Shown here: positions 1 to 64,000 of the stretch, piece after piece
How the letters are laid out: each line of letters begins with the position of its first letter
Numbering within the stretch: the first letter of the stretch is position 1
Assembly: GCF_005503695.1 (NCBI RefSeq)
Contig: NZ_SCMU01000012.1
Location: forward strand, 1 to 64,000
Source: Sphingopyxis sp. 2PD
GTDB taxonomy: Bacteria; Pseudomonadota; Alphaproteobacteria; Sphingomonadales; Sphingomonadaceae
DNA: 64,000 nucleotides
Direction of reading: 5' to 3'
Notes under the pieces: model-generated
Seen by the model: only the letters and a program-made list of their open reading frames with translations
Databases searched by the model: none
What the model was told of the DNA's origin: nothing
Made by a program: the position numbers and the translations under genes

Positions 1-151
1 GGGGGACCAGCGAAGCTGGTGGAGGGGCACCATCGGTTTGCCTTGCCGCCGAAGTCGTGCTCCACTGCTAGGGTCCCGGGAAGCTTGGTTCTTCCAGCCC
101 AGCGCTGCGGCAACCTCCTGTGCCCCTCCACCACCCTTCGGGTGGTCCCCC
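1..151. repeat. REP-type paired palindrome (REPIN-like), left edge
   Basis: Bases 1-30 and 120-151 are inverted copies of one element. Each copy has a GTGCCCCTCCACCA-type arm and a small hairpin of its own (ACCAGCGAAGCTGGT on the left, ACCACCCTTCGGGTGGT on the right). The outer arms match but the hairpin stems differ by compensated changes, which is how paired REP elements behave. The sequence between the arms has no convincing gene. Nothing else is seen from the window edge to the first gene at 282. Confidence 0.6.
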
Positions 152-281
152 TCCCCCGGTGGGGGAGGATCGGCTATGTCCGCAATTGGTCGAAACCAGA
201 AATTAAACCGAAACTGCCCACCCCACTTTCCGTTTACGTAAAGGGATTGCGCGCACCCCGGCAACGCGTTACCCCTCCCCC

Positions 282-1460
282 ATGTTTTTCGGCTTTCTCG
301 ACGAGCTGCGCGCCGCGGGCATTCCCGCCAGCCTGAAAGAGCATCTGATGCTGCTGGAGGCGCTCGACCGCGAGGTGATCGATCGCAGCCCCGAGCAATT
401 CTATTATCTGTCGCGTGCGATCTACGTGAAGGATGAAGGCCTGCTCGACCGCTTCGACCAGGTGTTCAACAAGGTCTTCAAGGGCATCATCTCCGATTAC
501 GGGCAGAACCCGGTCGACGTCCCCGCCGACTGGTTGAAGGCGGTCGCGGAGAAATTCCTGACGCCCGAGGAAATGGCGGCGATCGAATCGCTGGGCGACT
601 GGGACAAGATCATGGAGACGCTGAAAGAGCGGCTCGAGGAACAGCAGAAGCGCCATGAGGGCGGCAGCAAGTGGATCGGCACCGGCGGCACCTCGCCCTT
701 CGGCAATTCGGGCTATAATCCCGAGGGCGTGCGGATCGGCGGCGAGAGCAAGCACAAGCGCGCGCTGAAAGTCTGGGAAAAGCGCGAGTTCCAGAACCTC
801 GACAACACCAAGGAACTCGGCACCCGCAACATCAAGATCGCGCTGCGCCGCCTGCGCAAATTCGCGCGCGAGGGTGCGGCCGACGAGCTCGACATTCCGG
901 GGACGATCGACGGCACCGCGCGCCAGGGTTGGCTCGACATCCGGATGCGCCCCGAGCGGCGCAACGCGGTCAAGCTGCTGCTCTTCCTCGACGTCGGCGG
1001 CTCGATGGATCCGTTCATCAAGCTCTGCGAAGAATTGTTCAGCGCTGCGACGACCGAATTCAAGAATCTCGAATTCTTCTATTTCCACAACTGCCCCTAT
1101 GAAGGGGTGTGGAAGGACAATAAGCGCCGCTGGTCCGAACGCCACCAGATGTGGGACATCCTCCACAAATATGGACATGATTATAAGGTGATCTTCGTCG
1201 GCGACGCGTCGATGAGCGCGTATGAAATCACCCATCCGGGCGGCAGCGTCGAGCATTTCAACGAGGAATCGGGCGCGGTTTGGCTCCAGCGCATCACGCA
1301 TGTCTATCCGGCAGCGGTGTGGCTCAATCCGGTGCCCGAGGCGCATTGGGGCTACACCCAGTCGGTCAAGCTGATCAAACAGCTGATGAACGACCGCATG
1401 TATCCGCTGACCCTCGCCGGACTCGACGATGCGATGCGCGAACTGACGCGCAAGCATTGA
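282..1460 (+). CDS. CoxE-like VWA domain protein
   Basis: A 392-residue soluble protein of the CoxE-like von Willebrand factor A family. These proteins usually work with a MoxR-type AAA+ ATPase in metallocentre or complex maturation; that partner would lie left of the window. The N-terminal half is charged and helical. The VWA domain follows, with a MIDAS-like loop DVGGSMD at residues 237-243 and a later acidic loop around D308. The canonical MIDAS is DxSxS, so the second position here is Gly. The ATG at 282 has no clear Shine-Dalgarno (it follows a C-rich run), but it is the first in-frame start. The next gene starts 8 bases after the stop and is probably co-transcribed. Family call is confident; the assisted complex is unknown. 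Confidence 0.85.
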   Translation: MFFGFLDELRAAGIPASLKEHLMLLEALDREVIDRSPEQFYYLSRAIYVKDEGLLDRFDQVFNKVFKGIISDYGQNPVDVPADWLKAVAEKFLTPEEMAAIESLGDWDKIMETLKERLEEQQKRHEGGSKWIGTGGTSPFGNSGYNPEGVRIGGESKHKRALKVWEKREFQNLDNTKELGTRNIKIALRRLRKFAREGAADELDIPGTIDGTARQGWLDIRMRPERRNAVKLLLFLDVGGSMDPFIKLCEELFSAATTEFKNLEFFYFHNCPYEGVWKDNKRRWSERHQMWDILHKYGHDYKVIFVGDASMSAYEITHPGGSVEHFNEESGAVWLQRITHVYPAAVWLNPVPEAHWGYTQSVKLIKQLMNDRMYPLTLAGLDDAMRELTRKH

Positions 1461-1467
1461 GCCGACC

Positions 1468-2160
1468 TTGGCCGGCTTCAGGGACAGGTTGCGCGGCTGG
1501 TTCGGAAGTTACCGGATCGAGGACCCGCGCCCGATAGCCGCAGGCGCGCCCTATACTTTTTATCTTCCGTCGGAGAACGAGCTGCTTTCGGTCGCGCCGG
1601 GCGATCTCGTCAAAATCATCTTCGAATCGATCCCGCCCAGCGCCGAATGGGGCGCCGAGCGTATGTGGGTCATCGTCACCGCGGTCGATGGCGACGAGCT
1701 GACCGGCACGCTCGACAATGAACCGGCCGACATCCCGCAGTTGAAACCTGGCGACGTCGTGCAGTTCCAGCGCGGGCATATCATCGATATCGACTGGGCC
1801 GACGATCGCGCCGTCCCGCCCCCAGCTGCGCCGGCCCGGCGGGAATATTGGGACCGCTGCTTCGTCGATGACCAAATTCTCGATGGACGGCTCAAGGTCG
1901 AATATCTCTATCGCGAGGAACCCGATCCGCTTGAGGAAGGCGACACCTATCCCGACAGTGGATGGCGCTTTCGATGCGACGCGCGCGGCCTGACTGACGC
2001 CGAATATGACAATCCGAGCTTCAGCTACATCGCGCTCGGCAAAGTTCTGAACGGCGACGACAGTTGGCTCCACCTGATTGACGCACCCGTCGGCAGCGCG
2101 TTTCTGCGCGACTGGTCGACCGGCGAATTTGTCCCGACCCAACCGAACGCGCCCGAGTGA
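1468..2160 (+). CDS. DUF2314/DUF2185-type protein
   Basis: A 230-residue cytosolic protein with no signal peptide. The first half (about 25-110) has the pattern MWVIVTAVDGDELTGTLDN followed by LKPGDVVQFQRGHIIDI, typical of DUF2314-like proteins. The second half (about 130-225) carries CFVDDQ, an RWR-like DSGWRF segment and a terminal SAFLRDW, typical of DUF2185. Some DUF2185 relatives are listed as immunity-protein domains (Imm33), but no toxin lies nearby, so no immunity role is claimed. The start is TTG at 1468, directly behind the CoxE-like gene, which suggests translational coupling. Function is unknown. Confidence 0.75.
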   Translation: MAGFRDRLRGWFGSYRIEDPRPIAAGAPYTFYLPSENELLSVAPGDLVKIIFESIPPSAEWGAERMWVIVTAVDGDELTGTLDNEPADIPQLKPGDVVQFQRGHIIDIDWADDRAVPPPAAPARREYWDRCFVDDQILDGRLKVEYLYREEPDPLEEGDTYPDSGWRFRCDARGLTDAEYDNPSFSYIALGKVLNGDDSWLHLIDAPVGSAFLRDWSTGEFVPTQPNAPE

Positions 2161-2201
2161 AACCGCTCGAAATTGCTTCATCCTCCGGTTAATCCCCGAC
2201 G

Positions 2202-3008
2202 ATGTTCGACCTCCCCCTCGTCACCATCCTGCTGCTCACCGGCTTCATCAACCTGATCGGCGCGCTCGCTTATGCCGCGCGGATCGCGGGGGTGCGGACG
2301 CGGCGGATCGCGATGTCGTTCGCGCTGTTCAACATCCTCGTGCTCTTCTCGCGTACCTCGAACAGCTTCCTTGGCCCTTTCCTCGCCAAGCGGATCGAGA
2401 CGCGCATCCACGACGGCAGCGGCGGGCATCTGTTCCTCGACATGCAGCTGGTGCTGGCGGCCGCGAGCGTCGCGACGCTGATCGGCATATTGCTCGTGCC
2501 GACCGGCCAACGCATGTTCGCTGCCGCGATCGGCTGGTATCAGGATAATCGGTCGACGACGAGGCTCGCGCTGAAGGCTGCAAGTCCGAGCGGCCTTCGG
2601 ACATTGGGCCGGTCGCTGACTTTTCCCAGCCTGTCGCACCTCAGGAACTGGCGGATGCCGAAGGGCATCGGCTGGGGCGTGCTGATCGCCAACTGCCTTG
2701 CGCAATCTTTGCTCGCCGTTGGCGTGGTGGGGTCGCTCTATGCGGGCTATCTCGCGCCCGAATTTCGCGTCACCGCGTCGCAACTCTCGGCGCTGATCAA
2801 CGGCTTTGCGACGATCCTGCTATTTGCCTTCATCGACCCGCAATTGTCGGTGATGACTGACGATGCGGTCGAGGGGAAGGTCGACGAGGCCGACTTTCGC
2901 CGCGCGATCACGCTCATCTCGCTCAGCCGCCTCGCCGGGACGGTGCTCGCGCAGGCGCTGCTGCTGCCCGCCGCGGCGCTGATCGCATGGGTCGCCGTTT
3001 ATGTCTGA
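2202..3008 (+). CDS. amj: Lipid II flippase Amj-family membrane protein
   Basis: A 268-residue polytopic membrane protein matching the Amj (alternate MurJ, formerly YdaH) family. It has an N-terminal hydrophobic segment after MFDLPLVTI, the family-like stretch NILVLFSRTSNSFLGPFLAK at about 45-64, and further hydrophobic segments near 80-105, 165-190, 200-225 and 240-266. In Bacillus subtilis Amj can replace MurJ in moving lipid II across the inner membrane; the role in alphaproteobacteria is inferred. The stop codon overlaps the next gene by 8 bases, so the two are likely translated together. Length fits the family. Confidence 0.75.
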   Translation: MFDLPLVTILLLTGFINLIGALAYAARIAGVRTRRIAMSFALFNILVLFSRTSNSFLGPFLAKRIETRIHDGSGGHLFLDMQLVLAAASVATLIGILLVPTGQRMFAAAIGWYQDNRSTTRLALKAASPSGLRTLGRSLTFPSLSHLRNWRMPKGIGWGVLIANCLAQSLLAVGVVGSLYAGYLAPEFRVTASQLSALINGFATILLFAFIDPQLSVMTDDAVEGKVDEADFRRAITLISLSRLAGTVLAQALLLPAAALIAWVAVYV

Positions 3009-3858
3009 TCGCGCGCGCGGCCACAGCCGCTTTCACGCCGTCCGCGCGCAACTGGAAGCGATGGCGGTTACGCCGGGTCCGCGTGGCTGGTTTCTCGAAT
3101 TTCTGGTCTTCGGCTTCAAGCAGGGCTGGGCGTGCCTGTTCGGCGGGCTGATGCTCGCGCTGCTGCTCGGCACGCACCTGTTCTGGCCCGACGATGCGCC
3201 GCTGCATCGCTATGACGCGATCACGATCGGCGCGGTGCTGATCCAGCTCGGGATGCTCGCGTTCCGATTGGAAACACCGAAGGAAGCGCTCGTCATCCTG
3301 ATTTTCCACATCGTCGGCACGGTGATGGAGCTGTTCAAGACCGCCGCAGGGTCGTGGCAATATCCCGAGGCGAGCCTGCTCCACATCGGCGCCGTCCCGC
3401 TCTTCTCGGGTTTCATGTATGCCGCGGTTGGCAGCTACATCGCGCGCGTGTGGCGCATCTTCGATTTCCGCTACACGGGTTATCCGCCGGTCTGGACCAG
3501 CTACGCGCTCGCCGCCGCGATCTACGTCAATTTCTTCGCGCACCACTGGCTGTATGACATCCGCTGGTTCCTGTTCGCGGCGACCGCTTTGCTGTTCTGG
3601 CGCTGTCAGGTGTGGTTCCGCCCCCTCCACGTCCACCGCCGCATGCCGCTGCTCGTCGGCTGGGGGCTTGTCGCGCTCTTTATCTGGTTCGCTGAGAATA
3701 TCGGCACCTTTGCGCGCGCGTGGACCTATCCGAGTCAGGATGCCGGTTGGCACATGGTCGGGCTGGAGAAGCTGGGCAGCTGGTATCTACTGATGATTAT
3801 TTCGTTCGTGCTGGTCAGTCTGGTGCAGCGGCCGAAGGGACCAGACGCCACTGGGTAA
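3001..3858 (+). CDS. DUF817 family integral membrane protein
   Basis: A 285-residue membrane protein of the DUF817 family. Recognisable are the N-terminal FGFKQGWACLFGGLMLALLL (about 37-56), the FHIVGTVMELFKT segment near 100 and the conserved W-rich loops around FAHHWLYDIRWFLF. I count about eight hydrophobic segments. No function is established for the family. It overlaps the amj-type gene by 8 bases, so the two form a small membrane-protein operon. Just after its stop lies a strong GC-rich palindrome shared with the converging peptidase gene, probably a bidirectional terminator. Confidence 0.85.
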   Translation: MSDRARGHSRFHAVRAQLEAMAVTPGPRGWFLEFLVFGFKQGWACLFGGLMLALLLGTHLFWPDDAPLHRYDAITIGAVLIQLGMLAFRLETPKEALVILIFHIVGTVMELFKTAAGSWQYPEASLLHIGAVPLFSGFMYAAVGSYIARVWRIFDFRYTGYPPVWTSYALAAAIYVNFFAHHWLYDIRWFLFAATALLFWRCQVWFRPLHVHRRMPLLVGWGLVALFIWFAENIGTFARAWTYPSQDAGWHMVGLEKLGSWYLLMIISFVLVSLVQRPKGPDATG

Positions 3859-3956
3859 CCGTCGCCCCCGCGAAGGCGGGGGCCGCCAGCGGTTTGCGCC
3901 GCCACACTGAAAAAGGCCGACTGCGGCCCCCGCCTTCGCGGGGGCGACGGGTTAAC
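3854..3956. repeat. GC-rich REPIN-like inverted repeat between convergent genes
   Basis: Two inverted arms, GTCGCCCCCGCGAAGGCGG at 3861-3879 and its complement ending near 3947, each contain their own CCCCCGC/GCGGGGG hairpin and are separated by about 40 bases. The right arm contains the TAA stop codon (3952-3954) of the M24 peptidase gene. The position between two convergent stops suits a bidirectional terminator, although no U-tract follows. Confidence 0.75.
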
Positions 3957-5199
3957 CGAACGGCTTGTCAATCGACGACGGCGGTTCGCTGAACCATTTG
4001 GGACCGCTCTCGGTCATGTGGAAACAATCCTCGAGCCGGATGCCGAACTCGCCGGGAATGTAGATGCCGGGCTCGTTCGAGAAACACATGCCGGGTGCGA
4101 GCTTCGTCGTTTCGCCGCGTACGAGATTGACCGGCTCGTGCCCGTCGAGCCCGATGCCGTGGCCAGTGCGGTGCGACGTGCCGGGCAGCTTGTAATCCGG
4201 TCCCCAGCCGAGGCTTTCATAATAAGCGCGCACCGCATCATCGACCTCGCCCGCGGGGGTGCCGAGCTTTGCCGCGGCAAAGGCAACGTCCTGCCCCTTG
4301 CGCATCTGGTCCCAGACCTGCCGCTGGCGCAGTGTCGCCTTGCCGTAGACGAACGTGCGCGAAATATCGGACTGATAGCCGTGCACCGTCGCGCCGCAAT
4401 CCATCAGCACCACCTCGCCATCTTTCACCGCCTGCGGCTTGCCCGATCCGTGCGGATAGGCGCTCGCCTCGCCGAGCAGGATCAACTCGAATTCGCTGCG
4501 TCCGCCGAGGGCGGTCGTCGCCGCGGCCATGATTGCGCCGATCTGGTCGGGGCTCATGCCCGCCTCGATCCGCGGCGCGGTGTGGCGATAGGCGGCGAGT
4601 GTGATGTCGCTCGCGATCTGCATCAGCGCGATTTCGGCGGGCGATTTGTGCATCCGGCACCCGCGCACGACCGGCGCGCCGTTGACGACGGTCGCGTTCG
4701 GCATCGCCTTTTCCAACCCGTCGACCGCGAAATAGCGCACCGTTTCCTCGACGCCGATCTTGCCTTTGGTCAACCCGCGCTTGCCCAGCCAGGTGGCGAC
4801 TGCGGCGAGCGGATTGTCATCCTCGTTCCAGGTCAGCACGTCGGCCGCAACTGCCAGGCTTTCGCGCACCGACGGTTCTTCGAAAAAGGGCGTGACGACC
4901 GCCAGCTCGCCCTCGCGCGTAAGCACCGCCGCGGTCAGCCGCTCGCTGCGCGACCAGCGCACGCCGGTGAAATAAATCAGACTCGATCCCGGCTCGATCA
5001 GCAGCGCGTCCATATCATTCGCGCGGACCAGATGCGTCGCCTTGGCGAGCCGCGCCACGCGCTCTGCCTTGCCGATCGGAACCGCCTTGGCGGCCAGATT
5101 GGGCAGGCCCGCAGTGTCCGCCGCCCATGCCGAGAGCGGCAGTGTCGCCGCCAGCCCGCCGAGCGCCGCGGTGCCAAGAAATTGCCTGCGTTGGATCAT
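3952..5199 (-). CDS. Secreted M24 metallopeptidase (Xaa-Pro peptidase type)
   Basis: A 415-residue peptidase with a twin-arginine signal peptide (RRQFLGTAALGG near the N-terminus, cleavage likely after SAWA at 26), so it should act in the periplasm. The pita-bread fold M24 domain fills about 185-400. All five expected metal ligands are visible: D267 and D278 (MDCGATVHGYQSDISRT), H347 (TGHGIG), E376 (SNEPG) and E390 (IRLED). The family includes aminopeptidase P and prolidase, which cleave Xaa-Pro bonds; exact specificity cannot be read. GGGGAGAG sits a few bases upstream of the ATG at 5199. The gene converges on the DUF817 gene. Confidence 0.9.
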   Translation of the reverse strand: MIQRRQFLGTAALGGLAATLPLSAWAADTAGLPNLAAKAVPIGKAERVARLAKATHLVRANDMDALLIEPGSSLIYFTGVRWSRSERLTAAVLTREGELAVVTPFFEEPSVRESLAVAADVLTWNEDDNPLAAVATWLGKRGLTKGKIGVEETVRYFAVDGLEKAMPNATVVNGAPVVRGCRMHKSPAEIALMQIASDITLAAYRHTAPRIEAGMSPDQIGAIMAAATTALGGRSEFELILLGEASAYPHGSGKPQAVKDGEVVLMDCGATVHGYQSDISRTFVYGKATLRQRQVWDQMRKGQDVAFAAAKLGTPAGEVDDAVRAYYESLGWGPDYKLPGTSHRTGHGIGLDGHEPVNLVRGETTKLAPGMCFSNEPGIYIPGEFGIRLEDCFHMTESGPKWFSEPPSSIDKPFG

Positions 5200-5235
5200 T
5201 TCACTCTCCCCGCGCGCGCTGGCGCCAACCTTTAA

Positions 5236-5324
5236 CCCGTTCGCCCTGCACTTGTCGAAGCGCTGTTCTTTTCATCTCACGCTGGTGGGAAGAACCGCCT
5301 CTCGACAAGTTCAGGACGAACGGG
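5236..5324. repeat. Imperfect inverted repeat of the CTTGTCGAAG family
   Basis: The arm CCCGTTCGCCCTGCACTTGT at 5236 onward is answered by CTCGACAAGTTCAGGACGAA at 5301 onward, with a spacer of about 40 bases. The core CTTGTCGA/TCGACAAG is shared with the repeats at 8794 and 14891. It lies between the M24 peptidase start and the NamZ-type stop. Confidence 0.7.
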
Positions 5325-5339
5325 AGCAGAAAATCCGCA

Positions 5340-6545
5340 TCAGTAAAGCAGCAGATCTGAAATCTCGTCGCGCCACGCCGCCTCGTCGGGCTGCGCCAAC
5401 GCATCGAGATCGCCCGCTTCCGCGCCCACATCGTCGACCCACAGCCGCAGGTCGGGGCCGCCGTTGATCACGTCGATCGCCAGCACATCGTCGGTATATT
5501 CATATTTGAAATCAGTGCCGCGCCAGATCGGATAGTCGGGATACAGCGAACGGATCGCCTTGAACCCTAGCGCTTGCACGCGCCAGGGACGGAACGCCGC
5601 ATGGTCGTACCAGCCGCCCTCGGCGTGGATATGGATGCCGCTGTTGAGCTGCTTCATATGCTTGTGGAAGGTCGGCTCGAACCAGATGTCGCGCAGCTTG
5701 CATCCGCCCAGCCATTCGGGCGCGAGCCGCTGCATCTCCGCGATCACCGCCTTTGCATCGATGTCGGGCGCGCCGAAGAGCTCGAGCGGGCGCGTCGTGC
5801 CGCGCCCTTCGCTCAGGGTCGCACCCTCGACCATCACGGTGCCGGCATAGGCGCGCGCCATATTGAGGTTCGCGGCGTTCGGGCTGGGATTGATCCACAC
5901 GCGTGTCGTCGGCCAGCCGAAGCCCGGGCCGTCGGGGTCCCACCCCGCCATCTCGATCACCCGGTAATCGACGTCGAGCCCGAAGTGGCGGATGAACCAA
6001 TGCCCCATCTCGCCCATCGTCAGCCCGTGGCGCATCACCATCGGCCCCGCGCCGACGAAGCTTTCCCACCCCTCGCGCAGCCGTGTCCCTTCGACCGGGC
6101 GCCCCGCGGGGTTCGGGCGGTCGAGCACCCACACCACCTTGCCATGCTCCGCCGCGGCCTCGAGCGCATAGAGCAAAGTCGTGACATAGGTGTAGATGCG
6201 GCAGCCGAGATCCTGCAGATCGACGAGCATCACGTCGAAGGTGTGCATCGACTGCCCCGACGGGCGGCGCACTTCGCCGTAGAGGCTGAACACCGGCATG
6301 CCGTAGGTCGGATCGGTGAAGTCGGGCGACTCCACCATATTGTCCTGCAGGTCGCCGCGCACGCCATGCTGCGGTCCGAACACCGCGGTGACATTGACCC
6401 CCGCCGCGACGAGCGCGTCGAGGCTGTGCGTGAGGTCGGCGGTGACCGAGGCAGGGTGCGCGAGCAGCGCAACGCGCTTGCCTTCGAGCGGCTTCAGAAG
6501 CGCCGGGTCGGCGAGCAGGCGGTCGATACCGAAAAGCGTCGTCAT
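5340..6545 (-). CDS. NamZ/DUF1343 family exo-N-acetylmuramidase-like protein
   Basis: A 401-residue protein of the DUF1343 family, whose characterised member NamZ removes terminal N-acetylmuramic acid from peptidoglycan fragments. The family-like segments GVNVTAVFGPQHGVRGD (about 49-65), MLVDLQDLGCRIYTYVTTL (about 105-123) and EGTRLREGWESFVG (about 150-163) are present. No signal peptide is evident here, so a cytosolic muropeptide-recycling role is more likely than periplasmic action; this is inference. The start codon overlaps the stop of the upstream DOMON-like gene by 4 bases, so the two are translationally coupled. Confidence 0.8.
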   Translation of the reverse strand: MTTLFGIDRLLADPALLKPLEGKRVALLAHPASVTADLTHSLDALVAAGVNVTAVFGPQHGVRGDLQDNMVESPDFTDPTYGMPVFSLYGEVRRPSGQSMHTFDVMLVDLQDLGCRIYTYVTTLLYALEAAAEHGKVVWVLDRPNPAGRPVEGTRLREGWESFVGAGPMVMRHGLTMGEMGHWFIRHFGLDVDYRVIEMAGWDPDGPGFGWPTTRVWINPSPNAANLNMARAYAGTVMVEGATLSEGRGTTRPLELFGAPDIDAKAVIAEMQRLAPEWLGGCKLRDIWFEPTFHKHMKQLNSGIHIHAEGGWYDHAAFRPWRVQALGFKAIRSLYPDYPIWRGTDFKYEYTDDVLAIDVINGGPDLRLWVDDVGAEAGDLDALAQPDEAAWRDEISDLLLY

Positions 6546-7099
6546 GCGCGCCCGGGTGCCTCAAGCGTGAGCGCAAAGCAATCGGGATGATGGAAGTCGG
6601 GCTTGCCCGGTGGGTGTGCGAGCGCCCAATAGCTCTTGGTGCCGTCCAGTTCCTCAATCACCGCTGACAGGCCAAGTTTCGATCCCGTATCGGGGAAAAT
6701 TCCCGGTTCGACACGCAATATATAGCGCGCGTCATTGCGCTCGACCGTCATCTCCCATGGCGCAAGCTCGTCCGAGCGCAGCAGCGAGCGATAATCGTCG
6801 AACTGGTAACAGGCCCAGCGTCCGTCAGGGGCATAGTTGAATTCGGTATAGTCGGGCTGCCCCTCCTCGGTCAGGAACGCCTCGAAACAGGTGCTCTGCC
6901 ACAACCCGTCGGTTGCGCTGTCGGCAATGACCAGTTGCCCGTCGCCCGGCGGCAGGATGATGTCTCCCACGCCGCCCTCAACGACATAGTGCAACGCAAA
7001 ACCCTCATCGAACGACAGCGCGATCTCGACCGCGACCGACCGGACCGTTCGCGCCGGGGTATCGGGGTGGCAGACCAGCGATTTGCGAATGCTATCCAA
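6542..7099 (-). CDS. DOMON-like domain protein
   Basis: A 185-residue protein resembling the DOMON-like/carbohydrate-binding-9-like family common in sphingomonads. The characteristic part is [20 protein letters not shown] (about 94-113) followed by W-containing strands ([11 protein letters not shown]). No signal peptide is visible. It is the first gene of a two-gene unit with the NamZ-like protein, sharing an ATGA overlap, which hints at a sugar- or muropeptide-related role. It is divergent from tyrS with only about 32 bases between the starts. Confidence 0.7.
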
Positions 7100-7131
7100 A
7101 ACCCCAACCCCATGCTAAGCGCCCGCGCGCT

Positions 7132-8358
7132 ATGACGAACCACAAATCCGACCTGCTGCGCGTCCTCGATGATCGAGGCTATATCCACCAGATGACCGAC
7201 GCGGAAGGGCTCGATGCGCTCGCGTCGAAACAGGTCGTCCCCGGATATATCGGTTTCGACGCAACCGCGCCCAGCCTGCACGTCGGTAGCCTCGTCCAGA
7301 TCATGATGCTGCGCCGCCTGCAACAGACGGGGCACAAACCGATAGTGCTGATGGGCGGCGCAACGACGCGGATCGGCGACCCGACGGGTCGCGACGAAAG
7401 CCGCAAGATGCTGTCGGACGAGACGATCGCGGCGAACATCGCGTCGATCTTCAGCATCTTTCAGCAGTTCCTGACCTTTGGCGACGGCCCGACCGACGCG
7501 GTGATGGTCAACAACCAGGACTGGCTCGGCAAGCTCGGTTACATCGAATTGCTGCAGGAAGTCGGCACGCATTTTACGATCAACCGGATGATGACGTTCG
7601 ATTCGGTCAAGCTGCGGCTCGAACGCGAACAGCCGATGACCTTCCTCGAATTCAATTACATGATCCTGCAGGGTTATGATTTCCGCCATCTGTCGAGGGA
7701 GATGGGGGCGCGGCTGCAAATGGGCGGGTCGGACCAGTGGGGCAATATCGTCAACGGCATGGAGCTCGGCCGCCGCATGGACGGCGCAGACCTTTACGGT
7801 CTGACGACTCCGCTGCTTACCACGGCGGCGGGGGCCAAAATGGGCAAAACCGCCGCGGGTGCGGTGTGGCTTAATCCCGCCCAACTGTCCCATTTTGACT
7901 ATTGGCAGTTCTGGCGCAATTGCGACGACCGCGATGTCGGACGCTTCCTGAAGCTGTTCACCGACCTGCCGCTCGAAGAGATCGCGCGGCTCGAAGCGCT
8001 GGGCGGGGCCGAAATCAACGAGGCGAAGAAAATACTGGCAAACGAAGCGACCGCGCTATGCCGCGGCGCCGATGCCGCCAAAGTTGCCGCCGAGACCGCC
8101 GCGCAAACCTTTGAAAAAGGCCAGATTGGTGGCGACCTGCCGCAGGTAGCCGCGCCCGCCGAAGGGATCAGCGTCGTCGATGCGCTGCGCGAACTGGGCT
8201 TTGCGGCGTCGAACAAGGAAGCGCGGCGCAAGCTCGACGAGGGGGCGGTCAAGGTCGACGGCGTCGTCATTCGCGACCCACATCACCTGATTACGCCGGG
8301 GGCCGATCCGGTGCCGCTGAGCCTGGGCGCGAAAAAACATGGCCTTGTGACGCGGTAA
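7132..8358 (+). CDS. tyrS: Tyrosyl-tRNA synthetase
   Basis: A 408-residue class I aminoacyl-tRNA synthetase that charges tRNA-Tyr. The HIGH-type signature is HVGS at 50-53 and the KMSKS loop appears as KMGKT at 236-240, a form common in bacterial TyrS. The catalytic domain covers about 1-320; the C-terminal S4-like RNA-binding domain spans about 340-400 ([17 protein letters not shown]). Length is normal for the family. The gene stands alone on its strand, with its promoter in the short gap shared with the DOMON-like gene. Confidence 0.97.
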
Positions 8359-8405
8359 GGCGCAGAAACGCGTTTACCCAATCTTCAGCAATCGAGTGGA
8401 TCGTC

Positions 8406-8774
8406 ATGCCCAAACCAACAAGGTCCACTAAAATGCGCAAGATCGATACCAGCAAGGCCCATTATGTCGGCCTCGACCAGCGAATTGCTCCGCGTAGCGA
8501 CGTCTATGTTCGCCTGCCCTTTGTCATGCCCGACGGTCGGCAGGAAATGTGCACCTGCGTCAACATCAGCGCCGACGGTATGCTGATGCGCTTCGAACGC
8601 GGGCTCGAGATCGGCGACCTTGTCGTATTCCGCATGCCGATCATCGGCCGCACCGCGGCGAAGGTCGTATGGTCATTGGGCGGCAAGACCGGTGTCCAGT
8701 TCGACAAATCAATCGCGGTCGAAGATTATCTGCCGATGATCCGTGCGATGGGTGCACGGGCTGACGTGAATTAG
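8406..8774 (+). CDS. PilZ domain protein
   Basis: A 122-residue protein consisting essentially of one PilZ domain, the c-di-GMP binding fold. The RxxxR motif is in QRIAPRSD (about 25-32) and the second motif is NISADGM (about 55-61), close to the usual (D/N)xSxxG. An internal ATG at 8436 would remove 10 residues and also keep the domain intact. Its target is not evident from neighbours. An EAL-domain phosphodiesterase 6 kb away could modulate the same second messenger. Confidence 0.85.
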   Translation: MPKPTRSTKMRKIDTSKAHYVGLDQRIAPRSDVYVRLPFVMPDGRQEMCTCVNISADGMLMRFERGLEIGDLVVFRMPIIGRTAAKVVWSLGGKTGVQFDKSIAVEDYLPMIRAMGARADVN

Positions 8775-8793
8775 ACAAATATACCGATTACAA

Positions 8794-8860
8794 CCGTAGC
8801 CCTGAGCTTGTCGAAGGGCGCTTCTCGGTGAAGCGCCCTTCGACAAGCTCAGGGCTACGG
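8794..8860. repeat. Perfect 30-base inverted repeat (CCTGAGCTTGTCGAAGGGCG family)
   Basis: Arms 8794-8823 and 8831-8860 are exact reverse complements with a 7-base loop (CTCGGTG). It lies between the converging PilZ and recG genes, so it can act as a bidirectional terminator in RNA. The core CCTGAGCTTGTCGAAGGGCG recurs at 14893. Confidence 0.9.
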
Positions 8861-8880
8861 TGCATTGGCCATCAACTTGA

Positions 8881-10947
8881 TCATCCACTCCTGAGCAGCG
8901 GCACCGCCGCGTCGCGCTCGAACAGATAGAGGCAGTGCCGCACCGCCTCGCCGCGCGCGCCGTCCATCCCGCCGTCGCGTTCGACGAACAGCCGCGCATC
9001 GTCGTGCGCCACCGGTAACAGCCGTACCAATTGCTCGGCGCTCGCAAGCCCATAATCGGCGTCGCCCGACTGTTTCAGCCCCAGCAACTCGCCGCCGCCG
9101 CGCAGCTCCAGGTCCTTCTCGGCGATCACGAACCCGTCGTTCGTCTCGCGCATCAGCGCCAGCCGTTCGCGCGCGGTTTCGGACAGGTTTTGCGAGCGCA
9201 GCAACAGGCACACCGATTTCGCCGTGCCGCGCCCGACCCGTCCGCGCAGCTGGTGGAGCTGTGCGAGGCCGAAGCGGTCAGCATGTTCGACGATCATCAG
9301 GCTGGCGGCGGGAACATCGACCCCGACCTCGATCACCGTCGTCGCGACCAGCACCCCGATGTCGCCGGCCTGGAACCGCGCCATGACGTCATCCTTGTCC
9401 GGCCCTTTCATCCGCCCATGGACCAGCCCGACGCGGTCGGCGCCCAACCGCTCGCGCAGCAGCGCGGCGCGGTCCTCGGCAGCGGCGAGCTCGCTCGTCT
9501 CGCTCTCGGCAACCAGCGGGCAGACCCAATAGGCCTGCGCCCCTGTCGCCAGATGGCGCTCCAACCCGCCGACCACCTCATCAAGCCGGTCGACCGATAC
9601 GACGCGCGTATCAACCGGAGTGCGCCCCGGCGGCATTTCGTCGATCCGCGACACGTCCATCTCGCCATGATTGGCAAGTTGCAGGGTGCGGGGGATCGGG
9701 GTCGCGGTCATCACCAGCAGGTGCGGCGGCCGCGCCGCCTTCTGCGTGAGCATCAACCGCTGCGCGACGCCGAAGCGGTGCTGCTCGTCCACGACCACTA
9801 GCGCCAGATCGCGGTACGTCACCGCATCCTGAAAAATCGCGTGGGTGCCGACCAATATGTCGATGCTGCCGTCGGCAAGCCCCATCAGCGTCGATTCGCG
9901 CACCCGCCCCTTGTCGCGCCCGGTCAGGATCGCAATGTTCACCGGCAGTCCGGCGAGCATCGCCTGTAACGTCGCGAAATGCTGGCGCGCCAAAATCTCG
10001 GTCGGCGCGAGCAGCGCCGCCTGCGTTCCCGCCTCGACCGCCGCCAGCATCGCGCGCAGCGCGACCAGCGTCTTGCCCGATCCGACATCGCCTTGCAGCA
10101 TCCGCAGCATCGGGGTTTCGCGGCCCATGTCGGCGGCAATCTCGCGCCCCACCCGCTCCTGCGCGCCGGTCAGACCGAACGGCAGCCGCAGCGCACCCAC
10201 CAGCCGCCCGTCGCCGACCACCGCGCGCCCCTTGCGCTTGCGCAGCCCCTCGCGGATCAGCATCAGCGCGACCTGGCTGGCGAAAATCTCGTCATAGGCC
10301 AGCCGGTCGCGCGCCGCCGCATCCTGCGGGCTGGCGTGCGCGCGCGTCAGCGCCTCGCGCCACGCAGGCCAGTCGCGGCTGGTCAGCAGCGGGCCGTCGA
10401 TCCATTCGGCAAGTTCGGGGCGCCGTTCGAGCGCTATTTCGACCAGCTGCGACAGACGCGCGTTGGTCAGTCCTTCGGTCAGCGGATAGACGGGTTCGTG
10501 GATCGCGATCCCCGCTTCGTCGCCCGGCTCGACGACTTGGTCGGGATGGACGATCTGGCGCATCTCGCCATAGAGGTCGAGCCGCCCCGACACGCGGCGC
10601 TTCTCTCCGAGCGGGAACAGCTTGCGCGCGAGGCCCGAGGTCCGTCCGAAATAGACGAGCCGGACATGGTCGCCCGCACTGTCGAACGCCTCGACCCCGA
10701 AGGGCGCGCGTGGGGATCGGCCCGGACGATAGTCCTGCGCGGTCAGATCGACGATGATCGTCTGCCCCGCCTGCGCTTCGTCGAGCCGGTCGACCGGAAA
10801 ACGCGAGATCAATCCCGTCGGCAGGTGAAACAGTACATCCACGACGCGTTCCAGCCCCAGCCGCGTCAGCGGCTTGGCCAGCTGCGGGCCAACACCCTTC
10901 AGGTCTGTGAGCGCGGCAAAGAGCGGATTGAGGATTTCGGGTCGCAT
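8881..10947 (-). CDS. recG: ATP-dependent DNA helicase RecG
   Basis: A 688-residue superfamily 2 helicase that remodels stalled forks and branched DNA. The N-terminal wedge (OB-fold) domain occupies about 1-230. The Walker A motif GDVGSGKT lies near residue 285 and the DExH box DEQH near 385, followed by SATPIPRT-like (TATPIPRT) and the C-terminal helicase motif QLRGRVGRG. The reading frame stays open upstream for another 45 codons, but those run through the palindrome at 10975-11055; the ATG at 10947 gives the family N-terminus MRPEILNPLF and is preferred. Length fits RecG. Confidence 0.97.
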   Translation of the reverse strand: MRPEILNPLFAALTDLKGVGPQLAKPLTRLGLERVVDVLFHLPTGLISRFPVDRLDEAQAGQTIIVDLTAQDYRPGRSPRAPFGVEAFDSAGDHVRLVYFGRTSGLARKLFPLGEKRRVSGRLDLYGEMRQIVHPDQVVEPGDEAGIAIHEPVYPLTEGLTNARLSQLVEIALERRPELAEWIDGPLLTSRDWPAWREALTRAHASPQDAAARDRLAYDEIFASQVALMLIREGLRKRKGRAVVGDGRLVGALRLPFGLTGAQERVGREIAADMGRETPMLRMLQGDVGSGKTLVALRAMLAAVEAGTQAALLAPTEILARQHFATLQAMLAGLPVNIAILTGRDKGRVRESTLMGLADGSIDILVGTHAIFQDAVTYRDLALVVVDEQHRFGVAQRLMLTQKAARPPHLLVMTATPIPRTLQLANHGEMDVSRIDEMPPGRTPVDTRVVSVDRLDEVVGGLERHLATGAQAYWVCPLVAESETSELAAAEDRAALLRERLGADRVGLVHGRMKGPDKDDVMARFQAGDIGVLVATTVIEVGVDVPAASLMIVEHADRFGLAQLHQLRGRVGRGTAKSVCLLLRSQNLSETARERLALMRETNDGFVIAEKDLELRGGGELLGLKQSGDADYGLASAEQLVRLLPVAHDDARLFVERDGGMDGARGEAVRHCLYLFERDAAVPLLRSG

Positions 10948-10974
10948 GGCTAGGGCGTGTCTAGCCCCCACATT

Positions 10975-11055
10975 CCGTTCGTGTCGAGCGAAGTCGAGAC
11001 ACCCGGCCGGGTAGCGCTGTTGGTCGGGTGTCTCGACTTCGCTCGACACGAACGG
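10975..11055. repeat. Perfect 31-base inverted repeat between recG and sdhE
   Basis: Arms 10975-11005 and 11025-11055 (core TTCGTGTCGAGCGAAGTCGA) are exact complements with a 19-base spacer. Unlike the other repeats it lies between two divergent starts. It belongs to a different sequence family from the CTTGTCGAAG repeats. Confidence 0.9.
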
Positions 11056-11105
11056 ACGTGGTGATCTTCGTTGCTGAATCATTCGATCGGACTAAAAGGC
11101 CCGCC

Positions 11106-11366
11106 ATGACCGACCGCCTCAAACGCCTGAAATTCCGCGCCTGGCACCGCGGCACGCGCGAGGCCGATTATATGATTGGCGGCTTTTTCGATCGCTACGC
11201 CGCGACTTGGAGCGAGGAAGAGATCGCCTGGTACGAAATTGTCGTCGAAGAGGACGATGTCGACATCATGGCGTGGGCGCTGGGCACCGGCGAGCCGCCC
11301 GCGCATCTGGACCGCCCCGACATGATCGCCGCGATGCGCCGTCTGGACTATATACCGCTGCCATGA
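11106..11366 (+). CDS. sdhE: Succinate dehydrogenase assembly factor SdhE
   Basis: An 86-residue protein of the SdhE/Sdh5 family, which helps attach FAD covalently to the succinate dehydrogenase flavoprotein. The hallmark RG-x-x-E motif is in HRGTREADYMIGGF (about 16-29), followed by the acidic WYEIVVEEDDVDIMAW helix region typical of the family. The ATG at 11106 gives the family start MTDRLKRLKFR; upstream in-frame codons run into the palindrome. Its stop overlaps the mfd start as ATGA, so translation of the two is coupled. Confidence 0.93.
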   Translation: MTDRLKRLKFRAWHRGTREADYMIGGFFDRYAATWSEEEIAWYEIVVEEDDVDIMAWALGTGEPPAHLDRPDMIAAMRRLDYIPLP

Positions 11367-14300
11367 CCATATCTGCTGCCGACATCTTTGCCGCGATCGG
11401 ATCGGCAGCGGCGCCGCTGACGCTGGCGCGCGCCGCCGACGGGTTTTTGCCGCTGCTGCTCGCCGACCTGGCGCGCGCCAGCGACAAGAGGCTGGTCTAT
11501 GTCGCGACCGATGATGCGGCGATGCAGGCGATCGCCGACGCCGCGCCCTTCTTCGCGCCCGACCTGATCGTCCACCGCTTCCCGGCATGGGATTGCCTGC
11601 CCTATGACCGCGCCGGGCCGTCGATGCGGGTCAGCGCCGACCGGCTGGCGACGCTGTCGGCGCTGCAACAGCCCGCAAAACGCGGCGAGCTGCTCCTCAC
11701 CACCGTCGCTGCGATCACGCAGCGCACGCTCACCCCGTTCCGCATCCGCCAGCTCGCAACGACGCTTGCCGCGGGGCAACGGATCGACCGCGACGCGCTC
11801 GCCGAACTGCTCATCTCGAACGGCTTCAGCCGCGTCGATACCGTCGCTGATCAGGGCGAATTTGCCGTGCGCGGCGGCATTCTCGACCTGTTTCCCGCAG
11901 GCGAGGAGACCGGCCTGCGCGTCGACTTTTTCGGCGACGAGATCGAAAGCATCCGCCGCTTCGACCCCGCCGACCAGCGCAGCCTTGGCCCCGCCAAGGC
12001 GCTGCAACTGCTTCCAGCCGCCGAGACGTTGCTCGACCAGGATACGATCAAACGCTTCCGCTCGGGCTACCGCGACCTGTTCGGCGCGCAGGCGACGGGC
12101 GACCCGCTGTACCAGGCGGTCAGCGACGGGCGGCGGCAGGCCGGCATGGACCATTGGCTGCCGCTGTTCGAGGAGCGGCTGGCGACGCTGTTCGACCATA
12201 TCGACCCCGCGACCCCGGTGCTGCGCGGCCACCGCAGCGACGCGACGGCGGAGACGCGCTTTGCCGCGATCGCCGATTATCATGCGAACCGCGTCGCCGC
12301 CGAACGCGAATCGCCAGGCAGCTATCGCCCGTTGGCGCCCGAAACGCTGTATCTGAGCGAAGCCGAATGGGCCGGGGCGGCGGCGCAGCGCCCGATCCAC
12401 ATCGTGACGCCGTTCGACGTTCCGCCGGGCGCGAGCATCGTCGACCTCGAGACCTTTGCCGCGCGCGATTTCACCCCCGAACGCGCCGCCGACCTCAATG
12501 TCTATGACAAGGTCGCCGATCATCTGTCGGACGAGCGCCGCAAGGGCCGCAAGACGATCATCGCCAGCTATTCGGAAGGGGCGCGGGATCGCCTGTCAGG
12601 GCTGCTGCGCGAGCATGGGGTGACCTCGCTAGCCCCTGCCGATAGTTGGCAGGAAGCGCTCGGGACCGCATCCACCGAGAGCGGCGGCGCGACCGCGATG
12701 GTGGTCCTCCCGCTCGACCACGGCTTTGCCTCCGACGCCATCAGCCTGCTCACCGAACAGGATATTCTCGGCGAGCGCCTCGTCCGCCGCCAGAAGCGCC
12801 GCAAAAGCGCCGACGCCTTCCTCGCCGAACTTGCGACACTCAGCGTCGGCGACCTCGTCGTTCATCTCGACCATGGCATCGGGCGCTATGAAGGGCTGAC
12901 CTCGATCCCGGTCGGGAGCAGCCCGCACGACTGCGTCGCGCTGACCTATGCGGGCGGCGACAAGCTGTACGTCCCGGTCGAAAATCTCGACGTGCTGTCG
13001 CGCTATGGCGGCGAGAGCGACGAGGTCGCGCTCGACCGCCTCGGCGGCGAGGCGTGGCAGCGCCGCAAGGCGCGGATGAAGGAACGCATCCGCGAGATCG
13101 CGGGCGAATTGCTCGCGACCGCGGCGCAGCGCGCGCTGCGTTCGGGCGAAGTGCTGGCGCAGGACGCGGCCTACCCCGCCTTCGCCGACCGCTTCCCCTA
13201 TCAGGAAACCGAAGACCAGGATCGCGCGATCGGCGACGTGCTCGCCGACATGGCGTCGGGCAAGCCGATGGACCGGCTGGTGTGCGGCGACGTCGGCTTC
13301 GGCAAGACCGAGGTTGCGCTCCGCGCCGCCTTTGTCGCCGCAATGGCCGGGGTGCAGGTGGCGGTCGTCGTGCCGACCACCCTGCTTGCGCGTCAGCATT
13401 TCACGAACTTCGTCGAGCGTTTCAAAGGTTTCCCGGTCAACATCGGGCGGCTGTCGCGCCTCGTCCCCGCGGGCGAAGCGCAAAAGACGCGCGACGGCCT
13501 GGCCAGCGGTCATGTCGATATCGTTGTCGGCACCCATGCGGTGATCGCCAAATCGGTCGAGTTCAAGAACCTCGGCCTCGTCATCGTCGACGAGGAACAA
13601 AGGTTCGGCGTCGTCCACAAGGAGCGCCTGAAACAGCTCAAGACCGACGTTCATGTGCTAACGCTGACCGCTACCCCGATTCCGCGCACCTTGCAGATGG
13701 CGATGTCGGGACTGCGCGAGCTCAGCGTGATCCAGACGCCGCCGGTCGATCGCCTCGCGGTGCGCACTTATGTGGCGCCGTGGGATGCGGTGGTGCTGCG
13801 CGAAGCGCTGCTGCGCGAGCATGATCGCGGCGGGCAAAGCTTCTTCGTCGTCCCGCGGATCAAGGACCTGCCCGACATCGAGGAATTTCTGCGCAACCGC
13901 GTGCCCGAGGTCAAATATGTGGTCGCGCATGGCCAGATGACCCCGACCGAGGTCGAGGACCGGATGAGCGCCTTTTACGACCGCAAATATGACGTGCTGC
14001 TGTCGACGACGATCGTTGAAAGCGGCCTCGACATCCCGAGCGCCAATACGCTGATCATCCACCGCGCCGACCGTTTCGGCCTCGCCCAGCTGTACCAGCT
14101 GCGTGGCCGCGTCGGGCGCGGCAAGACGCGCGCCTATGCGTATCTGACGACCCCCGAACATGGCGCGATCACCGACACCGCCGAAAAACGGCTCAAGCTG
14201 CTCGGCGATCTCGACACGCTGGGTGCGGGGTTCCAGCTCGCGAGCCACGATCTCGACATTCGCGGCGCGGGCAATCTGGTCGGCGACGAGCAGTCGGGGC

Positions 14301-14857
14301 ATATCCGCGAGGTCGGCTTCGAACTGTACCAGTCGATGCTGGAAGAGGCGATCCTGGTCGCCAAGGCCGAGGGGGCGGGCAAACTGCCGCCGCGCGAGGC
14401 TTTGTCACCGGTCATCACCGTCGACGCACCGATCCTGATCCCCGAGGATTATGTCCCCGACCTGCCGCTGCGCATGGCGCTCTATCGCCGCCTGAACGAT
14501 GCCGCGGACCGCGCCGCGCTCGACGCCTTCGCCGCCGAAATGATCGACCGCTTCGGGCCGCTGCCGCCCGAAACCGCCAACCTGGTCCAGCTGATGGAGA
14601 TCAAGGCCAATGCGAAGCTGGCGGGCATCGCCAAACTCGACGTCGGGAGCAAGGGGGCGCTGGTCAGCTTCCACAGCGACCAGTTCGCCAACGTCCCCGG
14701 GCTGATCGCCTATGTCGAGCGGCTGAAAGGCCGCGCGCGCATCCGCCCCGACAACAAGCTGTCGGTCAGTGGCGACTGGATGAGCACCGGGGCGCGATTG
14801 AACGGTGCGCTGCAATTGTCGAAGGGTTTGGGGAAGCTCGCGCGGCAGGCGGGCTAG
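11363..14857 (+). CDS. mfd: Transcription-repair coupling factor Mfd
   Basis: A 1164-residue translocase that removes stalled RNA polymerase from damaged DNA and recruits UvrA. The N-terminal UvrB-like region occupies about 1-330. The RNA-polymerase-interacting CarD-like domain begins around residue 494 ([17 protein letters not shown]). The motor follows, with Walker A GDVGFGKT near 642-649 and the DEEQ box at about 743-746, then [17 protein letters not shown] and the C-terminal TRCF domain (about 1020-1120). A longer in-frame ORF exists upstream but only as a shadow of sdhE; the ATG at 11363, overlapping the sdhE stop, is the real start. Length is normal. Confidence 0.97.
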
Positions 14858-14890
14858 AAACCGTCCGGTTCAACCGCATCGTCCATCATT

Positions 14891-14955
14891 GTAGCCCTGA
14901 GCTTGTCGAAGGGCGCTTGTCGCCGATAGGCGCCCTTCGACAAGCTCAGGGCTAC
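14891..14955. repeat. Perfect 26-base inverted repeat, second copy of the 8794 family
   Basis: Arms 14891-14916 and 14930-14955 are exact complements with a 13-base spacer. The arm sequence GTAGCCCTGAGCTTGTCGAA is identical to part of the repeat at 8794-8860, while the loops differ. It lies between the convergent stops of mfd and the EAL gene. Confidence 0.9.
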
Positions 14956-14980
14956 GGTTCCACTCGGGCCGGGGCGACGA

Positions 14981-16177
14981 CTATCCCATCAACCCCGGCA
15001 ACTGATTCCCCGGCACCGGCCCCGACTTCAAAAACCCTTGCCAGGTCGCGACCCCCAGTTCGCGCAGCCGTTCCAGCTGGCGCTGATTCTCGATCCCCTC
15101 GGCCACCACCAACAGCCCCAGCGCGCGCGCGAGATCGACGATCGCGCGGACGACGATGCGGTCGCGGTCGCTGCCGTCGATGGTGCGGGTGAAGCCGCTG
15201 TCGATCTTCAGATAATCGATCGGCAGCCGCGCGAGCAGCGACAGGCTGGAATAGCCCGTCCCGAAATCGTCGATCGCGATCGCACAGCCCAGCGCGCGGA
15301 TTTGCGCCAATTGCTCGGCAGCGCTCGCCGGATCGCTCAGCATCGCCTGTTCGGTCAGCTCGAGCGTCAGCCGGTCTGGATCGACCTGCGCCGCTTTCGC
15401 CATGGCGGCGAACCGCCCCGCAAATTCGGGGTCACCGAGATCGGCGGCGGTGATGTTGAGCGACACGCGCAGTTTCGCCAGCGCCCGCGGCCATTTCGCC
15501 ATTTCGGCGAGCGCGACGCGGTGCGCATGCTCGGTGAGCTCGCATTCCAGCCGCGCGGCGCGCGCCGCGGTGACCAGCGGCCCCGCGCCGAGCAGGCCGA
15601 GCTCGGGATGCTGCCAGCGCAGCAGCGCCTCGACCCCGACCATCTCGCCGGTGCCGACATCATATTGCGGCTGGTAATGGATCAGCACCTCGTCGCCCGA
15701 TAGCGCCGCATGGACCATAACACCATCGCGCGCCGACGCCGGGCGCGACAGCTGTTCCCCCGCATTGCGCAGTTGCTCGGCCACCGATTCGTCGCGCGTG
15801 ATCAGCGCCGCAGCGATGCGGATCGACAGGCGGCCGTTCGGATCGCCGACGATCGGTTCGGCCAGCGCGACATGCAGCGCGCGTTCCTGCGCGCGGAGTG
15901 CCCCCAGCGACATGGGCGTCGATGGCACGATCAGGAAGCGTGGCCCGTCGAGTCGATCGACGCACGATCCCGGCCCGAATTCGTCGCTGGCGAAATTTTC
16001 CAGCCGTCGCCCGATTTCATCGAGCACCGCATCACCCGTCGCGGTCCCCGCGCTGCTGTTGATCCGGGCCATCTGGTCGATCTGGACCAGAATGACGCCG
16101 GCATCGGCGTCGTGGCGGTTATGCAAACCTTCGAGTTTACGGACGCACGCGGAAAGGGTTTCGGACAAGCGATTCAT
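14981..16177 (-). CDS. Degenerate GGDEF plus EAL domain protein (c-di-GMP phosphodiesterase)
   Basis: A 398-residue cytosolic protein. Residues about 15-135 align with a GGDEF domain, but the signature is degraded (VDRLDGPRFL where SGGDEF is expected), so cyclase activity is unlikely. The EAL domain (about 150-395) is intact: EALLRW near 183, LNIT, ELTEQ, DDFGTGYSS near 301, LKID, AEGIEN and a QGF end motif, which cover the usual metal and substrate residues. It should therefore hydrolyse c-di-GMP, perhaps with the GGDEF remnant as a regulatory GTP-binding unit. No sensor or membrane domain is present. The ATG at 16177 is preferred; an in-frame start at 16207 would overlap moaA. It is divergent from moaA. 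Confidence 0.9.
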   Translation of the reverse strand: MNRLSETLSACVRKLEGLHNRHDADAGVILVQIDQMARINSSAGTATGDAVLDEIGRRLENFASDEFGPGSCVDRLDGPRFLIVPSTPMSLGALRAQERALHVALAEPIVGDPNGRLSIRIAAALITRDESVAEQLRNAGEQLSRPASARDGVMVHAALSGDEVLIHYQPQYDVGTGEMVGVEALLRWQHPELGLLGAGPLVTAARAARLECELTEHAHRVALAEMAKWPRALAKLRVSLNITAADLGDPEFAGRFAAMAKAAQVDPDRLTLELTEQAMLSDPASAAEQLAQIRALGCAIAIDDFGTGYSSLSLLARLPIDYLKIDSGFTRTIDGSDRDRIVVRAIVDLARALGLLVVAEGIENQRQLERLRELGVATWQGFLKSGPVPGNQLPGLMG

Positions 16178-16230
16178 GGCGTCTCCGTAGCAGGCTTTGC
16201 TTGCCAAGTTCCTGCCTTTTGCATCACAAG

Positions 16231-17253
16231 GTGCCTGTGGCTGTCACATTTTCCCAACCTGCCGGATCGACGGCGCCTCTGATCGACGGCCATGGTCGGC
16301 GGATCAATTACTTACGCCTGTCGGTGACCGATCGCTGCGACCTGCGCTGTCGTTATTGCATGGCCGAAGACATGACCTTCCTGCCCAAATCGGCAGTGCT
16401 GAGCATCGAGGAAATGGGCGAGCTCGCCGAACGCTTCGTCGCGCGCGGGATTCGCCGGATCCGCCTGACCGGCGGCGAGCCGCTGGTTCGGCGGGGGATC
16501 GACACGCTCGCGGCGCGGCTGGGCGCGATGATCGGGCACGGGCTCGATGAACTTACCCTCACGACCAACGGCATGCGGCTCGCCGAATATGCGCCAATGC
16601 TCGCGGCGGCGGGCGTACGCCGCATCAACGTCAGCCTGGACACGCTCGATCCCGCCGCCTTTCGCCACATCACGCGCGTCGGCGACCTCGATGTCGCGCT
16701 CGGCGGAATTGCCGCGGCGCGCGCGGCGGGGATCGCGGTCAAGATCAATATGGTGGCGCTCGCGGGGCTCAACGAAGACCAGCTGCTCCCGATGCTCGAT
16801 TATTGCGCCGCCACCGGCTGCGACCTCACGCTCATCGAAACGATGCCACTGGGCGAGGTCGAGGCCGACCGCAGCGACCATTATATCCCGCTCCATCATT
16901 TCATCGCACCGCTGCGCGATACGCACGCGCTCTATCCGGTCGACAAGCGCACCGGCGGCCCGGCGCGTTATTTCGCGATCGAGGGTAGCCCCGTGACATT
17001 GGGCCTGATCACCCCGCTCAGCGACAATTTCTGCACGACGTGCAACCGGATCCGCCTGACCGTCGAAGGACGCATCTATATGTGCCTCGGCCAGGACGAC
17101 CATATCGACCTGCGCGCGGCGCTGCGCGAGCGCGGCGATGTCGACGGCTTGATTGATGCCGCATTGGCTGGCAAACCCCGCGCGCATGACTTTCATATCG
17201 AACGAAAGTCCACACCGGCGGTCGCGCGTCATATGAGTGCAACGGGCGGCTGA
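16231..17253 (+). CDS. moaA: GTP 3',8-cyclase MoaA
   Basis: A 340-residue radical SAM enzyme for the first step of molybdenum cofactor synthesis, converting GTP to 3',8-cyclo-7,8-dihydro-GTP. The SAM cluster motif CDLRCRYC has C36, C40 and C43. The second cluster uses C268, C271 and C285 (FCTTCNRIRLT and MCLG). The protein ends in the conserved Gly-Gly tail (ATGG) needed by MoaA. The start is uncertain: GTG at 16231 is preferred, but TTG at 16201 and GTG at 16237 are also in frame. The nadK-like gene begins 25 bases downstream. Confidence 0.95.
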   Translation: MPVAVTFSQPAGSTAPLIDGHGRRINYLRLSVTDRCDLRCRYCMAEDMTFLPKSAVLSIEEMGELAERFVARGIRRIRLTGGEPLVRRGIDTLAARLGAMIGHGLDELTLTTNGMRLAEYAPMLAAAGVRRINVSLDTLDPAAFRHITRVGDLDVALGGIAAARAAGIAVKINMVALAGLNEDQLLPMLDYCAATGCDLTLIETMPLGEVEADRSDHYIPLHHFIAPLRDTHALYPVDKRTGGPARYFAIEGSPVTLGLITPLSDNFCTTCNRIRLTVEGRIYMCLGQDDHIDLRAALRERGDVDGLIDAALAGKPRAHDFHIERKSTPAVARHMSATGG

Positions 17254-17278
17254 CACTCCGCCTTCTGGGGGAAGCTTA

Positions 17279-18049
17279 ATGCAACGCAAGATCGCGCTCG
17301 TCGCATCGAACGCGCCCGCGGCGATGGAAGCCGAAGCCGAATTGCGCCCGCTCTACGACTTTGTCGATCTGAACGAGGCCGATTTGCTGATCGCGCTCGG
17401 CGGCGACGGCTTCCTGCTCCACATGCTGCACCAGCTGCTCGACCAGCGCCGCAGCCTGCCGGTGTTCGGGATGAACCGCGGCACGATCGGCTTCCTGATG
17501 AACGAGTTTCGCGTCGAGGGGCTGCTCGACCGGATCGCGGCGGCGCGCCCCTTCCTCATCCACCCGCTGGCGGGCGACATCACGACGATCAGCGGCGAAC
17601 GGCACATCCTGCCCGCGATCAACGAGATTTCGCTGCTTCGCGAAACGCGCCAGGCCGCCAAGCTCGAAGTGCTGATCAACGAAAAGACGATGCTCGAGGA
17701 ACTGGCGTGCGACGGCGTGCTCGTCGCGACCCCCGCCGGGTCGACCGCCTACAATCTCAGCGCCAATGGCCCGATCCTGCCGCTCGAATCGGAAATGCTG
17801 GCGTTGACCCCGATCAGCCCCTTCCGCCCGCGGCGCTGGCGCGGCGCGCTGGTCCCCGAATCGACCAGCATCCGCTTCAACGTCCGCGAAGCGGCGAAAC
17901 GCCCGGTCAGCGCGGTCGCCGACCAACGCGAAATCCGCGACGTAAAGACGGTGCTGGTCACCACCGACCGCAGCCGACCGCTGACTTTGCTGTTCGACCC
18001 CGACCAGGGATTGGACGAACGCATCGCAATGGAACAATTTATCGTCTGA
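17279..18049 (+). CDS. nadK: NAD kinase
   Basis: A 256-residue enzyme that phosphorylates NAD to NADP. The GGDG motif is at 41-44 (ALGGDGFLLHML) and the second conserved region is FGMNRGTIGFLMN (about 62-74). The NE-S and SAYNLSANGPI-like segment (STAYNLSANGP near 157-167) matches the family. The start at 17279 follows GGGGGAAGC, a reasonable ribosome site. It probably forms a unit with moaA, although no functional link is obvious. Length is typical of alphaproteobacterial NAD kinases. Confidence 0.95.
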   Translation: MQRKIALVASNAPAAMEAEAELRPLYDFVDLNEADLLIALGGDGFLLHMLHQLLDQRRSLPVFGMNRGTIGFLMNEFRVEGLLDRIAAARPFLIHPLAGDITTISGERHILPAINEISLLRETRQAAKLEVLINEKTMLEELACDGVLVATPAGSTAYNLSANGPILPLESEMLALTPISPFRPRRWRGALVPESTSIRFNVREAAKRPVSAVADQREIRDVKTVLVTTDRSRPLTLLFDPDQGLDERIAMEQFIV

Positions 18050-18132
18050 GCGAGACAATTCGCGCCAAAACCCCCTTGATAAAGTTGGCGGCACGCGGCA
18101 AAGGGGCCGCCTTGCCCGCATCAGCGGGGTGT

Positions 18133-18207
18133 TCCTCGGTAGCTCAGCGGTAGAGCAATCGACTGTTAATCGATCGGTCGTAGGTTCGAATCCTACCCGG
18201 GGAGCCA
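18133..18207 (+). tRNA. tRNA-Asn (GTT anticodon)
   Basis: A complete 75-base cloverleaf with encoded CCA. The acceptor stem pairs TCCTCGG (18133-18139) with CCGGGGA (18197-18203), and the discriminator is G. The D arm is AGCTCAGCGGTAGAGC. The anticodon stem ATCGA/TCGAT encloses the loop CTGTTAA with GTT at 18165-18167. The T arm is GTAGG-TTCGAAT-CCTAC. An accessory islet begins directly after it. No second copy of its 3' end was found near the right boundary of the islet. Confidence 0.97.
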
Positions 18208-18668
18208 TTTCTTCATTCGCTGCTTGAGCCGCCCACTAAAGAGCGCAAGTTGACCCGTTCAAGGGCGCTTCTGACCCAATAAAGAGCGTTTTTTGGCTTT
18301 TTGAGGGGTGTGAGCAGATCATCGGCCATCATGAAGGCCTATTGAGATGGACTAAAGACCTGCATGTCTTTGCCCCTCACAATTTAAATTTCACGTATGC
18401 GACCAACTCGGGCGACCGCGAGCGGCCTGATTCTGCCCCACGCATTTCGCCTCACAGCACTGTTATAATCGACATAGAGACATGCTCCGCGCGAGATCTG
18501 GCGATGGGCAGCTAACTGATAATCGAATAATATCCTTGTCGTTGGTTTCGATCCCCGACCCAAGTCTCCTGCCGACCATCGGATACAACCAAATCAGTTC
18601 ATTCTCATCGTGACGCCGCAAGGCGAATATGGTTAGATGCTTGCCTTCATGCGGGAGGAGGGGCGCGC
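18208..18668. other. Non-coding stretch after tRNA-Asn
   Basis: About 460 bases without a supportable gene. It is visibly less GC-rich than the flanks and marks the left side of the accessory islet. Near the tRNA are GAGCGC, AAGTTGACCCGTTCAAGGGC and a T-run (GCGTTTTTTGGCTTTTTGAG, about 18286-18305) that could terminate the tRNA transcript. A minus-strand reading frame at 18463-18816 covers part of it but looks spurious. GGGAGGAGGGG just before 18669 is a strong ribosome site for the next gene. Confidence 0.5.
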
Positions 18669-19004
18669 ATGACCTATTGGGAATTAGCGCGGCTTTCGAT
18701 CGAGGCAATGGTCGCGGACAAGCATTCGGAAAGTTCCGAAAACTGGTCTGCAATTGTGCCCATGAGCGTGGCAGACGGCTGGGGGCTCGACCTCGCGCGT
18801 TGGTCGACGGAAGCACAGATCATCATCAAGAATTTCGAGGCGCGTATTGAGAGAAAGCTCTCGATTCCAAAAAGCGCGGTCGTAACGGCTGGTGAAAAAT
18901 CACTCGACGAATTCCAGGCGTATTTGACCGCGAAGGCCAGCGTGACCGAAACGCGGCTTATTTATTATCAGACCAAGGCGCTGCTTGCGGAGTGGGGCGA
19001 ATGA
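18669..19004 (+). CDS. Hypothetical protein, islet gene 1
   Basis: A 111-residue protein not recognised as any family. It has no signal peptide or membrane segment and looks mostly helical, with the notable stretch WSTEAQIIIKNFEARIERKL near 45-64. The ribosome site GGGAGGAGGGG a few bases before the ATG is unusually strong. Its stop overlaps the start of the next gene as ATGA, so the two are translationally coupled and probably act together. Base composition is lower in GC than the surrounding core genes, consistent with horizontal acquisition. Confidence 0.6.
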   Translation: MTYWELARLSIEAMVADKHSESSENWSAIVPMSVADGWGLDLARWSTEAQIIIKNFEARIERKLSIPKSAVVTAGEKSLDEFQAYLTAKASVTETRLIYYQTKALLAEWGE

Positions 19005-20359
19005 GCGGACGCCTGCGTCTTTCTGCAATGATCGCTTTTGGATGCGCTGCTGCGGCACTAGCAAGCCCGGCGCAGGCAGCGCGCGAGATAGGCCCAGTGA
19101 TCGCATCCGCCTGTTCGAGCAACCCTACGGGAGAAGCCCTACGAAAGCGACTTGCCGAGGCTGTTCTTGCGCAAGCCGGGGTCTTGGGATCAGAATTGCT
19201 CGCGGACTCGACGCTCGTTTCGTATCCGGACTTTGGCGACCGAGCGATCGCCGCTGTTTTCCGCGGGGAAGTCCAAACTTACAACGATCCTCGTATGGAT
19301 ATTCTGACACTTCGCCAAAGGCTCGAACAATATCTCGGTCCAAAATCGAATGTTTCGGTTGGTGATCGGAAACTTGAGGTGGTCGCGCCCCCGGAAGGCG
19401 CAAATTGGCTTTTTGATCGCTCGCGCACGATCGTGTTGCGATGCATTGGTTCAAAACCCGCAAAACCGATAATCACGGAATTTGAGGAGGGCACCAAACG
19501 CAGCGCATTTGCAGTCCGCGAAAAGGTCGATGAACTTGCTCTAGCTGGCGATGCGTCAAAAAAGGCGGGTTCCGCGAAGATTGGGCTCGTGCGAACGCGC
19601 ACGGAAAAGGACGATGGAACTCGAAAGACGGTTACCTCGCTGACGTTTAACGGCACAGCGGGGCTGCGCCTTACGGGACCGACCAGCCAAGCGCCACTTT
19701 ATGTATACAGCAGCTACGCGCTGAGTCAGGAAAGAACGCGGCCCGCCGACGATCCGACCAAGGACCAGTCGGACGGTGACGTCGACGCGCTCGAGACCGG
19801 CCTTAGCCTCAATGGCCTTTTGCTACGGAGCGCAGCAGACGTCTCGTTGGTCGGCAGCTTGCAAGCTGCATATGTGTCCGATTTTGCGCACAACGCCGAG
19901 CGGCTCAAACTTCGCGCCTCCCTCGTTCCAGGTTTTGCGGTGTCAGTCGGGAGACTGTGCGACATCGGCGGCTATAATCAGGTCACAGCTCTGGGCCTTA
20001 AGTTCAGGACGCGGTGTCTGATCAAGTTTGAAACGGAGGCCAGTCACGTTCTCGAAGCCGGGACTGCGGATTTCAAAGATCATGGGGAATTTCTCGCCTT
20101 TGGCGGGACTGCGGCATATCAATTGGCTGCACCGATCGGCGACAAAGCCGAAATGATCGGCAGCTTGTCCTACCGCTATCTTCCCGTCATCGCTGGACGC
20201 GCACCAAATATCTCACGCTGGGATGCAATGGTGAAATATCGTTTCTGGCTCGACGATGGCCCGGGACTGGACTTCGGTGTGACTTGGGGAAAGGGCCACG
20301 AGCCGATCAGTTACACCAAGGAAGACAAGCTTGAGCTCGGGTTTGGCATAATCTTTTGA
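19001..20359 (+). CDS. Secreted protein with C-terminal beta-barrel-like domain, islet gene 2
   Basis: A 452-residue exported protein, not matched to a named family. The signal peptide spans about 1-28 (hydrophobic core IAFGCAAAALA, likely cleavage after AQA). The first 190 residues form a soluble domain with four cysteines overall in its early part. From about 200 the sequence alternates polar and hydrophobic residues in strand-like blocks (YVYSSYALSQ, LKLRASLVPGFAVSVGRL, MIGSLSYRYLPV, LDFGVTWGKG) and ends in GFGIIF. A C-terminal Phe is typical of outer-membrane barrels inserted by the BAM machinery. I infer an outer-membrane protein. It is coupled to the upstream small gene by a 4-base overlap. 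Confidence 0.6.
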   Translation: MSGRLRLSAMIAFGCAAAALASPAQAAREIGPVIASACSSNPTGEALRKRLAEAVLAQAGVLGSELLADSTLVSYPDFGDRAIAAVFRGEVQTYNDPRMDILTLRQRLEQYLGPKSNVSVGDRKLEVVAPPEGANWLFDRSRTIVLRCIGSKPAKPIITEFEEGTKRSAFAVREKVDELALAGDASKKAGSAKIGLVRTRTEKDDGTRKTVTSLTFNGTAGLRLTGPTSQAPLYVYSSYALSQERTRPADDPTKDQSDGDVDALETGLSLNGLLLRSAADVSLVGSLQAAYVSDFAHNAERLKLRASLVPGFAVSVGRLCDIGGYNQVTALGLKFRTRCLIKFETEASHVLEAGTADFKDHGEFLAFGGTAAYQLAAPIGDKAEMIGSLSYRYLPVIAGRAPNISRWDAMVKYRFWLDDGPGLDFGVTWGKGHEPISYTKEDKLELGFGIIF

Positions 20360-20556
20360 CAGAGCTTACTCCGTCGCCAACGTTGCGCAACGAAAGGCAG
20401 AGCGTCCAGTCCGAACTATCGTCGACCATTAGTTTCGGTGCGATTTCAATGATGGGACCGGAATTTTAACAATCTTAGCGGACGATATGCAGCATCACTG
20501 ATCATGCTGGCGTAAATATGACAGCGACGACACAGTTGCAGTCATGCGGAGGGCGA

Positions 20557-22752
20557 ATGCAGCGCCAAGAGTTCGAAGCGCAGATTGCTGCGGCACATGA
20601 CGATGCCGACGGTCTGCTCAAGATTTGCGACCTGCTCATGGGCCGATCTGAGCCTTGGGCGGGACGGCTGCGCATTGATGCGATGGCGCGTCGAATCGCG
20701 CTTCGCAAACTCCGCCCTTTTCCGGCCGGACCTTCGACCCCAGCGTCATCCTCTGCCGCTCCGGATTGGCTGGCAAGTCTAGGCATTGATGCTCCTGACG
20801 GGCGCCCCCTCTATCAATATCGGCTGAGCAAAGAGCAATTCACTGCAGCACAAGCCGAGCTGGAAAAGCGCGCACCCGCGATGTCTTTCCAGCGCAAAGT
20901 CTCTGACTGCGCCCTCTTCGTGCTCTGGGCGGCAGAATGGTATCGTCGCTGCTACGGTGGCGGTCTACAACGATGGCAAGATCTGGGAGATGAGATCGGT
21001 CTCGTTCTGGACCATGCGCCTTGGCGACGTGTCGCCGACGTTGGCCTTCGGTTCTGGAAAATCCCGCCGCTGCGTTTGAACGGCTTCCATCTTCGCCTGT
21101 CGGCGATCGCGCGGCAGGGCGGCTTTCCTGTGGCGGCCTTCTCCGGAGACTACAGCGGCTGGGCACGCCAATACCTTGAGCGGTTGACTGGGTTACTCCT
21201 GGCTGAGGCCGATCCAGATTTACCACGCGCCGACGCCCATGCCGCCGCACTCGACGCGATGATTCCGGTTACTTGGCGCCACGAGGGGATGCGGACCGTA
21301 TGCGCTGAATTGGCGCTGCAGATCGTGCGACTCCGGCGCGAAGCAGAGGCCGGCGGCGCTGTGTCCGGATCGCTTGTCTCTGCTTGGCTCGACGTCAACC
21401 GCCCGGGCTGGCGGAACGACCTGCCGCTCCAAGTTGATGACGGGCGCGCACTCGTCGACGGATTGATCCGAGCTGCGCCGATAAGGGGAGGCAGCGGCAG
21501 CGTTCGCGCCACGCGGCTTTTGGTGCGCGAGCGCGGCGAGTGGCATGAGAAGGTGCGCCTCGAACTCCAGGGTTCCCTGCGAGAAATAGATCAGCGTGAA
21601 CTGGCGGGCGCGTTGTCGGACGAATGGAGCCGATTGCGCCTGTATCCGGCTGGAGCGTTCGCGCGCCACGTTTCGGGAGAACTAGCAATCGTCGAACCCG
21701 GAGACGACCGGGATTGGACCGCTCGGCCGGCAACGTCGCGCATCGAGTTTGATCTTCCATTTCATGTGCCGGTGGAGGTCGAGCTGCGCGGCGAAGGCAA
21801 ACGTGTTTGCGGGCCATTCCTACTCCCTCACGGGACGCGGGTCGCCGAAGGAGTGCGAGTTTTTCTTGCCGAGACAGTCGATGAAGATGAGCAGCCGACC
21901 CATCTCGCCCTTGTCGGCACCGGCAGTGGCGCTTTCCGGCCTCAAAGCCTCTTTCTCGATCTCCCGGATGACTGGAGTGTTGAGGCAGAGGGCGATGATA
22001 GTTCGTGCGGGCAGCTAGAGGGGGAAGGTGACGTTGGCCGGCACCTTTGGGATGTGTGCGGCACCCTGCGTGTTCGGTCAAAGCGCGGCGATTTGTATCT
22101 TATTCGCTGCGGCCAAGCGAATGACCGGCGCGACAGTCTTCATTTGATTGGCCAAGCACCGCGGGGATGCACCAGCGCACAGCCAGATTTGCAACTTCTT
22201 GTTGGGCTGCCCAGGCTCGAACTCAGGGATTCTGGCGTGGCGCGCGCACCCGCGGCCCGTGAAGCTTGGTGGCGTCTGGCAGGCATGCGGGATTGGATGC
22301 CGCTCGACCGCGATGTCACTCCAGGACACTGCGAGTTCGCGTGGCTCGACGGGAAGACTGGACATATTCGCGATCGCGCAGAAGCGATCGTTCTTCCGGA
22401 AGGTTTCGAGATACAGCGAGCGTTCGTTGGCGACTCCGTGGAATTCACCGTCGCCGGCTGGGATGGCAGCGTGCTGTGGGACGCGGGTCGATCCGCAGCA
22501 AGCGGTGGTTGGCGCATTCCCCGTCGCGGCGGTCGCCGCTCTTCGGGCGGGCTCACGCTCTCCCGACCTGGGATCGATCCAGTCGCGCTCGCGGTGCCCC
22601 TTCCCCACCAAGCTTGGATTTCGCATTGGACAACTGGTCCTGCCGATCGCGGCGCGAGATTATCCATTGCGACGCTCCATCAGTATGTGGCGCGTAGTGA
22701 CCATATCGTCCAGTCCTTCCTCAACCGTTCACCCCACGGCGCAGTCAGGTAG
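20557..22752 (+). CDS. Large islet protein, defence-family-like, 3' truncated
   Basis: A 731-residue protein without signal or membrane segments. Around residues 75-190 it has GRPLYQYRLS, ALFVLWAAEWYRRCY and a W/R-rich continuation (NGFHLRLSAIARQGGFPVAAF) that I associate, from memory and with low certainty, with the STY4851/ECs_5259 family found in bacterial defence islands. The rest is beta-rich with no recognised catalytic motif. ATG at 20557 has GGAGGG just upstream and is preferred over 20518. The 3' end overlaps the opposite-strand TSUP gene by 73 bases, and the last ten or so codons read antisense through authentic TSUP sequence, so the native C-terminus is probably lost. No partner helicase or nuclease is present; it may be inactive. 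Confidence 0.6.
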   Translation: MQRQEFEAQIAAAHDDADGLLKICDLLMGRSEPWAGRLRIDAMARRIALRKLRPFPAGPSTPASSSAAPDWLASLGIDAPDGRPLYQYRLSKEQFTAAQAELEKRAPAMSFQRKVSDCALFVLWAAEWYRRCYGGGLQRWQDLGDEIGLVLDHAPWRRVADVGLRFWKIPPLRLNGFHLRLSAIARQGGFPVAAFSGDYSGWARQYLERLTGLLLAEADPDLPRADAHAAALDAMIPVTWRHEGMRTVCAELALQIVRLRREAEAGGAVSGSLVSAWLDVNRPGWRNDLPLQVDDGRALVDGLIRAAPIRGGSGSVRATRLLVRERGEWHEKVRLELQGSLREIDQRELAGALSDEWSRLRLYPAGAFARHVSGELAIVEPGDDRDWTARPATSRIEFDLPFHVPVEVELRGEGKRVCGPFLLPHGTRVAEGVRVFLAETVDEDEQPTHLALVGTGSGAFRPQSLFLDLPDDWSVEAEGDDSSCGQLEGEGDVGRHLWDVCGTLRVRSKRGDLYLIRCGQANDRRDSLHLIGQAPRGCTSAQPDLQLLVGLPRLELRDSGVARAPAAREAWWRLAGMRDWMPLDRDVTPGHCEFAWLDGKTGHIRDRAEAIVLPEGFEIQRAFVGDSVEFTVAGWDGSVLWDAGRSAASGGWRIPRRGGRRSSGGLTLSRPGIDPVALAVPLPHQAWISHWTTGPADRGARLSIATLHQYVARSDHIVQSFLNRSPHGAVR

Positions 22753-23456
22753 GATACCGGCGCGATGATCGCGAAGCCGATCAGATTGACATAGCCGAGG
22801 CTGCCGGGCGGCAGGTCCTCGACATTCCAGCCGGTGACGACGAACGCCGCGGTCGCGGGAACGCTGATCAACAGGCCGAACAGCGCCGCTGTCCCGACCG
22901 CGCGGTGGATCGGGACATTGAACAGGGTCATCACCGGGACGCTGAGCGTCCCGCCGCCAATCCCCATCATGCTGGAAATGCCGCCGATGCCAAAAGGGAT
23001 CGCCTGCCCGGCCGGTCCGCCGGGGACGGCGTCGGCGATATGTTTGCCCTCCAGCGGCAACAACATCCTGATCGCGACGATCAGCGCAACGACCCCGAAC
23101 ACCGCCGACAACATGTCGCCACTCACGCGCGACGCGAGCAGGACGCCGGCAATCGCGCCCAGAAAGATCGCGGCGCCCCAGCGGCGCAACTGATCGCGAT
23201 CGACCGCGCCCTTGGCATGATGCGCGCGCGACGATGAGATGGCGGTCGGCACGATCGTCGCGAGCGAGGTGGCGACCGCGACATGCATCCGCACCGCGCT
23301 GTCGACGTCGAGCGCCGCAAGCACGAGGTCGAGCACCGGGACGATGACGATCCCGCCGCCGACGCCCAGCAATCCGGCAATCACGCCGCCGACCGCTCCG
23401 GTCAGCAGCATCATAGCCGCCAGCGTCAGCAGATCAGGATTCAAAAGCGAATGCAT
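22680..23456 (-). CDS. TauE/SafE (TSUP) family permease, C-terminus replaced
   Basis: A 258-residue inner-membrane permease of the sulfite exporter TauE/SafE family, which move small organic or sulfur-containing anions. Glycine-rich repeats GLLGVGGGIVIVPVL (about 27-41) and SSMMGIGGGTLSVPVM (about 160-175) are the two inverted family motifs. The ATG at 23456 has GGGGGAG upstream. The family normally continues after a LTAPLGARLAHRL-type segment with a final helix of about 20 residues. Here, after TAPWGERL, the frame gives a short hydrophilic tail (RKDWTIWSLRATY) and stops. That tail lies on sequence shared with the islet gene, so the last helix seems to have been lost. Confidence 0.8.
   Translation of the reverse strand: MHSLLNPDLLTLAAMMLLTGAVGGVIAGLLGVGGGIVIVPVLDLVLAALDVDSAVRMHVAVATSLATIVPTAISSSRAHHAKGAVDRDQLRRWGAAIFLGAIAGVLLASRVSGDMLSAVFGVVALIVAIRMLLPLEGKHIADAVPGGPAGQAIPFGIGGISSMMGIGGGTLSVPVMTLFNVPIHRAVGTAALFGLLISVPATAAFVVTGWNVEDLPPGSLGYVNLIGFAIIAPVSYLTAPWGERLRKDWTIWSLRATY
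22710..22730. other. Inferred junction between islet and core sequence
   Basis: Near 22,720 the forward frame changes from plausible islet protein to antisense TSUP, and the reverse frame changes from TSUP to islet-derived codons. The junction position is inferred from where the TSUP family pattern ends. No direct repeat or tRNA fragment is visible at this edge. Confidence 0.5.
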
Positions 23457-23526
23457 CGGCTCCCCCGCAAGTTCGATCTTGCTTGTGCGGATTGCCCGAT
23501 ATTCAGTCAAAGATAGAAAATGAGCC

Positions 23527-23551
23527 AATATATAACGAAAAATATATAACG
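23527..23551. promoter_or_regulatory. Tandem 11-base direct repeat in divergent promoter region
   Basis: AATATATAACG occurs exactly at 23527-23537 and 23541-23551, a 14-base period. It lies in an AT-rich gap between the TSUP and AspDH genes, followed by TCTATATATTTTCAGGAATA. It could be a binding site for the nearby LysR regulator or part of a promoter; no direct proof. Confidence 0.4.
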
Positions 23552-23642
23552 ATTGCGATCGAGCATTCTATATATTTTCAGGAATAGCAGTGCGGCGATT
23601 GGATATTATCGCATATAGCACAGACCCCGTAGCGCCGATGCC

Positions 23643-24446
23643 ATGATGAAGATTGGCATCGCCGGGTTCGGCACCATCGGCCGCGTCGTGGCGCGCCATA
23701 TCGAAGCCAGCGTGCTGCCGCTGGAACTCGCCGCGGTATCCGCGGGCGAACCGGTACGCGCCGCCACGGCGATGGCGCAGCTGCGCTCGCCGGTTCCGAT
23801 CGTCGACACCGCCGGGCTCGTCGCTGTATCGGACGTCATCGTCGACAGCGCCCCCACGACCGCCTTTCGGGACATTGCCACCGCGACGCTCGGCGCAGGC
23901 AAAACGCTGGTCACGGTCAGTGGCGCGGCGCTCATGCAATGGCCCGAAGCGATCGAGATCGCCCGCGCGCATGGCGGGCGCATCATCCTGGCGACTGGGG
24001 CGCTGCTCGGGCTCGACGCCGTCCGCGCCGCCGCCGTCGGCACTATCCACTCGGTGACGATGGTGACGCGCAAGCCGGTGAAGTCGCTGGTCAAGGCCGA
24101 ACATGTCGTGCGCAACCGCATCGACCTTTCGGGGCTTACCGAGCCGCTGAAAATCTTCGCGGGCAGCGCGCTCGAAGGGGCGATGGCTTTTCCCGCCAAC
24201 GTCAATGTCGCCGCGGCGCTCGGGATGGCGGGGATCGGTCCGGCGCTGACCCAGCTCGAAATCTGGGCCGACCCGGCGCTCGAGCGCAACACCCACCGCA
24301 TCATCGTCGATTCCGACAGCGCGCGCTTCGAACTGATCATCGAGAATATTCCCACCGACGAGAACCCCGGCACCGGCCGGATCACCGCGCAGAGTATCGT
24401 CGCGGCGCTCAATGATCTCGTCAGCCCCATCCGTATCGGAACCTAG
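23643..24446 (+). CDS. L-aspartate dehydrogenase family protein
   Basis: A 267-residue NAD(P)-dependent dehydrogenase of the AspDH (NadX-like) family, which converts aspartate and NAD to iminoaspartate or oxaloacetate plus ammonia. The Rossmann motif GIAGFGTIG is at 5-13. The family segments FPANVNVAAALGMAG (183-197) and the NTH triplet with H218 (the expected catalytic His region) are present, followed by NIPTDENPGTGRITAQS (235-251). No nadA or nadC lies nearby, so a catabolic role with the neighbouring cluster is more likely than NAD synthesis. From memory, AspDH paralogues accompany an aldehyde dehydrogenase and a TPP enzyme in other Proteobacteria; both occur within 10 kb here. ATG at 23643 or 23646. 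Confidence 0.88.
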   Translation: MMKIGIAGFGTIGRVVARHIEASVLPLELAAVSAGEPVRAATAMAQLRSPVPIVDTAGLVAVSDVIVDSAPTTAFRDIATATLGAGKTLVTVSGAALMQWPEAIEIARAHGGRIILATGALLGLDAVRAAAVGTIHSVTMVTRKPVKSLVKAEHVVRNRIDLSGLTEPLKIFAGSALEGAMAFPANVNVAAALGMAGIGPALTQLEIWADPALERNTHRIIVDSDSARFELIIENIPTDENPGTGRITAQSIVAALNDLVSPIRIGT

Positions 24447-24458
24447 AAAGGCCCAATC

Positions 24459-24905
24459 ATGACCACCCGCCTCCGCCATGTGGCAATCGCATCCGCCGAC
24501 CCCGACAATTCGGTCGGCTTCTTCACCGACGTGCTCGGCTGGACGCTGGCCGGCAAGATCGATAGCCGCAACGCGCGCGGCTATTATGTCACCGACGGCC
24601 ACATCAACATCGCGCTCCTGTGCTTCAAGAACCGGCCCGCAGCGGGGATGGAATTCCCCGAAGGCTATACCGGGCTGCACCACATCGGTTTTCAGTGCGA
24701 CGACATCGCCGCGGTCGTCGAGCGGTTCGAAAACTCGGGCTACGCGCCGCGCCACGACGTCAATCTGGCGCAGGGGCTGGGCAAGAACCCTGCCAAGGAC
24801 AATGCCGAATATAAAATGACCGGCCCCGAAAATGTCATGGTCGACGTGTCCGAACGCGGCTGGGCGGGGACCGAAAGCTTTCAGGGCGCGCCCAAGGCGG
24901 ACTGA
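24459..24905 (+). CDS. VOC (glyoxalase/extradiol) family protein
   Basis: A 148-residue single-chain vicinal oxygen chelate protein with two beta-alpha-beta-beta-beta modules. Candidate metal ligands are H8 in LRHVAIAS, the LHHIGFQCDD histidines (about 72-73) and an acidic residue in MVDVSERGW (about 127-135), so a 2-His-1-carboxylate site is possible. The family includes glyoxalases, isomerases and extradiol dioxygenases; which applies cannot be decided. It follows the AspDH gene by 12 bases and is clearly in the same operon, so it probably serves the same pathway. Confidence 0.85.
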   Translation: MTTRLRHVAIASADPDNSVGFFTDVLGWTLAGKIDSRNARGYYVTDGHINIALLCFKNRPAAGMEFPEGYTGLHHIGFQCDDIAAVVERFENSGYAPRHDVNLAQGLGKNPAKDNAEYKMTGPENVMVDVSERGWAGTESFQGAPKAD

Positions 24906-24937
24906 ACGCAGTGCCGCGTGACCGCGCGGACAAAAGG

Positions 24938-24972
24938 AAGGCGGCTGGAGTATCGCTCCGGCCGCCTTTTTT
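24938..24972 (+). terminator. Rho-independent terminator after the VOC gene
   Basis: The stem AAGGCGGC/GCCGCCTT extended by TGGAG/CTCCG closes a TATCG loop and is followed by TTTT. It lies 33 bases after the VOC stop codon, ending the AspDH-VOC operon. Confidence 0.88.
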
Positions 24973-24998
24973 GGTGTCCGCAGGTGCAGTTTACATGG

Positions 24999-25070
24999 TC
25001 ATTGCGAGCGAAGCGAAGCAATCCAGGGTGGCGTGAACCGCTCTGGATTGCTTCGCTTCGCTCGCAATGA
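24999..25070. repeat. Perfect 28-base inverted repeat
   Basis: Arms 24999-25026 and 25043-25070 (core GCGAGCGAAGCGAAGCAATC) are exact complements with a 16-base spacer. It sits between the VOC terminator and the ACMSD stop codon. It is the last such palindrome I see before the right end of the window. Confidence 0.9.
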
Positions 25071-25088
25071 CGAAATTCCTAGCGGGCG

Positions 25089-26105
25089 CTACAACCCCAG
25101 GAACGCCTTCGCATTGCCACTCATGATCTTTGCCTTCTGCGCGGTGCTCAATCCGTCATGCCCCATCACCAGCGACCCGATGTCCTGCTCGCCGAGCGGG
25201 AACGGATGGTCGGATCCCAGCAGCACGCGATCCTCGCCCATCACATCGATCAGCAGGCTGAGCGCGCGCGGATCGAACACCGCGGAATCGACAAAGAAGC
25301 GATCGACGTAGCTCGACGGCGGATTGGGGCAATCGACGCGCACGATGTCGCGGTGGGTCCAGGCATTTTCGACGCGGCCGAGCAGGAAGGCAAAGCTGCC
25401 CCCGCCATGGCCAAAACAAATGCGCAGGTTCCGGGGCAGCCGTTCGAACGCGCCCGACAGGATCAGCGACAGGATCGAAAGCTGGGTCTCCGCGGGCATC
25501 GCCACAAGCCAGGGCAGCATATATTTGGGCATCCGCTCGCGCGCCATCATGTCCCATGGGTGGATCAGCACGGCGGCGCCGACGTCGGCGCAATGGGTCA
25601 GAAAGGTCTGAATTCCCGCATCGTCGAGGTTGCGCAGCCCCATATGATTGCCGATCTGGACCCCCAGATGGCCGGTCGCCATCGCGCGGCTGACTTCGGC
25701 GCACGACAGGTCGATGTCCTGGAGCGGCACCTGCGCCAAGGCCTTCATGCGATCGGGCGCATGGTTGCAGAAGATCAGCGCTTCGTCGTTGAAGCGCTGC
25801 GCGCATTCCAGCGCCTTCGCCGCCGGGCGGCTATAGCCGAACATGATCGGGGTGGCGCAGATGACCTGCAAATCGATGCCCTGCGCATCGAGCGCCTCGA
25901 CCCGCCGCGCGGGGTCCCACAAGATGTCGTCGACGGGGCGAAACTCGCTTGCCCCCTGCATGATGAAACCCTCGCCGCCGCCGGCATCGTGCAGCCACGG
26001 CAGCCCTTCGGTTTCCGCCCAGGCGCGATAATCCGCATCCATCAAGGGAAAGAAATGGCTGTGCATGTCGATGACCGCCATTTTTTGTGAAGCCTCTTTG
26101 GTCAT
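25089..26105 (-). CDS. 2-amino-3-carboxymuconate-6-semialdehyde decarboxylase
   Basis: A 338-residue zinc amidohydrolase-fold decarboxylase that turns ACMS into 2-aminomuconate 6-semialdehyde in the kynurenine/3-hydroxyanthranilate pathway. Zinc ligands H15, H17, H182 and D299 and the catalytic H233 are all visible, as are R56 and R244. These fall at a constant offset of 5-6 from the published Pseudomonas fluorescens ACMSD residues (H9, H11, R51, H177, H228, R239, D294), which makes the call specific within a broad superfamily. The ATG at 26105 is weakly supported; one at 26081 would also keep the metal site. The gene is divergent from the LysR gene, a common arrangement for a regulated catabolic gene. 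Confidence 0.9.
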
Positions 26106-26220
26106 GACTATTGCCGCATCCCCGTTCGCCGTCGCGCCTGCTCGCCGGATCGGGCGCAGGCCATGACCGTGGGTAACGGCGCTTGGCTATCAACAATAAT
26201 CCCGAGACTTGCCCTCGCTA

Positions 26221-26237
26221 TTATAAAATGGATATAA
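26221..26237. promoter_or_regulatory. AT-rich inverted repeat between ACMSD and lysR
   Basis: TTATAAAATGGATATAA has TTATA/TATAA arms around a 7-base spacer in the divergent promoter region. LysR regulators usually bind here. Similar AT-rich inverted repeats occur at 33031-33050 and 38988-39003. Confidence 0.35.
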
Positions 26238-26266
26238 CCATCGAAATCCGCTGTCCGGGGGCCAAG

Positions 26267-27259
26267 ATGCCAAAGTTCCACGAAAATTTTCTGCTGAGTC
26301 GTTTGAAATTGCGCCAGCTGCGCCTGCTCACCGCGATCGCCGACGAGGGCACGGTGCTGAAAGGGTCGCAGGCGCTGAACATCGCCCAGCCCGCCGCGAC
26401 CAAGAGCATCAAGGAGCTGGAGGACGCGCTGGGTGTCCAGCTGTTCGATCGCTCGTCGCGCGGGGTGACGCCGACCGACTTTGGCCAGGTCATGATCAAA
26501 CATGCCAAGCTGATCCTGACCCAGCTGCGCCACGCGGGCGAGGAACTGCAATCGCTGGAGGAAGGGCTGTCGGGCCGCGTCCATGTCGGCACGTTGCTCG
26601 CCGCATCGACCTCGCTGCTACCGCGCGCGCTGGCGCGGCTGCGCGAACGACGCCCGGGGATCGCGGTGACGGTCGACGAAGGCACGATCGACCGCCTGAT
26701 GCCCGGGCTGCGCACCGGCGACATCGATGTCGTGCTGGGCCGCTTGCCCGAATATCGCGAGCGCGAGGGGCTGCGTCAGGAGGTACTCTATCGGGACACC
26801 GTCTCGATCATGGTGCGCGAGGGGCATCCGCTGACCCAGCGTGGCGGCCTCAAGCTCGCAGACCTGATCGACCAGGCGTGGGTGATGCCGCCGCCGCAGA
26901 CATCACTGCGCCGCCAGGTCGATCACGCCTTTCGCCACGAAGGACTAGAGCCGCCGCACGACGTCATCGAGTCGGTTTCGATCCTGACCAACCATGCGCT
27001 GCTGATGAACACCGACATGCTGGCGACGATGCCGCATCAGGTCGGCATGGGTCAGGCGGGGCTCACCGCGCTGCCCGTGATATTGGAGGGGGCAAATTCG
27101 CGCATCGGCGCGACGACCCATGCGCATGGCGAGTTGTCGGCGGCGGCGCGCTACTTCATGGCGGTCGTCCACGAGGTCGCCGCCGAGATCCGCGCCGAGC
27201 TGGGGCAGGATCAGGACGTCGCGGACGGTCCGGGCGAGAGCCGCCGCCAAACAAAATAG
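26267..27259 (+). CDS. LysR-type transcriptional regulator
   Basis: A 330-residue regulator with an N-terminal winged helix (about 15-75: LRLLTAIADEGTVLKGSQAL, then AATKSIKELEDALGVQLFDR) and a substrate-binding domain from about 100 to 310, as in the GbpR/CbpI subgroup of LysR proteins. The ATG at 26267 is preferred because GGGGG lies about 7 bases upstream and the HTH begins soon after. It is divergent from the ACMSD gene and its 3' end overlaps the converging permease gene by 49 bases. It most likely controls the kynurenine-type cluster; the inducer is unknown. Confidence 0.9.
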   Translation: MPKFHENFLLSRLKLRQLRLLTAIADEGTVLKGSQALNIAQPAATKSIKELEDALGVQLFDRSSRGVTPTDFGQVMIKHAKLILTQLRHAGEELQSLEEGLSGRVHVGTLLAASTSLLPRALARLRERRPGIAVTVDEGTIDRLMPGLRTGDIDVVLGRLPEYREREGLRQEVLYRDTVSIMVREGHPLTQRGGLKLADLIDQAWVMPPPQTSLRRQVDHAFRHEGLEPPHDVIESVSILTNHALLMNTDMLATMPHQVGMGQAGLTALPVILEGANSRIGATTHAHGELSAAARYFMAVVHEVAAEIRAELGQDQDVADGPGESRRQTK

Positions 27260-28602
27260 GCCGACGCCACGATCACCAGCCACGGCACCCCGGCGATCAC
27301 CGCGGTCTGCCAAAAGTCGGTATCGAGCGCCATCGTCACCGCGATCGCGCCGAGCAGCGTCAGGCCCAATAGCTGCGCATAGGGGAAGAAGGGCATCTGT
27401 ACGGGCAGATCGGCGGCGCGGTGCTGGCGCCGGAACCGCAGGTGGCTGACCAGGATCGTGCTCCACACCAACAGCCCGCCGAACAGCGTGATCCCGAACA
27501 GATAATTATAGGCGAGCGGGGTCAGGATCGACACCGACGCCGCGGCGAGGATGCAGACGCCGGTCAGCAGCGTCGCGCGCATCGGCACTTTCTGCGCGTT
27601 CAATTCGCCCAGCGCGCGCGGGGCATAGCCGCCACGCGCCAGCGAGAACAGCATCCGCGACCCCATATAGATGCTGGTGTTCATCGCCGACAGCGCCGCC
27701 GAGGCGACGACGAAGTTCATCACCCCCGCGGCATAGGGAATTCCCGCGCTGGCGAACATCTTCACGAACGGGCTTTCGGTGACGACCTTGGCGCCCGATT
27801 CGGTCCATGGCAGGAAGGCGACGATGATGAACAGCGCGAGGATGTAGAACAGGAACAACCGCGCCGCCATCGTACGCAGTGCCGCCGGAATTGCGGTTTT
27901 CGGATCTTTCGCCTCGCTGGCGGTACCGACGACGAACTCCAGCCCCATGAAGGAAAACAGCGCCATCAACACCGCCATCCACACGCCTGAAAAGCCGTTG
28001 GGAAAGAAACCGCCGGCCAGCCCGGTGACATTGTGCAGGCCCACCGGGTCGCCGACGATCCCGAAAATGCGCGACAGGCCGACCATGATGAAGCCGACGA
28101 TCGCCGACACCTTGATGACCGTCAGCCAATATTCGACCGACCCGAAATTATGCACCGCGCGGGTGTTGACCCACACGACGACAGCGGCGCTGCCGATCGC
28201 CCACATCCACACCGGCGTATCGGGATACCACCAGCTCATGTAGATGCCGACCGCGACGGCTTCGCTGCCGATCAGCAAGACCTGCTGGATCCAGTAGGTA
28301 TAGCGGACGATGAACCCCATCATCGGGCCGAGATAGATTTCGGCATAGGTACCGAAAGATCCGGCAGTTGGATGGACGACCGCCATTTCGGACAGGCTGA
28401 ACACCATGATCACCGCGATCAGCGCCGCGATCGCATAGCTCACCAGCACCGCGGGACCGGCGTAGCCGATCGCGATGCCCGACCCCATGAACAGCCCGGT
28501 GCCGATCGCGCCGCCCAGCCCGATCATGATGATCTGCGCCTTAGTCAGCCCGCGTTCGAGCCCCGCCTCGCGGTCCACACAGGACTGTTCGTCCATCGCC
28601 AT
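27211..28602 (-). CDS. APC-superfamily amino acid permease
   Basis: A 463-residue transporter of the amino acid-polyamine-organocation superfamily, closest in style to the GabP/AnsP/aromatic permease group. The family signature near the N-terminus, MIGLGGAIGTGLFMGSGIAI (about 26-45), and twelve hydrophobic segments are present. It should import an amino acid by proton symport. It is last in the minus-strand operon TPP enzyme, ALDH, kynureninase, permease, 16 bases after the kynureninase stop, so kynurenine, tryptophan or a related amino acid is a likely substrate. AGGGGGG precedes the ATG. Confidence 0.9.
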   Translation of the reverse strand: MAMDEQSCVDREAGLERGLTKAQIIMIGLGGAIGTGLFMGSGIAIGYAGPAVLVSYAIAALIAVIMVFSLSEMAVVHPTAGSFGTYAEIYLGPMMGFIVRYTYWIQQVLLIGSEAVAVGIYMSWWYPDTPVWMWAIGSAAVVVWVNTRAVHNFGSVEYWLTVIKVSAIVGFIMVGLSRIFGIVGDPVGLHNVTGLAGGFFPNGFSGVWMAVLMALFSFMGLEFVVGTASEAKDPKTAIPAALRTMAARLFLFYILALFIIVAFLPWTESGAKVVTESPFVKMFASAGIPYAAGVMNFVVASAALSAMNTSIYMGSRMLFSLARGGYAPRALGELNAQKVPMRATLLTGVCILAAASVSILTPLAYNYLFGITLFGGLLVWSTILVSHLRFRRQHRAADLPVQMPFFPYAQLLGLTLLGAIAVTMALDTDFWQTAVIAGVPWLVIVASAYFVWRRLSPGPSATS

Positions 28603-28618
28603 CCCCCCTAAATCTTGA

Positions 28619-29890
28619 TCATGTGACGGCGTCGCGCGCCTGATGTTCGGGTTGTTTCCAGACGCCCTGATCCATGATCGTCACCAGCCGGTCGACGGCA
28701 TCCCAGACATCGGCATAGCCAATGTAGAGCGGGGTAAAGCCGAAGCGCACCGTATCGGGGGCGCGGAAATCGCCGATCACCCCGGCGGCGATCAGTGCGC
28801 GCATGATCGGATAGCCCTCGGCATGCGCAAACGACACCTGACTGCCGCGCGCCGTGGCGTCGCGGGGCGAAGCCAGCGTAAAGCCGTGCCCGGCGCATCT
28901 TTGTTCGACCAGGCGGATGAACAGGTCGGTCAGCGCCATCGACTTGGTGCGGATCTCCGCCATGTCGGCCTGCAAATGAATGTCGAGCCCGGTTTCGACG
29001 AGTGCCATCGACAGGATCGGCTGGGTACCGATCAGAAACTGCCGCAGCCCCGGCTCCGGACGGTAACCGGGTTCGAAGGCGAAGGGCGCGGCATGGCCCC
29101 ACCATCCGGTGACCGGCTGCGACGCCTGTCCCTGATGCCGCTTCGCCGCGAACAGGAAGGCTGGCGAACCGGGGCCACCGTTCAGATATTTATAGGTGCA
29201 GCCGACCGCAAAATCGGCATTGCAGCCATTCAGGTCGACCGGCATCGCCCCGGCGCTGTGGCACAGATCCCAGATCGCGAGCGCCCCCGCAGCGTGGGCG
29301 CGCGCGGTGATCGCCGCCATATCGTGGACATGCCCGCTCTTGTAATGAACATGAGTGATGGCAACCGCGACGGTGCTTTCGTCGATAGCGCCGGCAATTT
29401 CGTCCTTTTCGCACAGGCGCACCGTCACGCGCCCGCCGGTCGCCGCGGCGACGCCTTCGGCAATATAATTATTGGTCGGAAAATTGCTGCCCTCGAGGAT
29501 CAGCACGCTGCGGTCGGGCCGCATCGCGACCGCCGCCGACAACACCTTGAACAGATTCTGGCTGGTCGAATCGCAGACGATCACCTCGCCCGCCGCGGCG
29601 CCGATCAGCGGCGCGAGCTTGTCGCCCAGCCGTTCGGGCAGGTCGAACCAACCGGCGCTGTTCCAGCTCTTGATCAGGTCGGTGCCCCATTCGTGGGTCA
29701 CCACCGCCTGCGCCCGCGCGCTCGCCGCCTTTGGCATCGCCCCCAGCGAATTTCCGTCGAGATAGATGATGCCGTCGGGCAGGACGAACTGATCGCGCAC
29801 CGGCGCCAGCGCGTCGGCGCGGTCCATCGCCTCGCACCACGCGCGGTCGGGCGTTTCGGGAATTGCCATTGTGGCGAGATCAAGCGTCAT
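28619..29890 (-). CDS. kynU: Kynureninase
   Basis: A 423-residue PLP enzyme of fold type I that cleaves kynurenine to anthranilate plus alanine, or 3-hydroxykynurenine to 3-hydroxyanthranilate plus alanine. The PLP lysine is in VGCTYKYLNGGPG (about 227-239), preceded by IWDLCHSAGAMPVDL with the expected Asp and His. The N-terminal IYLDGNSLGAMP (about 42-53) and RFGFTPLYIGYADVWDAV near the C-terminus are family marks. The start overlaps the end of the ALDH gene by 11 bases. Neither tryptophan dioxygenase nor kynurenine formamidase is in the window, so kynurenine itself may be the imported substrate. Confidence 0.95.
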   Translation of the reverse strand: MTLDLATMAIPETPDRAWCEAMDRADALAPVRDQFVLPDGIIYLDGNSLGAMPKAASARAQAVVTHEWGTDLIKSWNSAGWFDLPERLGDKLAPLIGAAAGEVIVCDSTSQNLFKVLSAAVAMRPDRSVLILEGSNFPTNNYIAEGVAAATGGRVTVRLCEKDEIAGAIDESTVAVAITHVHYKSGHVHDMAAITARAHAAGALAIWDLCHSAGAMPVDLNGCNADFAVGCTYKYLNGGPGSPAFLFAAKRHQGQASQPVTGWWGHAAPFAFEPGYRPEPGLRQFLIGTQPILSMALVETGLDIHLQADMAEIRTKSMALTDLFIRLVEQRCAGHGFTLASPRDATARGSQVSFAHAEGYPIMRALIAAGVIGDFRAPDTVRFGFTPLYIGYADVWDAVDRLVTIMDQGVWKQPEHQARDAVT

Positions 29891-31322
29891 GGAAACATAT
29901 CACCTTTGTCTGGGACATTTCGCGCATCGCAAAGCGCACGCCTTCACGCCCCATATTGCCCCGCCCGGCGCCGCCGAATGGCATCGCGTCGAGCCGATAG
30001 TCGGTCGAATCATTGATCATCACTCCGGCGACCCGCAAGCGCCGCGCCGCGTGGCGCGCGTGACGGATCGATTCGGTGAAGATCGCAGCGTGGATGGCAT
30101 AATCAGCGCGGTTCGCCGCGTCGATGGCGGCATCGAGGTCGGCAAATCGAAACAGGCTGGCAACCGGGCCAAAGGCCTCGTCACACGCGACGCGCGCATC
30201 GTCGGCGACGCCCGCCAGCAGGGTCGGGCGCACCAGCGTTCCGGCGCGCTCGCCGCCCGCGAGCACGGTCGCGCCCTGCGCCACCGCCTCGGCGGTCCAC
30301 GCGACGATCCGTTCGGCCTGCGCGGCCGAGATCATCGGTCCGATGTCGGTGGCGGGATCGGTCGGATCGCCGACGCGTAAGTCTTGTACGTGCGCGACCA
30401 GCGCATCGCGAAAGGCGTCATGCACGCCTTCGTGGACATAGATGCGCTGGACGCCGATGCAATTCTGCCCCGCCGCGCCAAAGGCGCCCGCCACGCAGGC
30501 ATCGGCGGCCCGCGCGATGTCCGCATCGTCCATGACGATTACCGGGCCATTGCCGCCAAGCTCCATAGCCAGCCGCTTGATCCCCGCCGCGCGCGTTATC
30601 GCCTGGCCGACGCTGGCGCCGCCGGTAAAGCTGACCATCGCGACATCGGGATGCCCGGTCAGCGCGTCGCCAAAATCGCGCCCGCGCCCGGTCAACAACT
30701 GCAACGACCCGTCGGGCAGCCCCGCCGCAAGCAACAGCCGCGCGAGCATGATCGCCACCAGCGGCGCCTGCTCCGCGGGCTTCAGCACGACCGCGTTACC
30801 GGCGCCCAGCGCCGGACCCAGCTTGTGGCAGATCAGGTTGAGCGGGTCATTGAACGGCGTGATCGCGGCGATCACGCCCAAAGGTTCATAGATATAATGG
30901 CCCGACCGCGCTTCGCCGCCCGGAAAGCTGTCGAAGGCAATCGTTTCGCCCGCGAGCCGCGTCGCCTCTTCGGCTGAAAGGCGCAGCGTGTTGACCGCAC
31001 GCGCGACCTCGCGCGCCGCGCTGCGGATCGGCTTGCCCGTCTCGGCGGTGATTGCCGCAGCAAAGCGCGCTGCATCGCCGTCCAACGCCAGCGCGGTATC
31101 GTGAAGGATGCGCGCGCGGGTGCCGGTCGACAGCGCGCGCATTGCCTCTGCCCCTTCAACCGCGCTCGCCACCGCGCGCTCGACATGGCCCGCATCGGCG
31201 CAGGCGACCTCGGCCAACGCCGCGCCCGACCAAGGATTGACTACCGTCATTGTCGCCGCTGCCGCCTCCCAGCGACCGTCGATCAACAGCGATCGGCCGC
31301 TGTCGAACGCGACATGCATCAT
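29880..31322 (-). CDS. NAD(P)-dependent aldehyde dehydrogenase
   Basis: A 480-residue aldehyde dehydrogenase. The catalytic Cys lies in GQNCIGVQR (about 284) and the general base Glu in MELGGNGP (about 251); the cofactor site shows ITPFNDPLN and the TGGASVG turn. It resembles the lactaldehyde/phosphonoacetaldehyde type more than the classic 2-aminomuconate-semialdehyde dehydrogenase, but its place between kynureninase and a TPP enzyme makes oxidation of 2-aminomuconate semialdehyde a reasonable hypothesis. It overlaps the TPP gene by 4 bases and kynU by 11, so the operon is tightly coupled. Confidence 0.88.
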   Translation of the reverse strand: MMHVAFDSGRSLLIDGRWEAAAATMTVVNPWSGAALAEVACADAGHVERAVASAVEGAEAMRALSTGTRARILHDTALALDGDAARFAAAITAETGKPIRSAAREVARAVNTLRLSAEEATRLAGETIAFDSFPGGEARSGHYIYEPLGVIAAITPFNDPLNLICHKLGPALGAGNAVVLKPAEQAPLVAIMLARLLLAAGLPDGSLQLLTGRGRDFGDALTGHPDVAMVSFTGGASVGQAITRAAGIKRLAMELGGNGPVIVMDDADIARAADACVAGAFGAAGQNCIGVQRIYVHEGVHDAFRDALVAHVQDLRVGDPTDPATDIGPMISAAQAERIVAWTAEAVAQGATVLAGGERAGTLVRPTLLAGVADDARVACDEAFGPVASLFRFADLDAAIDAANRADYAIHAAIFTESIRHARHAARRLRVAGVMINDSTDYRLDAMPFGGAGRGNMGREGVRFAMREMSQTKVICFHDA

Positions 31323-32947
31323 GGCTTGTCCTTGCGCAGCACTAGGCCGTCATATTCGTGGCTGTCGAGCAATGCCTCGACAATCACCGGGCCATCCGCG
31401 GCAAAGCCCGCCTCCAGCGCGGCGCGGAATTCGGCCGGATCGCGTGTGACGGTGACCGGAACCCCGAACAGCGACGGACCGCCGATCGTTCCCTCGGCCC
31501 GCACCGGCGTGCCGTAAATCGGGTTCGATTTCTTTTCCTGCTTGATGCGGATGAGCGCGAGGTCGTTGTCGGTAAACACGATGATGACGATCGGCAATTT
31601 CTCGCGCACCGCCGTCGCGAGTTCGCCGACGGTCATCAGGAAACCGCCGTCGCCCAGCACGCAGCACACCGGCGTATCCGGGCGGCAAAGCTTGGCCGCG
31701 ATCGCCGCGGGCAATCCGAAACCCATCGCCGACCAGCCGTTGGTCATGATCTGGGTACCCGGCGCCGGGGTACGCCAATGCTGGCCGATCAGATGCGTAT
31801 GCGCGCCGACGTCGCAGGTCATAATGCCATCATCGGGCAACACGTCGCGCAGGACGTCGAGCGCCGCGCACGGCCCAAAGGCGCCGTCTCGCCCGGCAAG
31901 CTTGGCGAACATCGCGTCCTTGCGCGCGGCGAGCGCGGCCAGATCCCAATCCTTGCCGTCGACCGGCAGCGCCAGCAGGGCATCGAGCGTCGGCGCGATC
32001 GCCCCGACCACATCGGCAACCACAGGGTACTGTGCAGCATCGATGTCCGCCGGCGCGATGTCGATGCTGGCAAGCGCCAGCCCGTCGCGCATCCAGTTTT
32101 CATAATTGAACTCGATCGGGTCGTACCCGACCGCGACGACCAGATCGGCCTCGGCATGGGTCAGTCCCACCATGTCGGACAACGCGTGGAACAATACCCC
32201 GGCATAGTTGGGATGGGCTTCGGCGATCATGCCCTTGGCCATCGGCGTCAGCAGCACCGGCAGGCCGAAGCGTTCGGCCAGCGCCACGATGCGGTCCTGC
32301 ACGCTCGCGCGAACCGCGCCCAGCCCGATCGCCAGCACCGGCTTGCGCGCAGCAGTGAAAGCCGAGACCAGCGCGGCGACATCATCTTCGGCGGCGGCAG
32401 GCACCGGATCGGCGGCGACCGCTCCAATCTGCGCTGCGTCGACAGCGACCGCGCTCATTCCCTGCGGCAACCCGACATGCACCGCGCCGGGGCGGCCCGA
32501 CAATGCGATCCGCGCCGCCGCCGCCAGCATATCGACCGCGGTGTCGGCCTCGATTCGCATCGTCGCCTTGGTGAGCGGCGCGAACAGCGCCTGATGGTCG
32601 ATCCCCATCTGGATCGTACGGCTGCGCCAAGGCGCGGGCATTTCGTCGGTCAGCGCGATCATCGGTGACCGGTCGAGCGTTGCGCCGCCGACCCCGGTGG
32701 CCAGGTTGGTCGCGCCGGGGCCAAAGGTGCCGAAACAGACACCGGGCACGCCGGTCAGACGCCCGCACACGTCGGCCATGAAACCCGCGCCGCCCTCATG
32801 ACTGACAAGGACGAAGTCGATGCCGTCGGTGGTGCGGATCGCCTCCATATAATCGACCCAGCCGCCGCTCGGCACGCCAAAGACATGGCGCACCCCCATA
32901 TCGCGGAGCGCCGCAACGACATTGCGGGCCACATTGGTCGATTTCAT
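31319..32947 (-). CDS. Thiamine pyrophosphate enzyme (acetolactate synthase/decarboxylase type)
   Basis: A 542-residue TPP-dependent enzyme with three domains. The catalytic Glu is in LVSHEGGAGFMAD (near 50), and the C-terminal cofactor motif is GDGGFLMTVGELATAV ending in FTDNDLAL (about 430-460). The family includes acetolactate synthases, benzoylformate and sulfopyruvate-type decarboxylases; the reaction cannot be assigned. The ATG at 32947 gives MKSTNVARNVV; an upstream in-frame start at 32980 is less likely. It is the first gene of the operon with ALDH, kynU and the permease. In other Proteobacteria, AspDH, ALDH and a TPP enzyme are reported side by side (from memory), so these three may share one pathway. 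Confidence 0.85.
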   Translation of the reverse strand: MKSTNVARNVVAALRDMGVRHVFGVPSGGWVDYMEAIRTTDGIDFVLVSHEGGAGFMADVCGRLTGVPGVCFGTFGPGATNLATGVGGATLDRSPMIALTDEMPAPWRSRTIQMGIDHQALFAPLTKATMRIEADTAVDMLAAAARIALSGRPGAVHVGLPQGMSAVAVDAAQIGAVAADPVPAAAEDDVAALVSAFTAARKPVLAIGLGAVRASVQDRIVALAERFGLPVLLTPMAKGMIAEAHPNYAGVLFHALSDMVGLTHAEADLVVAVGYDPIEFNYENWMRDGLALASIDIAPADIDAAQYPVVADVVGAIAPTLDALLALPVDGKDWDLAALAARKDAMFAKLAGRDGAFGPCAALDVLRDVLPDDGIMTCDVGAHTHLIGQHWRTPAPGTQIMTNGWSAMGFGLPAAIAAKLCRPDTPVCCVLGDGGFLMTVGELATAVREKLPIVIIVFTDNDLALIRIKQEKKSNPIYGTPVRAEGTIGGPSLFGVPVTVTRDPAEFRAALEAGFAADGPVIVEALLDSHEYDGLVLRKDKP

Positions 32948-33030
32948 GCGCGATCCTTCAAACAGAGCCTGTCTCTGCAAGCGGCCTAGGCCGACCTGTC
33001 ATAAACAAATAATACCGAATGGCCGCGTCG

Positions 33031-33050
33031 ATATATGCCAGAAGTTATAT
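33031..33050. promoter_or_regulatory. AT-rich inverted repeat upstream of the TPP-ALDH-kynU operon
   Basis: ATATATGCCAGAAGTTATAT has ATATA/TATAT arms in the 110-base gap before the TPP gene. It may be a LysR-type operator; the evidence is only position and symmetry. Confidence 0.35.
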
Positions 33051-33058
33051 GGGACGCG

Positions 33059-33742
33059 TCAGACGAAGCGATTGGCGATCGCGCCAACGCCGTCGATGCC
33101 GCCCGCGACCCGGTCGCCAGCGACGATGCGTCCGACGCCTGCGGGGGTGCCGGTATAGATCAGATCGCCCGCCTTCAGCTCGACATAGGTCGACAGTTCG
33201 GCGATGATGTCGGCCACCGGCCAGATCATGTCGGCAATGTCGCCGTCCTGGCGCAGCTCATCGTTGACCGACAGCCAGATGCGCGCCGTGGATGGATGGC
33301 CGACCTCGGTCACCGGGCGGATCGGCGACAGCACCGCGCTATGGTCGAAACCCTTGGCCATGTCCCACGGTCGCCCCCCGGCCTTGGCATCGGCCTGCAG
33401 ATCGCGGCGGGTCAAATCGTTGCCGACAGCATAGCCGAACACCGCTGCCAGCGCGTCGTCCTCGCCGATATTGGCGCCACCGCCTCCCAGCGCCACGACC
33501 AGCTCGATCTCGTGATGCAGGTTGGTGGTGCGCGGCGGCATCACAATGTCGGCGCCCGCCGCGACAATCGCATCGGCGGGTTTGGAAAAGAAAAAGGGCG
33601 GTTCGCGGTCGGGATCACCGCCCATTTCGCGGGCATGATCGGCATAATTTTTGCCGACGCAAAAGATGCGCCGGATCGGAAACCGCCGATCGCTCCCGGC
33701 AATTTCGGCGGACGGATGATCGATCGAAAAGACGGTATTCAT
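33059..33742 (-). CDS. Fumarylacetoacetate hydrolase family protein
   Basis: A 227-residue FAH-fold enzyme. The metal-binding E-x-E pattern is [14 protein letters not shown] (about 73-86), and [16 protein letters not shown] (about 22-37) and [11 protein letters not shown] (near 196-206) are family marks. Members hydrolyse, hydrate or decarboxylate 2-oxo acids late in aromatic meta-cleavage, for example 2-oxo-hex-3-enedioate decarboxylases. That would suit the lower kynurenine pathway after 2-aminomuconate is deaminated; this is inference. AAGGGCG precedes the ATG at 33742. It is last in the minus-strand operon that begins with the TBDR. Confidence 0.88.
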
Positions 33743-33759
33743 GCGGCGCCCTTTGCTGT

Positions 33760-34677
33760 TCAGCCCGGCGGATAGAGGATCGCGCGGCACTTGCCCAGAT
33801 CGGCCCCGTCGAGGCCGCTTTGCTTGTCGGCGTTCCACGGGCTGCCCATCTGATCCTCGGGGCGATACCAAAAGCCGTACAGCTTGTCGTTCGCCGCCAC
33901 CAGCGTCGCCGCGCCGATGCTGCCCTCTTCCCTCGAGAACCAGGCGAGCCGCATGATCCGGCCAAAGATCGTGCCGCGCAATGTGCCGAGGCCATTGTTG
34001 TAGCACCCCAGAATCTCGTTGCCGCGCTGCCGCAGCATGATCGGACCATATTCATGGCTATAGACGCCGCTAACGTCCGCCACCGCCGCGGCGCCGCGTT
34101 GTTCGACGTCGCCGATGATCGCGACATCGGACAGCCGCGTCGCGCCGCTCCCGGCCCAATTGCTGTCGATGCGCAGCCGCAGCCAGCGCGCGCGGCCCTG
34201 CTTGGGCAATTCGACCAAGGTCCGGGCATCGGCCTTTGCCTCGCCATCGACCAGCAGTTCGAACGGCCCGTCTGGGCCGGTCGTCGACCCCAGCATCGCA
34301 AAGCGCCGCACCGGCGATCCTTCGGCGGTCTGCGACATCGACCCGTCTTCGCGGACCACCGGCTCGAACCGGCTGTCGATCACGACCGCATCGATCTTGC
34401 CATTGCCCGCCAGTTCGAAATTCAACGTGTGCGGAAAGCGGATATTCTTGTCCGACAGCCAGCCATAGGCGGGATCACCGTCGACCAGGTTGATGCTATA
34501 GGTCGACCAATGCCGCTTCGCCTCACCCGCATCGGCCTCGGCGATACCGCCCCAGCTGATGTGCAGGATGTTGTTCCCTGCCGGTTCGATGGGCTTTTCC
34601 GGGACCTTTTTCGCGGGCGCGCCCGAGCATCCGGCGAGGAGCAGCGCTCCCGCCAACCCAATCTTCCAGTCATGCAT
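33760..34677 (-). CDS. Predicted lipoprotein with galactose-binding-like domain
   Basis: A 305-residue lipoprotein: the lipobox LLLAGC has its Cys at residue 17. The mature protein is beta-rich, with [20 protein letters not shown] (about 57-76) and [11 protein letters not shown] (about 163-173), patterns seen in F5/8-type C (discoidin-like) domains that bind sugars or hydrophobic surfaces. No catalytic motif is evident. It lies between the LVIVD protein and the FAH gene in the TBDR operon, so it may help bind the imported substrate at the outer membrane. The function remains unknown. Confidence 0.7.
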
Positions 34678-34701
34678 GATTTTCAGTCCTTCAAGATCGA
34701 C

Positions 34702-36258
34702 CTAGTGACGTTCCGGCCAGATTTTCTTCGGCGCACCGAGCCGCGGCTTGCCGAGCAGCGGGCTCGACAGCGCGTAAACGCCGTTGACCGAAAAGGCCCA
34801 GATGATGTTGCGGTCATATTCGGTGAAGACCGCGAAGGTCGAATTGCCGAACGTATACTCGGGCAGCTCCTCCTTGGTCGGGAAGCGCGGGACAAAATAG
34901 CCCGCGATGCTCGGTTTCGCCGGGTCTTTCACGTCGAAAATCTGGATCCCGGCGTTGTAGAACGCATAAATGGCAAGCCCCTGGCGCCCGCCCTCGGGCT
35001 GCCCCAGCCCGCCCGACCGCTTCGGCCCGAAGCTGCCGCGCCGCTGGCAAAAATCGGTGAAGGCGGCGCCCGGCGGCGGCACCGGACGCGGGAACTTCGC
35101 CGCGACCTTCGGGTTGGCCGGATCGCGCACGTCGATCGAGAAAATATCCTTGTACGGCTCGTAACAATTCTCGTTCATCGGATAGCCGTTCGAGAACACG
35201 AAGCCGGTGCGGTCATATTGGCTGACATCGACATTGTCGAACTCGGTCCCCGCATAGCTCGGCGGCACGCTGAGGTGGCCGAGCGTCTTCGGGTTGGCGG
35301 GATCGGCAAGGTCAAAGGTGTAAAAGCCGAGCCCGCCCATGCCGCCGAAACCGATCCGGCCGCCGGCCTCGATCGGCTTGGTCAGCACGATCGGGTTGCG
35401 CGACCCCATCCAGCTGGTGCGGTTGCCCGCGCGCGGATTGGCGCGGTACGCCGCTTCGCTGTCCTTGTCGCCGAGCCGCTGTCCGGGCACGCTGATCTGC
35501 GACACGAATTTGGGATTGGCGGGATCGTCCATGTCCCAGACCTGATAGCCGGGCGAATAAAGATAGTCGGGATATTCGGTCAGCGCATAGCTGTCGTCAG
35601 GCGCCGCCGACAGCAGCATATATCGGCCGCCCCACCAGGTCGCCGCGTCGAGCGCGCCCGATCCTTGCTGTTGGCCGATCGGCGCGTCGGGATGCTGATA
35701 GTCGGTGGTGCGCGTCGCGATCAGATCCCATTTGTCGGGGGTCGGGCAGTTCATCACGAACACCTTGAAGCCCTTCAGCGAATTGTAATTGCGCTGCGCC
35801 GCGACCTTGTCCGGCTGGCGCAGCTTGTCGTCCATCAGGCCGAAACGCCCGATCTCATAGGATGCGACGAGCACATTGCGCCGCAGTTTCTTGTTCCACG
35901 CGATGGTGACGCCGCCGAAATAGTCGGTGACCGCCGACGCGTCCCAATCTTCGCTGGCCCCCTTGCTGTTCCACACGCCGCCTTGTGACCAGACCACCCT
36001 GGCCTGGCGCGGATCGGTCACGTCCATGATCCGCAGATAGTCGCGGTCGTGGGTGTAAAGGTACCGCTTGCCGCCGAAATCGACGACGCTGGCCCACGCG
36101 TGCCAAGGTGATGTGACCCCGGGATAAAAACCGATCACTTCGACATTTTTGGCGTAGCTATTCTGATCCCAATGATCGAGCTGCCCCGAAAAATTGGGCG
36201 CATTGGTGGTCAGCGGGGTGGCGACCGGGTGGCGGAACGCGCCGATCGCCGGGTCCAT
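34702..36258 (-). CDS. LVIVD-repeat beta-propeller protein lacking its own signal peptide
   Basis: A 518-residue beta-propeller-like protein. Repeats of the LVIVD type are clear: YLRIMDVTDPRQARVVW, YQVWDMDDPANPKFVSQI, FYTFDLADPANPKTLGHL, FSIDVRDPANPKVAAKF and IQIFDVKDPAKPSIAGYF. Such proteins are usually exported, but the ATG at 36258 begins MDPAIGAFRHP with no signal sequence and no good ribosome site. Two codons upstream in the same frame is a TAA, and beyond that is a 65-residue ORF that does begin with a signal peptide. The two are probably one gene interrupted by a stop, or are joined by readthrough. Sequence after the stop is intact. Confidence 0.7.
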   Translation of the reverse strand: MDPAIGAFRHPVATPLTTNAPNFSGQLDHWDQNSYAKNVEVIGFYPGVTSPWHAWASVVDFGGKRYLYTHDRDYLRIMDVTDPRQARVVWSQGGVWNSKGASEDWDASAVTDYFGGVTIAWNKKLRRNVLVASYEIGRFGLMDDKLRQPDKVAAQRNYNSLKGFKVFVMNCPTPDKWDLIATRTTDYQHPDAPIGQQQGSGALDAATWWGGRYMLLSAAPDDSYALTEYPDYLYSPGYQVWDMDDPANPKFVSQISVPGQRLGDKDSEAAYRANPRAGNRTSWMGSRNPIVLTKPIEAGGRIGFGGMGGLGFYTFDLADPANPKTLGHLSVPPSYAGTEFDNVDVSQYDRTGFVFSNGYPMNENCYEPYKDIFSIDVRDPANPKVAAKFPRPVPPPGAAFTDFCQRRGSFGPKRSGGLGQPEGGRQGLAIYAFYNAGIQIFDVKDPAKPSIAGYFVPRFPTKEELPEYTFGNSTFAVFTEYDRNIIWAFSVNGVYALSSPLLGKPRLGAPKKIWPERH

Positions 36259-36261
36259 GCC

Positions 36262-36459
36262 TTAATCGACGTCGGGCTTGGGCGGCGCCGGCGGGTTCTC
36301 CGGCGTCGCCTGATGCCATGCCTTCAGATAGGGATCGACGATGTTGACGGGGCCGGTCGGGTGGCCGCCCTCGCCGCTCGCCGCGATCAGCGCGGTGGCA
36401 TAGAGCAGCCCCGCAACGACTGCCGCGCCGCCGCCGATGATCCTGTTTACGCGTTTCAT
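36262..36459 (-). CDS. Small signal-anchored ORF, probably the N-terminus of the LVIVD protein
   Basis: A 65-residue ORF: a positively charged start (MKRVNRIIGG), a hydrophobic segment (AAVVAGLLYATALIAA, about 11-26) and a hydrophilic Pro-rich tail ending PPAPPKPDVD. The stop TAA at 36262-36264 is followed by GGC then the ATG of the LVIVD gene, all in the same reading frame. Either this is a genuine small membrane protein of the operon, or it is the signal-bearing N-terminus of the LVIVD protein separated by a nonsense mutation. I favour the second because the LVIVD ORF lacks export signals. Confidence 0.55.
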   Translation of the reverse strand: MKRVNRIIGGGAAVVAGLLYATALIAASGEGGHPTGPVNIVDPYLKAWHQATPENPPAPPKPDVD

Positions 36460-36509
36460 CGGCGGCCTCCCGTCTCGTCAATCCCGGCAAACATGGTCGC
36501 GGCGCGCCG

Positions 36510-38891
36510 TCAGAAACGGAACCGGGCCGTCACGCCATAGGTGCGCGGCGGAATATAGGTGCCGTAGATCGTCCCGAACAGCGCGAGCTTGCTGGTATAA
36601 TTCAGCTCGTTAGTCAGATTCTTGGCCCAGGCGGTCAATTCCCATTTGCTGTCCACGTCGCGCACCCCGATCCGCGCGTTCAGCAGGATTTCGCTGTCGA
36701 ATTTGAGCAGCGGCGAGTTGGGATTGTCGAAGAAATTGGCGCCAGTATATTGGAAATCACTCCCCGCGATCAGAACAATCTTGTCGCTGACCGGCTGGTC
36801 CAGCTTGGCCGAAATGCCGAATGCATGCTTGGGGGTGCGGCGACAGCTGTTGCCGTCGAGGTCGGTGCCGTCGTCGTCGATGATCAACTCGCCGGTAAAA
36901 TTGCACCGCGAATAGGCATAGTTGCCCGACACGCTGAAACTGTCAGTCAGTCGCGCCTGTATGTCGAGCTCCAGCCCGTAAGCGCGCGTGCCGTTCGCCG
37001 CGTTGAATACGAAATTGTCGGGCGGCAGACCCGGGCCGGGCGACAGGAACTGGTTGGTCTGAAGATTGTCGTACAGCGTGTAATAGGCTGCGGCGTTGAC
37101 GAACACGCGCCGGTCCGCAAGCGCCAGCTTCGCCCCCAATTCAAAACTGTCGGCGGTTTCTGGCTCGAACGACACCAAGGCTTCGGCGGGGGTGTTGGCA
37201 TCCTCGCCGGTCCAGCCACCCGGCTTGTACCCCTTGGCATAGCGGGCATAGAGGGTGACGTCGTTGTTCGGTTCAAAACGCAGCGTGGCGCTGGGCAGCC
37301 AGGCGTCCCAGCTGCGTTTGTCGGTCACGGTAAAGTTCACCGGGGCGCCCTCGAACGATTCCCCCGACCGGTTGTTCGAATAGCGTTTGCGGTCATAGGC
37401 ATAGCGCAGCCCGGCATCAAAGGTCAGCTGGTCGGTCAGGCTGTAGCTGACCTCGCCGAACACCCCGATATTGGCGTTCTTGGACGTCGTGACCGTATGG
37501 TTCGACCCTGGAAAGGGCGAGGCGGGCGTGCCGCCAAAGGCCATCGAAAAGGCGAATTCGGTGATCGCCTGGAAATCGGCGAACAGGAAGTTCACATCCT
37601 CGGCGCGGCGGATCTTTTCGCGCAGATAATAGACCCCGCCTTCCAGCCGCAACGGACCGCCATCGTCCCAGCGCAGCCGCAGTTCCTGCGAGAATTGTTT
37701 GACGTCTTCGGCCTTGCCGCTGTCGAAATAGCTGTCGGGGACGGTTGCCAGATAGACATCGAGCCCCGCGACCATCGCCGAGGTGACGTCGGGCGCGTTG
37801 GTTGCCGGATCGATCGGGAAGTTGAAAAACAGCCCCGACCCGTCTTCGCGCGCCGCCAGCGAGGAATCGCGATAAGCGGTCTGCGACGCAATGCTCAGAT
37901 TGTCGTTCGCTTCCCAGTCGATCGAGCCGCTGACCCCATACATGTCCGAATTCTGGAAGCCGGTGAAATTATGCGCTCCCCTGCGGGGGTTGGCATTTTT
38001 GAACGGGGCGTTGCGGTCGGGCAGGACAAAGCCGGGCAGGCTGGCAATCGGCGGCGCGAAGAAGCTGTTGTACGTGACTTCATTGCTGTCGCCGGGAACG
38101 ATCACATCGACCCACCGCGCCCCGTCGCGGTGCCGCGTATAATCGGCGGACAGATTGATATCGATCGTCGCCGACGGCTGCCAGCGCAGCTGGGCGCGCA
38201 CCGACTGGACATTCTGATCCTCCTCGTCGCCGCCGCGCGTGTTGATCGCATAGCCGTCGTGGCTGCGCGAACTGACGACCAGACCGATGCCCACCGTGTC
38301 GGACACCGGCCCGCGCACCGAAGCCGCGACGTCGAGCTTGTCGTAATTGCCATAGGTCGCCTCAACCCGACCCTCGAACTGATCGCCCGGTTTTTTGGTC
38401 ACATAGTTGATCAACCCGCCGACGACGCTTTTACCGAAACGCAGCGCCTGCGGCCCCTTGAGCACCTCGACGCGCTCGAGATCATAGAGGTCGAGAAGCG
38501 ATCCGGTGCCGCGCGACAGATAGGCGCCATCTACAAAGATGCCGACCGCGCCATCGGCGCCCGCGCCTTGGATGTCCGACCCGATGCCGCGGATAAACAG
38601 CTCGGTATCAACCGCGCGTTCGGCGCTCAGCTTCAGGCCGGGAACGCGGTACGCGATTTCGGAAAAATCCTTGATCCCCGCCTGCTCCAGCGCGGCGCCG
38701 CTGAACGCCTGAACCGAAATCGGCACGTCTTGCAGGCTCTCCTCGCGCTTGCGGGCGGTGACGACGATCTCGTCGTTCGCCGACGCCTCCACCGCGCCGT
38801 CGGGCGCGGCTTGGGCATGAGCGAGGCCCGGTACCGCAAAAGCCGCCGCCGTTACGAGAAGCGCCCCGCGCATGGTCCGTGTTGATTTCAT
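36510..38891 (-). CDS. TonB-dependent receptor, first gene of the LVIVD/FAH operon
   Basis: A 793-residue outer-membrane receptor. The signal peptide ends near AHA (about 26). The plug follows, with the TonB-box-like DEIVVTARKREESLQDVPIS (about 40-59) and GIFVDGAYLSRG. The beta-barrel fills the rest and ends in VTARFRF with the terminal Phe. The style (IVVTARKREE, RVEVLKGPQ) is that of the large sphingomonad receptor group often tied to aromatic or plant-derived substrates. The downstream genes (LVIVD protein, lipoprotein, FAH enzyme) suggest uptake of a compound degraded by the kynurenine-type cluster. The ligand cannot be read from sequence. Confidence 0.93.
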   Translation of the reverse strand: MKSTRTMRGALLVTAAAFAVPGLAHAQAAPDGAVEASANDEIVVTARKREESLQDVPISVQAFSGAALEQAGIKDFSEIAYRVPGLKLSAERAVDTELFIRGIGSDIQGAGADGAVGIFVDGAYLSRGTGSLLDLYDLERVEVLKGPQALRFGKSVVGGLINYVTKKPGDQFEGRVEATYGNYDKLDVAASVRGPVSDTVGIGLVVSSRSHDGYAINTRGGDEEDQNVQSVRAQLRWQPSATIDINLSADYTRHRDGARWVDVIVPGDSNEVTYNSFFAPPIASLPGFVLPDRNAPFKNANPRRGAHNFTGFQNSDMYGVSGSIDWEANDNLSIASQTAYRDSSLAAREDGSGLFFNFPIDPATNAPDVTSAMVAGLDVYLATVPDSYFDSGKAEDVKQFSQELRLRWDDGGPLRLEGGVYYLREKIRRAEDVNFLFADFQAITEFAFSMAFGGTPASPFPGSNHTVTTSKNANIGVFGEVSYSLTDQLTFDAGLRYAYDRKRYSNNRSGESFEGAPVNFTVTDKRSWDAWLPSATLRFEPNNDVTLYARYAKGYKPGGWTGEDANTPAEALVSFEPETADSFELGAKLALADRRVFVNAAAYYTLYDNLQTNQFLSPGPGLPPDNFVFNAANGTRAYGLELDIQARLTDSFSVSGNYAYSRCNFTGELIIDDDGTDLDGNSCRRTPKHAFGISAKLDQPVSDKIVLIAGSDFQYTGANFFDNPNSPLLKFDSEILLNARIGVRDVDSKWELTAWAKNLTNELNYTSKLALFGTIYGTYIPPRTYGVTARFRF

Positions 38892-39203
38892 TGTCCGTCT
38901 CCCCCAACGACCGCCCGCGCCCCAAGCTTGTAGAGGGAAAGCACCAGGTTCGGCCCGTTTGATTTGCAGATTGGACGTTACCGGTGTTTATATATCTATA
39001 TAATAGATTGTATATCGTCTGATATTCGATTTTGGATATAGCGAAAGATGGGATGTCGGGCTCCGCCGGTAGCATCACCTTGGATCGCAATGGTAATTTT
39101 CTCGGCCAGCGCGTGAACGGCGCACAGATAGCCGGTCTCGCCGCGCGTGCGTCATCGGCGCGTTTCCGCTGAAAGCGTTCAAGATCGTCGGATCGACAGT
39201 CGG
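38892..39203. other. Intergenic promoter region upstream of the TBDR operon
   Basis: A 312-base gap with no supportable gene. The part near the receptor gene is strikingly AT-rich for this genome and includes the perfect inverted repeat at 38988-39003 and runs such as GATTGTATATCGTCTGATAT. The half next to the hydrolase stop is GC-rich and featureless. Confidence 0.6.
38988..39003. promoter_or_regulatory. Perfect AT inverted repeat, candidate operator of the TBDR operon
   Basis: TTATATATCTATATAA has perfect 7-base arms around TC, about 100 bases upstream of the TBDR start. AT-rich inverted repeats also precede lysR and the TPP operon. Confidence 0.4.
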
Positions 39204-40118
39204 TCAGGCCTTCGCAAACGCCTCGATATCGGCGTTCAGGCGGTCGATGTGGGTCACGAACAGCCCATGCGGGGCGCCTTCATAAACGACCAGCCGCGCC
39301 GACTTCATCAGCTGCGACGCCGGCAGCCCGGTGAGCGCAAGCGGCGCGGAGGCGTCTTTGTCGCCATGGATGAACAGGGCCGGGATGTTGATGGCGCGAA
39401 GGTCGGCGCGGAAATCCGCTGCGGTCATCGCCCGGTTGAGGTCGATGACTGCGCGCAGCGACGTGCCGAGCATGATATTCTTGATCCATTGGCGCATCAG
39501 CGGGCTGGTTTCGGGAACCACGAACGCGTCGCTGTTGCTGTCGATCCATTGCGGAAAATCGCGATAAAATTGCTGACGCATCTGATCGAAGGCAGCGGCG
39601 GGCACCCCCGCCGGATTGTCGGGCTTGGCCGCGAGGCATGGCAGCGTCGTCGCCAGGAACAGCACGCGCGCGACCCGGCCCGTCGCTGGCTTGCCGCCCA
39701 GATAGCGCAATATCTCACCGCCGCTCATCGAATGGGCGACGACCGCCGCGCCCCTGACGTCGAGCGCGGTCAGCACCGCATCGACATCGCCCGCCAGCGT
39801 CGCATAATCATAGCCGCGCCCCGGATCGTCCGACCGACCATGGCCGCGCCGGTCGAAAGCGATGCAGCGGAACCCGCGTTCGGACAGCGTCGCCATCTGA
39901 TATGCCCACATGTCCGACGACAGCGCCCAACCCGACAGGAAGAGGATCGGCGCGCCGGTTCCCCAGCTGCGGACGTACAGGCGCGTCCCGTCCGGCGCCG
40001 TGACCCACGCTGGACTCGTCGTTCCCGCGCGCGGTGCCGCGTGCGTCGCTGTTGCCGCCAGCGCCAGCGCGGCGGCGCCCGCCAGCGTCCCTGCAAAAAC
40101 CTCACGCCTGTTCATCAT
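39204..40118 (-). CDS. Exported alpha/beta hydrolase (haloperoxidase-like)
   Basis: A 304-residue alpha/beta hydrolase with a twin-arginine-type signal peptide (NRREVFAGTLAGAAALALA, cleavage after about 30). The nucleophile elbow is AHSMSG (near 125), with Asp in HGDKDAS and His in EGAPHGLF near the C-terminus, completing a Ser-Asp-His triad. The motif GFRCIAFDRRGHGRSD is typical of non-haem haloperoxidase-like esterases. GAGGGG precedes two adjacent ATG codons (40118 and 40115). It is transcribed just downstream of the XRE regulator and may be its target. The substrate is unknown. Confidence 0.85.
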   Translation of the reverse strand: MMNRREVFAGTLAGAAALALAATATHAAPRAGTTSPAWVTAPDGTRLYVRSWGTGAPILFLSGWALSSDMWAYQMATLSERGFRCIAFDRRGHGRSDDPGRGYDYATLAGDVDAVLTALDVRGAAVVAHSMSGGEILRYLGGKPATGRVARVLFLATTLPCLAAKPDNPAGVPAAAFDQMRQQFYRDFPQWIDSNSDAFVVPETSPLMRQWIKNIMLGTSLRAVIDLNRAMTAADFRADLRAINIPALFIHGDKDASAPLALTGLPASQLMKSARLVVYEGAPHGLFVTHIDRLNADIEAFAKA

Positions 40119-40170
40119 CTGCCCCTCGACGGTGGAGCCGCACGATGTCAGCGGTTCATGCGCCGCGCCA

Positions 40171-40968
40171 CTACCCCGCAGGTAGGCGGCTGAGGTCATC
40201 CAGATTTTCCACCAGCGCCCGCGCCACCAGCGACGCCGCCGTGCGGGTCTCGCTAGCGATGTCGATGCGCTCGCCCCACGACGAAAAGGCGCGAACCGAC
40301 CCGTCGCCGACCGGGATCGGCAGGACGAAACCGTCGTTGATCCGAAAATCGCGCGCTTCGGCCAGGATGCGGCGCTGGGCGTCGTTCATTAGCGCGGGCG
40401 GAATATCGCTCCAGAAAAAGCCACGGTCGCGCGCCGCGGTCGCGCGGACCAGATAATCGACGTTGCGATAGCGGTTCGTGACATTGTGCTGGAGCCATCC
40501 GACGGCGGGGCGGCCGCCCGCGTCGCGGCGGATGTCCCAGCCGGCGCGCGAGCCGCGCAGCGTGCCGGTGATGAAATGATCGATGCCGATCTCGCCGAAA
40601 AATTCGGCCGCAATCGCGGTCGACCGCGCCGCCGACGTCGATCCAGCCAGCGCGAAAACCGCGTCAAACGCGCGCATCTCCAGCGTCCCGGTGTCGCGAA
40701 CCCGGTCCGCAAAACGCGGCGCCAGCCCTGCCGCCAGCAACAATTGATCCTGTTCCATGCCCGACAGGCGGAGCGCCGCAGCCAGTCGGGCCACCATGGC
40801 AGCGCTGGGCTTGGCGCGGCCGGTTTCGAGGAACCCCAGATGGCGGCACGACACGCCGGCGTCGAGCGCGAGGGCCAGCTGCGAACGGCCGTCGCGCTTG
40901 CGATGCGCCACCAGATACCGACCAAAAGCGCCGCGGCGATCGGATAGAAACGGCTGGACTTCGGACAT
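40171..40968 (-). CDS. XRE regulator fused to a LuxR-type autoinducer-binding domain
   Basis: A 265-residue regulator of unusual architecture. Residues about 10-75 form an XRE-type helix-turn-helix of the kind usually found with MmyB-like domains (ALALDAGVSCRHLGFLETGR). From about 110 the sequence matches instead the autoinducer-binding fold of LuxR proteins: WLQHNVTNRYRNVDYLVRAT, RGFFWSDIPPALMNDAQRRI and ARDFRINDGFVLPIPVGDG. In normal LuxR regulators that domain is N-terminal and joined to a GerE-type HTH. No luxI homologue is in the window. The ATG at 40968 is preferred over 40998. It lies 52 bases upstream of the hydrolase and could be autoregulated. Confidence 0.8.
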   Translation of the reverse strand: MSEVQPFLSDRRGAFGRYLVAHRKRDGRSQLALALDAGVSCRHLGFLETGRAKPSAAMVARLAAALRLSGMEQDQLLLAAGLAPRFADRVRDTGTLEMRAFDAVFALAGSTSAARSTAIAAEFFGEIGIDHFITGTLRGSRAGWDIRRDAGGRPAVGWLQHNVTNRYRNVDYLVRATAARDRGFFWSDIPPALMNDAQRRILAEARDFRINDGFVLPIPVGDGSVRAFSSWGERIDIASETRTAASLVARALVENLDDLSRLPAG

Positions 40969-41101
40969 GGCGACCTCCTGACTCGGCGGCGGTGTCATAG
41001 CCCGATTATACAGTGCGTTTAAAGAGGGCCGCCGCTATCGATTCATCTTGGCGCGCCGCATGACGTCGGCTTAAGGCTGAGCGAACGATCAGGGAGAGCG
41101 A

Positions 41102-42271
41102 GTGCCGATGTCCGAAGCCCAGCCGCAAAGCTATCCGGAAATTCGCGACGCGGTACGCCGCCTGTGCGCGGGCTTTCCCGGCGAATATTGGCAAAGGCTC
41201 GACCGCGACCGCATCTATCCGACTGAGTTTGTCCGCACCCTGACCGAAGCCGGTTTCCTGTCGGTGCTGATCCCCGAGGAATTCGGCGGGTCGGGGCTGG
41301 GGCTCGGCGCGGCAACCGCGGTGCTCGAGGAAATCCACCGGTCGGGGTGCAATGGCGGCGCTTGCCATGCGCAGATGTACACGATGGGGACGCTGCTGAA
41401 ACATGGTTCGGCGGCGCAAAAGGCCGCCTATCTGCCCGCGATCGCCAGCGGCGATCTGCGCCTGCAAGCCTTTGGGGTGACCGAACCAACCGCGGGGACA
41501 GATACCACGCGCATCCGCACCTTCGCCCGCCGGGTTGGCGACGATTATATCGTCAACGGCCAGAAAATCTGGATCAGCCGCGCCGAACATTCGGACCTGA
41601 TGATCCTGCTGTGCCGCACCACCCCGCGCGAGGACTGCGCCAAATCGTCGGACGGCATGAGCGTGCTGCTGGTCGACATGCGCGCGGCGGTCGGCAATGG
41701 GCTGACCATCCGCCCCGTCCGCACGATGCTCAACCATGCAACGACCGAGCTGTTCTTTGACGACCTCAAAGTTCCCGCCGCCAACCTCATCGGCGAGGAA
41801 GGCAAGGGTTTTCGCTATATATTGTCCGGAATGAACGCCGAACGCATCCTGATCGCGTCCGAATGTATCGGCGACGGCCGCTTCTTCATCGACCGCGCCG
41901 CAGCCTATGCGAAAGAGCGCGAGGTGTTCGGCCGCGCGATCGGCGAAAATCAGGGCGTCCAGTTTCCGATCGCGCGCGCCTATGTCCAGCTCGCCGCCGC
42001 AGCGGAGATGGTCGACAAGGCGGCGCGGCTGTTCGACGCCGGACAGGATGGCGGGACCGAGGCGAATATGGCGAAGATGCTGGCGTCGGAAGCGAGCTGG
42101 TACGCCGCCGACATGTGCGTCCAGACGCACGGCGGCTTCGGTTTTGCCGAGGAATATGACATTGAGCGCAAGTTCCGTGAAACGCGGCTGTATCAGGTGG
42201 CACCGATCAGCACCAATTTGATCCTGAGCCACGTCGCGACGCACGCGCTTGGCCTACCCAAAAGTTTCTGA
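41102..42271 (+). CDS. Acyl-CoA dehydrogenase
   Basis: A 389-residue FAD-dependent acyl-CoA dehydrogenase with the usual three domains. The FAD-contact motif FGVTEPTAGTDT (about 124-135) is present, and the putative catalytic Glu is in GMNAERILIA (near 245), the isovaleryl/long-chain position. THGGFGFAEEYDIERKFRE marks the C-terminal domain. The likely start is GTG at 41102, five bases after AGGGAG, with ATG at 41108 as the alternative. The MaoC-type gene begins 8 bases after its stop, so the pair probably performs successive dehydrogenation and hydration of a CoA thioester. Confidence 0.9.
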   Translation: MPMSEAQPQSYPEIRDAVRRLCAGFPGEYWQRLDRDRIYPTEFVRTLTEAGFLSVLIPEEFGGSGLGLGAATAVLEEIHRSGCNGGACHAQMYTMGTLLKHGSAAQKAAYLPAIASGDLRLQAFGVTEPTAGTDTTRIRTFARRVGDDYIVNGQKIWISRAEHSDLMILLCRTTPREDCAKSSDGMSVLLVDMRAAVGNGLTIRPVRTMLNHATTELFFDDLKVPAANLIGEEGKGFRYILSGMNAERILIASECIGDGRFFIDRAAAYAKEREVFGRAIGENQGVQFPIARAYVQLAAAAEMVDKAARLFDAGQDGGTEANMAKMLASEASWYAADMCVQTHGGFGFAEEYDIERKFRETRLYQVAPISTNLILSHVATHALGLPKSF

Positions 42272-42279
42272 GGACCGCG

Positions 42280-43119
42280 ATGGACGATTATTCGGACTGG
42301 ATCGGGCGCAGCGAAACGCGGCACGATATGGCAACCGCGGCGCCGCTCGTCGGTCTTGGCGCCTTGCTCGACCATGATCCCGCGTCGCCCGCAATTGTGC
42401 CGCCGCTCGGCCACTGGCTCTATTTCCTGCCCGATGCGCGGCAGTCGGCGATCGGCGACGATGGCCACCCGCGCCGCGACGACGGCGGCTTGCTGCCGCC
42501 TGTCCCGCTCCCGCGCCGGATGTGGGCGGGAGGGCGCGTCGAATTCCTCGCCCCGATCGCGGTCGGCGCCGCGCTGACCCGCGTCACCACAATCGCCGCG
42601 ATCCGCGCCAAGCGCGGCGCCAGCGGCGACCTGCTGTTCGTGACCTTGCAGCACGAGATTGCAGCGGACGGCATCCCGGCGATCCGCGAGGAGCAGGATC
42701 TGGTCTATCGCGCGCCCGCGACGGCCGCCTCGCCGCCCCTTGCCGAACCCGCCCCCGCGTCCGTCCCCGAACCCGCCGATGCGGTCCGTCGCGTGATGCC
42801 CGATCCCATCCTGCTGTTCCGTTATTCGGCGCTCACCTTCAACGCGCACCGCATTCACTACGACCGCGACTACGCCCGCGACGTCGAGGGCTACCCCGGG
42901 CTGGTCGTGCACGGCCCGCTGATTGCGACGCTGCTGATCGACCATGCGCGGCGCGAAATGCCCGGCCTGACGCCGACCCGCTTCAGCTTCCGCGCCGAAG
43001 CCCCCTTGCTCGACGGCATCCCGTTCGACCTCTGCCTGGCGCGCGAGGGAGGCGGCGCGCGGCTATGGGCGCGCGACGCCCATGGACGCCCGACGATGCG
43101 CGCCGAGGTTACAAACTGA
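42280..43119 (+). CDS. MaoC/FAS1-like dehydratase (mesaconyl- or itaconyl-CoA hydratase type)
   Basis: A 279-residue double hot-dog enzyme. The N-terminal FAS1-like dehydratase half covers about 5-140 (PLGHWLYFLPDARQS), and the C-terminal hot-dog carries the hydratase motif FNAHRIHYDRDYARDVEGYP (about 187-206) and LVVHGPLIATLL. It is closest in outline to mesaconyl-C4-CoA and itaconyl-CoA hydratases. With the upstream acyl-CoA dehydrogenase it would act on a short branched or dicarboxylic CoA ester. The gene converges on the MpaB-family gene, with four bases between the stops. Confidence 0.85.
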   Translation: MDDYSDWIGRSETRHDMATAAPLVGLGALLDHDPASPAIVPPLGHWLYFLPDARQSAIGDDGHPRRDDGGLLPPVPLPRRMWAGGRVEFLAPIAVGAALTRVTTIAAIRAKRGASGDLLFVTLQHEIAADGIPAIREEQDLVYRAPATAASPPLAEPAPASVPEPADAVRRVMPDPILLFRYSALTFNAHRIHYDRDYARDVEGYPGLVVHGPLIATLLIDHARREMPGLTPTRFSFRAEAPLLDGIPFDLCLAREGGGARLWARDAHGRPTMRAEVTN

Positions 43120-43123
43120 TCGT

Positions 43124-44068
43124 CTAATTCGGCGCGAGCTGGCTTTGCACCGCGTGTCGAGGTTGCCCGCGCGCCGCCAGCAGCCGCTGTTGCTCGCCCC
43201 GCGACCGATACAGAAAGTCATGCGGCAGGCCCAGCCGCATGCTGGCGAGACTTGGTGGCGATTTGCGATCGACGCGGCGGTCGGCGAGGCGCCCCGCGGT
43301 GCCGAGCAGCAACCGGTCGAGCCGCGTCAGGTCGAACGCCGAACCCAGCTCCAGCCGCTGCCGGATGTGCGCCGGAAGCAGCGAAACCGATGCGCGCGCG
43401 ATGGCGCGGTGCAGGAAGCGCGGCACCCCCGGCGCCGCCCTGCCCGACTGGATGATGTCCAGAAACTCGAACAGGATCGGATGCGGTTCGAACGAAGGTT
43501 CGAGCCGGTCCAGCATCGTCATGAACGCGCCGACCGTTGGCGGCGTGTGCAGCGCCCCGAATTCGCGCCCGATCGCATCGCCGTCGCGCATGAAGCGATC
43601 CTTGTCGGCATCGCTCAGCGGGTGGACGAAGCGGTCATAGGCCATCAGAAAACCATAGGACGCCGTCGCCGCGACCCAATCGAGCAGCACGGGGTCGAGC
43701 GCGCGATACGTCTGCCCCGCGGGGGTTGCCCCCTTCACCTTGCCGTGCATCCGGTTGACCTTGCCGATCACATCCTTGGCACTGCTTGCCGGTCCATAGC
43801 AGGCGAGCATCGCGACCAGACCCGTACGGCGCGATCGGCCGATCGGATCGACCTTGTACGTCGAATGATCCCACACCCCCGACCGGATGCGCGGTTCGGC
43901 AAATTCCAGCAGCACCGCCGCAATGCCGCCGATCCCCAGCGCGATCGGGTTCTTGTACACCCGCCACTGGATGCTATCGGGCGCCAGCAAGGCGGGCTCA
44001 CCCGGCGGCCCGGCGAAATCGATCGCCGTCCCCAGATAATTGTCCTCTATCGCCAGCGCCATCACCAT
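43124..44068 (-). CDS. Oxygenase MpaB family (DUF2236) protein
   Basis: A 314-residue protein of the MpaB/DUF2236 family, which includes latex-clearing protein and the fungal MpaB oxygenase, haem enzymes that cleave isoprenoid chains. DHSTYKVDPIGRSRRTG (about 70-86) and VNRMHGKVKG (near 103-112) are family marks, with histidine H107 a candidate haem contact. The ATG at 44068 follows GGGAG and lies 8 bases after the TBDR stop, so it is the second gene of that operon. The receptor and oxygenase pair suggests uptake and oxidation of a hydrophobic terpenoid- or sterol-like compound; that is inference. Confidence 0.8.
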   Translation of the reverse strand: MVMALAIEDNYLGTAIDFAGPPGEPALLAPDSIQWRVYKNPIALGIGGIAAVLLEFAEPRIRSGVWDHSTYKVDPIGRSRRTGLVAMLACYGPASSAKDVIGKVNRMHGKVKGATPAGQTYRALDPVLLDWVAATASYGFLMAYDRFVHPLSDADKDRFMRDGDAIGREFGALHTPPTVGAFMTMLDRLEPSFEPHPILFEFLDIIQSGRAAPGVPRFLHRAIARASVSLLPAHIRQRLELGSAFDLTRLDRLLLGTAGRLADRRVDRKSPPSLASMRLGLPHDFLYRSRGEQQRLLAARGQPRHAVQSQLAPN

Positions 44069-44076
44069 CGCTCCCG

Positions 44077-46527
44077 TTAGAAATCGAACCCCACGGTCAG
44101 GCCATAGGTCCGCGGCGGGTTGGCAAATCGCACCACGACATTGGCATTGCTGGCGACCGCCGACCAATAATATTTGTCGAACAGATTTTTCGCCCACAAC
44201 GACACCGACCAGCCGCTCTCGCTTTTCAACCCCAGGCTGGCGCTGACCGTGCCATAGGAATCGACCTTGTAGATGTCGATATCCTCGAAAATCGTGTTCG
44301 ACCGGCTCTGATAGCGCGCGTTCACCGCCCCGGTCAGGTTCAGCGTATCGCTCACCGGCGTGTCATAGGCGAACGTTAGGCTGCCCTGAAATTTGGGGCT
44401 GTAGATGAATTCGGCACCATCGAAATTTTCAGGCTGACCCGCGGCGTTGGTCCCATTGTAACCGTTGATCCGCGTCTTGAGATAGAGTGCGTTGGCGGCG
44501 ATCGTGAGCCCCGTCGCCGGACGGATCGTGAGCTCGCCCTCGACACCATAGGCCTCGCTGTCGGGGACGTTGTCGAGCCGCGACAGCGCGGTGTAGATCG
44601 GATCGGCGAAATAGGTGCTGATCTGCTTGTCGCGGTAATCATAATAGAAAGCCGACAGGTTCGCCTGCACCAGCCGGTCGGCGAGCGTCGCCTTGATCCC
44701 CAGTTCATAGGCGGTCAGCTTTTCCTGCGTCACCGGCGCATTCTGGCGCGCCAAATTGGCGGCGTTGATCGGCGTCGTCCCCGATTTATAGCCGCGCGAC
44801 ACCGACGCATAGATCAGCGTGTCATCGTCCGGCGACCAGTCGAGCGCGACGCGCCACGCGACATTATTTTCCTTCAGCAGCGACCGCACCTCGCCAAAGG
44901 TGCCGGTTGCCGGGTCAAAGGTGTTGCACTGCCCCTGGCTGATCTGCGGCGCTAGGACGCCATAGGTTTGCAGGTATAGCGCGCGGTTCACGACGTTGAC
45001 GTTCGGCAGCATATTGCCGTTGAAGTCGCGCGAGCAGCCGTTGTAGCGCTGCTTGTCCTCGGTGTAGCGGATCCCTGCGGTCAGCTTGAGCTGATCGGTC
45101 AGCTCGGCATCGGCGTTGGCAAACACGCTCCACGTCTTGGTGCGGATGCGGCCGAAATCCTCATAGGTACGAAATGCCTGGCTCAGTTGGAGCGGCGTGT
45201 AACCCGCCGAGTTGAAGAGCGGGCTGGCGAGCAGCGGCGCTCCGGCAGCGCGGATCAGCCCGACATTGGCATTCTGACCCAGCAAGGTGCGGTTCGAATC
45301 GATGATCCGGTCGTTGGCGAAATAGGCACCGACCAGCCAGTTGGCTGCTCCCGCCTCACCCTCGACATGCAGTTCCTGCGCAAAGCTCTTGATCCGCCCG
45401 ACGGTATTCTGGAGCAGGATTTCATAAGGCGCGCCGCTCCAGTCGGACAGCGCATCGCGCTTGAAATCATTATAGCTGGTCAGCGAAACAAGCTTCATCG
45501 TGTCGCCCAGATCCTGGTCCCAGCGTAGCTTCAGTCCCCAAAAGCGATTATTCTCGGCCAGCGGCCCATCCAAGCCGAGCCCCGTCCCGATGTCTGCCGA
45601 ACGGCTGGCTTCGGGCGCCCAGTCGGCTTGGCTGGCCTTGGTCGGGAAATTGCCCGCGATATAATTGGCCAGCCCCGGCGCGTTGAAGAAGCGCGAATTG
45701 CTGGTGCCGGTCGCCGGATTGGTCGCGGGCGTGAAGCCGATCCCCTGCCCCGCGACAGTGTCCGATTTGTTGCGCCACCAGGTGACCGACAGGTCGAAAT
45801 GCGTCCCCGGGGCGGGATCGATCGCCAGCGCCCCGCGCACTCCATATTTCTCGACCTCGCCCAGCCGTTCGCCGCGCGTATTGCTGACCTGCCAGCCCTT
45901 GTCGCTATTCTCGCTGCGGAACGACACGCGGGCCGCGATCCCCTCGCCCAGCGGGCCAGAGATATGACCGCCGATATTGTAGGTCTGGTAATTGCCCAGA
46001 TCGGACCTGATGCTGGCGTCAAAGCTGTCGGTCGGCTTGGCGGTGATGAAATTGATCAGCCCCGCGGTGGTGTTGCGGCCGTACAGCGTCCCCTGCGGCC
46101 CCTTCAGCACTTCGACCCGCTCCAGATCCATCACCGGCCCGGTGTTCATGATCGGATAGGCATAAGCGACCTCGTCGACATAGGTGCCGACGGTCGAGGT
46201 TGCGGACAGGTTGATCGTGTTGAAGCCGATGCCGCGCAGCGTATAGGTCGGCACCCCCTGATAGCTTTGCGACACGGTAAAGCTGGGGGCGACCGTGGTC
46301 AGGTCGCGCAGGTCGGTGACGCGCAGATTTTCCAGCGTCGCGCCATCGACCGCCTGGATCGCCATGCCGACATCGTTCATCGATTCGGCGCGTCGCTGCG
46401 CGGTGACGATGATCTCGCCTTCTGGCGCTACCGCGTCCGCGGCAGTTTCCTCGGCGGCGACCGCTGGTACGGACAGCGCAATGCCGGTCGCGGCGCTGGC
46501 CGCCAGAACGATACGGAATGCCTTCAT
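44077..46527 (-). CDS. TonB-dependent receptor coupled to the MpaB-family gene
   Basis: An 816-residue outer-membrane receptor. The signal peptide ends near VAA (about 25); the TonB-box-like EIIVTAQRRAESMNDVGMAI (about 38-57), plug motifs LRGIGFNT and DLERVEVLKGPQGTLYGRNT, and a barrel ending YGLTVGFDF are visible. GGAGG lies 7 bases before the ATG at 46527; a GTG directly in front (46530) is also in frame. The plug is of the IVVTAQRR type abundant in sphingomonads. The divergent LuxR regulator at 46667 is the obvious candidate regulator. Confidence 0.93.
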   Translation of the reverse strand: MKAFRIVLAASAATGIALSVPAVAAEETAADAVAPEGEIIVTAQRRAESMNDVGMAIQAVDGATLENLRVTDLRDLTTVAPSFTVSQSYQGVPTYTLRGIGFNTINLSATSTVGTYVDEVAYAYPIMNTGPVMDLERVEVLKGPQGTLYGRNTTAGLINFITAKPTDSFDASIRSDLGNYQTYNIGGHISGPLGEGIAARVSFRSENSDKGWQVSNTRGERLGEVEKYGVRGALAIDPAPGTHFDLSVTWWRNKSDTVAGQGIGFTPATNPATGTSNSRFFNAPGLANYIAGNFPTKASQADWAPEASRSADIGTGLGLDGPLAENNRFWGLKLRWDQDLGDTMKLVSLTSYNDFKRDALSDWSGAPYEILLQNTVGRIKSFAQELHVEGEAGAANWLVGAYFANDRIIDSNRTLLGQNANVGLIRAAGAPLLASPLFNSAGYTPLQLSQAFRTYEDFGRIRTKTWSVFANADAELTDQLKLTAGIRYTEDKQRYNGCSRDFNGNMLPNVNVVNRALYLQTYGVLAPQISQGQCNTFDPATGTFGEVRSLLKENNVAWRVALDWSPDDDTLIYASVSRGYKSGTTPINAANLARQNAPVTQEKLTAYELGIKATLADRLVQANLSAFYYDYRDKQISTYFADPIYTALSRLDNVPDSEAYGVEGELTIRPATGLTIAANALYLKTRINGYNGTNAAGQPENFDGAEFIYSPKFQGSLTFAYDTPVSDTLNLTGAVNARYQSRSNTIFEDIDIYKVDSYGTVSASLGLKSESGWSVSLWAKNLFDKYYWSAVASNANVVVRFANPPRTYGLTVGFDF

Positions 46528-46666
46528 CACTCATCCTCCCTCAAACGACTTGTCGCGAGGCTCGTCTTTGTGCGAGCGTGCGGACAGCCGGACGCTGGCC
46601 AAAGACGAAATCGCGGGGTCAGTCACAAGCTGGCATCCGTGGCAGGATGGATGGAGACGGGGCCGA

Positions 46667-47416
46667 GTGACCGATGATCGATCGACAGGCTGGGCACAAA
46701 TGCCGTCGCTGGTTCGCGCCGTGCAGGCCGCGGGGGATGCGATCGGGCTGCCCTATATCGCGGCGCAGGCCGACCTCGGTGATCCCGAACCGATGGCCGA
46801 CGCCGACGGGCGGCCCTATGCCGAAACCAGCTTTCGCTGGATCGATCCCGCGCACCAATATTGGCGCGATCGCAAGCTCGCGCTGCAGATCGCCTTCCTG
46901 ACCGCAGCGCGGCTGACCGCCGAACCCTTTTACTACAGCGACGGCCAGTTGCGGACCTGGCGTCCGACGCAATTGCTCGCCGCGGTCGATTGCGAGCAGG
47001 CAAAGAGCACACCGAATTTCGGCGAGGCGATCATCGCGCCCGTGCATCTGCCGCGCGGGCTGGTCGGCGCGGTCTTCTGGTGCTCGCGCGAGCCGGTGGG
47101 GGTCGCGGCGCTGTTCGACCAGCATGCCGGCGACCTGCACAATCTCGCGCTCAAGCTGGTCGCGACCCACAATGAAGCGCGCGGGCGGCCGCGCAACGCG
47201 ACCGTCCCGCAAACGCTGACGCGGCGCGAGGTGCAGTGTCTGCGCTGGGCGGCGGCGGGCAAGACCGATGGCGAGATCGGCATCATCCTGTCGCTCTCGG
47301 TATCGACCGTACGCTTTCACCTGCGCAATGCTGCCGCCAAGCTGGGCGCGACCGGGCGCGCGCAGTCGATCCAGATTGCTGCGGGGCTCGGCTTCGTCGG
47401 TGCGCGGGCCGCCTGA
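46667..47416 (+). CDS. LuxR-family regulator with atypical autoinducer-binding-like N-terminus
   Basis: A 249-residue regulator. The C-terminal GerE-type HTH is clear at about 185-240: LTRREVQCLRWAAAGKTDGE, then ILSLSVSTVRFHLRNAAAKL. The N-terminal 170 residues resemble autoinducer-binding domains in outline (IAPVHLPRGLVGAVFW), but I do not see the full set of conserved ligand residues, so it may sense something other than acyl-homoserine lactones. The GTG at 46667 has GGAGACGGGG upstream; ATG at 46700 is an alternative. It is divergent from the TBDR-MpaB operon and closely followed by an acyl-CoA dehydrogenase gene, both possible targets. Confidence 0.85.
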   Translation: MTDDRSTGWAQMPSLVRAVQAAGDAIGLPYIAAQADLGDPEPMADADGRPYAETSFRWIDPAHQYWRDRKLALQIAFLTAARLTAEPFYYSDGQLRTWRPTQLLAAVDCEQAKSTPNFGEAIIAPVHLPRGLVGAVFWCSREPVGVAALFDQHAGDLHNLALKLVATHNEARGRPRNATVPQTLTRREVQCLRWAAAGKTDGEIGIILSLSVSTVRFHLRNAAAKLGATGRAQSIQIAAGLGFVGARAA

Positions 47417-47465
47417 TGCAGGTGCCAGCTTGGCCTGCCGATCCCGCGGCGTACAAGGCGAGGCC

Positions 47466-48596
47466 ATGGACATGCTGAACGATCCCGCGCTCGAGGCTTT
47501 TCGCGACGAAGTTCGCGCCTTTCTTGCCGAGGCGTTGCCGGATGACCTGCGCCGCGCCGCCAGTCGTGCCACCAGCGTCTTTCACGATCCCGCCGTCTCG
47601 CTGCCCTGGCAGCGCATCCTGCACGCGCGCGGCTGGGCCGCGCCCGACTGGCCGGCCGAGTTCGGCGGCCCGGGCTGGAGCGAGATCGAACGCTATATCT
47701 TCACCGCCGAATGCGCCCGCGCCGGGACGCCGAACCTCGCCCCGATGGGGCTGAAGATGGTGGCGCCGGTGATCATGCATTATGGCAGCGCCGAGCAGCG
47801 CGCCCATTATCTGCCGCGCATCCTGTCGGGCGAGGATTATTGGTGCCAGGGTTTTTCGGAGCCCGGGGCGGGATCCGACCTTGCGGCGTTGCAGTTGCGC
47901 GCGGTCCCCGACGGCAGCGATTACGTGCTGAACGGGTCGAAAATCTGGACGACCCACGCGCATTTCGCCAACCGCATGTTCGCGCTCGTCCGCACGTCGA
48001 GCGAGGGTAAGCCGCAGGCCGGGATCAGCTTCCTGCTGCTCGACATGATGACCCCCGGCATCAAAGTCGAACCGATCCGCACGCTGGCGGGCGATCATGA
48101 GTTCAATCAGGTCTTCTTCGACGATGTCCGGGTGCCGCAGGCGAACCGGCTGGGCGGCGAGAATGAGGGCTGGTCGGTCGCCAAGCACCTGCTGACCTTT
48201 GAACGCGGTGGCAAATATGCGCCGGGCCTGATGGCGCGCCTGGCCGGCCTGCGCGCGCAATCCGTCGCCGATCCGGTACTGCGCGCGCAGATTGAGCGCG
48301 AGGCGATCGCGTTGCAGGCGCTGCAGGCGCTCGAGCTGAAAGCGATGCGCGGCGTCGGCGGCAGCCCGGCGCTCTACGCCTCGGCGCTCAAGATCCTCGG
48401 CACCGAAAGCGCCCAGCGGATCGATACACTGGCGTGCGACATCGCGGGCCATGCAGCCTGGGCCGATACCGACGGACAGGTTCCCGCCGAACTGGCGGTC
48501 GCAGTGCCGCGCTACCTCAACGACCGCGCAGCGAGCATCTATGCGGGGTCGAACGAGATCCAGCGCGACCTGATCGCGCGGCTGATGCTGGGCTAA
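47466..48596 (+). CDS. Acyl-CoA dehydrogenase, probable catalytic subunit of a heteromeric pair
   Basis: A 376-residue acyl-CoA dehydrogenase of the type seen in actinobacterial and proteobacterial steroid catabolism. The FAD motif GFSEPGAGSDLAAL (about 132-145) is intact. At the medium-chain catalytic position the sequence is IYAGSNEIQRD, with Ala instead of Glu, but a Glu is present in LLTFERGG (near 242), the catalytic site used by FadE26-like subunits. The neighbouring opposite-strand gene is a shorter family member without an evident catalytic Glu, so the two may form an alpha-beta enzyme. The stops overlap by 4 bases. Confidence 0.88.
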   Translation: MDMLNDPALEAFRDEVRAFLAEALPDDLRRAASRATSVFHDPAVSLPWQRILHARGWAAPDWPAEFGGPGWSEIERYIFTAECARAGTPNLAPMGLKMVAPVIMHYGSAEQRAHYLPRILSGEDYWCQGFSEPGAGSDLAALQLRAVPDGSDYVLNGSKIWTTHAHFANRMFALVRTSSEGKPQAGISFLLLDMMTPGIKVEPIRTLAGDHEFNQVFFDDVRVPQANRLGGENEGWSVAKHLLTFERGGKYAPGLMARLAGLRAQSVADPVLRAQIEREAIALQALQALELKAMRGVGGSPALYASALKILGTESAQRIDTLACDIAGHAAWADTDGQVPAELAVAVPRYLNDRAASIYAGSNEIQRDLIARLMLG

Positions 48597-49630
48597 GCCG
48601 CCGCTTCGGCAAATCGCGCCAGATGATCGGCGCGCGGCCCCATCGCTGCTGCAATCGCCAGTGCGCGCTTGAAATGGCTGCCAAGGCTCAGCTCTTCGGT
48701 CAGCCCCATCGCGCCATGGATCTGCACCGCACCTTCACCGACGATCCGCACCGCATCGGCAATCTCGACGCAGGCGGCGCTCACCCTTGCTACGCGGTCG
48801 GCGCGGTCTTGGTCGACCGCCAGTATCGCCGCTTCGGTCAGTGCCGCGGCCTTCATCGCCGCCAGTTGCATATCGGCGGCGCGGTGGCGGAGCGCCTGGA
48901 AGGTACCGATTGGGCGCCCGAACTGCTGGCGCTGACCCAGATAGTCGGCGCTGGCGGCGATCATATGGCGGATAAGCCCGACCGCCTCGGCGCAGCGGCC
49001 GACGAGGACAACGTCGTTGGCCCATTCAGCCAGCGCGCGCGCTGCCGCCCCTGTCGCCAGCACGTCTGCCTCGCCGGCCTTCAACGTCAGGCTCAGGTCG
49101 GCAGTCACACTGCCGTCGTGCATGATACGGTGGCGCTGCTCAACCTTGTCGCGGTCCGCCGCGAAAAGCAGCACGGCATCGCCATCGGCGAGCACGAACA
49201 GGTCGGCCTCGGCGCCGCCCGCGACCAGCGTTGCGGTCCCGTGCACCGCCCCGCCGGCATCAACGATCGGCATCGTCGCACTCGAAGCCGTGCAGATCAT
49301 CGCGGCGCGCCGGTCGCCGGTTGCCAGATCGGCTAGCGCCGCATGATCGGGCGCCGCGCGCGCAAGCAGCATCGTCGCCGCCGTATGCGACAGCCAGTCG
49401 GCACCCGCCAGCGCCGGTCCGAGTTCCGCCATCACCACCGCGATGTCGATCGCGCTGCCGCCAAAACCGCCGTGCGGTTCGGGGACCGCTACCCCGGCCA
49501 GCCCTAGCGATTCCACCAGATCGCGCCAACCGGGCTGCGCATTGTCGGCCAGGAAACGCTGCACGCTGTCGCGCAGCATTTGCTGCTCGTCGCGCAGCGG
49601 CAAGTCGAGGGCAGCGATGTCATATGTCAC
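48593..49630 (-). CDS. Acyl-CoA dehydrogenase, probable partner subunit
   Basis: A 345-residue acyl-CoA dehydrogenase-like protein, shorter than usual, with a less regular middle domain (LFVLADGDAVLLFAADRDKV). The C-terminal domain has LGQRQQFGRPIGTFQALRHR (about 232-251) and VQIHGAMGLTEELSLGSHF, as in other family members. I see no Glu at either standard catalytic position. This is the pattern of the non-catalytic partner in heteromeric steroid-type acyl-CoA dehydrogenases (for example FadE27 with FadE26). It converges on the other subunit gene with overlapping stops. Confidence 0.85.
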   Translation of the reverse strand: MTYDIAALDLPLRDEQQMLRDSVQRFLADNAQPGWRDLVESLGLAGVAVPEPHGGFGGSAIDIAVVMAELGPALAGADWLSHTAATMLLARAAPDHAALADLATGDRRAAMICTASSATMPIVDAGGAVHGTATLVAGGAEADLFVLADGDAVLLFAADRDKVEQRHRIMHDGSVTADLSLTLKAGEADVLATGAAARALAEWANDVVLVGRCAEAVGLIRHMIAASADYLGQRQQFGRPIGTFQALRHRAADMQLAAMKAAALTEAAILAVDQDRADRVARVSAACVEIADAVRIVGEGAVQIHGAMGLTEELSLGSHFKRALAIAAAMGPRADHLARFAEAAA

Positions 49631-49699
49631 GTCAGATCTCCCGCAAACATCATGCGGGATCCGGCGGGCGGGGTCTAGCTGATTGGCGTGGCAGGGCCG

Positions 49700-50632
49700 C
49701 TATCGTCGCGGCGCCCGATCCGGCGCCGCCAGCTCGGCTTCGGACGGCCAGTGTCCCTGCGCATTTTCGGCGATGATTTCGGCCAGCAGCGCCTTCGCAC
49801 CCGCTTCGTCGCGCGCAAAGCGGCGCTCCATCGCGATCGCGAATTTGATCGTGCTGTCCTTCGTCGCGCCAACGTCGGCGGGCTTCAGACGCCCCTGCAT
49901 GATCTGGACCGCTTGGTAATAGATGTCGTTCTCGATCAGTTTCAGCCCCGGCTCGATCGCGTCGATCGCGGCGCGCGCCTTGGCGTGCTCGCCCATCTTG
50001 CGATAGGCGATATAGGTCCAATAGGCGGTCGGCACGCGCATATCGTCGCGCGCAAAATCGGCCGAAAGTGCCAGCGACTTCGCCATCCCGTCGACAACGG
50101 TCTGATAGTCGCCGGTCGCGAAGCTGGTCTGCGCGTGATAATAAACAATATTACCGCGATAGGTGCTGATCGTCAGCCCGATCGGGTTGGGCAGCCCGTC
50201 GGGCTCGAACGTGTCAGGGATGTCGCCCATCAACTCGAGCGCCTTGCTGTAGTCGGCGAGTGCGGCGTCGAATTGCCGCGCGCGGGTCAGGTCGCGGGCG
50301 CGAAAACGGTAGAGCTTGTAGCTATTCGGAAAGACCTTCAGCCCGTCGGTGAACGCGTCGACTGCATCGCAAATCCGCCCGGCATAGTCGAGGCGGCGGC
50401 CCAGCCAAATGTATGAATCCTCGCGGTCGGGCGCGATGCGCAGCGCCGCGCGCGCGATCTCGATATCCTGATCGAGCCGCTTCTGCGTCGCCACCGAAAA
50501 TTTCGGCAGGCTGAGCGGCGTGCCGATCAGGCTGGTCGTGCATTGCCCGGCACTGGTCGCCGCGGGCTGCGCAAAGCCCGGAACCGCGGCGCCCAGCAGC
50601 GCCAGCGCGGCCATGGATGCGCGCACGATCAT
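49700..50632 (-). CDS. Periplasmic TPR-like protein, coupled to the M19 gene
   Basis: A 310-residue exported protein with a signal peptide (ASMAALALLGAAVPGFA, cleavage after about 21). The mature part contains helix-turn-helix repeats of the tetratricopeptide type: YIWLGRRLDYAGRICDAVDA, LYRFRARDLTRARQFDAALA and a third block YWTYIAYRKMGEHAKARAAI. TPRs bind other proteins or peptides. Its ATG at 50632 overlaps the stop of the dipeptidase-like gene, so the two are translationally coupled. A related protein is encoded at 58256, at the end of the opposite operon of the same module. Confidence 0.8.
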   Translation of the reverse strand: MIVRASMAALALLGAAVPGFAQPAATSAGQCTTSLIGTPLSLPKFSVATQKRLDQDIEIARAALRIAPDREDSYIWLGRRLDYAGRICDAVDAFTDGLKVFPNSYKLYRFRARDLTRARQFDAALADYSKALELMGDIPDTFEPDGLPNPIGLTISTYRGNIVYYHAQTSFATGDYQTVVDGMAKSLALSADFARDDMRVPTAYWTYIAYRKMGEHAKARAAIDAIEPGLKLIENDIYYQAVQIMQGRLKPADVGATKDSTIKFAIAMERRFARDEAGAKALLAEIIAENAQGHWPSEAELAAPDRAPRR

Positions 50633-51705
50633 CCAACCACATCCTGATAGATGCGGCGGACGTTCGTCCCCATGATCTTTTCGACGTCGCTCGACGCATA
50701 GCCCAGCTTGCGCACCCCGTCCCACACCACTTCCATCCGGCGCGGACCGTTGAGTTCGTCGATGAACAGCGGCCAGTCGTCGGCGTTGAAATTGGCGCCC
50801 TCTTCGCGCTTCAACTCGGCGATATAGGCGTCGGTCATTTCGACGACGCGGTGGTCGCGGTCGCTGCCGATTGCGACATGCTCAGCACCGATCAGCTTTA
50901 CCGCATGGTCGATATGGCGGAAATAATCGGCGAGCGCGCCCTGACGCTTCGTGGTCAGGAACGGCCGCATCTGGCAGATGCCGACCACGCCGCCCTTGCT
51001 GGCGAGCAGCCGCAGATTGTCGTCGGTGGTGTTGCGGACATTCTTGTGCATCGCCATGCACGCGGTGTGCGAAATGATCACCGGATCGGCCGACGCGTTG
51101 ATCGTGTCGGCCATCGTCTGCATATTGGCGTGCGACAGGTCGATCAGCATCCCGACCTTGTTCATCCGTGCCACGACCTCGCGGCCGAAATGGGTCAAGC
51201 CATTGGCGCCCAATTCCTTGCACCCCGCACCCGCCCAATTCTGGTCGTTATAGGTGATCTGCGAAGAACGGACGCCCAGTTTATAGAACAGGTCGATATT
51301 ATCGAGGTCGCGCCCGAACTGGGTCGAATTCTGGAACAGATAATAGATCGCGATCTGGCCGTTGCGGCGCGCGACGTCGATGTCGCTGGTGCGCGTCGCT
51401 TTCAGGAACAGCGCAGGGTTGGCAGCGATATGCGCGTCATGGTCGAGCACCGCCTGGATCGCGTCGTCATAAGCGTGCGCCTCATAAGTCTTGGGATCGC
51501 ACAGGGTGACGGTGATCGCGTCGAGCCCGCTGTCGCGCATCTGGCCGACCAGCGCCGCGTCATATTCGAACCGGACCTCGCCCATCGCGTCAAAGGTCAG
51601 CGGGCGCGCGGTGGTCTTCGCGGCCAAAGTCGGTGACATCGCCACGGCGGCCGATAGGGCCGCCCCCCAAAGCACAAATTGTCGTCTATCCATCGCCCTG
51701 CCCAT
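50629..51705 (-). CDS. M19 (renal dipeptidase) family protein with missing metal ligands
   Basis: A 358-residue exported protein of the membrane dipeptidase family, with a Tat-like signal (DRRQFVLWGAALSAAVA). The second half of the metal site is present: DLSHAN and ISHTA histidines, the RNTTDDNLR arginine and SDRDH aspartate. The first half is not: where the family has DGHxD, this protein reads FDAMGEV, and the bridging Glu segment reads FQNSTQF. So two N-terminal ligands and the bridging carboxylate are lost, and standard dipeptide hydrolysis is doubtful. The start is 51705, with 51693 as an alternative. It heads an operon with the TPR gene, and a candidate operator lies about 20 bases upstream. 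Confidence 0.8.
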   Translation of the reverse strand: MGRAMDRRQFVLWGAALSAAVAMSPTLAAKTTARPLTFDAMGEVRFEYDAALVGQMRDSGLDAITVTLCDPKTYEAHAYDDAIQAVLDHDAHIAANPALFLKATRTSDIDVARRNGQIAIYYLFQNSTQFGRDLDNIDLFYKLGVRSSQITYNDQNWAGAGCKELGANGLTHFGREVVARMNKVGMLIDLSHANMQTMADTINASADPVIISHTACMAMHKNVRNTTDDNLRLLASKGGVVGICQMRPFLTTKRQGALADYFRHIDHAVKLIGAEHVAIGSDRDHRVVEMTDAYIAELKREEGANFNADDWPLFIDELNGPRRMEVVWDGVRKLGYASSDVEKIMGTNVRRIYQDVVG

Positions 51706-51726
51706 CCTACCGACTCCCAATATTTT

Positions 51727-51739
51727 CTATTGGAAATTT
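51727..51739 (-). promoter_or_regulatory. Candidate XRE-cupin operator, site A (dipeptidase promoter)
   Basis: On the minus strand this reads AAATTTCCAATAG, matching site B (AAATTTCCGATAG) at all but one base. It also overlaps a perfect inverted repeat CCAATA-TTTTC-TATTGG at 51717-51733, just upstream of the dipeptidase-like start. Confidence 0.45.
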
Positions 51740-51806
51740 ATAGCCGATAAGAAAATTATTGCAAGAGACGCAAAATCCTGCGGCGCGCAGTCGCCGTCGG
51801 CGGAAA

Positions 51807-52430
51807 TCAGCCGGTGTTGACCCACAGCACCACCGCGTCCTGCTCGCTGGTCGAATAGGCGGCATGCTGCATGCTGCTGTCGATATAGACGCTGTCGCCG
51901 ACCCCCAGGATCGCGGGCTCATAATGCTCGGTCTGGAAACAGATCTCGCCCTCCAGCACGTACAGAAACTCCTCGCCGCTATGCTGCGACCAGGCCTTGA
52001 AATCCTCCAGGCTGCGCGCCTTGATCGTGGTCACGAACGGCAGGATCTTCTTGTGCTTCAGCTCGACCGCAATCAGGCGGTGGTTATACACGGGGGTTTC
52101 CATCGGCCGCCCCGCCCCGGCAAGGGTGATGCTGCGCCGCCCCGCCGCATCCTGTCCGCTATTGCTGGCAAACAGCTCGGTAATGTCGATGTCGAACCCC
52201 AGCGCCAGTTTCTGTACGACGTCAAAGGTCGGCGACATCTGGTCATTTTCGATCTTCGACAGCGTCGATGCGGCGAGCGACGTCAACCGCCCCGCATCTT
52301 CCAGCGTCATCCCGCGCTCGCGGCGAAGCTGGTGCAGGCGCCGTCCCAGATGAAACCCTTCGGTTCGCGGCCGTTTCGACTGACGAACGGCGCCCAGAAT
52401 TTCGGGTTCATCTGCTGTTCTGGGGGGCAT
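51807..52430 (-). CDS. XRE-cupin transcriptional regulator
   Basis: A 207-residue regulator of the HTH plus cupin class (PuuR-like layout). The helix-turn-helix occupies about 29-85 (LHQLRRERGMTLEDAGRLTS, then STLSKIENDQMSPTFD). The cupin sensor covers about 125-205 (HSGEEFLYVLEGEICFQTEH and LGVGDSVYIDSSMQHAAYS). Such regulators usually sense small amino-acid- or polyamine-like ligands and repress neighbouring catabolic genes. It lies at the centre of the module made of the dipeptidase, TBDR, amidohydrolase and ALDH7 genes. A shared sequence motif in the promoters is its likely operator. Confidence 0.9.
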   Translation of the reverse strand: MPPRTADEPEILGAVRQSKRPRTEGFHLGRRLHQLRRERGMTLEDAGRLTSLAASTLSKIENDQMSPTFDVVQKLALGFDIDITELFASNSGQDAAGRRSITLAGAGRPMETPVYNHRLIAVELKHKKILPFVTTIKARSLEDFKAWSQHSGEEFLYVLEGEICFQTEHYEPAILGVGDSVYIDSSMQHAAYSTSEQDAVVLWVNTG

Positions 52431-52531
52431 TATCGGCGGTCCTTACCTTGGCCAAACAGTGCAAGATCGACGAATCCGGGGCCGTTATGCGACACAAGCG
52501 GCCCCGTCCGCGTCCCAATCCTATAATGCAC

Positions 52532-52544
52532 AAATTTCCGATAG
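52532..52544 (+). promoter_or_regulatory. Candidate XRE-cupin operator, site B (own promoter)
   Basis: AAATTTCCGATAG lies about 100 bases upstream of the regulator start, in the gap before the converging TBDR stop. It differs from site A by one base, consistent with autoregulation. Confidence 0.45.
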
Positions 52545-52623
52545 GCTACGGCGCTGACATTTCGCCCATGTCAGCGCCGCATAGGCCCACCGGAAACAAT
52601 CTGCGTCTCGCGGAACGCGAGGA

Positions 52624-55065
52624 TCAGAACTTATATTTGGCGTTCAGATAATAGAAGCCGCCGGCAACCCCGAACACGCTGTGGTTGTCGTAGATCAGAC
52701 CAGCGCGCGCGCGGGCCGCACCGCGATCGGGCGGGAAGATGTTGAATATGTTGCGCGCCCCGACGCTGAGCTCGACATCCTGGATCCCGGTGTAGGAGAT
52801 TTCGGCGTCGAACAAGGTCACCGCCTTGCGCGGCAGGAAGGTCGCGCCATCCAGACGACGCCACGAGCCATAATGGACGGCGCGCGCCATGAACCCGAAA
52901 TCGCCAACCTTGGTTGTCGTCGAGAAATTGCCGCGCCAGCGCGGCGTTCCCCGTTCGAATTCGGTCACGATCGCCGGGCTGAAGCCCGGAGGCGGTGCGC
53001 CGCGCAGATGCTGTTCATTATAGTTCACCGCCAGGCTGAAGTCGGTCGAGGCATTGTCCGACCAGCTGTGGCGATAGGTGCTGACCAGGTCGAAGCCGCG
53101 CACGCGGGTGTCCATTTCGTTCTGGAAATAACGCACCTGCTGAATGTCGCCGCCGTTCGGGAAATTGATCGCGGCCAGCGCGGCGCGTTCGGCGGCGGTC
53201 GTGTTGCGCGACGGCGTCAGCAACAGGCGATCATCGACATCGATCTGATAGAAATCGAGCGTGGTCAGGAAGCCGTCCAGCCCGGTGAACACCACGCCGG
53301 CCGACATGTTGAACGATGTTTCGGGCGTCAGCGCCTCCGACCCGAACACCTGCGCCGCGGGCGAACCCGGTACCAGCACGGCGTCGAGGATGAAGCCGCC
53401 AACCCCGTCGAGCTGCGAGGTCAGGCTGGTCCCGAACACCTGACCGGCGGCGGGGGCGCGGAAGCCGGTGCTCACCGACCCGCGCAGGGCGAAGGCGTCG
53501 CTCAGCTCGAAGCGGGTCGCCGCCTTGTAGCTGAAGTTGGTGCCGAACTGGTCGTAATCCTCGTAACGACCGGCGACCGACAGGTTCCACCACGGGGTGA
53601 TATCGGCGTCGACTTCGGCGAACACCGCATAGCTGTTCGAGTCAAAGCTGCCCGCAAATTCGGGGGAGAAGCCCTGGAAGCCGTTCGATCCGGCGGGCAG
53701 ATCGCGCAGCGGCCCGGTCAGATAGCTGGCAAGGTCGCCCTCGCCGATGACATAGGTTTCCTTGCGATGGCTGGCGCCCGCGAACAGCAAGATCTGGTCG
53801 TTCAGCTCATAGGAAATTTCGCCGTCGAACTGGATTTCGCGCTGGGTCAGCGAACCCGGCTTGAACGACGTCGGCGAATTGACCCCCATCGACGCGTTGA
53901 TCGTGCCGGTGATCGAATAATCGACGGTGTTGGTGCCATAGCGCGCCGACAGATCCCAAGTCAGCGGCCCTTCCTGATCGCGGAGGCCAACGAGGGCGCT
54001 GAAATCTTCGAGGTGGCCGCCGAATTCGGGGGTGAAGCCGCCCGGATAGACGCGCGTCAGGTCGAACAGCTGCGGGTGCGCGGGCGACAGGTCGAAGGCC
54101 GAATTGGCATAGGTGCCGTGCCGGTTCAGCCCACCCGCGGTGATCGGCTGGCGGAGGCCAAAGGTCACCGAGCTCTTGCCGGTCATATAGTTGCCGAAGG
54201 TATAGAGTTCGAGCGAATCGCTCAGCTCGATACCGGCGTTCCATACCGACTTGAACGCCATATAGCGCGGGTCAAGGTTGCCTTCGGGATGCTCGGGCAC
54301 GCCCGGGATACCCGCCGCGCGCAGCGCGACGGCGCCCGCATGGCTGGCCTTGCGCGCATAGGCCTTCGCCTGATCGGTATATTGGGCCGCCAGGTTGAAA
54401 TAGGCGTTGTCGCCGACCGGCACCGCGATATGGCCCTGAATGTCATAGGTGCGGCCGCCGGTGCTGAAATATTCGCCGACCTGCCCGATGATCGAGCCGC
54501 CGCTTTTCTGCTTTTTCAACTCCATGTTGATCACCCCGGCGATCGCGTCGGAGCCATATTGCGCCGACGCGCCGTCGCGCAGCACCTCGACGCTCGACAG
54601 CGCGATCGGCGGAATGACGTTGAAATCCTGACCCTGCGAACCCGAGGTCGACGAGTGACCGGTACCGATCTGGACGATCGATGCGCGGTGACGGCGCTTG
54701 CCGTTCATCAACAGCAGAACATGGTCGGCGGGCGAACCGCGCAGCGTGATGGGGCGGACGAACGACGAACCGTCATTGCCCTGCAGGCGCTGGGCATTGA
54801 AGGCGGGGACGAGCGTGCGCAGTGCGTCGTTCACGTCGGTATAGCCGGTCGCGGTGATGCTTTCGGGGGCAATGACGTCGATCGCGACCGAGCTGTCGGT
54901 GATCGAGCGGTCCTTGCGGCGCGTGCCGATGACGACGATGTCGCTGCCACCTTCATCGGTGTCGGCACCTTCCGCTTCGGGCGGCGGCGTCTGTGCCTGG
55001 GCAACCGGCGCCATCGCGAATGCGAGCGCCGACGACAACAGCAGACGTGAAACGAACTTCGACAT
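52624..55065 (-). CDS. TonB-dependent receptor of the peptide-type module
   Basis: An 813-residue outer-membrane receptor with a signal peptide ending near AQA (about 25). The TonB-box-like region is DIVVIGTRRKDRSITDSSVA, the plug has LLLMNGKRRHRASIVQ and the duplicated VEVLRDGASAQYGSDAIAGV motif, and the barrel ends in YLNAKYKF. It belongs to a receptor group different from the other two in this window (VIGTRR rather than VTARKR or VTAQRR). GGAGGG lies before the ATG at 55065. It is divergent from the amidohydrolase operon, with a shared 180-base regulatory gap. Confidence 0.93.
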   Translation of the reverse strand: MSKFVSRLLLSSALAFAMAPVAQAQTPPPEAEGADTDEGGSDIVVIGTRRKDRSITDSSVAIDVIAPESITATGYTDVNDALRTLVPAFNAQRLQGNDGSSFVRPITLRGSPADHVLLLMNGKRRHRASIVQIGTGHSSTSGSQGQDFNVIPPIALSSVEVLRDGASAQYGSDAIAGVINMELKKQKSGGSIIGQVGEYFSTGGRTYDIQGHIAVPVGDNAYFNLAAQYTDQAKAYARKASHAGAVALRAAGIPGVPEHPEGNLDPRYMAFKSVWNAGIELSDSLELYTFGNYMTGKSSVTFGLRQPITAGGLNRHGTYANSAFDLSPAHPQLFDLTRVYPGGFTPEFGGHLEDFSALVGLRDQEGPLTWDLSARYGTNTVDYSITGTINASMGVNSPTSFKPGSLTQREIQFDGEISYELNDQILLFAGASHRKETYVIGEGDLASYLTGPLRDLPAGSNGFQGFSPEFAGSFDSNSYAVFAEVDADITPWWNLSVAGRYEDYDQFGTNFSYKAATRFELSDAFALRGSVSTGFRAPAAGQVFGTSLTSQLDGVGGFILDAVLVPGSPAAQVFGSEALTPETSFNMSAGVVFTGLDGFLTTLDFYQIDVDDRLLLTPSRNTTAAERAALAAINFPNGGDIQQVRYFQNEMDTRVRGFDLVSTYRHSWSDNASTDFSLAVNYNEQHLRGAPPPGFSPAIVTEFERGTPRWRGNFSTTTKVGDFGFMARAVHYGSWRRLDGATFLPRKAVTLFDAEISYTGIQDVELSVGARNIFNIFPPDRGAARARAGLIYDNHSVFGVAGGFYYLNAKYKF

Positions 55066-55107
55066 TATTTCCCTCCTTGGTAACCCATTATCGACCCTGG
55101 AAATCGC

Positions 55108-55115
55108 AAATTTCC
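55108..55115 (+). promoter_or_regulatory. Candidate XRE-cupin operator, site C (TBDR/amidohydrolase gap)
   Basis: AAATTTCC repeats the first eight bases of sites A and B and is the right half of a perfect inverted repeat GGAAAT-CGCAA-ATTTCC (55099-55115). It lies 43 bases upstream of the TBDR start. Confidence 0.4.
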
Positions 55116-55244
55116 GGGTTTCGTCTTATTCTTGAACTTTTTCCTTTCATAAATTTTATTGCCTAGCCAGCAAAATATTCCTATGTGGTGGCTCGAGGGC
55201 TGCCGCTGATCTGCACCAGCCCGATCGACGGGGAGCCTCAAGAC

Positions 55245-56597
55245 GTGACCGACATCGCCAACCCGTCCACGCGTGTCCGGTCGCTCCATCGCCTTGGCGC
55301 CGTGTCGGTATCGGCATTTGTCGCGCTGCTGGTGGGTGCTGCGGGAGCGGCCCAGCCGGACCCGGCCGCACAAGACCTTGTTATCCATGCGGGATCGGTG
55401 ATCGCGGTGCCCGGCGAGCGCCCACTCGGCCCGACGACGATCGTCGTGCGCAACGAGCGGATAGCCGAGATCCTGCCGGGCCATATCGATGGCGGCGGCG
55501 CGACGGTGATCGACCTCAAGGACCGCACGGTGCTGCCCGGGCTGATCGATACTCATGTCCATTTCAGCTTCTCGCCCGCGACCCGGCTATGGTCGGCGGC
55601 GATCGACACGCCTGAAGATGTCGCGCTCTTTTCCTTTTCCAATGCGAAAAAGACCCTGGAGGCAGGCTTCACGACGGTTCGCGTTGTCGGGTCGGACGGT
55701 TATGCGATCCACGCGCTGCGCGATGCGATCAACGAGGGTATCGTCACCGGCCCCCGCATCTTCCTGTCCGGCACCTCGCTGTCGATCGTCGGCGGTCATG
55801 GCGACATGTCGGGGCTCAACCGCAAGACGACCGAAGCGCTGTTTCCCTATGACTATACCGGCGCCTGCACCGGCGCGACCCAATGCGCGCTGCGCGTGCG
55901 CGAGGCCGCGAAATATGGCGCCGACCTCATCAAGATCACCTCGACCGGCGGGATCATGTCGCAGCAGGCGCGCGGGCTGGGCCAGCATCTGAGCGACGAG
56001 GAACTGAACGCCATCGTCACCACCGCGCACAGCCTGGGGCTGAAGGTCGCGGCGCATGCGCACGGCGCGCAGGGGGTCACCGCATCGGTGCGCGCCGGGG
56101 TCGATTCGATCGAGCACGGTACTTATCTCGACGCCGACACCGCGAAGATGATGGCCGCACGCGGCACCTGGCTGGTGCCGACGCTCGGCCTGCTCGATTC
56201 GCACGACAGTGCCGACACGGCGCGCATCACCCCGGCGGTGGCGGCCAAGATGGCCGAAGCACGCAAAGTATCGGGCGACAATATCCGCCTCGCGGTGCGC
56301 CATGGGGTCAACATCGCCTTTGGCACCGATGCCGGCGTGTCCCCGCATGGCGAAAATGCGCGGCAATTTCGCAAGATGGTCGAACAGGGTCCGATGACCC
56401 CGATGGCAGCGCTCCGCGCAGCGACGGTCGACGCCGCGGCGCTGCTCGGCCAATCGGACAATATCGGCACGATCGCGCCGGGCAAATATGCCGACATGAT
56501 CGCGGTTGCGGGCGATCCCTATCGCGACGTCACCGTGCTGGAGAAGGTCGCGGTCGTGATCAAGAACGGCCAGATTGTCGCCCGGCATCCCGATTGA
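55245..56597 (+). CDS. Exported amidohydrolase (Xaa-Pro/X-Lys dipeptidase-like)
   Basis: A 450-residue binuclear metal amidohydrolase with a signal peptide (SVSAFVALLVGAAGAAQ). Metal ligands H104 and H106 (DTHVHF), the carboxylated lysine K230 (LIKITS), H271 (AHAHG), H291 (IEHGTYL) and D362 (FGTDAGV) are all visible. Relatives hydrolyse dipeptides such as Xaa-Pro or C-terminal Lys/Arg peptides, or N-acyl amino acids. GTG at 55245 follows GGGGAG and is preferred to an earlier frame start at 55185. It opens an operon with the ALDH7-type and TPR genes, and probably processes the TBDR substrate in the periplasm. Confidence 0.9.
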   Translation: MTDIANPSTRVRSLHRLGAVSVSAFVALLVGAAGAAQPDPAAQDLVIHAGSVIAVPGERPLGPTTIVVRNERIAEILPGHIDGGGATVIDLKDRTVLPGLIDTHVHFSFSPATRLWSAAIDTPEDVALFSFSNAKKTLEAGFTTVRVVGSDGYAIHALRDAINEGIVTGPRIFLSGTSLSIVGGHGDMSGLNRKTTEALFPYDYTGACTGATQCALRVREAAKYGADLIKITSTGGIMSQQARGLGQHLSDEELNAIVTTAHSLGLKVAAHAHGAQGVTASVRAGVDSIEHGTYLDADTAKMMAARGTWLVPTLGLLDSHDSADTARITPAVAAKMAEARKVSGDNIRLAVRHGVNIAFGTDAGVSPHGENARQFRKMVEQGPMTPMAALRAATVDAAALLGQSDNIGTIAPGKYADMIAVAGDPYRDVTVLEKVAVVIKNGQIVARHPD

Positions 56598-56625
56598 CGA
56601 ATGAACACCCCAAACCACCGAAGAT

Positions 56626-58218
56626 ATGACAGAAAAGAATTTTATGAACGCTCCTGAAAATATCGCCAAAATCCCGTCGACCGCGCACGCCGCTTCCCCG
56701 CTGGCAAAGCAGGCCGCCGCGACCTTCGATCAGCTCGGACTGTCGCTGACCGATCGCCTCGGCGCCGACCTGCCCGTCTTTTCGCCGATCGACGGATCCG
56801 AGCTGGCAACGCTGGGCATGGACACTCCCGGCGACATCGACGCGGTGGTCGCCAATGCCCGCACCGCCTTTGCCGCGTGGAAGCTGGTCCCGGCGCCGCA
56901 CCGCGGCGAACTCGTCCGCCGCTATGGCGCCCTCGTCCGCGAGCATAAGGAAGCGCTGTCGCTGCTGCTGTCGATCGAGAATGGCAAGATCCTGACCGAA
57001 GCGCGCGGCGAGGTGCAGGAAGTCATCGACATCTGCGAATATGCCGTCGGCCTGTCGCGCCAGCTGTTCGGGCTGACCATCGCGTCCGAACGCCCCGAAC
57101 ACCGCCTGACCGAATATTGGCACCCGATGGGGGTGCTCGGGTTGATCTCGGCATTCAATTTCCCCGCCGCGGTCTGGGCGTGGGGGACGACCGTCGCGCT
57201 GGTGTGCGGCGACAGCGCGATCTGGAAACCCTCGGAAAAGACCCCGCTCACCGCGCTCGCCTTTGCCGGGCTGCTCGAAAAAGCCGCCGCCGACTATGAT
57301 CTGGCGCCCGCCAATTTGATCCAGGTCGTCGTCGGCGACGCGCGCTGCGGTACCGCGATCGCCGACCACCCCGACGTCGCGATCGTCAGCGCGACGGGCA
57401 GCGTGCGGATGGGGCAGGATGTCGCGGTGCGCCTCGCGCGGCGCTTTGCCCGCCCCGTCCTCGAGCTCGGCGGCAACAATGCGGCGATTATCGCGCCCAG
57501 CGCCGATCTCGACCTCGCGCTACGCGGCGCAGTGTTCGCGGCGACCGGCACCTGCGGCCAGCGCTGTACCACCCTGCGCCGCCTGATCGTCCACAACAGC
57601 ATCCGCGACGCCTTTGTTCAGCGGCTGATCGCGACCTTTGCCACGCTGCGCATCGGAACGCCGCTCGACGATGCCACGCATGTCGGACCGCTGATCGACC
57701 GGATGGCGTTCGACGGCATGCAGCGCGCGCTCGAACAGGCACGGGCCGAAGGCGGCATCGTGCATGGCGGCGAGCGGCTCGACATCGAGGGAGGAGCGGA
57801 CGGCTATTATGTCCGCCCGGCGATCGCCGAAATGCCCGGACAGACCGCGATCGTCCGCGAGGAAACCTTCGCCCCGATCCTCTATGTCATGGGCTATGAC
57901 ACACTCGACGAAGCGATCGCGCTGCAGAACGGTGTCTCGCAAGGCCTGTCATCGAGCATCTTTACCAGCGACGTCCGCGAGGCCGAGCGCTTCCAGTCGG
58001 CCGAGGGTAGCGATTGCGGCATCGTCAACGTCAACATCGGCACCAGCGGCGCCGAAATCGGCGGCGCTTTCGGCGGCGAAAAAGTGACCGGTGGCGGGCG
58101 CGTTTCGGGCTCCGACAGCTGGAAAAACTATATGCGCCGTGCCACCGCGACGGTGAATTATTCGGCGTCGCTGCCGCTGGCGCAGGGGGTCAAGTTCGAC
58201 CTCGACATCGATCCGTGA
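56626..58218 (+). CDS. ALDH7-type aldehyde dehydrogenase (AmaB-like)
   Basis: A 530-residue aldehyde dehydrogenase of the ALDH7 / L-aminoadipate-semialdehyde group, which in bacteria (AmaB) oxidises the lysine breakdown product piperideine-6-carboxylate. The catalytic Cys is C314 (CGQRCTTLRR) and the base Glu is E280 (LELGGNN). The family-specific EIGGAFGGEKVTGGGRVSG segment near the end is present. It follows the amidohydrolase by 28 bases. A path from Lys-containing peptides to free lysine and then its semialdehyde is a reasonable model, but no lysine aminotransferase or oxidase lies nearby. An ATG at 56644 is an alternative start. Confidence 0.88.
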   Translation: MTEKNFMNAPENIAKIPSTAHAASPLAKQAAATFDQLGLSLTDRLGADLPVFSPIDGSELATLGMDTPGDIDAVVANARTAFAAWKLVPAPHRGELVRRYGALVREHKEALSLLLSIENGKILTEARGEVQEVIDICEYAVGLSRQLFGLTIASERPEHRLTEYWHPMGVLGLISAFNFPAAVWAWGTTVALVCGDSAIWKPSEKTPLTALAFAGLLEKAAADYDLAPANLIQVVVGDARCGTAIADHPDVAIVSATGSVRMGQDVAVRLARRFARPVLELGGNNAAIIAPSADLDLALRGAVFAATGTCGQRCTTLRRLIVHNSIRDAFVQRLIATFATLRIGTPLDDATHVGPLIDRMAFDGMQRALEQARAEGGIVHGGERLDIEGGADGYYVRPAIAEMPGQTAIVREETFAPILYVMGYDTLDEAIALQNGVSQGLSSSIFTSDVREAERFQSAEGSDCGIVNVNIGTSGAEIGGAFGGEKVTGGGRVSGSDSWKNYMRRATATVNYSASLPLAQGVKFDLDIDP

Positions 58219-58255
58219 AACAGCACCACAACAAACAAGTCCAAGGAGAGTGAAT

Positions 58256-59248
58256 ATGATCCCCCGCACCCTGAAATTCCTGGCGTCGGCCAGTCTGCTG
58301 ATGCTTGCGACGCCGACGCTGGCGACCGCGCAGGAAGGCAGCTTCCAGGGCACCTCGCTGCTCGGCCAGCCGATGGTGACGAACCCCGATCGCAATGTCG
58401 GCGTCGCCGCGGTCGCGACGCTCGAACGCGCCGCCAAGGACGCCAAGGCGGCCTATGAAAGCAACATGACGGTCGACACCGCGACCTGGTACGGCCGCAT
58501 CCTCTTCTATCAGGGTTATGTCAGGGAATCGGCGGCGGTCTATGAAACCGCGCTCAAGCGTTTTCCCAATTCGGCCAAGCTGATGCGCCACCTCGCGCAT
58601 CGCCATTTCTCGCTCCGCCAAGTCGACAAATCGATCGAGGTCGGGCTGAAGGCCGCCAAGCTATACGAAGGCCAGCCGCTCGAGCGCGAAAAGCCGGGTC
58701 CCGACTATTTCCCCGGCTCGCCCGATGTCGTGCAATATTATCTCTATTACCACCTCGGCCAGGCCTATTTCGCCAAGCACGACTATGACAACGCCGCCAA
58801 ATGGTTCGCCAAGTCGGCCGAGTCCGCCGCGTTCAACCATGATGTCGAAGCGCGCACCGCGAACAGCTATTGGGAATATCTGTCGCTCGCGCGCGGCGGC
58901 AATCTGCGCGCGGCGCAGAAGGTGCTGGACGATTACGACCTGACGCTGTTCGAAGTGCCGCCCGACGGCAGCCCCGACACCTATTTCGACGGCATCCAGC
59001 TGTTCAAGGGCAACCGCTCGCCCAAATCCTTCTTCAGCGCCGAAGACACCGGCCGCGCCTTTGCCACTGCCGATGGCGTCGCCGCATCGACCGCCTACAG
59101 CCTCGCCAATTATTACATCCTGATGGGCGAGGCCGAAAAGGCGAAACCTTGGCTCCAGCGGTCGATCAACGTCGACAGCTGGAGCTATTTTGCCCGGGTC
59201 CAGGCCGAGGCCGACTGGCTGCTGCTGTTTCCCGGCGAAAAGCCCTGA
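58256..59248 (+). CDS. Periplasmic TPR-like protein, second copy
   Basis: A 330-residue exported protein with a signal peptide (LASASLLMLATPTLATA). The mature part has TPR-like helices: WYGRILFYQGYVRESAAVYE, LAHRHFSLRQVDKSIEVGLK, and YYHLGQAYFAKHDYDNAAKW. It shares layout and local patterns (FPNSxKLxR) with the TPR protein at 49700, so the two are distant paralogues at opposite ends of one module. AAGGAG lies before the ATG at 58256; a GTG six bases earlier is also in frame. It follows the ALDH7-type gene in the same operon. Confidence 0.8.
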   Translation: MIPRTLKFLASASLLMLATPTLATAQEGSFQGTSLLGQPMVTNPDRNVGVAAVATLERAAKDAKAAYESNMTVDTATWYGRILFYQGYVRESAAVYETALKRFPNSAKLMRHLAHRHFSLRQVDKSIEVGLKAAKLYEGQPLEREKPGPDYFPGSPDVVQYYLYYHLGQAYFAKHDYDNAAKWFAKSAESAAFNHDVEARTANSYWEYLSLARGGNLRAAQKVLDDYDLTLFEVPPDGSPDTYFDGIQLFKGNRSPKSFFSAEDTGRAFATADGVAASTAYSLANYYILMGEAEKAKPWLQRSINVDSWSYFARVQAEADWLLLFPGEKP

Positions 59249-59378
59249 CGGCCGATCGCCGCAAGCCGTCGTTCCCGCGCGTGGTCCCTGGCGCGCAGGA
59301 GCGGCGGCAATCAGCGGCTCGGTGCATCGGAAGCGGTGATGGACGCCATTCCGGTCGCGCGATCGACCAGCGATCGGT

Positions 59379-61319
59379 TCAAATCTGCACCTGACTGCCG
59401 AGCTCGACCACGCGGTTGGTCGGGATCCTGAACGACTCCATCGCGCTTTCCGAGCTCTTGCTCATCCAGGCAAACAGGCGCTCGCGCCACAACGCCATGC
59501 CGGGCGTCCGCGTCGACGCCACCAGCTTTTGCCGACCCAGAAAGAAGCTGGCGGTCATCAGGTCGAATGGCGCACCGATCCGCGTCAGCTTCGCCAGGTC
59601 GCGGGGGACATCGACATCCTCCATAAAGCCATAATGCAGGATGACGCGGTAAAAGCCCCGACCGGCGTCGTGGACGTCGACGCGCCGGCCCGCCTCCACA
59701 TATGGTTCGTCGGCAACCTGCACGGTCAGGATCAACACCCGTTCGTGCAACACCTGGTTGTGCTTCAGATTGTGCAGCAACGCCGAGGGAACCCCGTCGG
59801 GCGACGCCGACATGAACACCGCGGTGTTGCGGACCCGGTGTGCCGACATCGCCGCCGATTCGATGAATACCGGCAACGGGATGGCCCCCTCGTCCAGCCG
59901 CTCGCGCATCAGGCGGCGCCCCTTCGACCAGGTGGTCAGCACCGTGAACAGGATGGCGGCGACCACCAGCGGGAACCAGCCGCCGTCGGGGATCTTGGTG
60001 ATGTTCGAGGCAAAATAGGTGCCGTCGACGAGCAGAAACAACCCGATCGTCATCGTCGCCAGCCATTTGTTCCAGCGCCACACCTTGAAGAGCAAAAAGG
60101 CCAGCATCAATGTGGTAATCAACATCGTCCCGATGACCGAGATGCCATAGGCCGATGCAAGCCGGGTCGATTCGCCGAAGCCAAGGACCAAGACCAGCAC
60201 CATCGCCAACAGGCTCCAGTTGATCGCCGGAATATAGATTTGTCCCGCGGCCTTTTCGCTGGTGTGGAGGGTGCGCAACCGCGGCAGGAAACCGAGCTGG
60301 ATCGCCTGATGCGTAACCGAAAAGGCGCCGGAAATCACCGCCTGGCTGGCGATGATCGTCGCCGCCGTCGCGATCAAAACCAGCGGCAGACGCGCCCACT
60401 CTGGCGCCATCAGATAGAATGGATTTTCGACCGCCGCGGGCGTACCCAGCAACAGCGCCCCCTGCCCCATATAATTGAGCATCAGGCACGGATAGGCGAT
60501 CGTCAGCCAGCTGAGCCCCACCGCCTTGCGTCCGAAATGTCCCATGTCGGCGTATAGCGTTTCGGCACCGGTAACCGCCAGAAACACCGATCCCATCGCG
60601 AGAAACGCCAACCGGGTATCGTACAGAAAAAATTCAAACGCCCAATAGGGGTTCACGATGCCCAGAATCTCCGGATGGTCTGCAATATTGACCACCCCCA
60701 GGGTCGCTAGCGTCGCGAAATAGATCAGCACGATCGGACCGAACAATGCCCCGACCCTCGCGGTCCCCCGCGACTGGATCAGAAACAACGCGACCATGAT
60801 GACAACCGCGATCGGCAGAACCAACGGTTGCAGACTCGCCTCGACAACGGTCAGCCCCTCGACCGCCGACAACACCGAGATCGCTGGGGTCAGCATTGCG
60901 TCGCCATAGAACATCGACGCTGCCAGAACGCCCAGGATAACGAGCGCCGCGTTCCAGCGGCCCGCACCAAAGTGCCGCGACACGAGCGCCAGCAGCGCAA
61001 AGGAACCGCCTTCGCCCCGATTGTGTGCGCGCATCGCAACGAAAACATATTTGACCGTCACGATCAGCATCAACGACCAGAAGATCAGACTGAGCACACC
61101 GAAGATGTGCAGCCGGTCCACGGCCAGTGGGTGCGGCCCGATGAAGCTTTCTTTCAGCGCGTATAGCGGCGAGGTACCGATGTCGCCGAACACGACACCG
61201 ATCGCGCCGAGCATGAGGATGGGCAGGCGGTCCTTGGGACCGGTGGGTGCGGATGCCGCAGTGGCAGCGGGTAGAGCGTTGAGGTTTGTCATGAGGGGCG
61301 ATGTGGTCGCGATCGGCAT
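59379..61319 (-). CDS. kup: Kup potassium uptake protein
   Basis: A 646-residue KUP/HAK/KT-family potassium-proton symporter. The signature GVVFGDIGTSPLYALKE is near residues 41-57, followed by about twelve membrane segments (for example MFYGDAMLTPAISVLSAVEG) and a C-terminal soluble domain of about 150 residues. The ATG at 61319 is preferred; a longer frame reaches 61421 but overlaps the divergent gene, and ATG 61292 has no ribosome site. The divergent KdpD/KdpE-like chimera begins about 67 bases away, which suggests that this regulator controls kup. Confidence 0.95.
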   Translation of the reverse strand: MPIATTSPLMTNLNALPAATAASAPTGPKDRLPILMLGAIGVVFGDIGTSPLYALKESFIGPHPLAVDRLHIFGVLSLIFWSLMLIVTVKYVFVAMRAHNRGEGGSFALLALVSRHFGAGRWNAALVILGVLAASMFYGDAMLTPAISVLSAVEGLTVVEASLQPLVLPIAVVIMVALFLIQSRGTARVGALFGPIVLIYFATLATLGVVNIADHPEILGIVNPYWAFEFFLYDTRLAFLAMGSVFLAVTGAETLYADMGHFGRKAVGLSWLTIAYPCLMLNYMGQGALLLGTPAAVENPFYLMAPEWARLPLVLIATAATIIASQAVISGAFSVTHQAIQLGFLPRLRTLHTSEKAAGQIYIPAINWSLLAMVLVLVLGFGESTRLASAYGISVIGTMLITTLMLAFLLFKVWRWNKWLATMTIGLFLLVDGTYFASNITKIPDGGWFPLVVAAILFTVLTTWSKGRRLMRERLDEGAIPLPVFIESAAMSAHRVRNTAVFMSASPDGVPSALLHNLKHNQVLHERVLILTVQVADEPYVEAGRRVDVHDAGRGFYRVILHYGFMEDVDVPRDLAKLTRIGAPFDLMTASFFLGRQKLVASTRTPGMALWRERLFAWMSKSSESAMESFRIPTNRVVELGSQVQI

Positions 61320-61385
61320 AAAGATTCCATGTGGAATTGACCGCACCGGCTCGACAGGCTCGCTTCGCAGGCGCATTTGTTGCGC

Positions 61386-62732
61386 ATGCATACCGTCCCG
61401 ACCGGCCGACGCTTTCGGCAAGATGAAATGGCTGTCCGCCTTGGCGGTTTCGCCGCGACCCTGTTGTTGATCGCGGTCGCCACGATCGCCGGACTGCTCA
61501 TCGCGCCGCGCTGGGGTAGCGGGCCGGTAGCGCTGCTTTATATTCCGCCGGTGCTGGCGGCCGCGCTGCTATCCGGATTCTGGCCTGCATTCGCCACCGC
61601 CGCGCTTTCGGCACTCGCCTATAATTTCTTTTTCACCGCCCCCTACGGCACGCTCATCATTCACAGCCCTGCCGACATCGTCACCGTCACCGTGCTGTTC
61701 CTCGTCGCAGCGGTGACCAGTCGCCTTGCCGCTTCGCTTCGTGAACAAAGTCGGCGCGCCGATGCGCATGCGGCGCGCAACGCCACCATCGCCGGCCTCG
61801 CCCGCCGCCTGCTTTCCTGCGCCGACGAAACGGCGATCGCAGAGGTCGCGGCCAGCGAACTGGCCCGATTGTTCGGCGCCCACACCGTGGTGGTCATGGG
61901 CGGCAAAACACCAACGATCGCCGCAATCGCGCCCACTGGCGCTGCACTCGGCCCGAATGATCTGGCGGCGGCGACATTGTGCATCGAATCCGCGCTCGTA
62001 ACCGGCCGCGGGATCGGGCGGGTCGACTTGACCGACTGGCAATTCCATCCCGTCATTGCGGGCGAGGCGGTACTGGCGGCAGCGGGACTGGCACATGCCG
62101 ACGGGTCGCCACCGGTAGACGAGCAGCAGCAGATTTTACTCGCCAATCTGCTCGACCAGATCGCGCTTGCGCTCGAACGTGCCCGGCTCGAGCGCGAGGC
62201 GCGCGATGTCGCCGGGCTACGCGAGCGCGACCGGCTGCGCTCGGCGCTGCTGACCGCGATCGGCGAGGATGTGAAACCGCGGCTGCACTCGATTGCCGCG
62301 GCGGCGCGCGCGATCCGGCGGGCGGGTGGCGGCATCGACCCCTCCCTCAGCGCCACGGTCGCCACCGAAGCCGCTCAGCTCGACCGATATGTCGACCGCC
62401 TTGTTGACCTCAATCCGGGCGATACGCGGGAACCGCTGGTCATCGGGCCGCTGGCGATCGACCTCCACAATCGCGTAGTGCGCCGCGACGGCACAGATGT
62501 GCATCTGACGCCCAAGGAATATGCGGTGCTCGCCGAACTCGCAAAACATGCGGGCCGCGTCCTGACGCACACGCATCTTCTGCGCGCCGTCTGGGGTCCA
62601 GCACAGCAGGAGCAGATCGACTATCTGCGCGTCGCGATCCGCAGCCTGCGCCTGAAACTCGAAAACGAACCTCAGCGCCCCGAATTTATCTTGAACGAGC
62701 CTGCCGTGGGCTATCGACTTACGGCACCATGA
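61386..62732 (+). CDS. KdpD-KdpE chimera: DUF4118 membrane sensor with winged-helix DNA-binding domain
   Basis: A 448-residue protein of unusual build. Residues about 20-110 are the DUF4118 four-helix membrane part of KdpD (ALSALAYNFFFTAPYGTLII). A GAF-like domain follows (about 125-275). About 280-340 look like the KdpD dimerisation helices, but where KdpD has SHDLRTPL this protein has GEDVKPRL: the phospho-acceptor His is Glu. There is no ATPase domain and no receiver domain. The chain goes directly into an OmpR/KdpE-type winged helix (about 350-448: DVHLTPKEYAVLAELAKHAG, LTHTHLLRAVWGP, VGYRL). This would be a phosphorylation-free, membrane-bound one-component regulator, divergent from kup. 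The start could also be 61428. Confidence 0.85.
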   Translation: MHTVPTGRRFRQDEMAVRLGGFAATLLLIAVATIAGLLIAPRWGSGPVALLYIPPVLAAALLSGFWPAFATAALSALAYNFFFTAPYGTLIIHSPADIVTVTVLFLVAAVTSRLAASLREQSRRADAHAARNATIAGLARRLLSCADETAIAEVAASELARLFGAHTVVVMGGKTPTIAAIAPTGAALGPNDLAAATLCIESALVTGRGIGRVDLTDWQFHPVIAGEAVLAAAGLAHADGSPPVDEQQQILLANLLDQIALALERARLEREARDVAGLRERDRLRSALLTAIGEDVKPRLHSIAAAARAIRRAGGGIDPSLSATVATEAAQLDRYVDRLVDLNPGDTREPLVIGPLAIDLHNRVVRRDGTDVHLTPKEYAVLAELAKHAGRVLTHTHLLRAVWGPAQQEQIDYLRVAIRSLRLKLENEPQRPEFILNEPAVGYRLTAP

Positions 62733-62871
62733 AGCGCTCTAAGCCTAAGGTCGCGAGGCTTCGTGTCCTTTTGTTCGGCAAACCGCCCAACGCAAATGGT
62801 GCACCCGGCATGAAAGAGACGGGCACTCAAATCATTGGGAAATAGTGGTGGCGAGGGAGGCATAAGAGCCG

Positions 62872-63456
62872 CTAGCCGACACGGAACGGTCGCTTGGAGA
62901 GAAGCTGCATGATGAGAGCGATCGCAAAGAAAGCGTCGCGCTCCATAATCTCAAGGAAATGCGTTTTTTCGGCAATCGAACGTCGGTCCACATGAGTGGG
63001 GTCGTCTAGGCTTCGATAATGAGCGAGGGGATTTCGGAGGTTTGCGAGCTTCTGAAGTTCCTCGCGATCGTGTGCTGTGACATAGCCCATACTTTCGCAC
63101 AAACGCAGAGTCTCGGCGAATGCTATCCGATTTGGCACTTGGCTCCCGTGCAGACTGGCGGCAGCAGCGAGAAGATTTTCGGCCGTCGCTTGGCATAGAA
63201 TAATGGTCGCAGCATAATTGCCATTCACGAACGAGGAACGGGCCTCTGTGAATGCATTGTAGGCTGGCGAACCACCTATAATAATTGTCCCAGCAGACCC
63301 AAGCGTGCCAGCTTGGTCGCCGAGGTAACGCAATCTTGTGATCCGGCCCGGCAAATCCCCATAAAGATCGCGCAGTAACAGCTGCAAAAACTCTGTTTCC
63401 GTTAAGGGCGATAAAAGATCACCCGTCGCGTCGTCGAAGTCCTCTTCGCCATGCAT
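62872..63456 (-). CDS. HEPN-domain protein
   Basis: A 194-residue protein. A helical HEPN-like domain occupies about 65-190: EARSSFVNGNYAATIILCQA followed by the R-x4-H motif in LRNPLAHYRS with R141 and H146. In HEPN RNases the motif is catalytic, while other HEPN proteins only bind partners; the more divergent layout here leaves both open. It starts in the stop codon of the upstream methylase-like gene (TGATG overlap), so the two are translationally coupled. A GTG at 63459 is an alternative start. Probably part of an accessory, possibly defence-related, unit extending past the window edge. Confidence 0.75.
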   Translation of the reverse strand: MHGEEDFDDATGDLLSPLTETEFLQLLLRDLYGDLPGRITRLRYLGDQAGTLGSAGTIIIGGSPAYNAFTEARSSFVNGNYAATIILCQATAENLLAAAASLHGSQVPNRIAFAETLRLCESMGYVTAHDREELQKLANLRNPLAHYRSLDDPTHVDRRSIAEKTHFLEIMERDAFFAIALIMQLLSKRPFRVG

Positions 63457-64000
63457 CACTCCAAGGCTGTCTGCCGTATCTCGACCAGCGAGAGCAGCGC
63501 GTCATAAATGCGCTGCCGATCCATGCCCAAGGCGAATGCAGCGATGACCGCATCGTCAAACCTTTGTCGGTCGGCCTGTTCCAGTTCGTCGGCGACATTG
63601 AGCACATCGCGCGCGAGCAACGGCACAAATGCGGTTTTGATCGCGTCGATCCCTGCCTGGTTGAGACGCGCAGGATTGAGGATGTGCATGTAATCTTCGA
63701 TGCGATCCTTATTGAGATCTAGCGCACCGAGCCCTCGCCCGAACCCCATCCCTTCGATGATGAACATCGAGATTGTGGAATTGAGTAGCGCATGAGCGAG
63801 GTCGATATCCACTGCGCCTTTAGGCTCCAGCCGAACCAACCTTTGATCAGCAAAGGCCGGCGGATCGACTCTGCCTACGAACAATCGGTCACCATAATTG
63901 ATGAACATCACCAGATCGGTCAGCGTGTCGGCTTTCATTTCATACCACATCAGGCCGTTCGTGCCGAGCTTCGCCATATTTTCCGGCGTTTTAAAGCGCC
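63456..64000 (-). CDS. C-terminal part of a probable N-6 DNA methyltransferase or related enzyme (runs off the window)
   Basis: About 181 residues are visible and the frame stays open to the window edge, so the N-terminus with any catalytic NPPY motif is missing. The segments MFINYGDRLFVGRVDPPAFA and LLNSTISMFIIEGMGFGRGL followed by LDLNKDRIEDYMHILNP match the style of the C-terminal part of N-6 adenine methyltransferases of restriction-like systems. The final 50 residues are helical. It overlaps the HEPN gene by one base. The assignment rests only on the tail and is tentative. Confidence 0.55.
   Translation of the reverse strand, partial: RFKTPENMAKLGTNGLMWYEMKADTLTDLVMFINYGDRLFVGRVDPPAFADQRLVRLEPKGAVDIDLAHALLNSTISMFIIEGMGFGRGLGALDLNKDRIEDYMHILNPARLNQAGIDAIKTAFVPLLARDVLNVADELEQADRQRFDDAVIAAFALGMDRQRIYDALLSLVEIRQTALE

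Follow-up and report, generated by a model that had tools for sequence, protein, structure and literature searches.

Analysis of a 64,000-nucleotide stretch of the Sphingopyxis sp. 2PD genome (NCBI RefSeq assembly GCF_005503695.1, contig NZ_SCMU01000012.1, positions 1 to 64,000 of the forward strand; referred to below as the window) reveals a gene in which the sensor part of a KdpD-type kinase is joined in one chain to the DNA-binding domain of KdpE, and which lies head-to-head with a gene for the potassium transporter Kup. We regard it as probable, with good though not full confidence, that this chimera is a membrane one-component regulator of kup. The function is inferred, and there are no binding, expression or signal data to set beside it. 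The original prediction had assigned the protein the same role, which is now supported by linkage to kup at all 29 chimera loci and by a conserved intergenic element, although not by experiment. Overall, the analysis confirms and extends the idea of a two-component system that has collapsed to a membrane one-component regulator: the kind is known, and the comparative evidence is unusually full, with no experiment behind it.

Architecture and distribution of the chimera

The chimeric gene (Table 1) occupies an uninterrupted frame, the coding part of which ends at 62729, and specifies 448 amino acids followed by a stop codon. The order of parts in this one frame is DUF4118, GAF, a remnant DHp hairpin and a KdpE winged helix, so that the KdpD/KdpE chimera first read from the window is real. 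A frameshift separating two genes would have refuted that reading; none splits the window gene, and the 14 relatives aligned with it (51–73% identity) share its architecture. An artefact or frameshift splitting two genes is likewise ruled out by the occurrence of the same architecture in 28 intact relatives.

Table 1. Coordinates of the chimeric gene, its parts and the neighbouring features in the window.
Feature	Position	Strand	Basis or remark
kup potassium transporter, proposed target	59379..61292	-	K_trans E 1.1e-183
Putative kup -10	61300..61305	-	Invariant distance from proposed operator; assigned by eye
21-bp element, proposed operator, 11-bp-period direct repeat	61317..61337	+	Conserved between kup and chimera
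Putative -35 CTCGAC of chimera promoter	61350..61355	+	Present downstream of element in 27/28 loci
Putative -10 CATTTG of chimera promoter	61374..61379	+	6 nt before start codon; read from sequence and aligned promoters, by eye
Chimeric gene, KdpD-type sensor joined to KdpE DNA-binding domain	61386..62732	+	Open frame, domain matches, 15-row alignment
DUF4118 four-helix membrane domain, residues 23-126	61452..61763	+	Pfam E 2.6e-25
KdpD-type GAF domain, about residues 131-262	61776..62171	+	Structure match; Pfam GAF sub-threshold only
Remnant DHp two-helix hairpin, about residues 277-341	62214..62408	+	Aligned to HisKA region of short KdpDs
Glu294 codon at phospho-His position	62265..62267	+	Alignment of His box
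KdpE-type winged helix, residues 350-446	62433..62723	+	Pfam Trans_reg_C residues 369-445, E 3.1e-19

With respect to domain content, no Pfam match to HisKA, HATPase, receiver, N-terminal KdpD (serine kinase) or USP was obtained in the chimera in a search to E≤10, in agreement with the earlier statement that the chain lacks HATPase and receiver domains. Matches to DUF4118 in the window's genome are confined to the chimera. The best NCBIfam matches are KdpD for residues 9–302 and KdpE for residues 349–445, the latter only from profile position 126 on; both lie under the whole-protein cut-offs of these models, as expected with a partial chain. Consistent with these boundaries, similarity to KdpEs starts at the inter-domain linker, and similarity to KdpDs stops at DHp helix 2. 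The SHDLRTPL box of the kinase had been read correctly as GEDVKPRL, with Glu294 in place of the conserved His in the window protein. The kinase domain had, however, been described as missing, and this holds for the HATPase domain and the phospho-His but not for the kinase core as a whole, part of which remains as the DHp hairpin.

A single-chain AlphaFold model of the chimera (7 rows; mean pLDDT 80.9, pTM 0.49) places helices at residues 8–43, 47–63, 65–84 and 95–143 in the N-terminal membrane part, followed by the GAF domain, a long helix (246–312), a return helix (319–341) and the winged helix. The best solved match of the modelled winged helix is DNA-bound KdpE (4kfc, Z 19.2), and model residues 131–273 match the GAF domain of E. 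coli KdpD (4qpr, VIA Z 18.6). In Foldseek, this domain of E. coli KdpD appears again (4y2f) as the match ranked 21.

A scan of genome contigs gave 24 loci, seven of which belong to the chimera family (one of them frameshifted); the others matched the sensor part only or the DNA-binding part only. Of 397 genomes searched from the window's family, a group of soil and water bacteria, 22 carry a full-length relative, defined as a single stop-free frame that covers at least 430 of the 447 profile positions; the next-best rows in this search end where the KdpD part ends. The resulting set comprises 29 loci, namely 28 intact chimeras and the frameshifted L043. No full-length chimera was found outside the window's family in searches of its class (385 genomes) and phylum (349 genomes) at E≤1e-40, where sampling was thin. 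Of 709 plasmid records with a match, the 20 listed all fell below 60% identity and were each joined from two pieces; we read these as separate kdpD and kdpE genes.

The phospho-His column of the 28 chimeras contains Glu (12), Gln (8), Asp (3) and, once each, Ser, Thr, Ala, Arg and His, such that the His is lost in 27 and present in L040 alone. Phosphotransfer could in principle still operate in trans, with another kinase phosphorylating the DHp remnant or a partner: the hairpin is retained, the acidic residue beside the His position is kept in the relatives read, and L040 has the His. We nonetheless consider this highly improbable given the loss of the His nearly throughout, the lack of a receiver in the chain and the near absence of other sequences that match the chimera profile. 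Specifically, only one of 22 chimera genomes had another such hit at E≤1e-20, whereas 139 of 375 other genomes had a match (Fisher p 0.001), although the 139 include genomes whose sole match at this threshold may be a response-regulator domain.

Mean pairwise identity in the chimeras is highest in the winged helix (0.710), followed by the membrane domain (0.589), DHp (0.543) and the GAF domain (0.534), the least conserved part. Across the chimeras 67 residues are invariant, and dN/dS for the winged helix is 0.05–0.16 in 11 pairs (by a simple counting method, with some dS values saturated). Judged from these sequence comparisons, the chimeras are under purifying selection. In the frameshifted locus L043 (7833–9260; Sphingomonas daechungensis KACC 18115) the chimera is broken into four pieces that fall in different frames; the adjacent kup is intact and the intergenic element perfect. 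The break-up of the chimera may represent either recent decay or assembly errors. Such a relative is what one might expect if the window gene were a decaying, functionless kdpDE remnant, as Rsp may be in gonococci. That reading seems very hard to sustain against 28 intact copies, the low dN/dS, the invariant residues and an intergenic element conserved far above its flanks.

Linkage to kup and the intergenic element

The adjacency to kup described in the original prediction extends to the whole family, in that kup is the divergent, head-to-head neighbour at 29/29 chimera loci, and we reject chance adjacency on this count. Each of the 22 chimera genomes has two kup genes, as does that of the window, in which no kdpA match was found. 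The second kup of the window's genome (G000:C30:12363-13736, locus L109) falls outside the chimera-kup clades and is without the intergenic element within the surrounding 10 kb, where the best match has 6 mismatches. In the kup tree, the chimera-linked kups themselves split into two clades of 24 and 4, the minority (L038, L039, L040 and L123) grouping at 100/100. The sensors of L038 and L040 group with those of L036, L037 and L117 at 99/99, and the kups of the latter three are in the other clade; L036 is the locus of the cultivable Sphingomonas sediminicola KACC 15039. Judging by these trees, one kup was apparently swapped for another with no loss of the linkage or the element, with the caveat that 14% of bootstrap trees hold all 28 chimera kups together and that the L038 kup is partial.

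In terms of the classical Kdp transporter, kdpA occurs in one of the 22 chimera genomes, G529 (L127, L179). In the 149-genome sample it was found in 0/9 chimera genomes as against 38/140 others (p 0.11), which makes avoidance of kdpA by chimera genomes only suggestive; the lack of other KdpDE-like matches noted above is the stronger signal. A weaker KdpE-like repeat is present upstream of kdpA in G529. Elsewhere, at L107 of G007 (7204–9607), the kdp region is apparently broken, with the sensor spread over several open frames and kdpA in two pieces.

Between kup and the chimera lies a 21-bp element, CATAAAGATTCCATGTGGATT, which is found at 29/29 loci with 0–4 mismatches; the runner-up match at each chimera locus has at least 6, and conservation falls steeply outside the ends of the element. 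At ≤3 mismatches it is present in 28 of the 397 family genomes, comprising 21/22 chimera genomes vs 7/375 others (Fisher p 6e-28). The exception among the chimera genomes, G580, has 4 mismatches, and the seven non-chimera sites all have 3. It should be stressed that the element was discovered at the chimera loci and then counted, and the family-wide test is thus not independent of its discovery. A control with the reversed element gave none among the matches listed. The window's genome contains a single match at ≤3 mismatches, and the chimera genomes G622 and G654 each carry a second, weaker site elsewhere (2 and 3 mismatches, respectively).

The non-chimera sites lie in kdp regions (G691, G661), inside open frames (G082, G602, G671) or upstream of a gene that we named by eye as band-7/SPFH-like (G530, G581); no full-length chimera was found in G530 or G581 in the 397-genome search. 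Near position 1500 of L205, L206 and L210 (G530, G581 and G622, all of one genus), an element-like site with 2–3 mismatches precedes such a band-7/SPFH-like gene.

The half-sites of the element, CATAAAG and CATGTGG, are 11 bp apart. With CATGTGG as its second half-site, the element is only a partial match to the KdpE repeat, and an inverted repeat is another possible reading of it. Under a strict pattern, CATAAAG-type repeats with an 11-bp period occur upstream of kdpA in 5 of 20 regions (19 of the 38 kdpA genomes plus G529), with none at 12 other periods. By score, the KdpE repeat is found before kdpA in 7/20. The repeat was thus not found at all kdpA genes, the strict form being missing from 15 of these 20 upstream regions. 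In E. coli, KdpE binds TTTATA-N5-TTTACA, likewise with an 11-bp period, and the DNA-binding domain of KdpE on its own can bind without activating, as far as the accessible part of the source reports (PMC3264566). When reverse-complemented, the first half-site of the element closely resembles TTTATA.

Relationship to two-component and one-component systems

In some genomes a short KdpD of about 500 aa, which starts at DUF4118 and keeps its HATPase domain, is followed by a complete kdpE beside kup. At locus L101 of genome G003 this gene pair is head-to-head with kup, in the same layout as in the window. These two-gene loci resemble the chimera in the sister relationship of the L101 sensor, in the head-to-head kup and in the order of domains up to DHp; they differ in having two genes, HATPase and receiver domains and an intact GHDLRTPL box. 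Aligned with short KdpD plus KdpE, the chimera is missing just the HATPase and the receiver, and it consists of short KdpD to the end of DHp helix 2, a linker of about 8 residues, and the inter-domain linker and winged helix of KdpE.

Phylogenetic analysis is in line with this junction. In the sensor tree (63 rows), 27 chimeras form a single clade at 100/100, with the L101 sensor as its sister (99/93), and in the DNA-binding-domain tree the chimeras are again one clade (95/90). The latter tree is poorly resolved and does not place the sister kdpE of L101 beside the chimeras. The short-KdpD kups of L101, L131 and L132 fall beside 24 of the 28 chimera kups in the kup tree, with weak support (85/69). 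The earlier proposal of origin by deletion across adjacent kdpD and kdpE genes thus gains a living two-gene relative, a sensor sister and a matching junction. The DNA-binding-domain tree leaves the sister unresolved.

We also considered L040, the one chimera with a His, as a clean intermediate, and rejected it: in both trees it sits inside the chimera clade, so that its His either survived while other lineages lost theirs repeatedly, or was regained. L040 consequently does not show whether fusion or His loss came first.

Loci with a kup-adjacent short KdpD (no N-terminal KdpD/USP) plus KdpE were L101, L102, L103, L104, L131, L132 and L133, and the arrangement recurs outside the window's family at L156, L158 and L159. 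The strict 11-bp repeat lies beside kup at L131 and L133 and is missing from 5 of the 7 short-KdpD loci checked, including the sister L101. In the 149-genome sample, kdpA was not matched in G003, G075, G035 or G127, all carriers of kup-linked short KdpD/KdpE, which suggests KdpDE systems dedicated to Kup. Taken together, a route may be drawn from kdpDE to a short kdpDE captured by kup, and on to a fusion with loss of the HATPase, the receiver and the His, in which the DHp hairpin became a mechanical coupler setting the geometry of two KdpE winged helices on one operator for two divergent promoters, at a fixed distance on the kup side and at distances that vary by roughly whole helical turns on the side of the regulator's own promoter. 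We give evenly balanced credence to this route as a natural two- to one-component conversion. What the comparison suggests in any case is a two-component system that collapsed into one part and kept working.

Measured against the parent systems, the chimera shares with KdpD/KdpE the DUF4118, GAF and winged helix parts and a related DNA repeat of 11-bp period. It differs in lacking the N-terminal KdpD/USP part, the HATPase and the receiver, in replacement of the His in 27/28 chimeras, and in being linked to kup, with kdpA absent from 21/22 chimera genomes. Among the features of a KdpD kinase, DUF4118 and the KdpD-type GAF domain are present, and HATPase_c, the phospho-His and N-terminal KdpD/USP are missing; for KdpE, the OmpR-type winged helix is present and the receiver with its phosphorylatable Asp is not. 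A hybrid two-component regulator would require a histidine kinase core in the chain, of which there is only a His-less DHp remnant. By its domain content and the predicted four-helix membrane part, the chimera instead appears to qualify as a transmembrane one-component regulator, which combines a sensor and a DNA-binding domain without kinase or receiver.

The description of the protein as ToxR-like stands in part. The chimera is of a membrane one-component type, and like ToxR and CadC it has an OmpR-type winged helix in a membrane protein without a phosphoryl acceptor. Its topology is unlike that of ToxR, however: proteins of the ToxR type are bitopic and carry the winged helix at the N-terminus, going by the available portion of PMC5936718, whereas in the chimera four N-terminal helices are followed by a GAF domain, and the winged helix is C-terminal. 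The chimera thus falls outside the ToxR family proper, which is marked by a winged helix at the N-terminus, one membrane helix and a periplasmic sensor.

The closest published parallel is Rsp of Neisseria gonorrhoeae, a PilS/PilR (Nps/Npa) fusion in which, to the extent that the accessible text of PMC10269533 and PMC6528607 covers it, a membrane sensor kinase and its cognate DNA-binding part are likewise found in one chain; sensor and regulator belong to other families than those of the chimera. The defining feature of an Rsp-like collapsed chimera, a kinase sensor joined to the cognate DNA-binding part with loss of kinase and receiver, is present here, as judged from the junction aligned with intact short KdpD plus KdpE and from the single clade. 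The two papers, in the parts available, disagree on the role of Rsp, which is cited as a repressor of pilA expression in a survey of transmembrane transcription regulators (PMC10269533) and is apparently without action on pilE transcription (PMC6528607). That no description of such a protein was known remains true of the chimera family itself, for which none was found in the literature searched (subscription papers were mostly outside its coverage); it does not hold for the kind, of which gonococcal Rsp is one published precedent. A census of KdpD variants drew on species with annotated Kdp(F)ABC, according to the accessible part of PMC11018627, and a census so limited would miss most chimera genomes.

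Surveys have supplied most of the arguments on how one- and two-component systems interconvert. The present case allows a direct comparison of an extant relative of the proposed ancestor (short kdpD plus kdpE beside kup), 28 intact versions of the chimera and a candidate operator. Our data further suggest that Kup is regulated in the chimera-carrying bacteria, unlike in E. coli, where it is called constitutively expressed (PMC5936718, as far as its accessible text extends).

Putative promoters and proposed mechanism

With respect to the direction of control, a TG lies at -13/-12 from the element in 28/28 loci and fits the start of a -10; the spacing from the element to this putative kup -10 is invariant, and the -35 of kup would fall within the element. 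The hexamer at the expected position reads GGAATC on the kup strand and resembles the consensus only poorly. On the other side of the element, the distance from CTCGAC to the start codon is 36–37 nt in 25 of the 27 loci that have this hexamer, and the distance from the element to CTCGAC takes values of 12–13, 22–24, 33 or 44–47 bp (one locus has a second copy at 93). The spacing between the element and the chimera's own putative promoter thus clusters near 12+11n bp. Over 27 loci, the concentration at period 11 reaches 0.93; random placement performs equally well in 0.07% of trials if the nine distinct values are used, and in 1% if the four class centres are. These statistics are indicative only, as the loci are related. 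With its would-be -35 inside the element, the kup side has the layout of activators that take the place of the -35, as at PhoB-type promoters. The fixed kup spacing and the 11-bp phasing are both what polymerase contact would produce, and so are consistent with an activator that also regulates its own gene.

The regulator could instead repress kup, occupying the -35 region and leaving the DNA at low potassium, and the element does cover the spot of the would-be kup -35. We find this unlikely in view of the poor hexamer there, and the invariant -10 spacing and roughly 11-bp phasing fit polymerase contact better than simple blocking. KdpE is, moreover, an activator in E. coli (PMC5936718, in the part available).

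In the activating reading that we prefer, an in-frame collapse of a kup-linked short-KdpD/KdpE two-component system would have yielded a membrane one-component regulator in which potassium is sensed by DUF4118 and GAF as it is by KdpD, a property transferred here from the E. coli protein. Dimerization would proceed via the DHp hairpin, and the signal would be passed on, without phosphotransfer, as a change in this dimeric hairpin that determines how two winged helices are arranged. The winged helices are presumed to bind the intergenic 21-bp element as a KdpE-like direct repeat, from which the bound regulator would activate kup when potassium is low and, via the 11-bp-phased sites, also its own gene. 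If true, this would demonstrate direct control of a DNA-binding domain by the hairpin of a histidine kinase, and the chimera would offer engineers a compact natural template for membrane sensors that work without phosphotransfer.

The same domains could instead sense something other than potassium, for example osmotic or membrane state, with kup as only one output: the GAF domain is the least conserved part (identity 0.534) and the C-terminal kinase part of KdpD is gone. This is possible, if rather doubtful, considering that kup is linked at every one of the 29 loci and that the window's genome holds only one matching element at ≤3 mismatches. In addition, the proposed K+ sites of KdpD, extracellular in the TM domain and intracellular in the GAF domain as given in the accessible part of PMC11018627, lie in domains that the chimera retains. 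It should be noted that the readings on polarity (repressor) and on signal (non-potassium) are nested sub-questions that overlap the one-component reading rather than competing with it. As a final observation on the window, in the region 61290–61388 no more than 6 or 7 nt separate each of the two divergent start codons from its putative -10, a distance suggestive of leaderless kup and chimera transcripts there.
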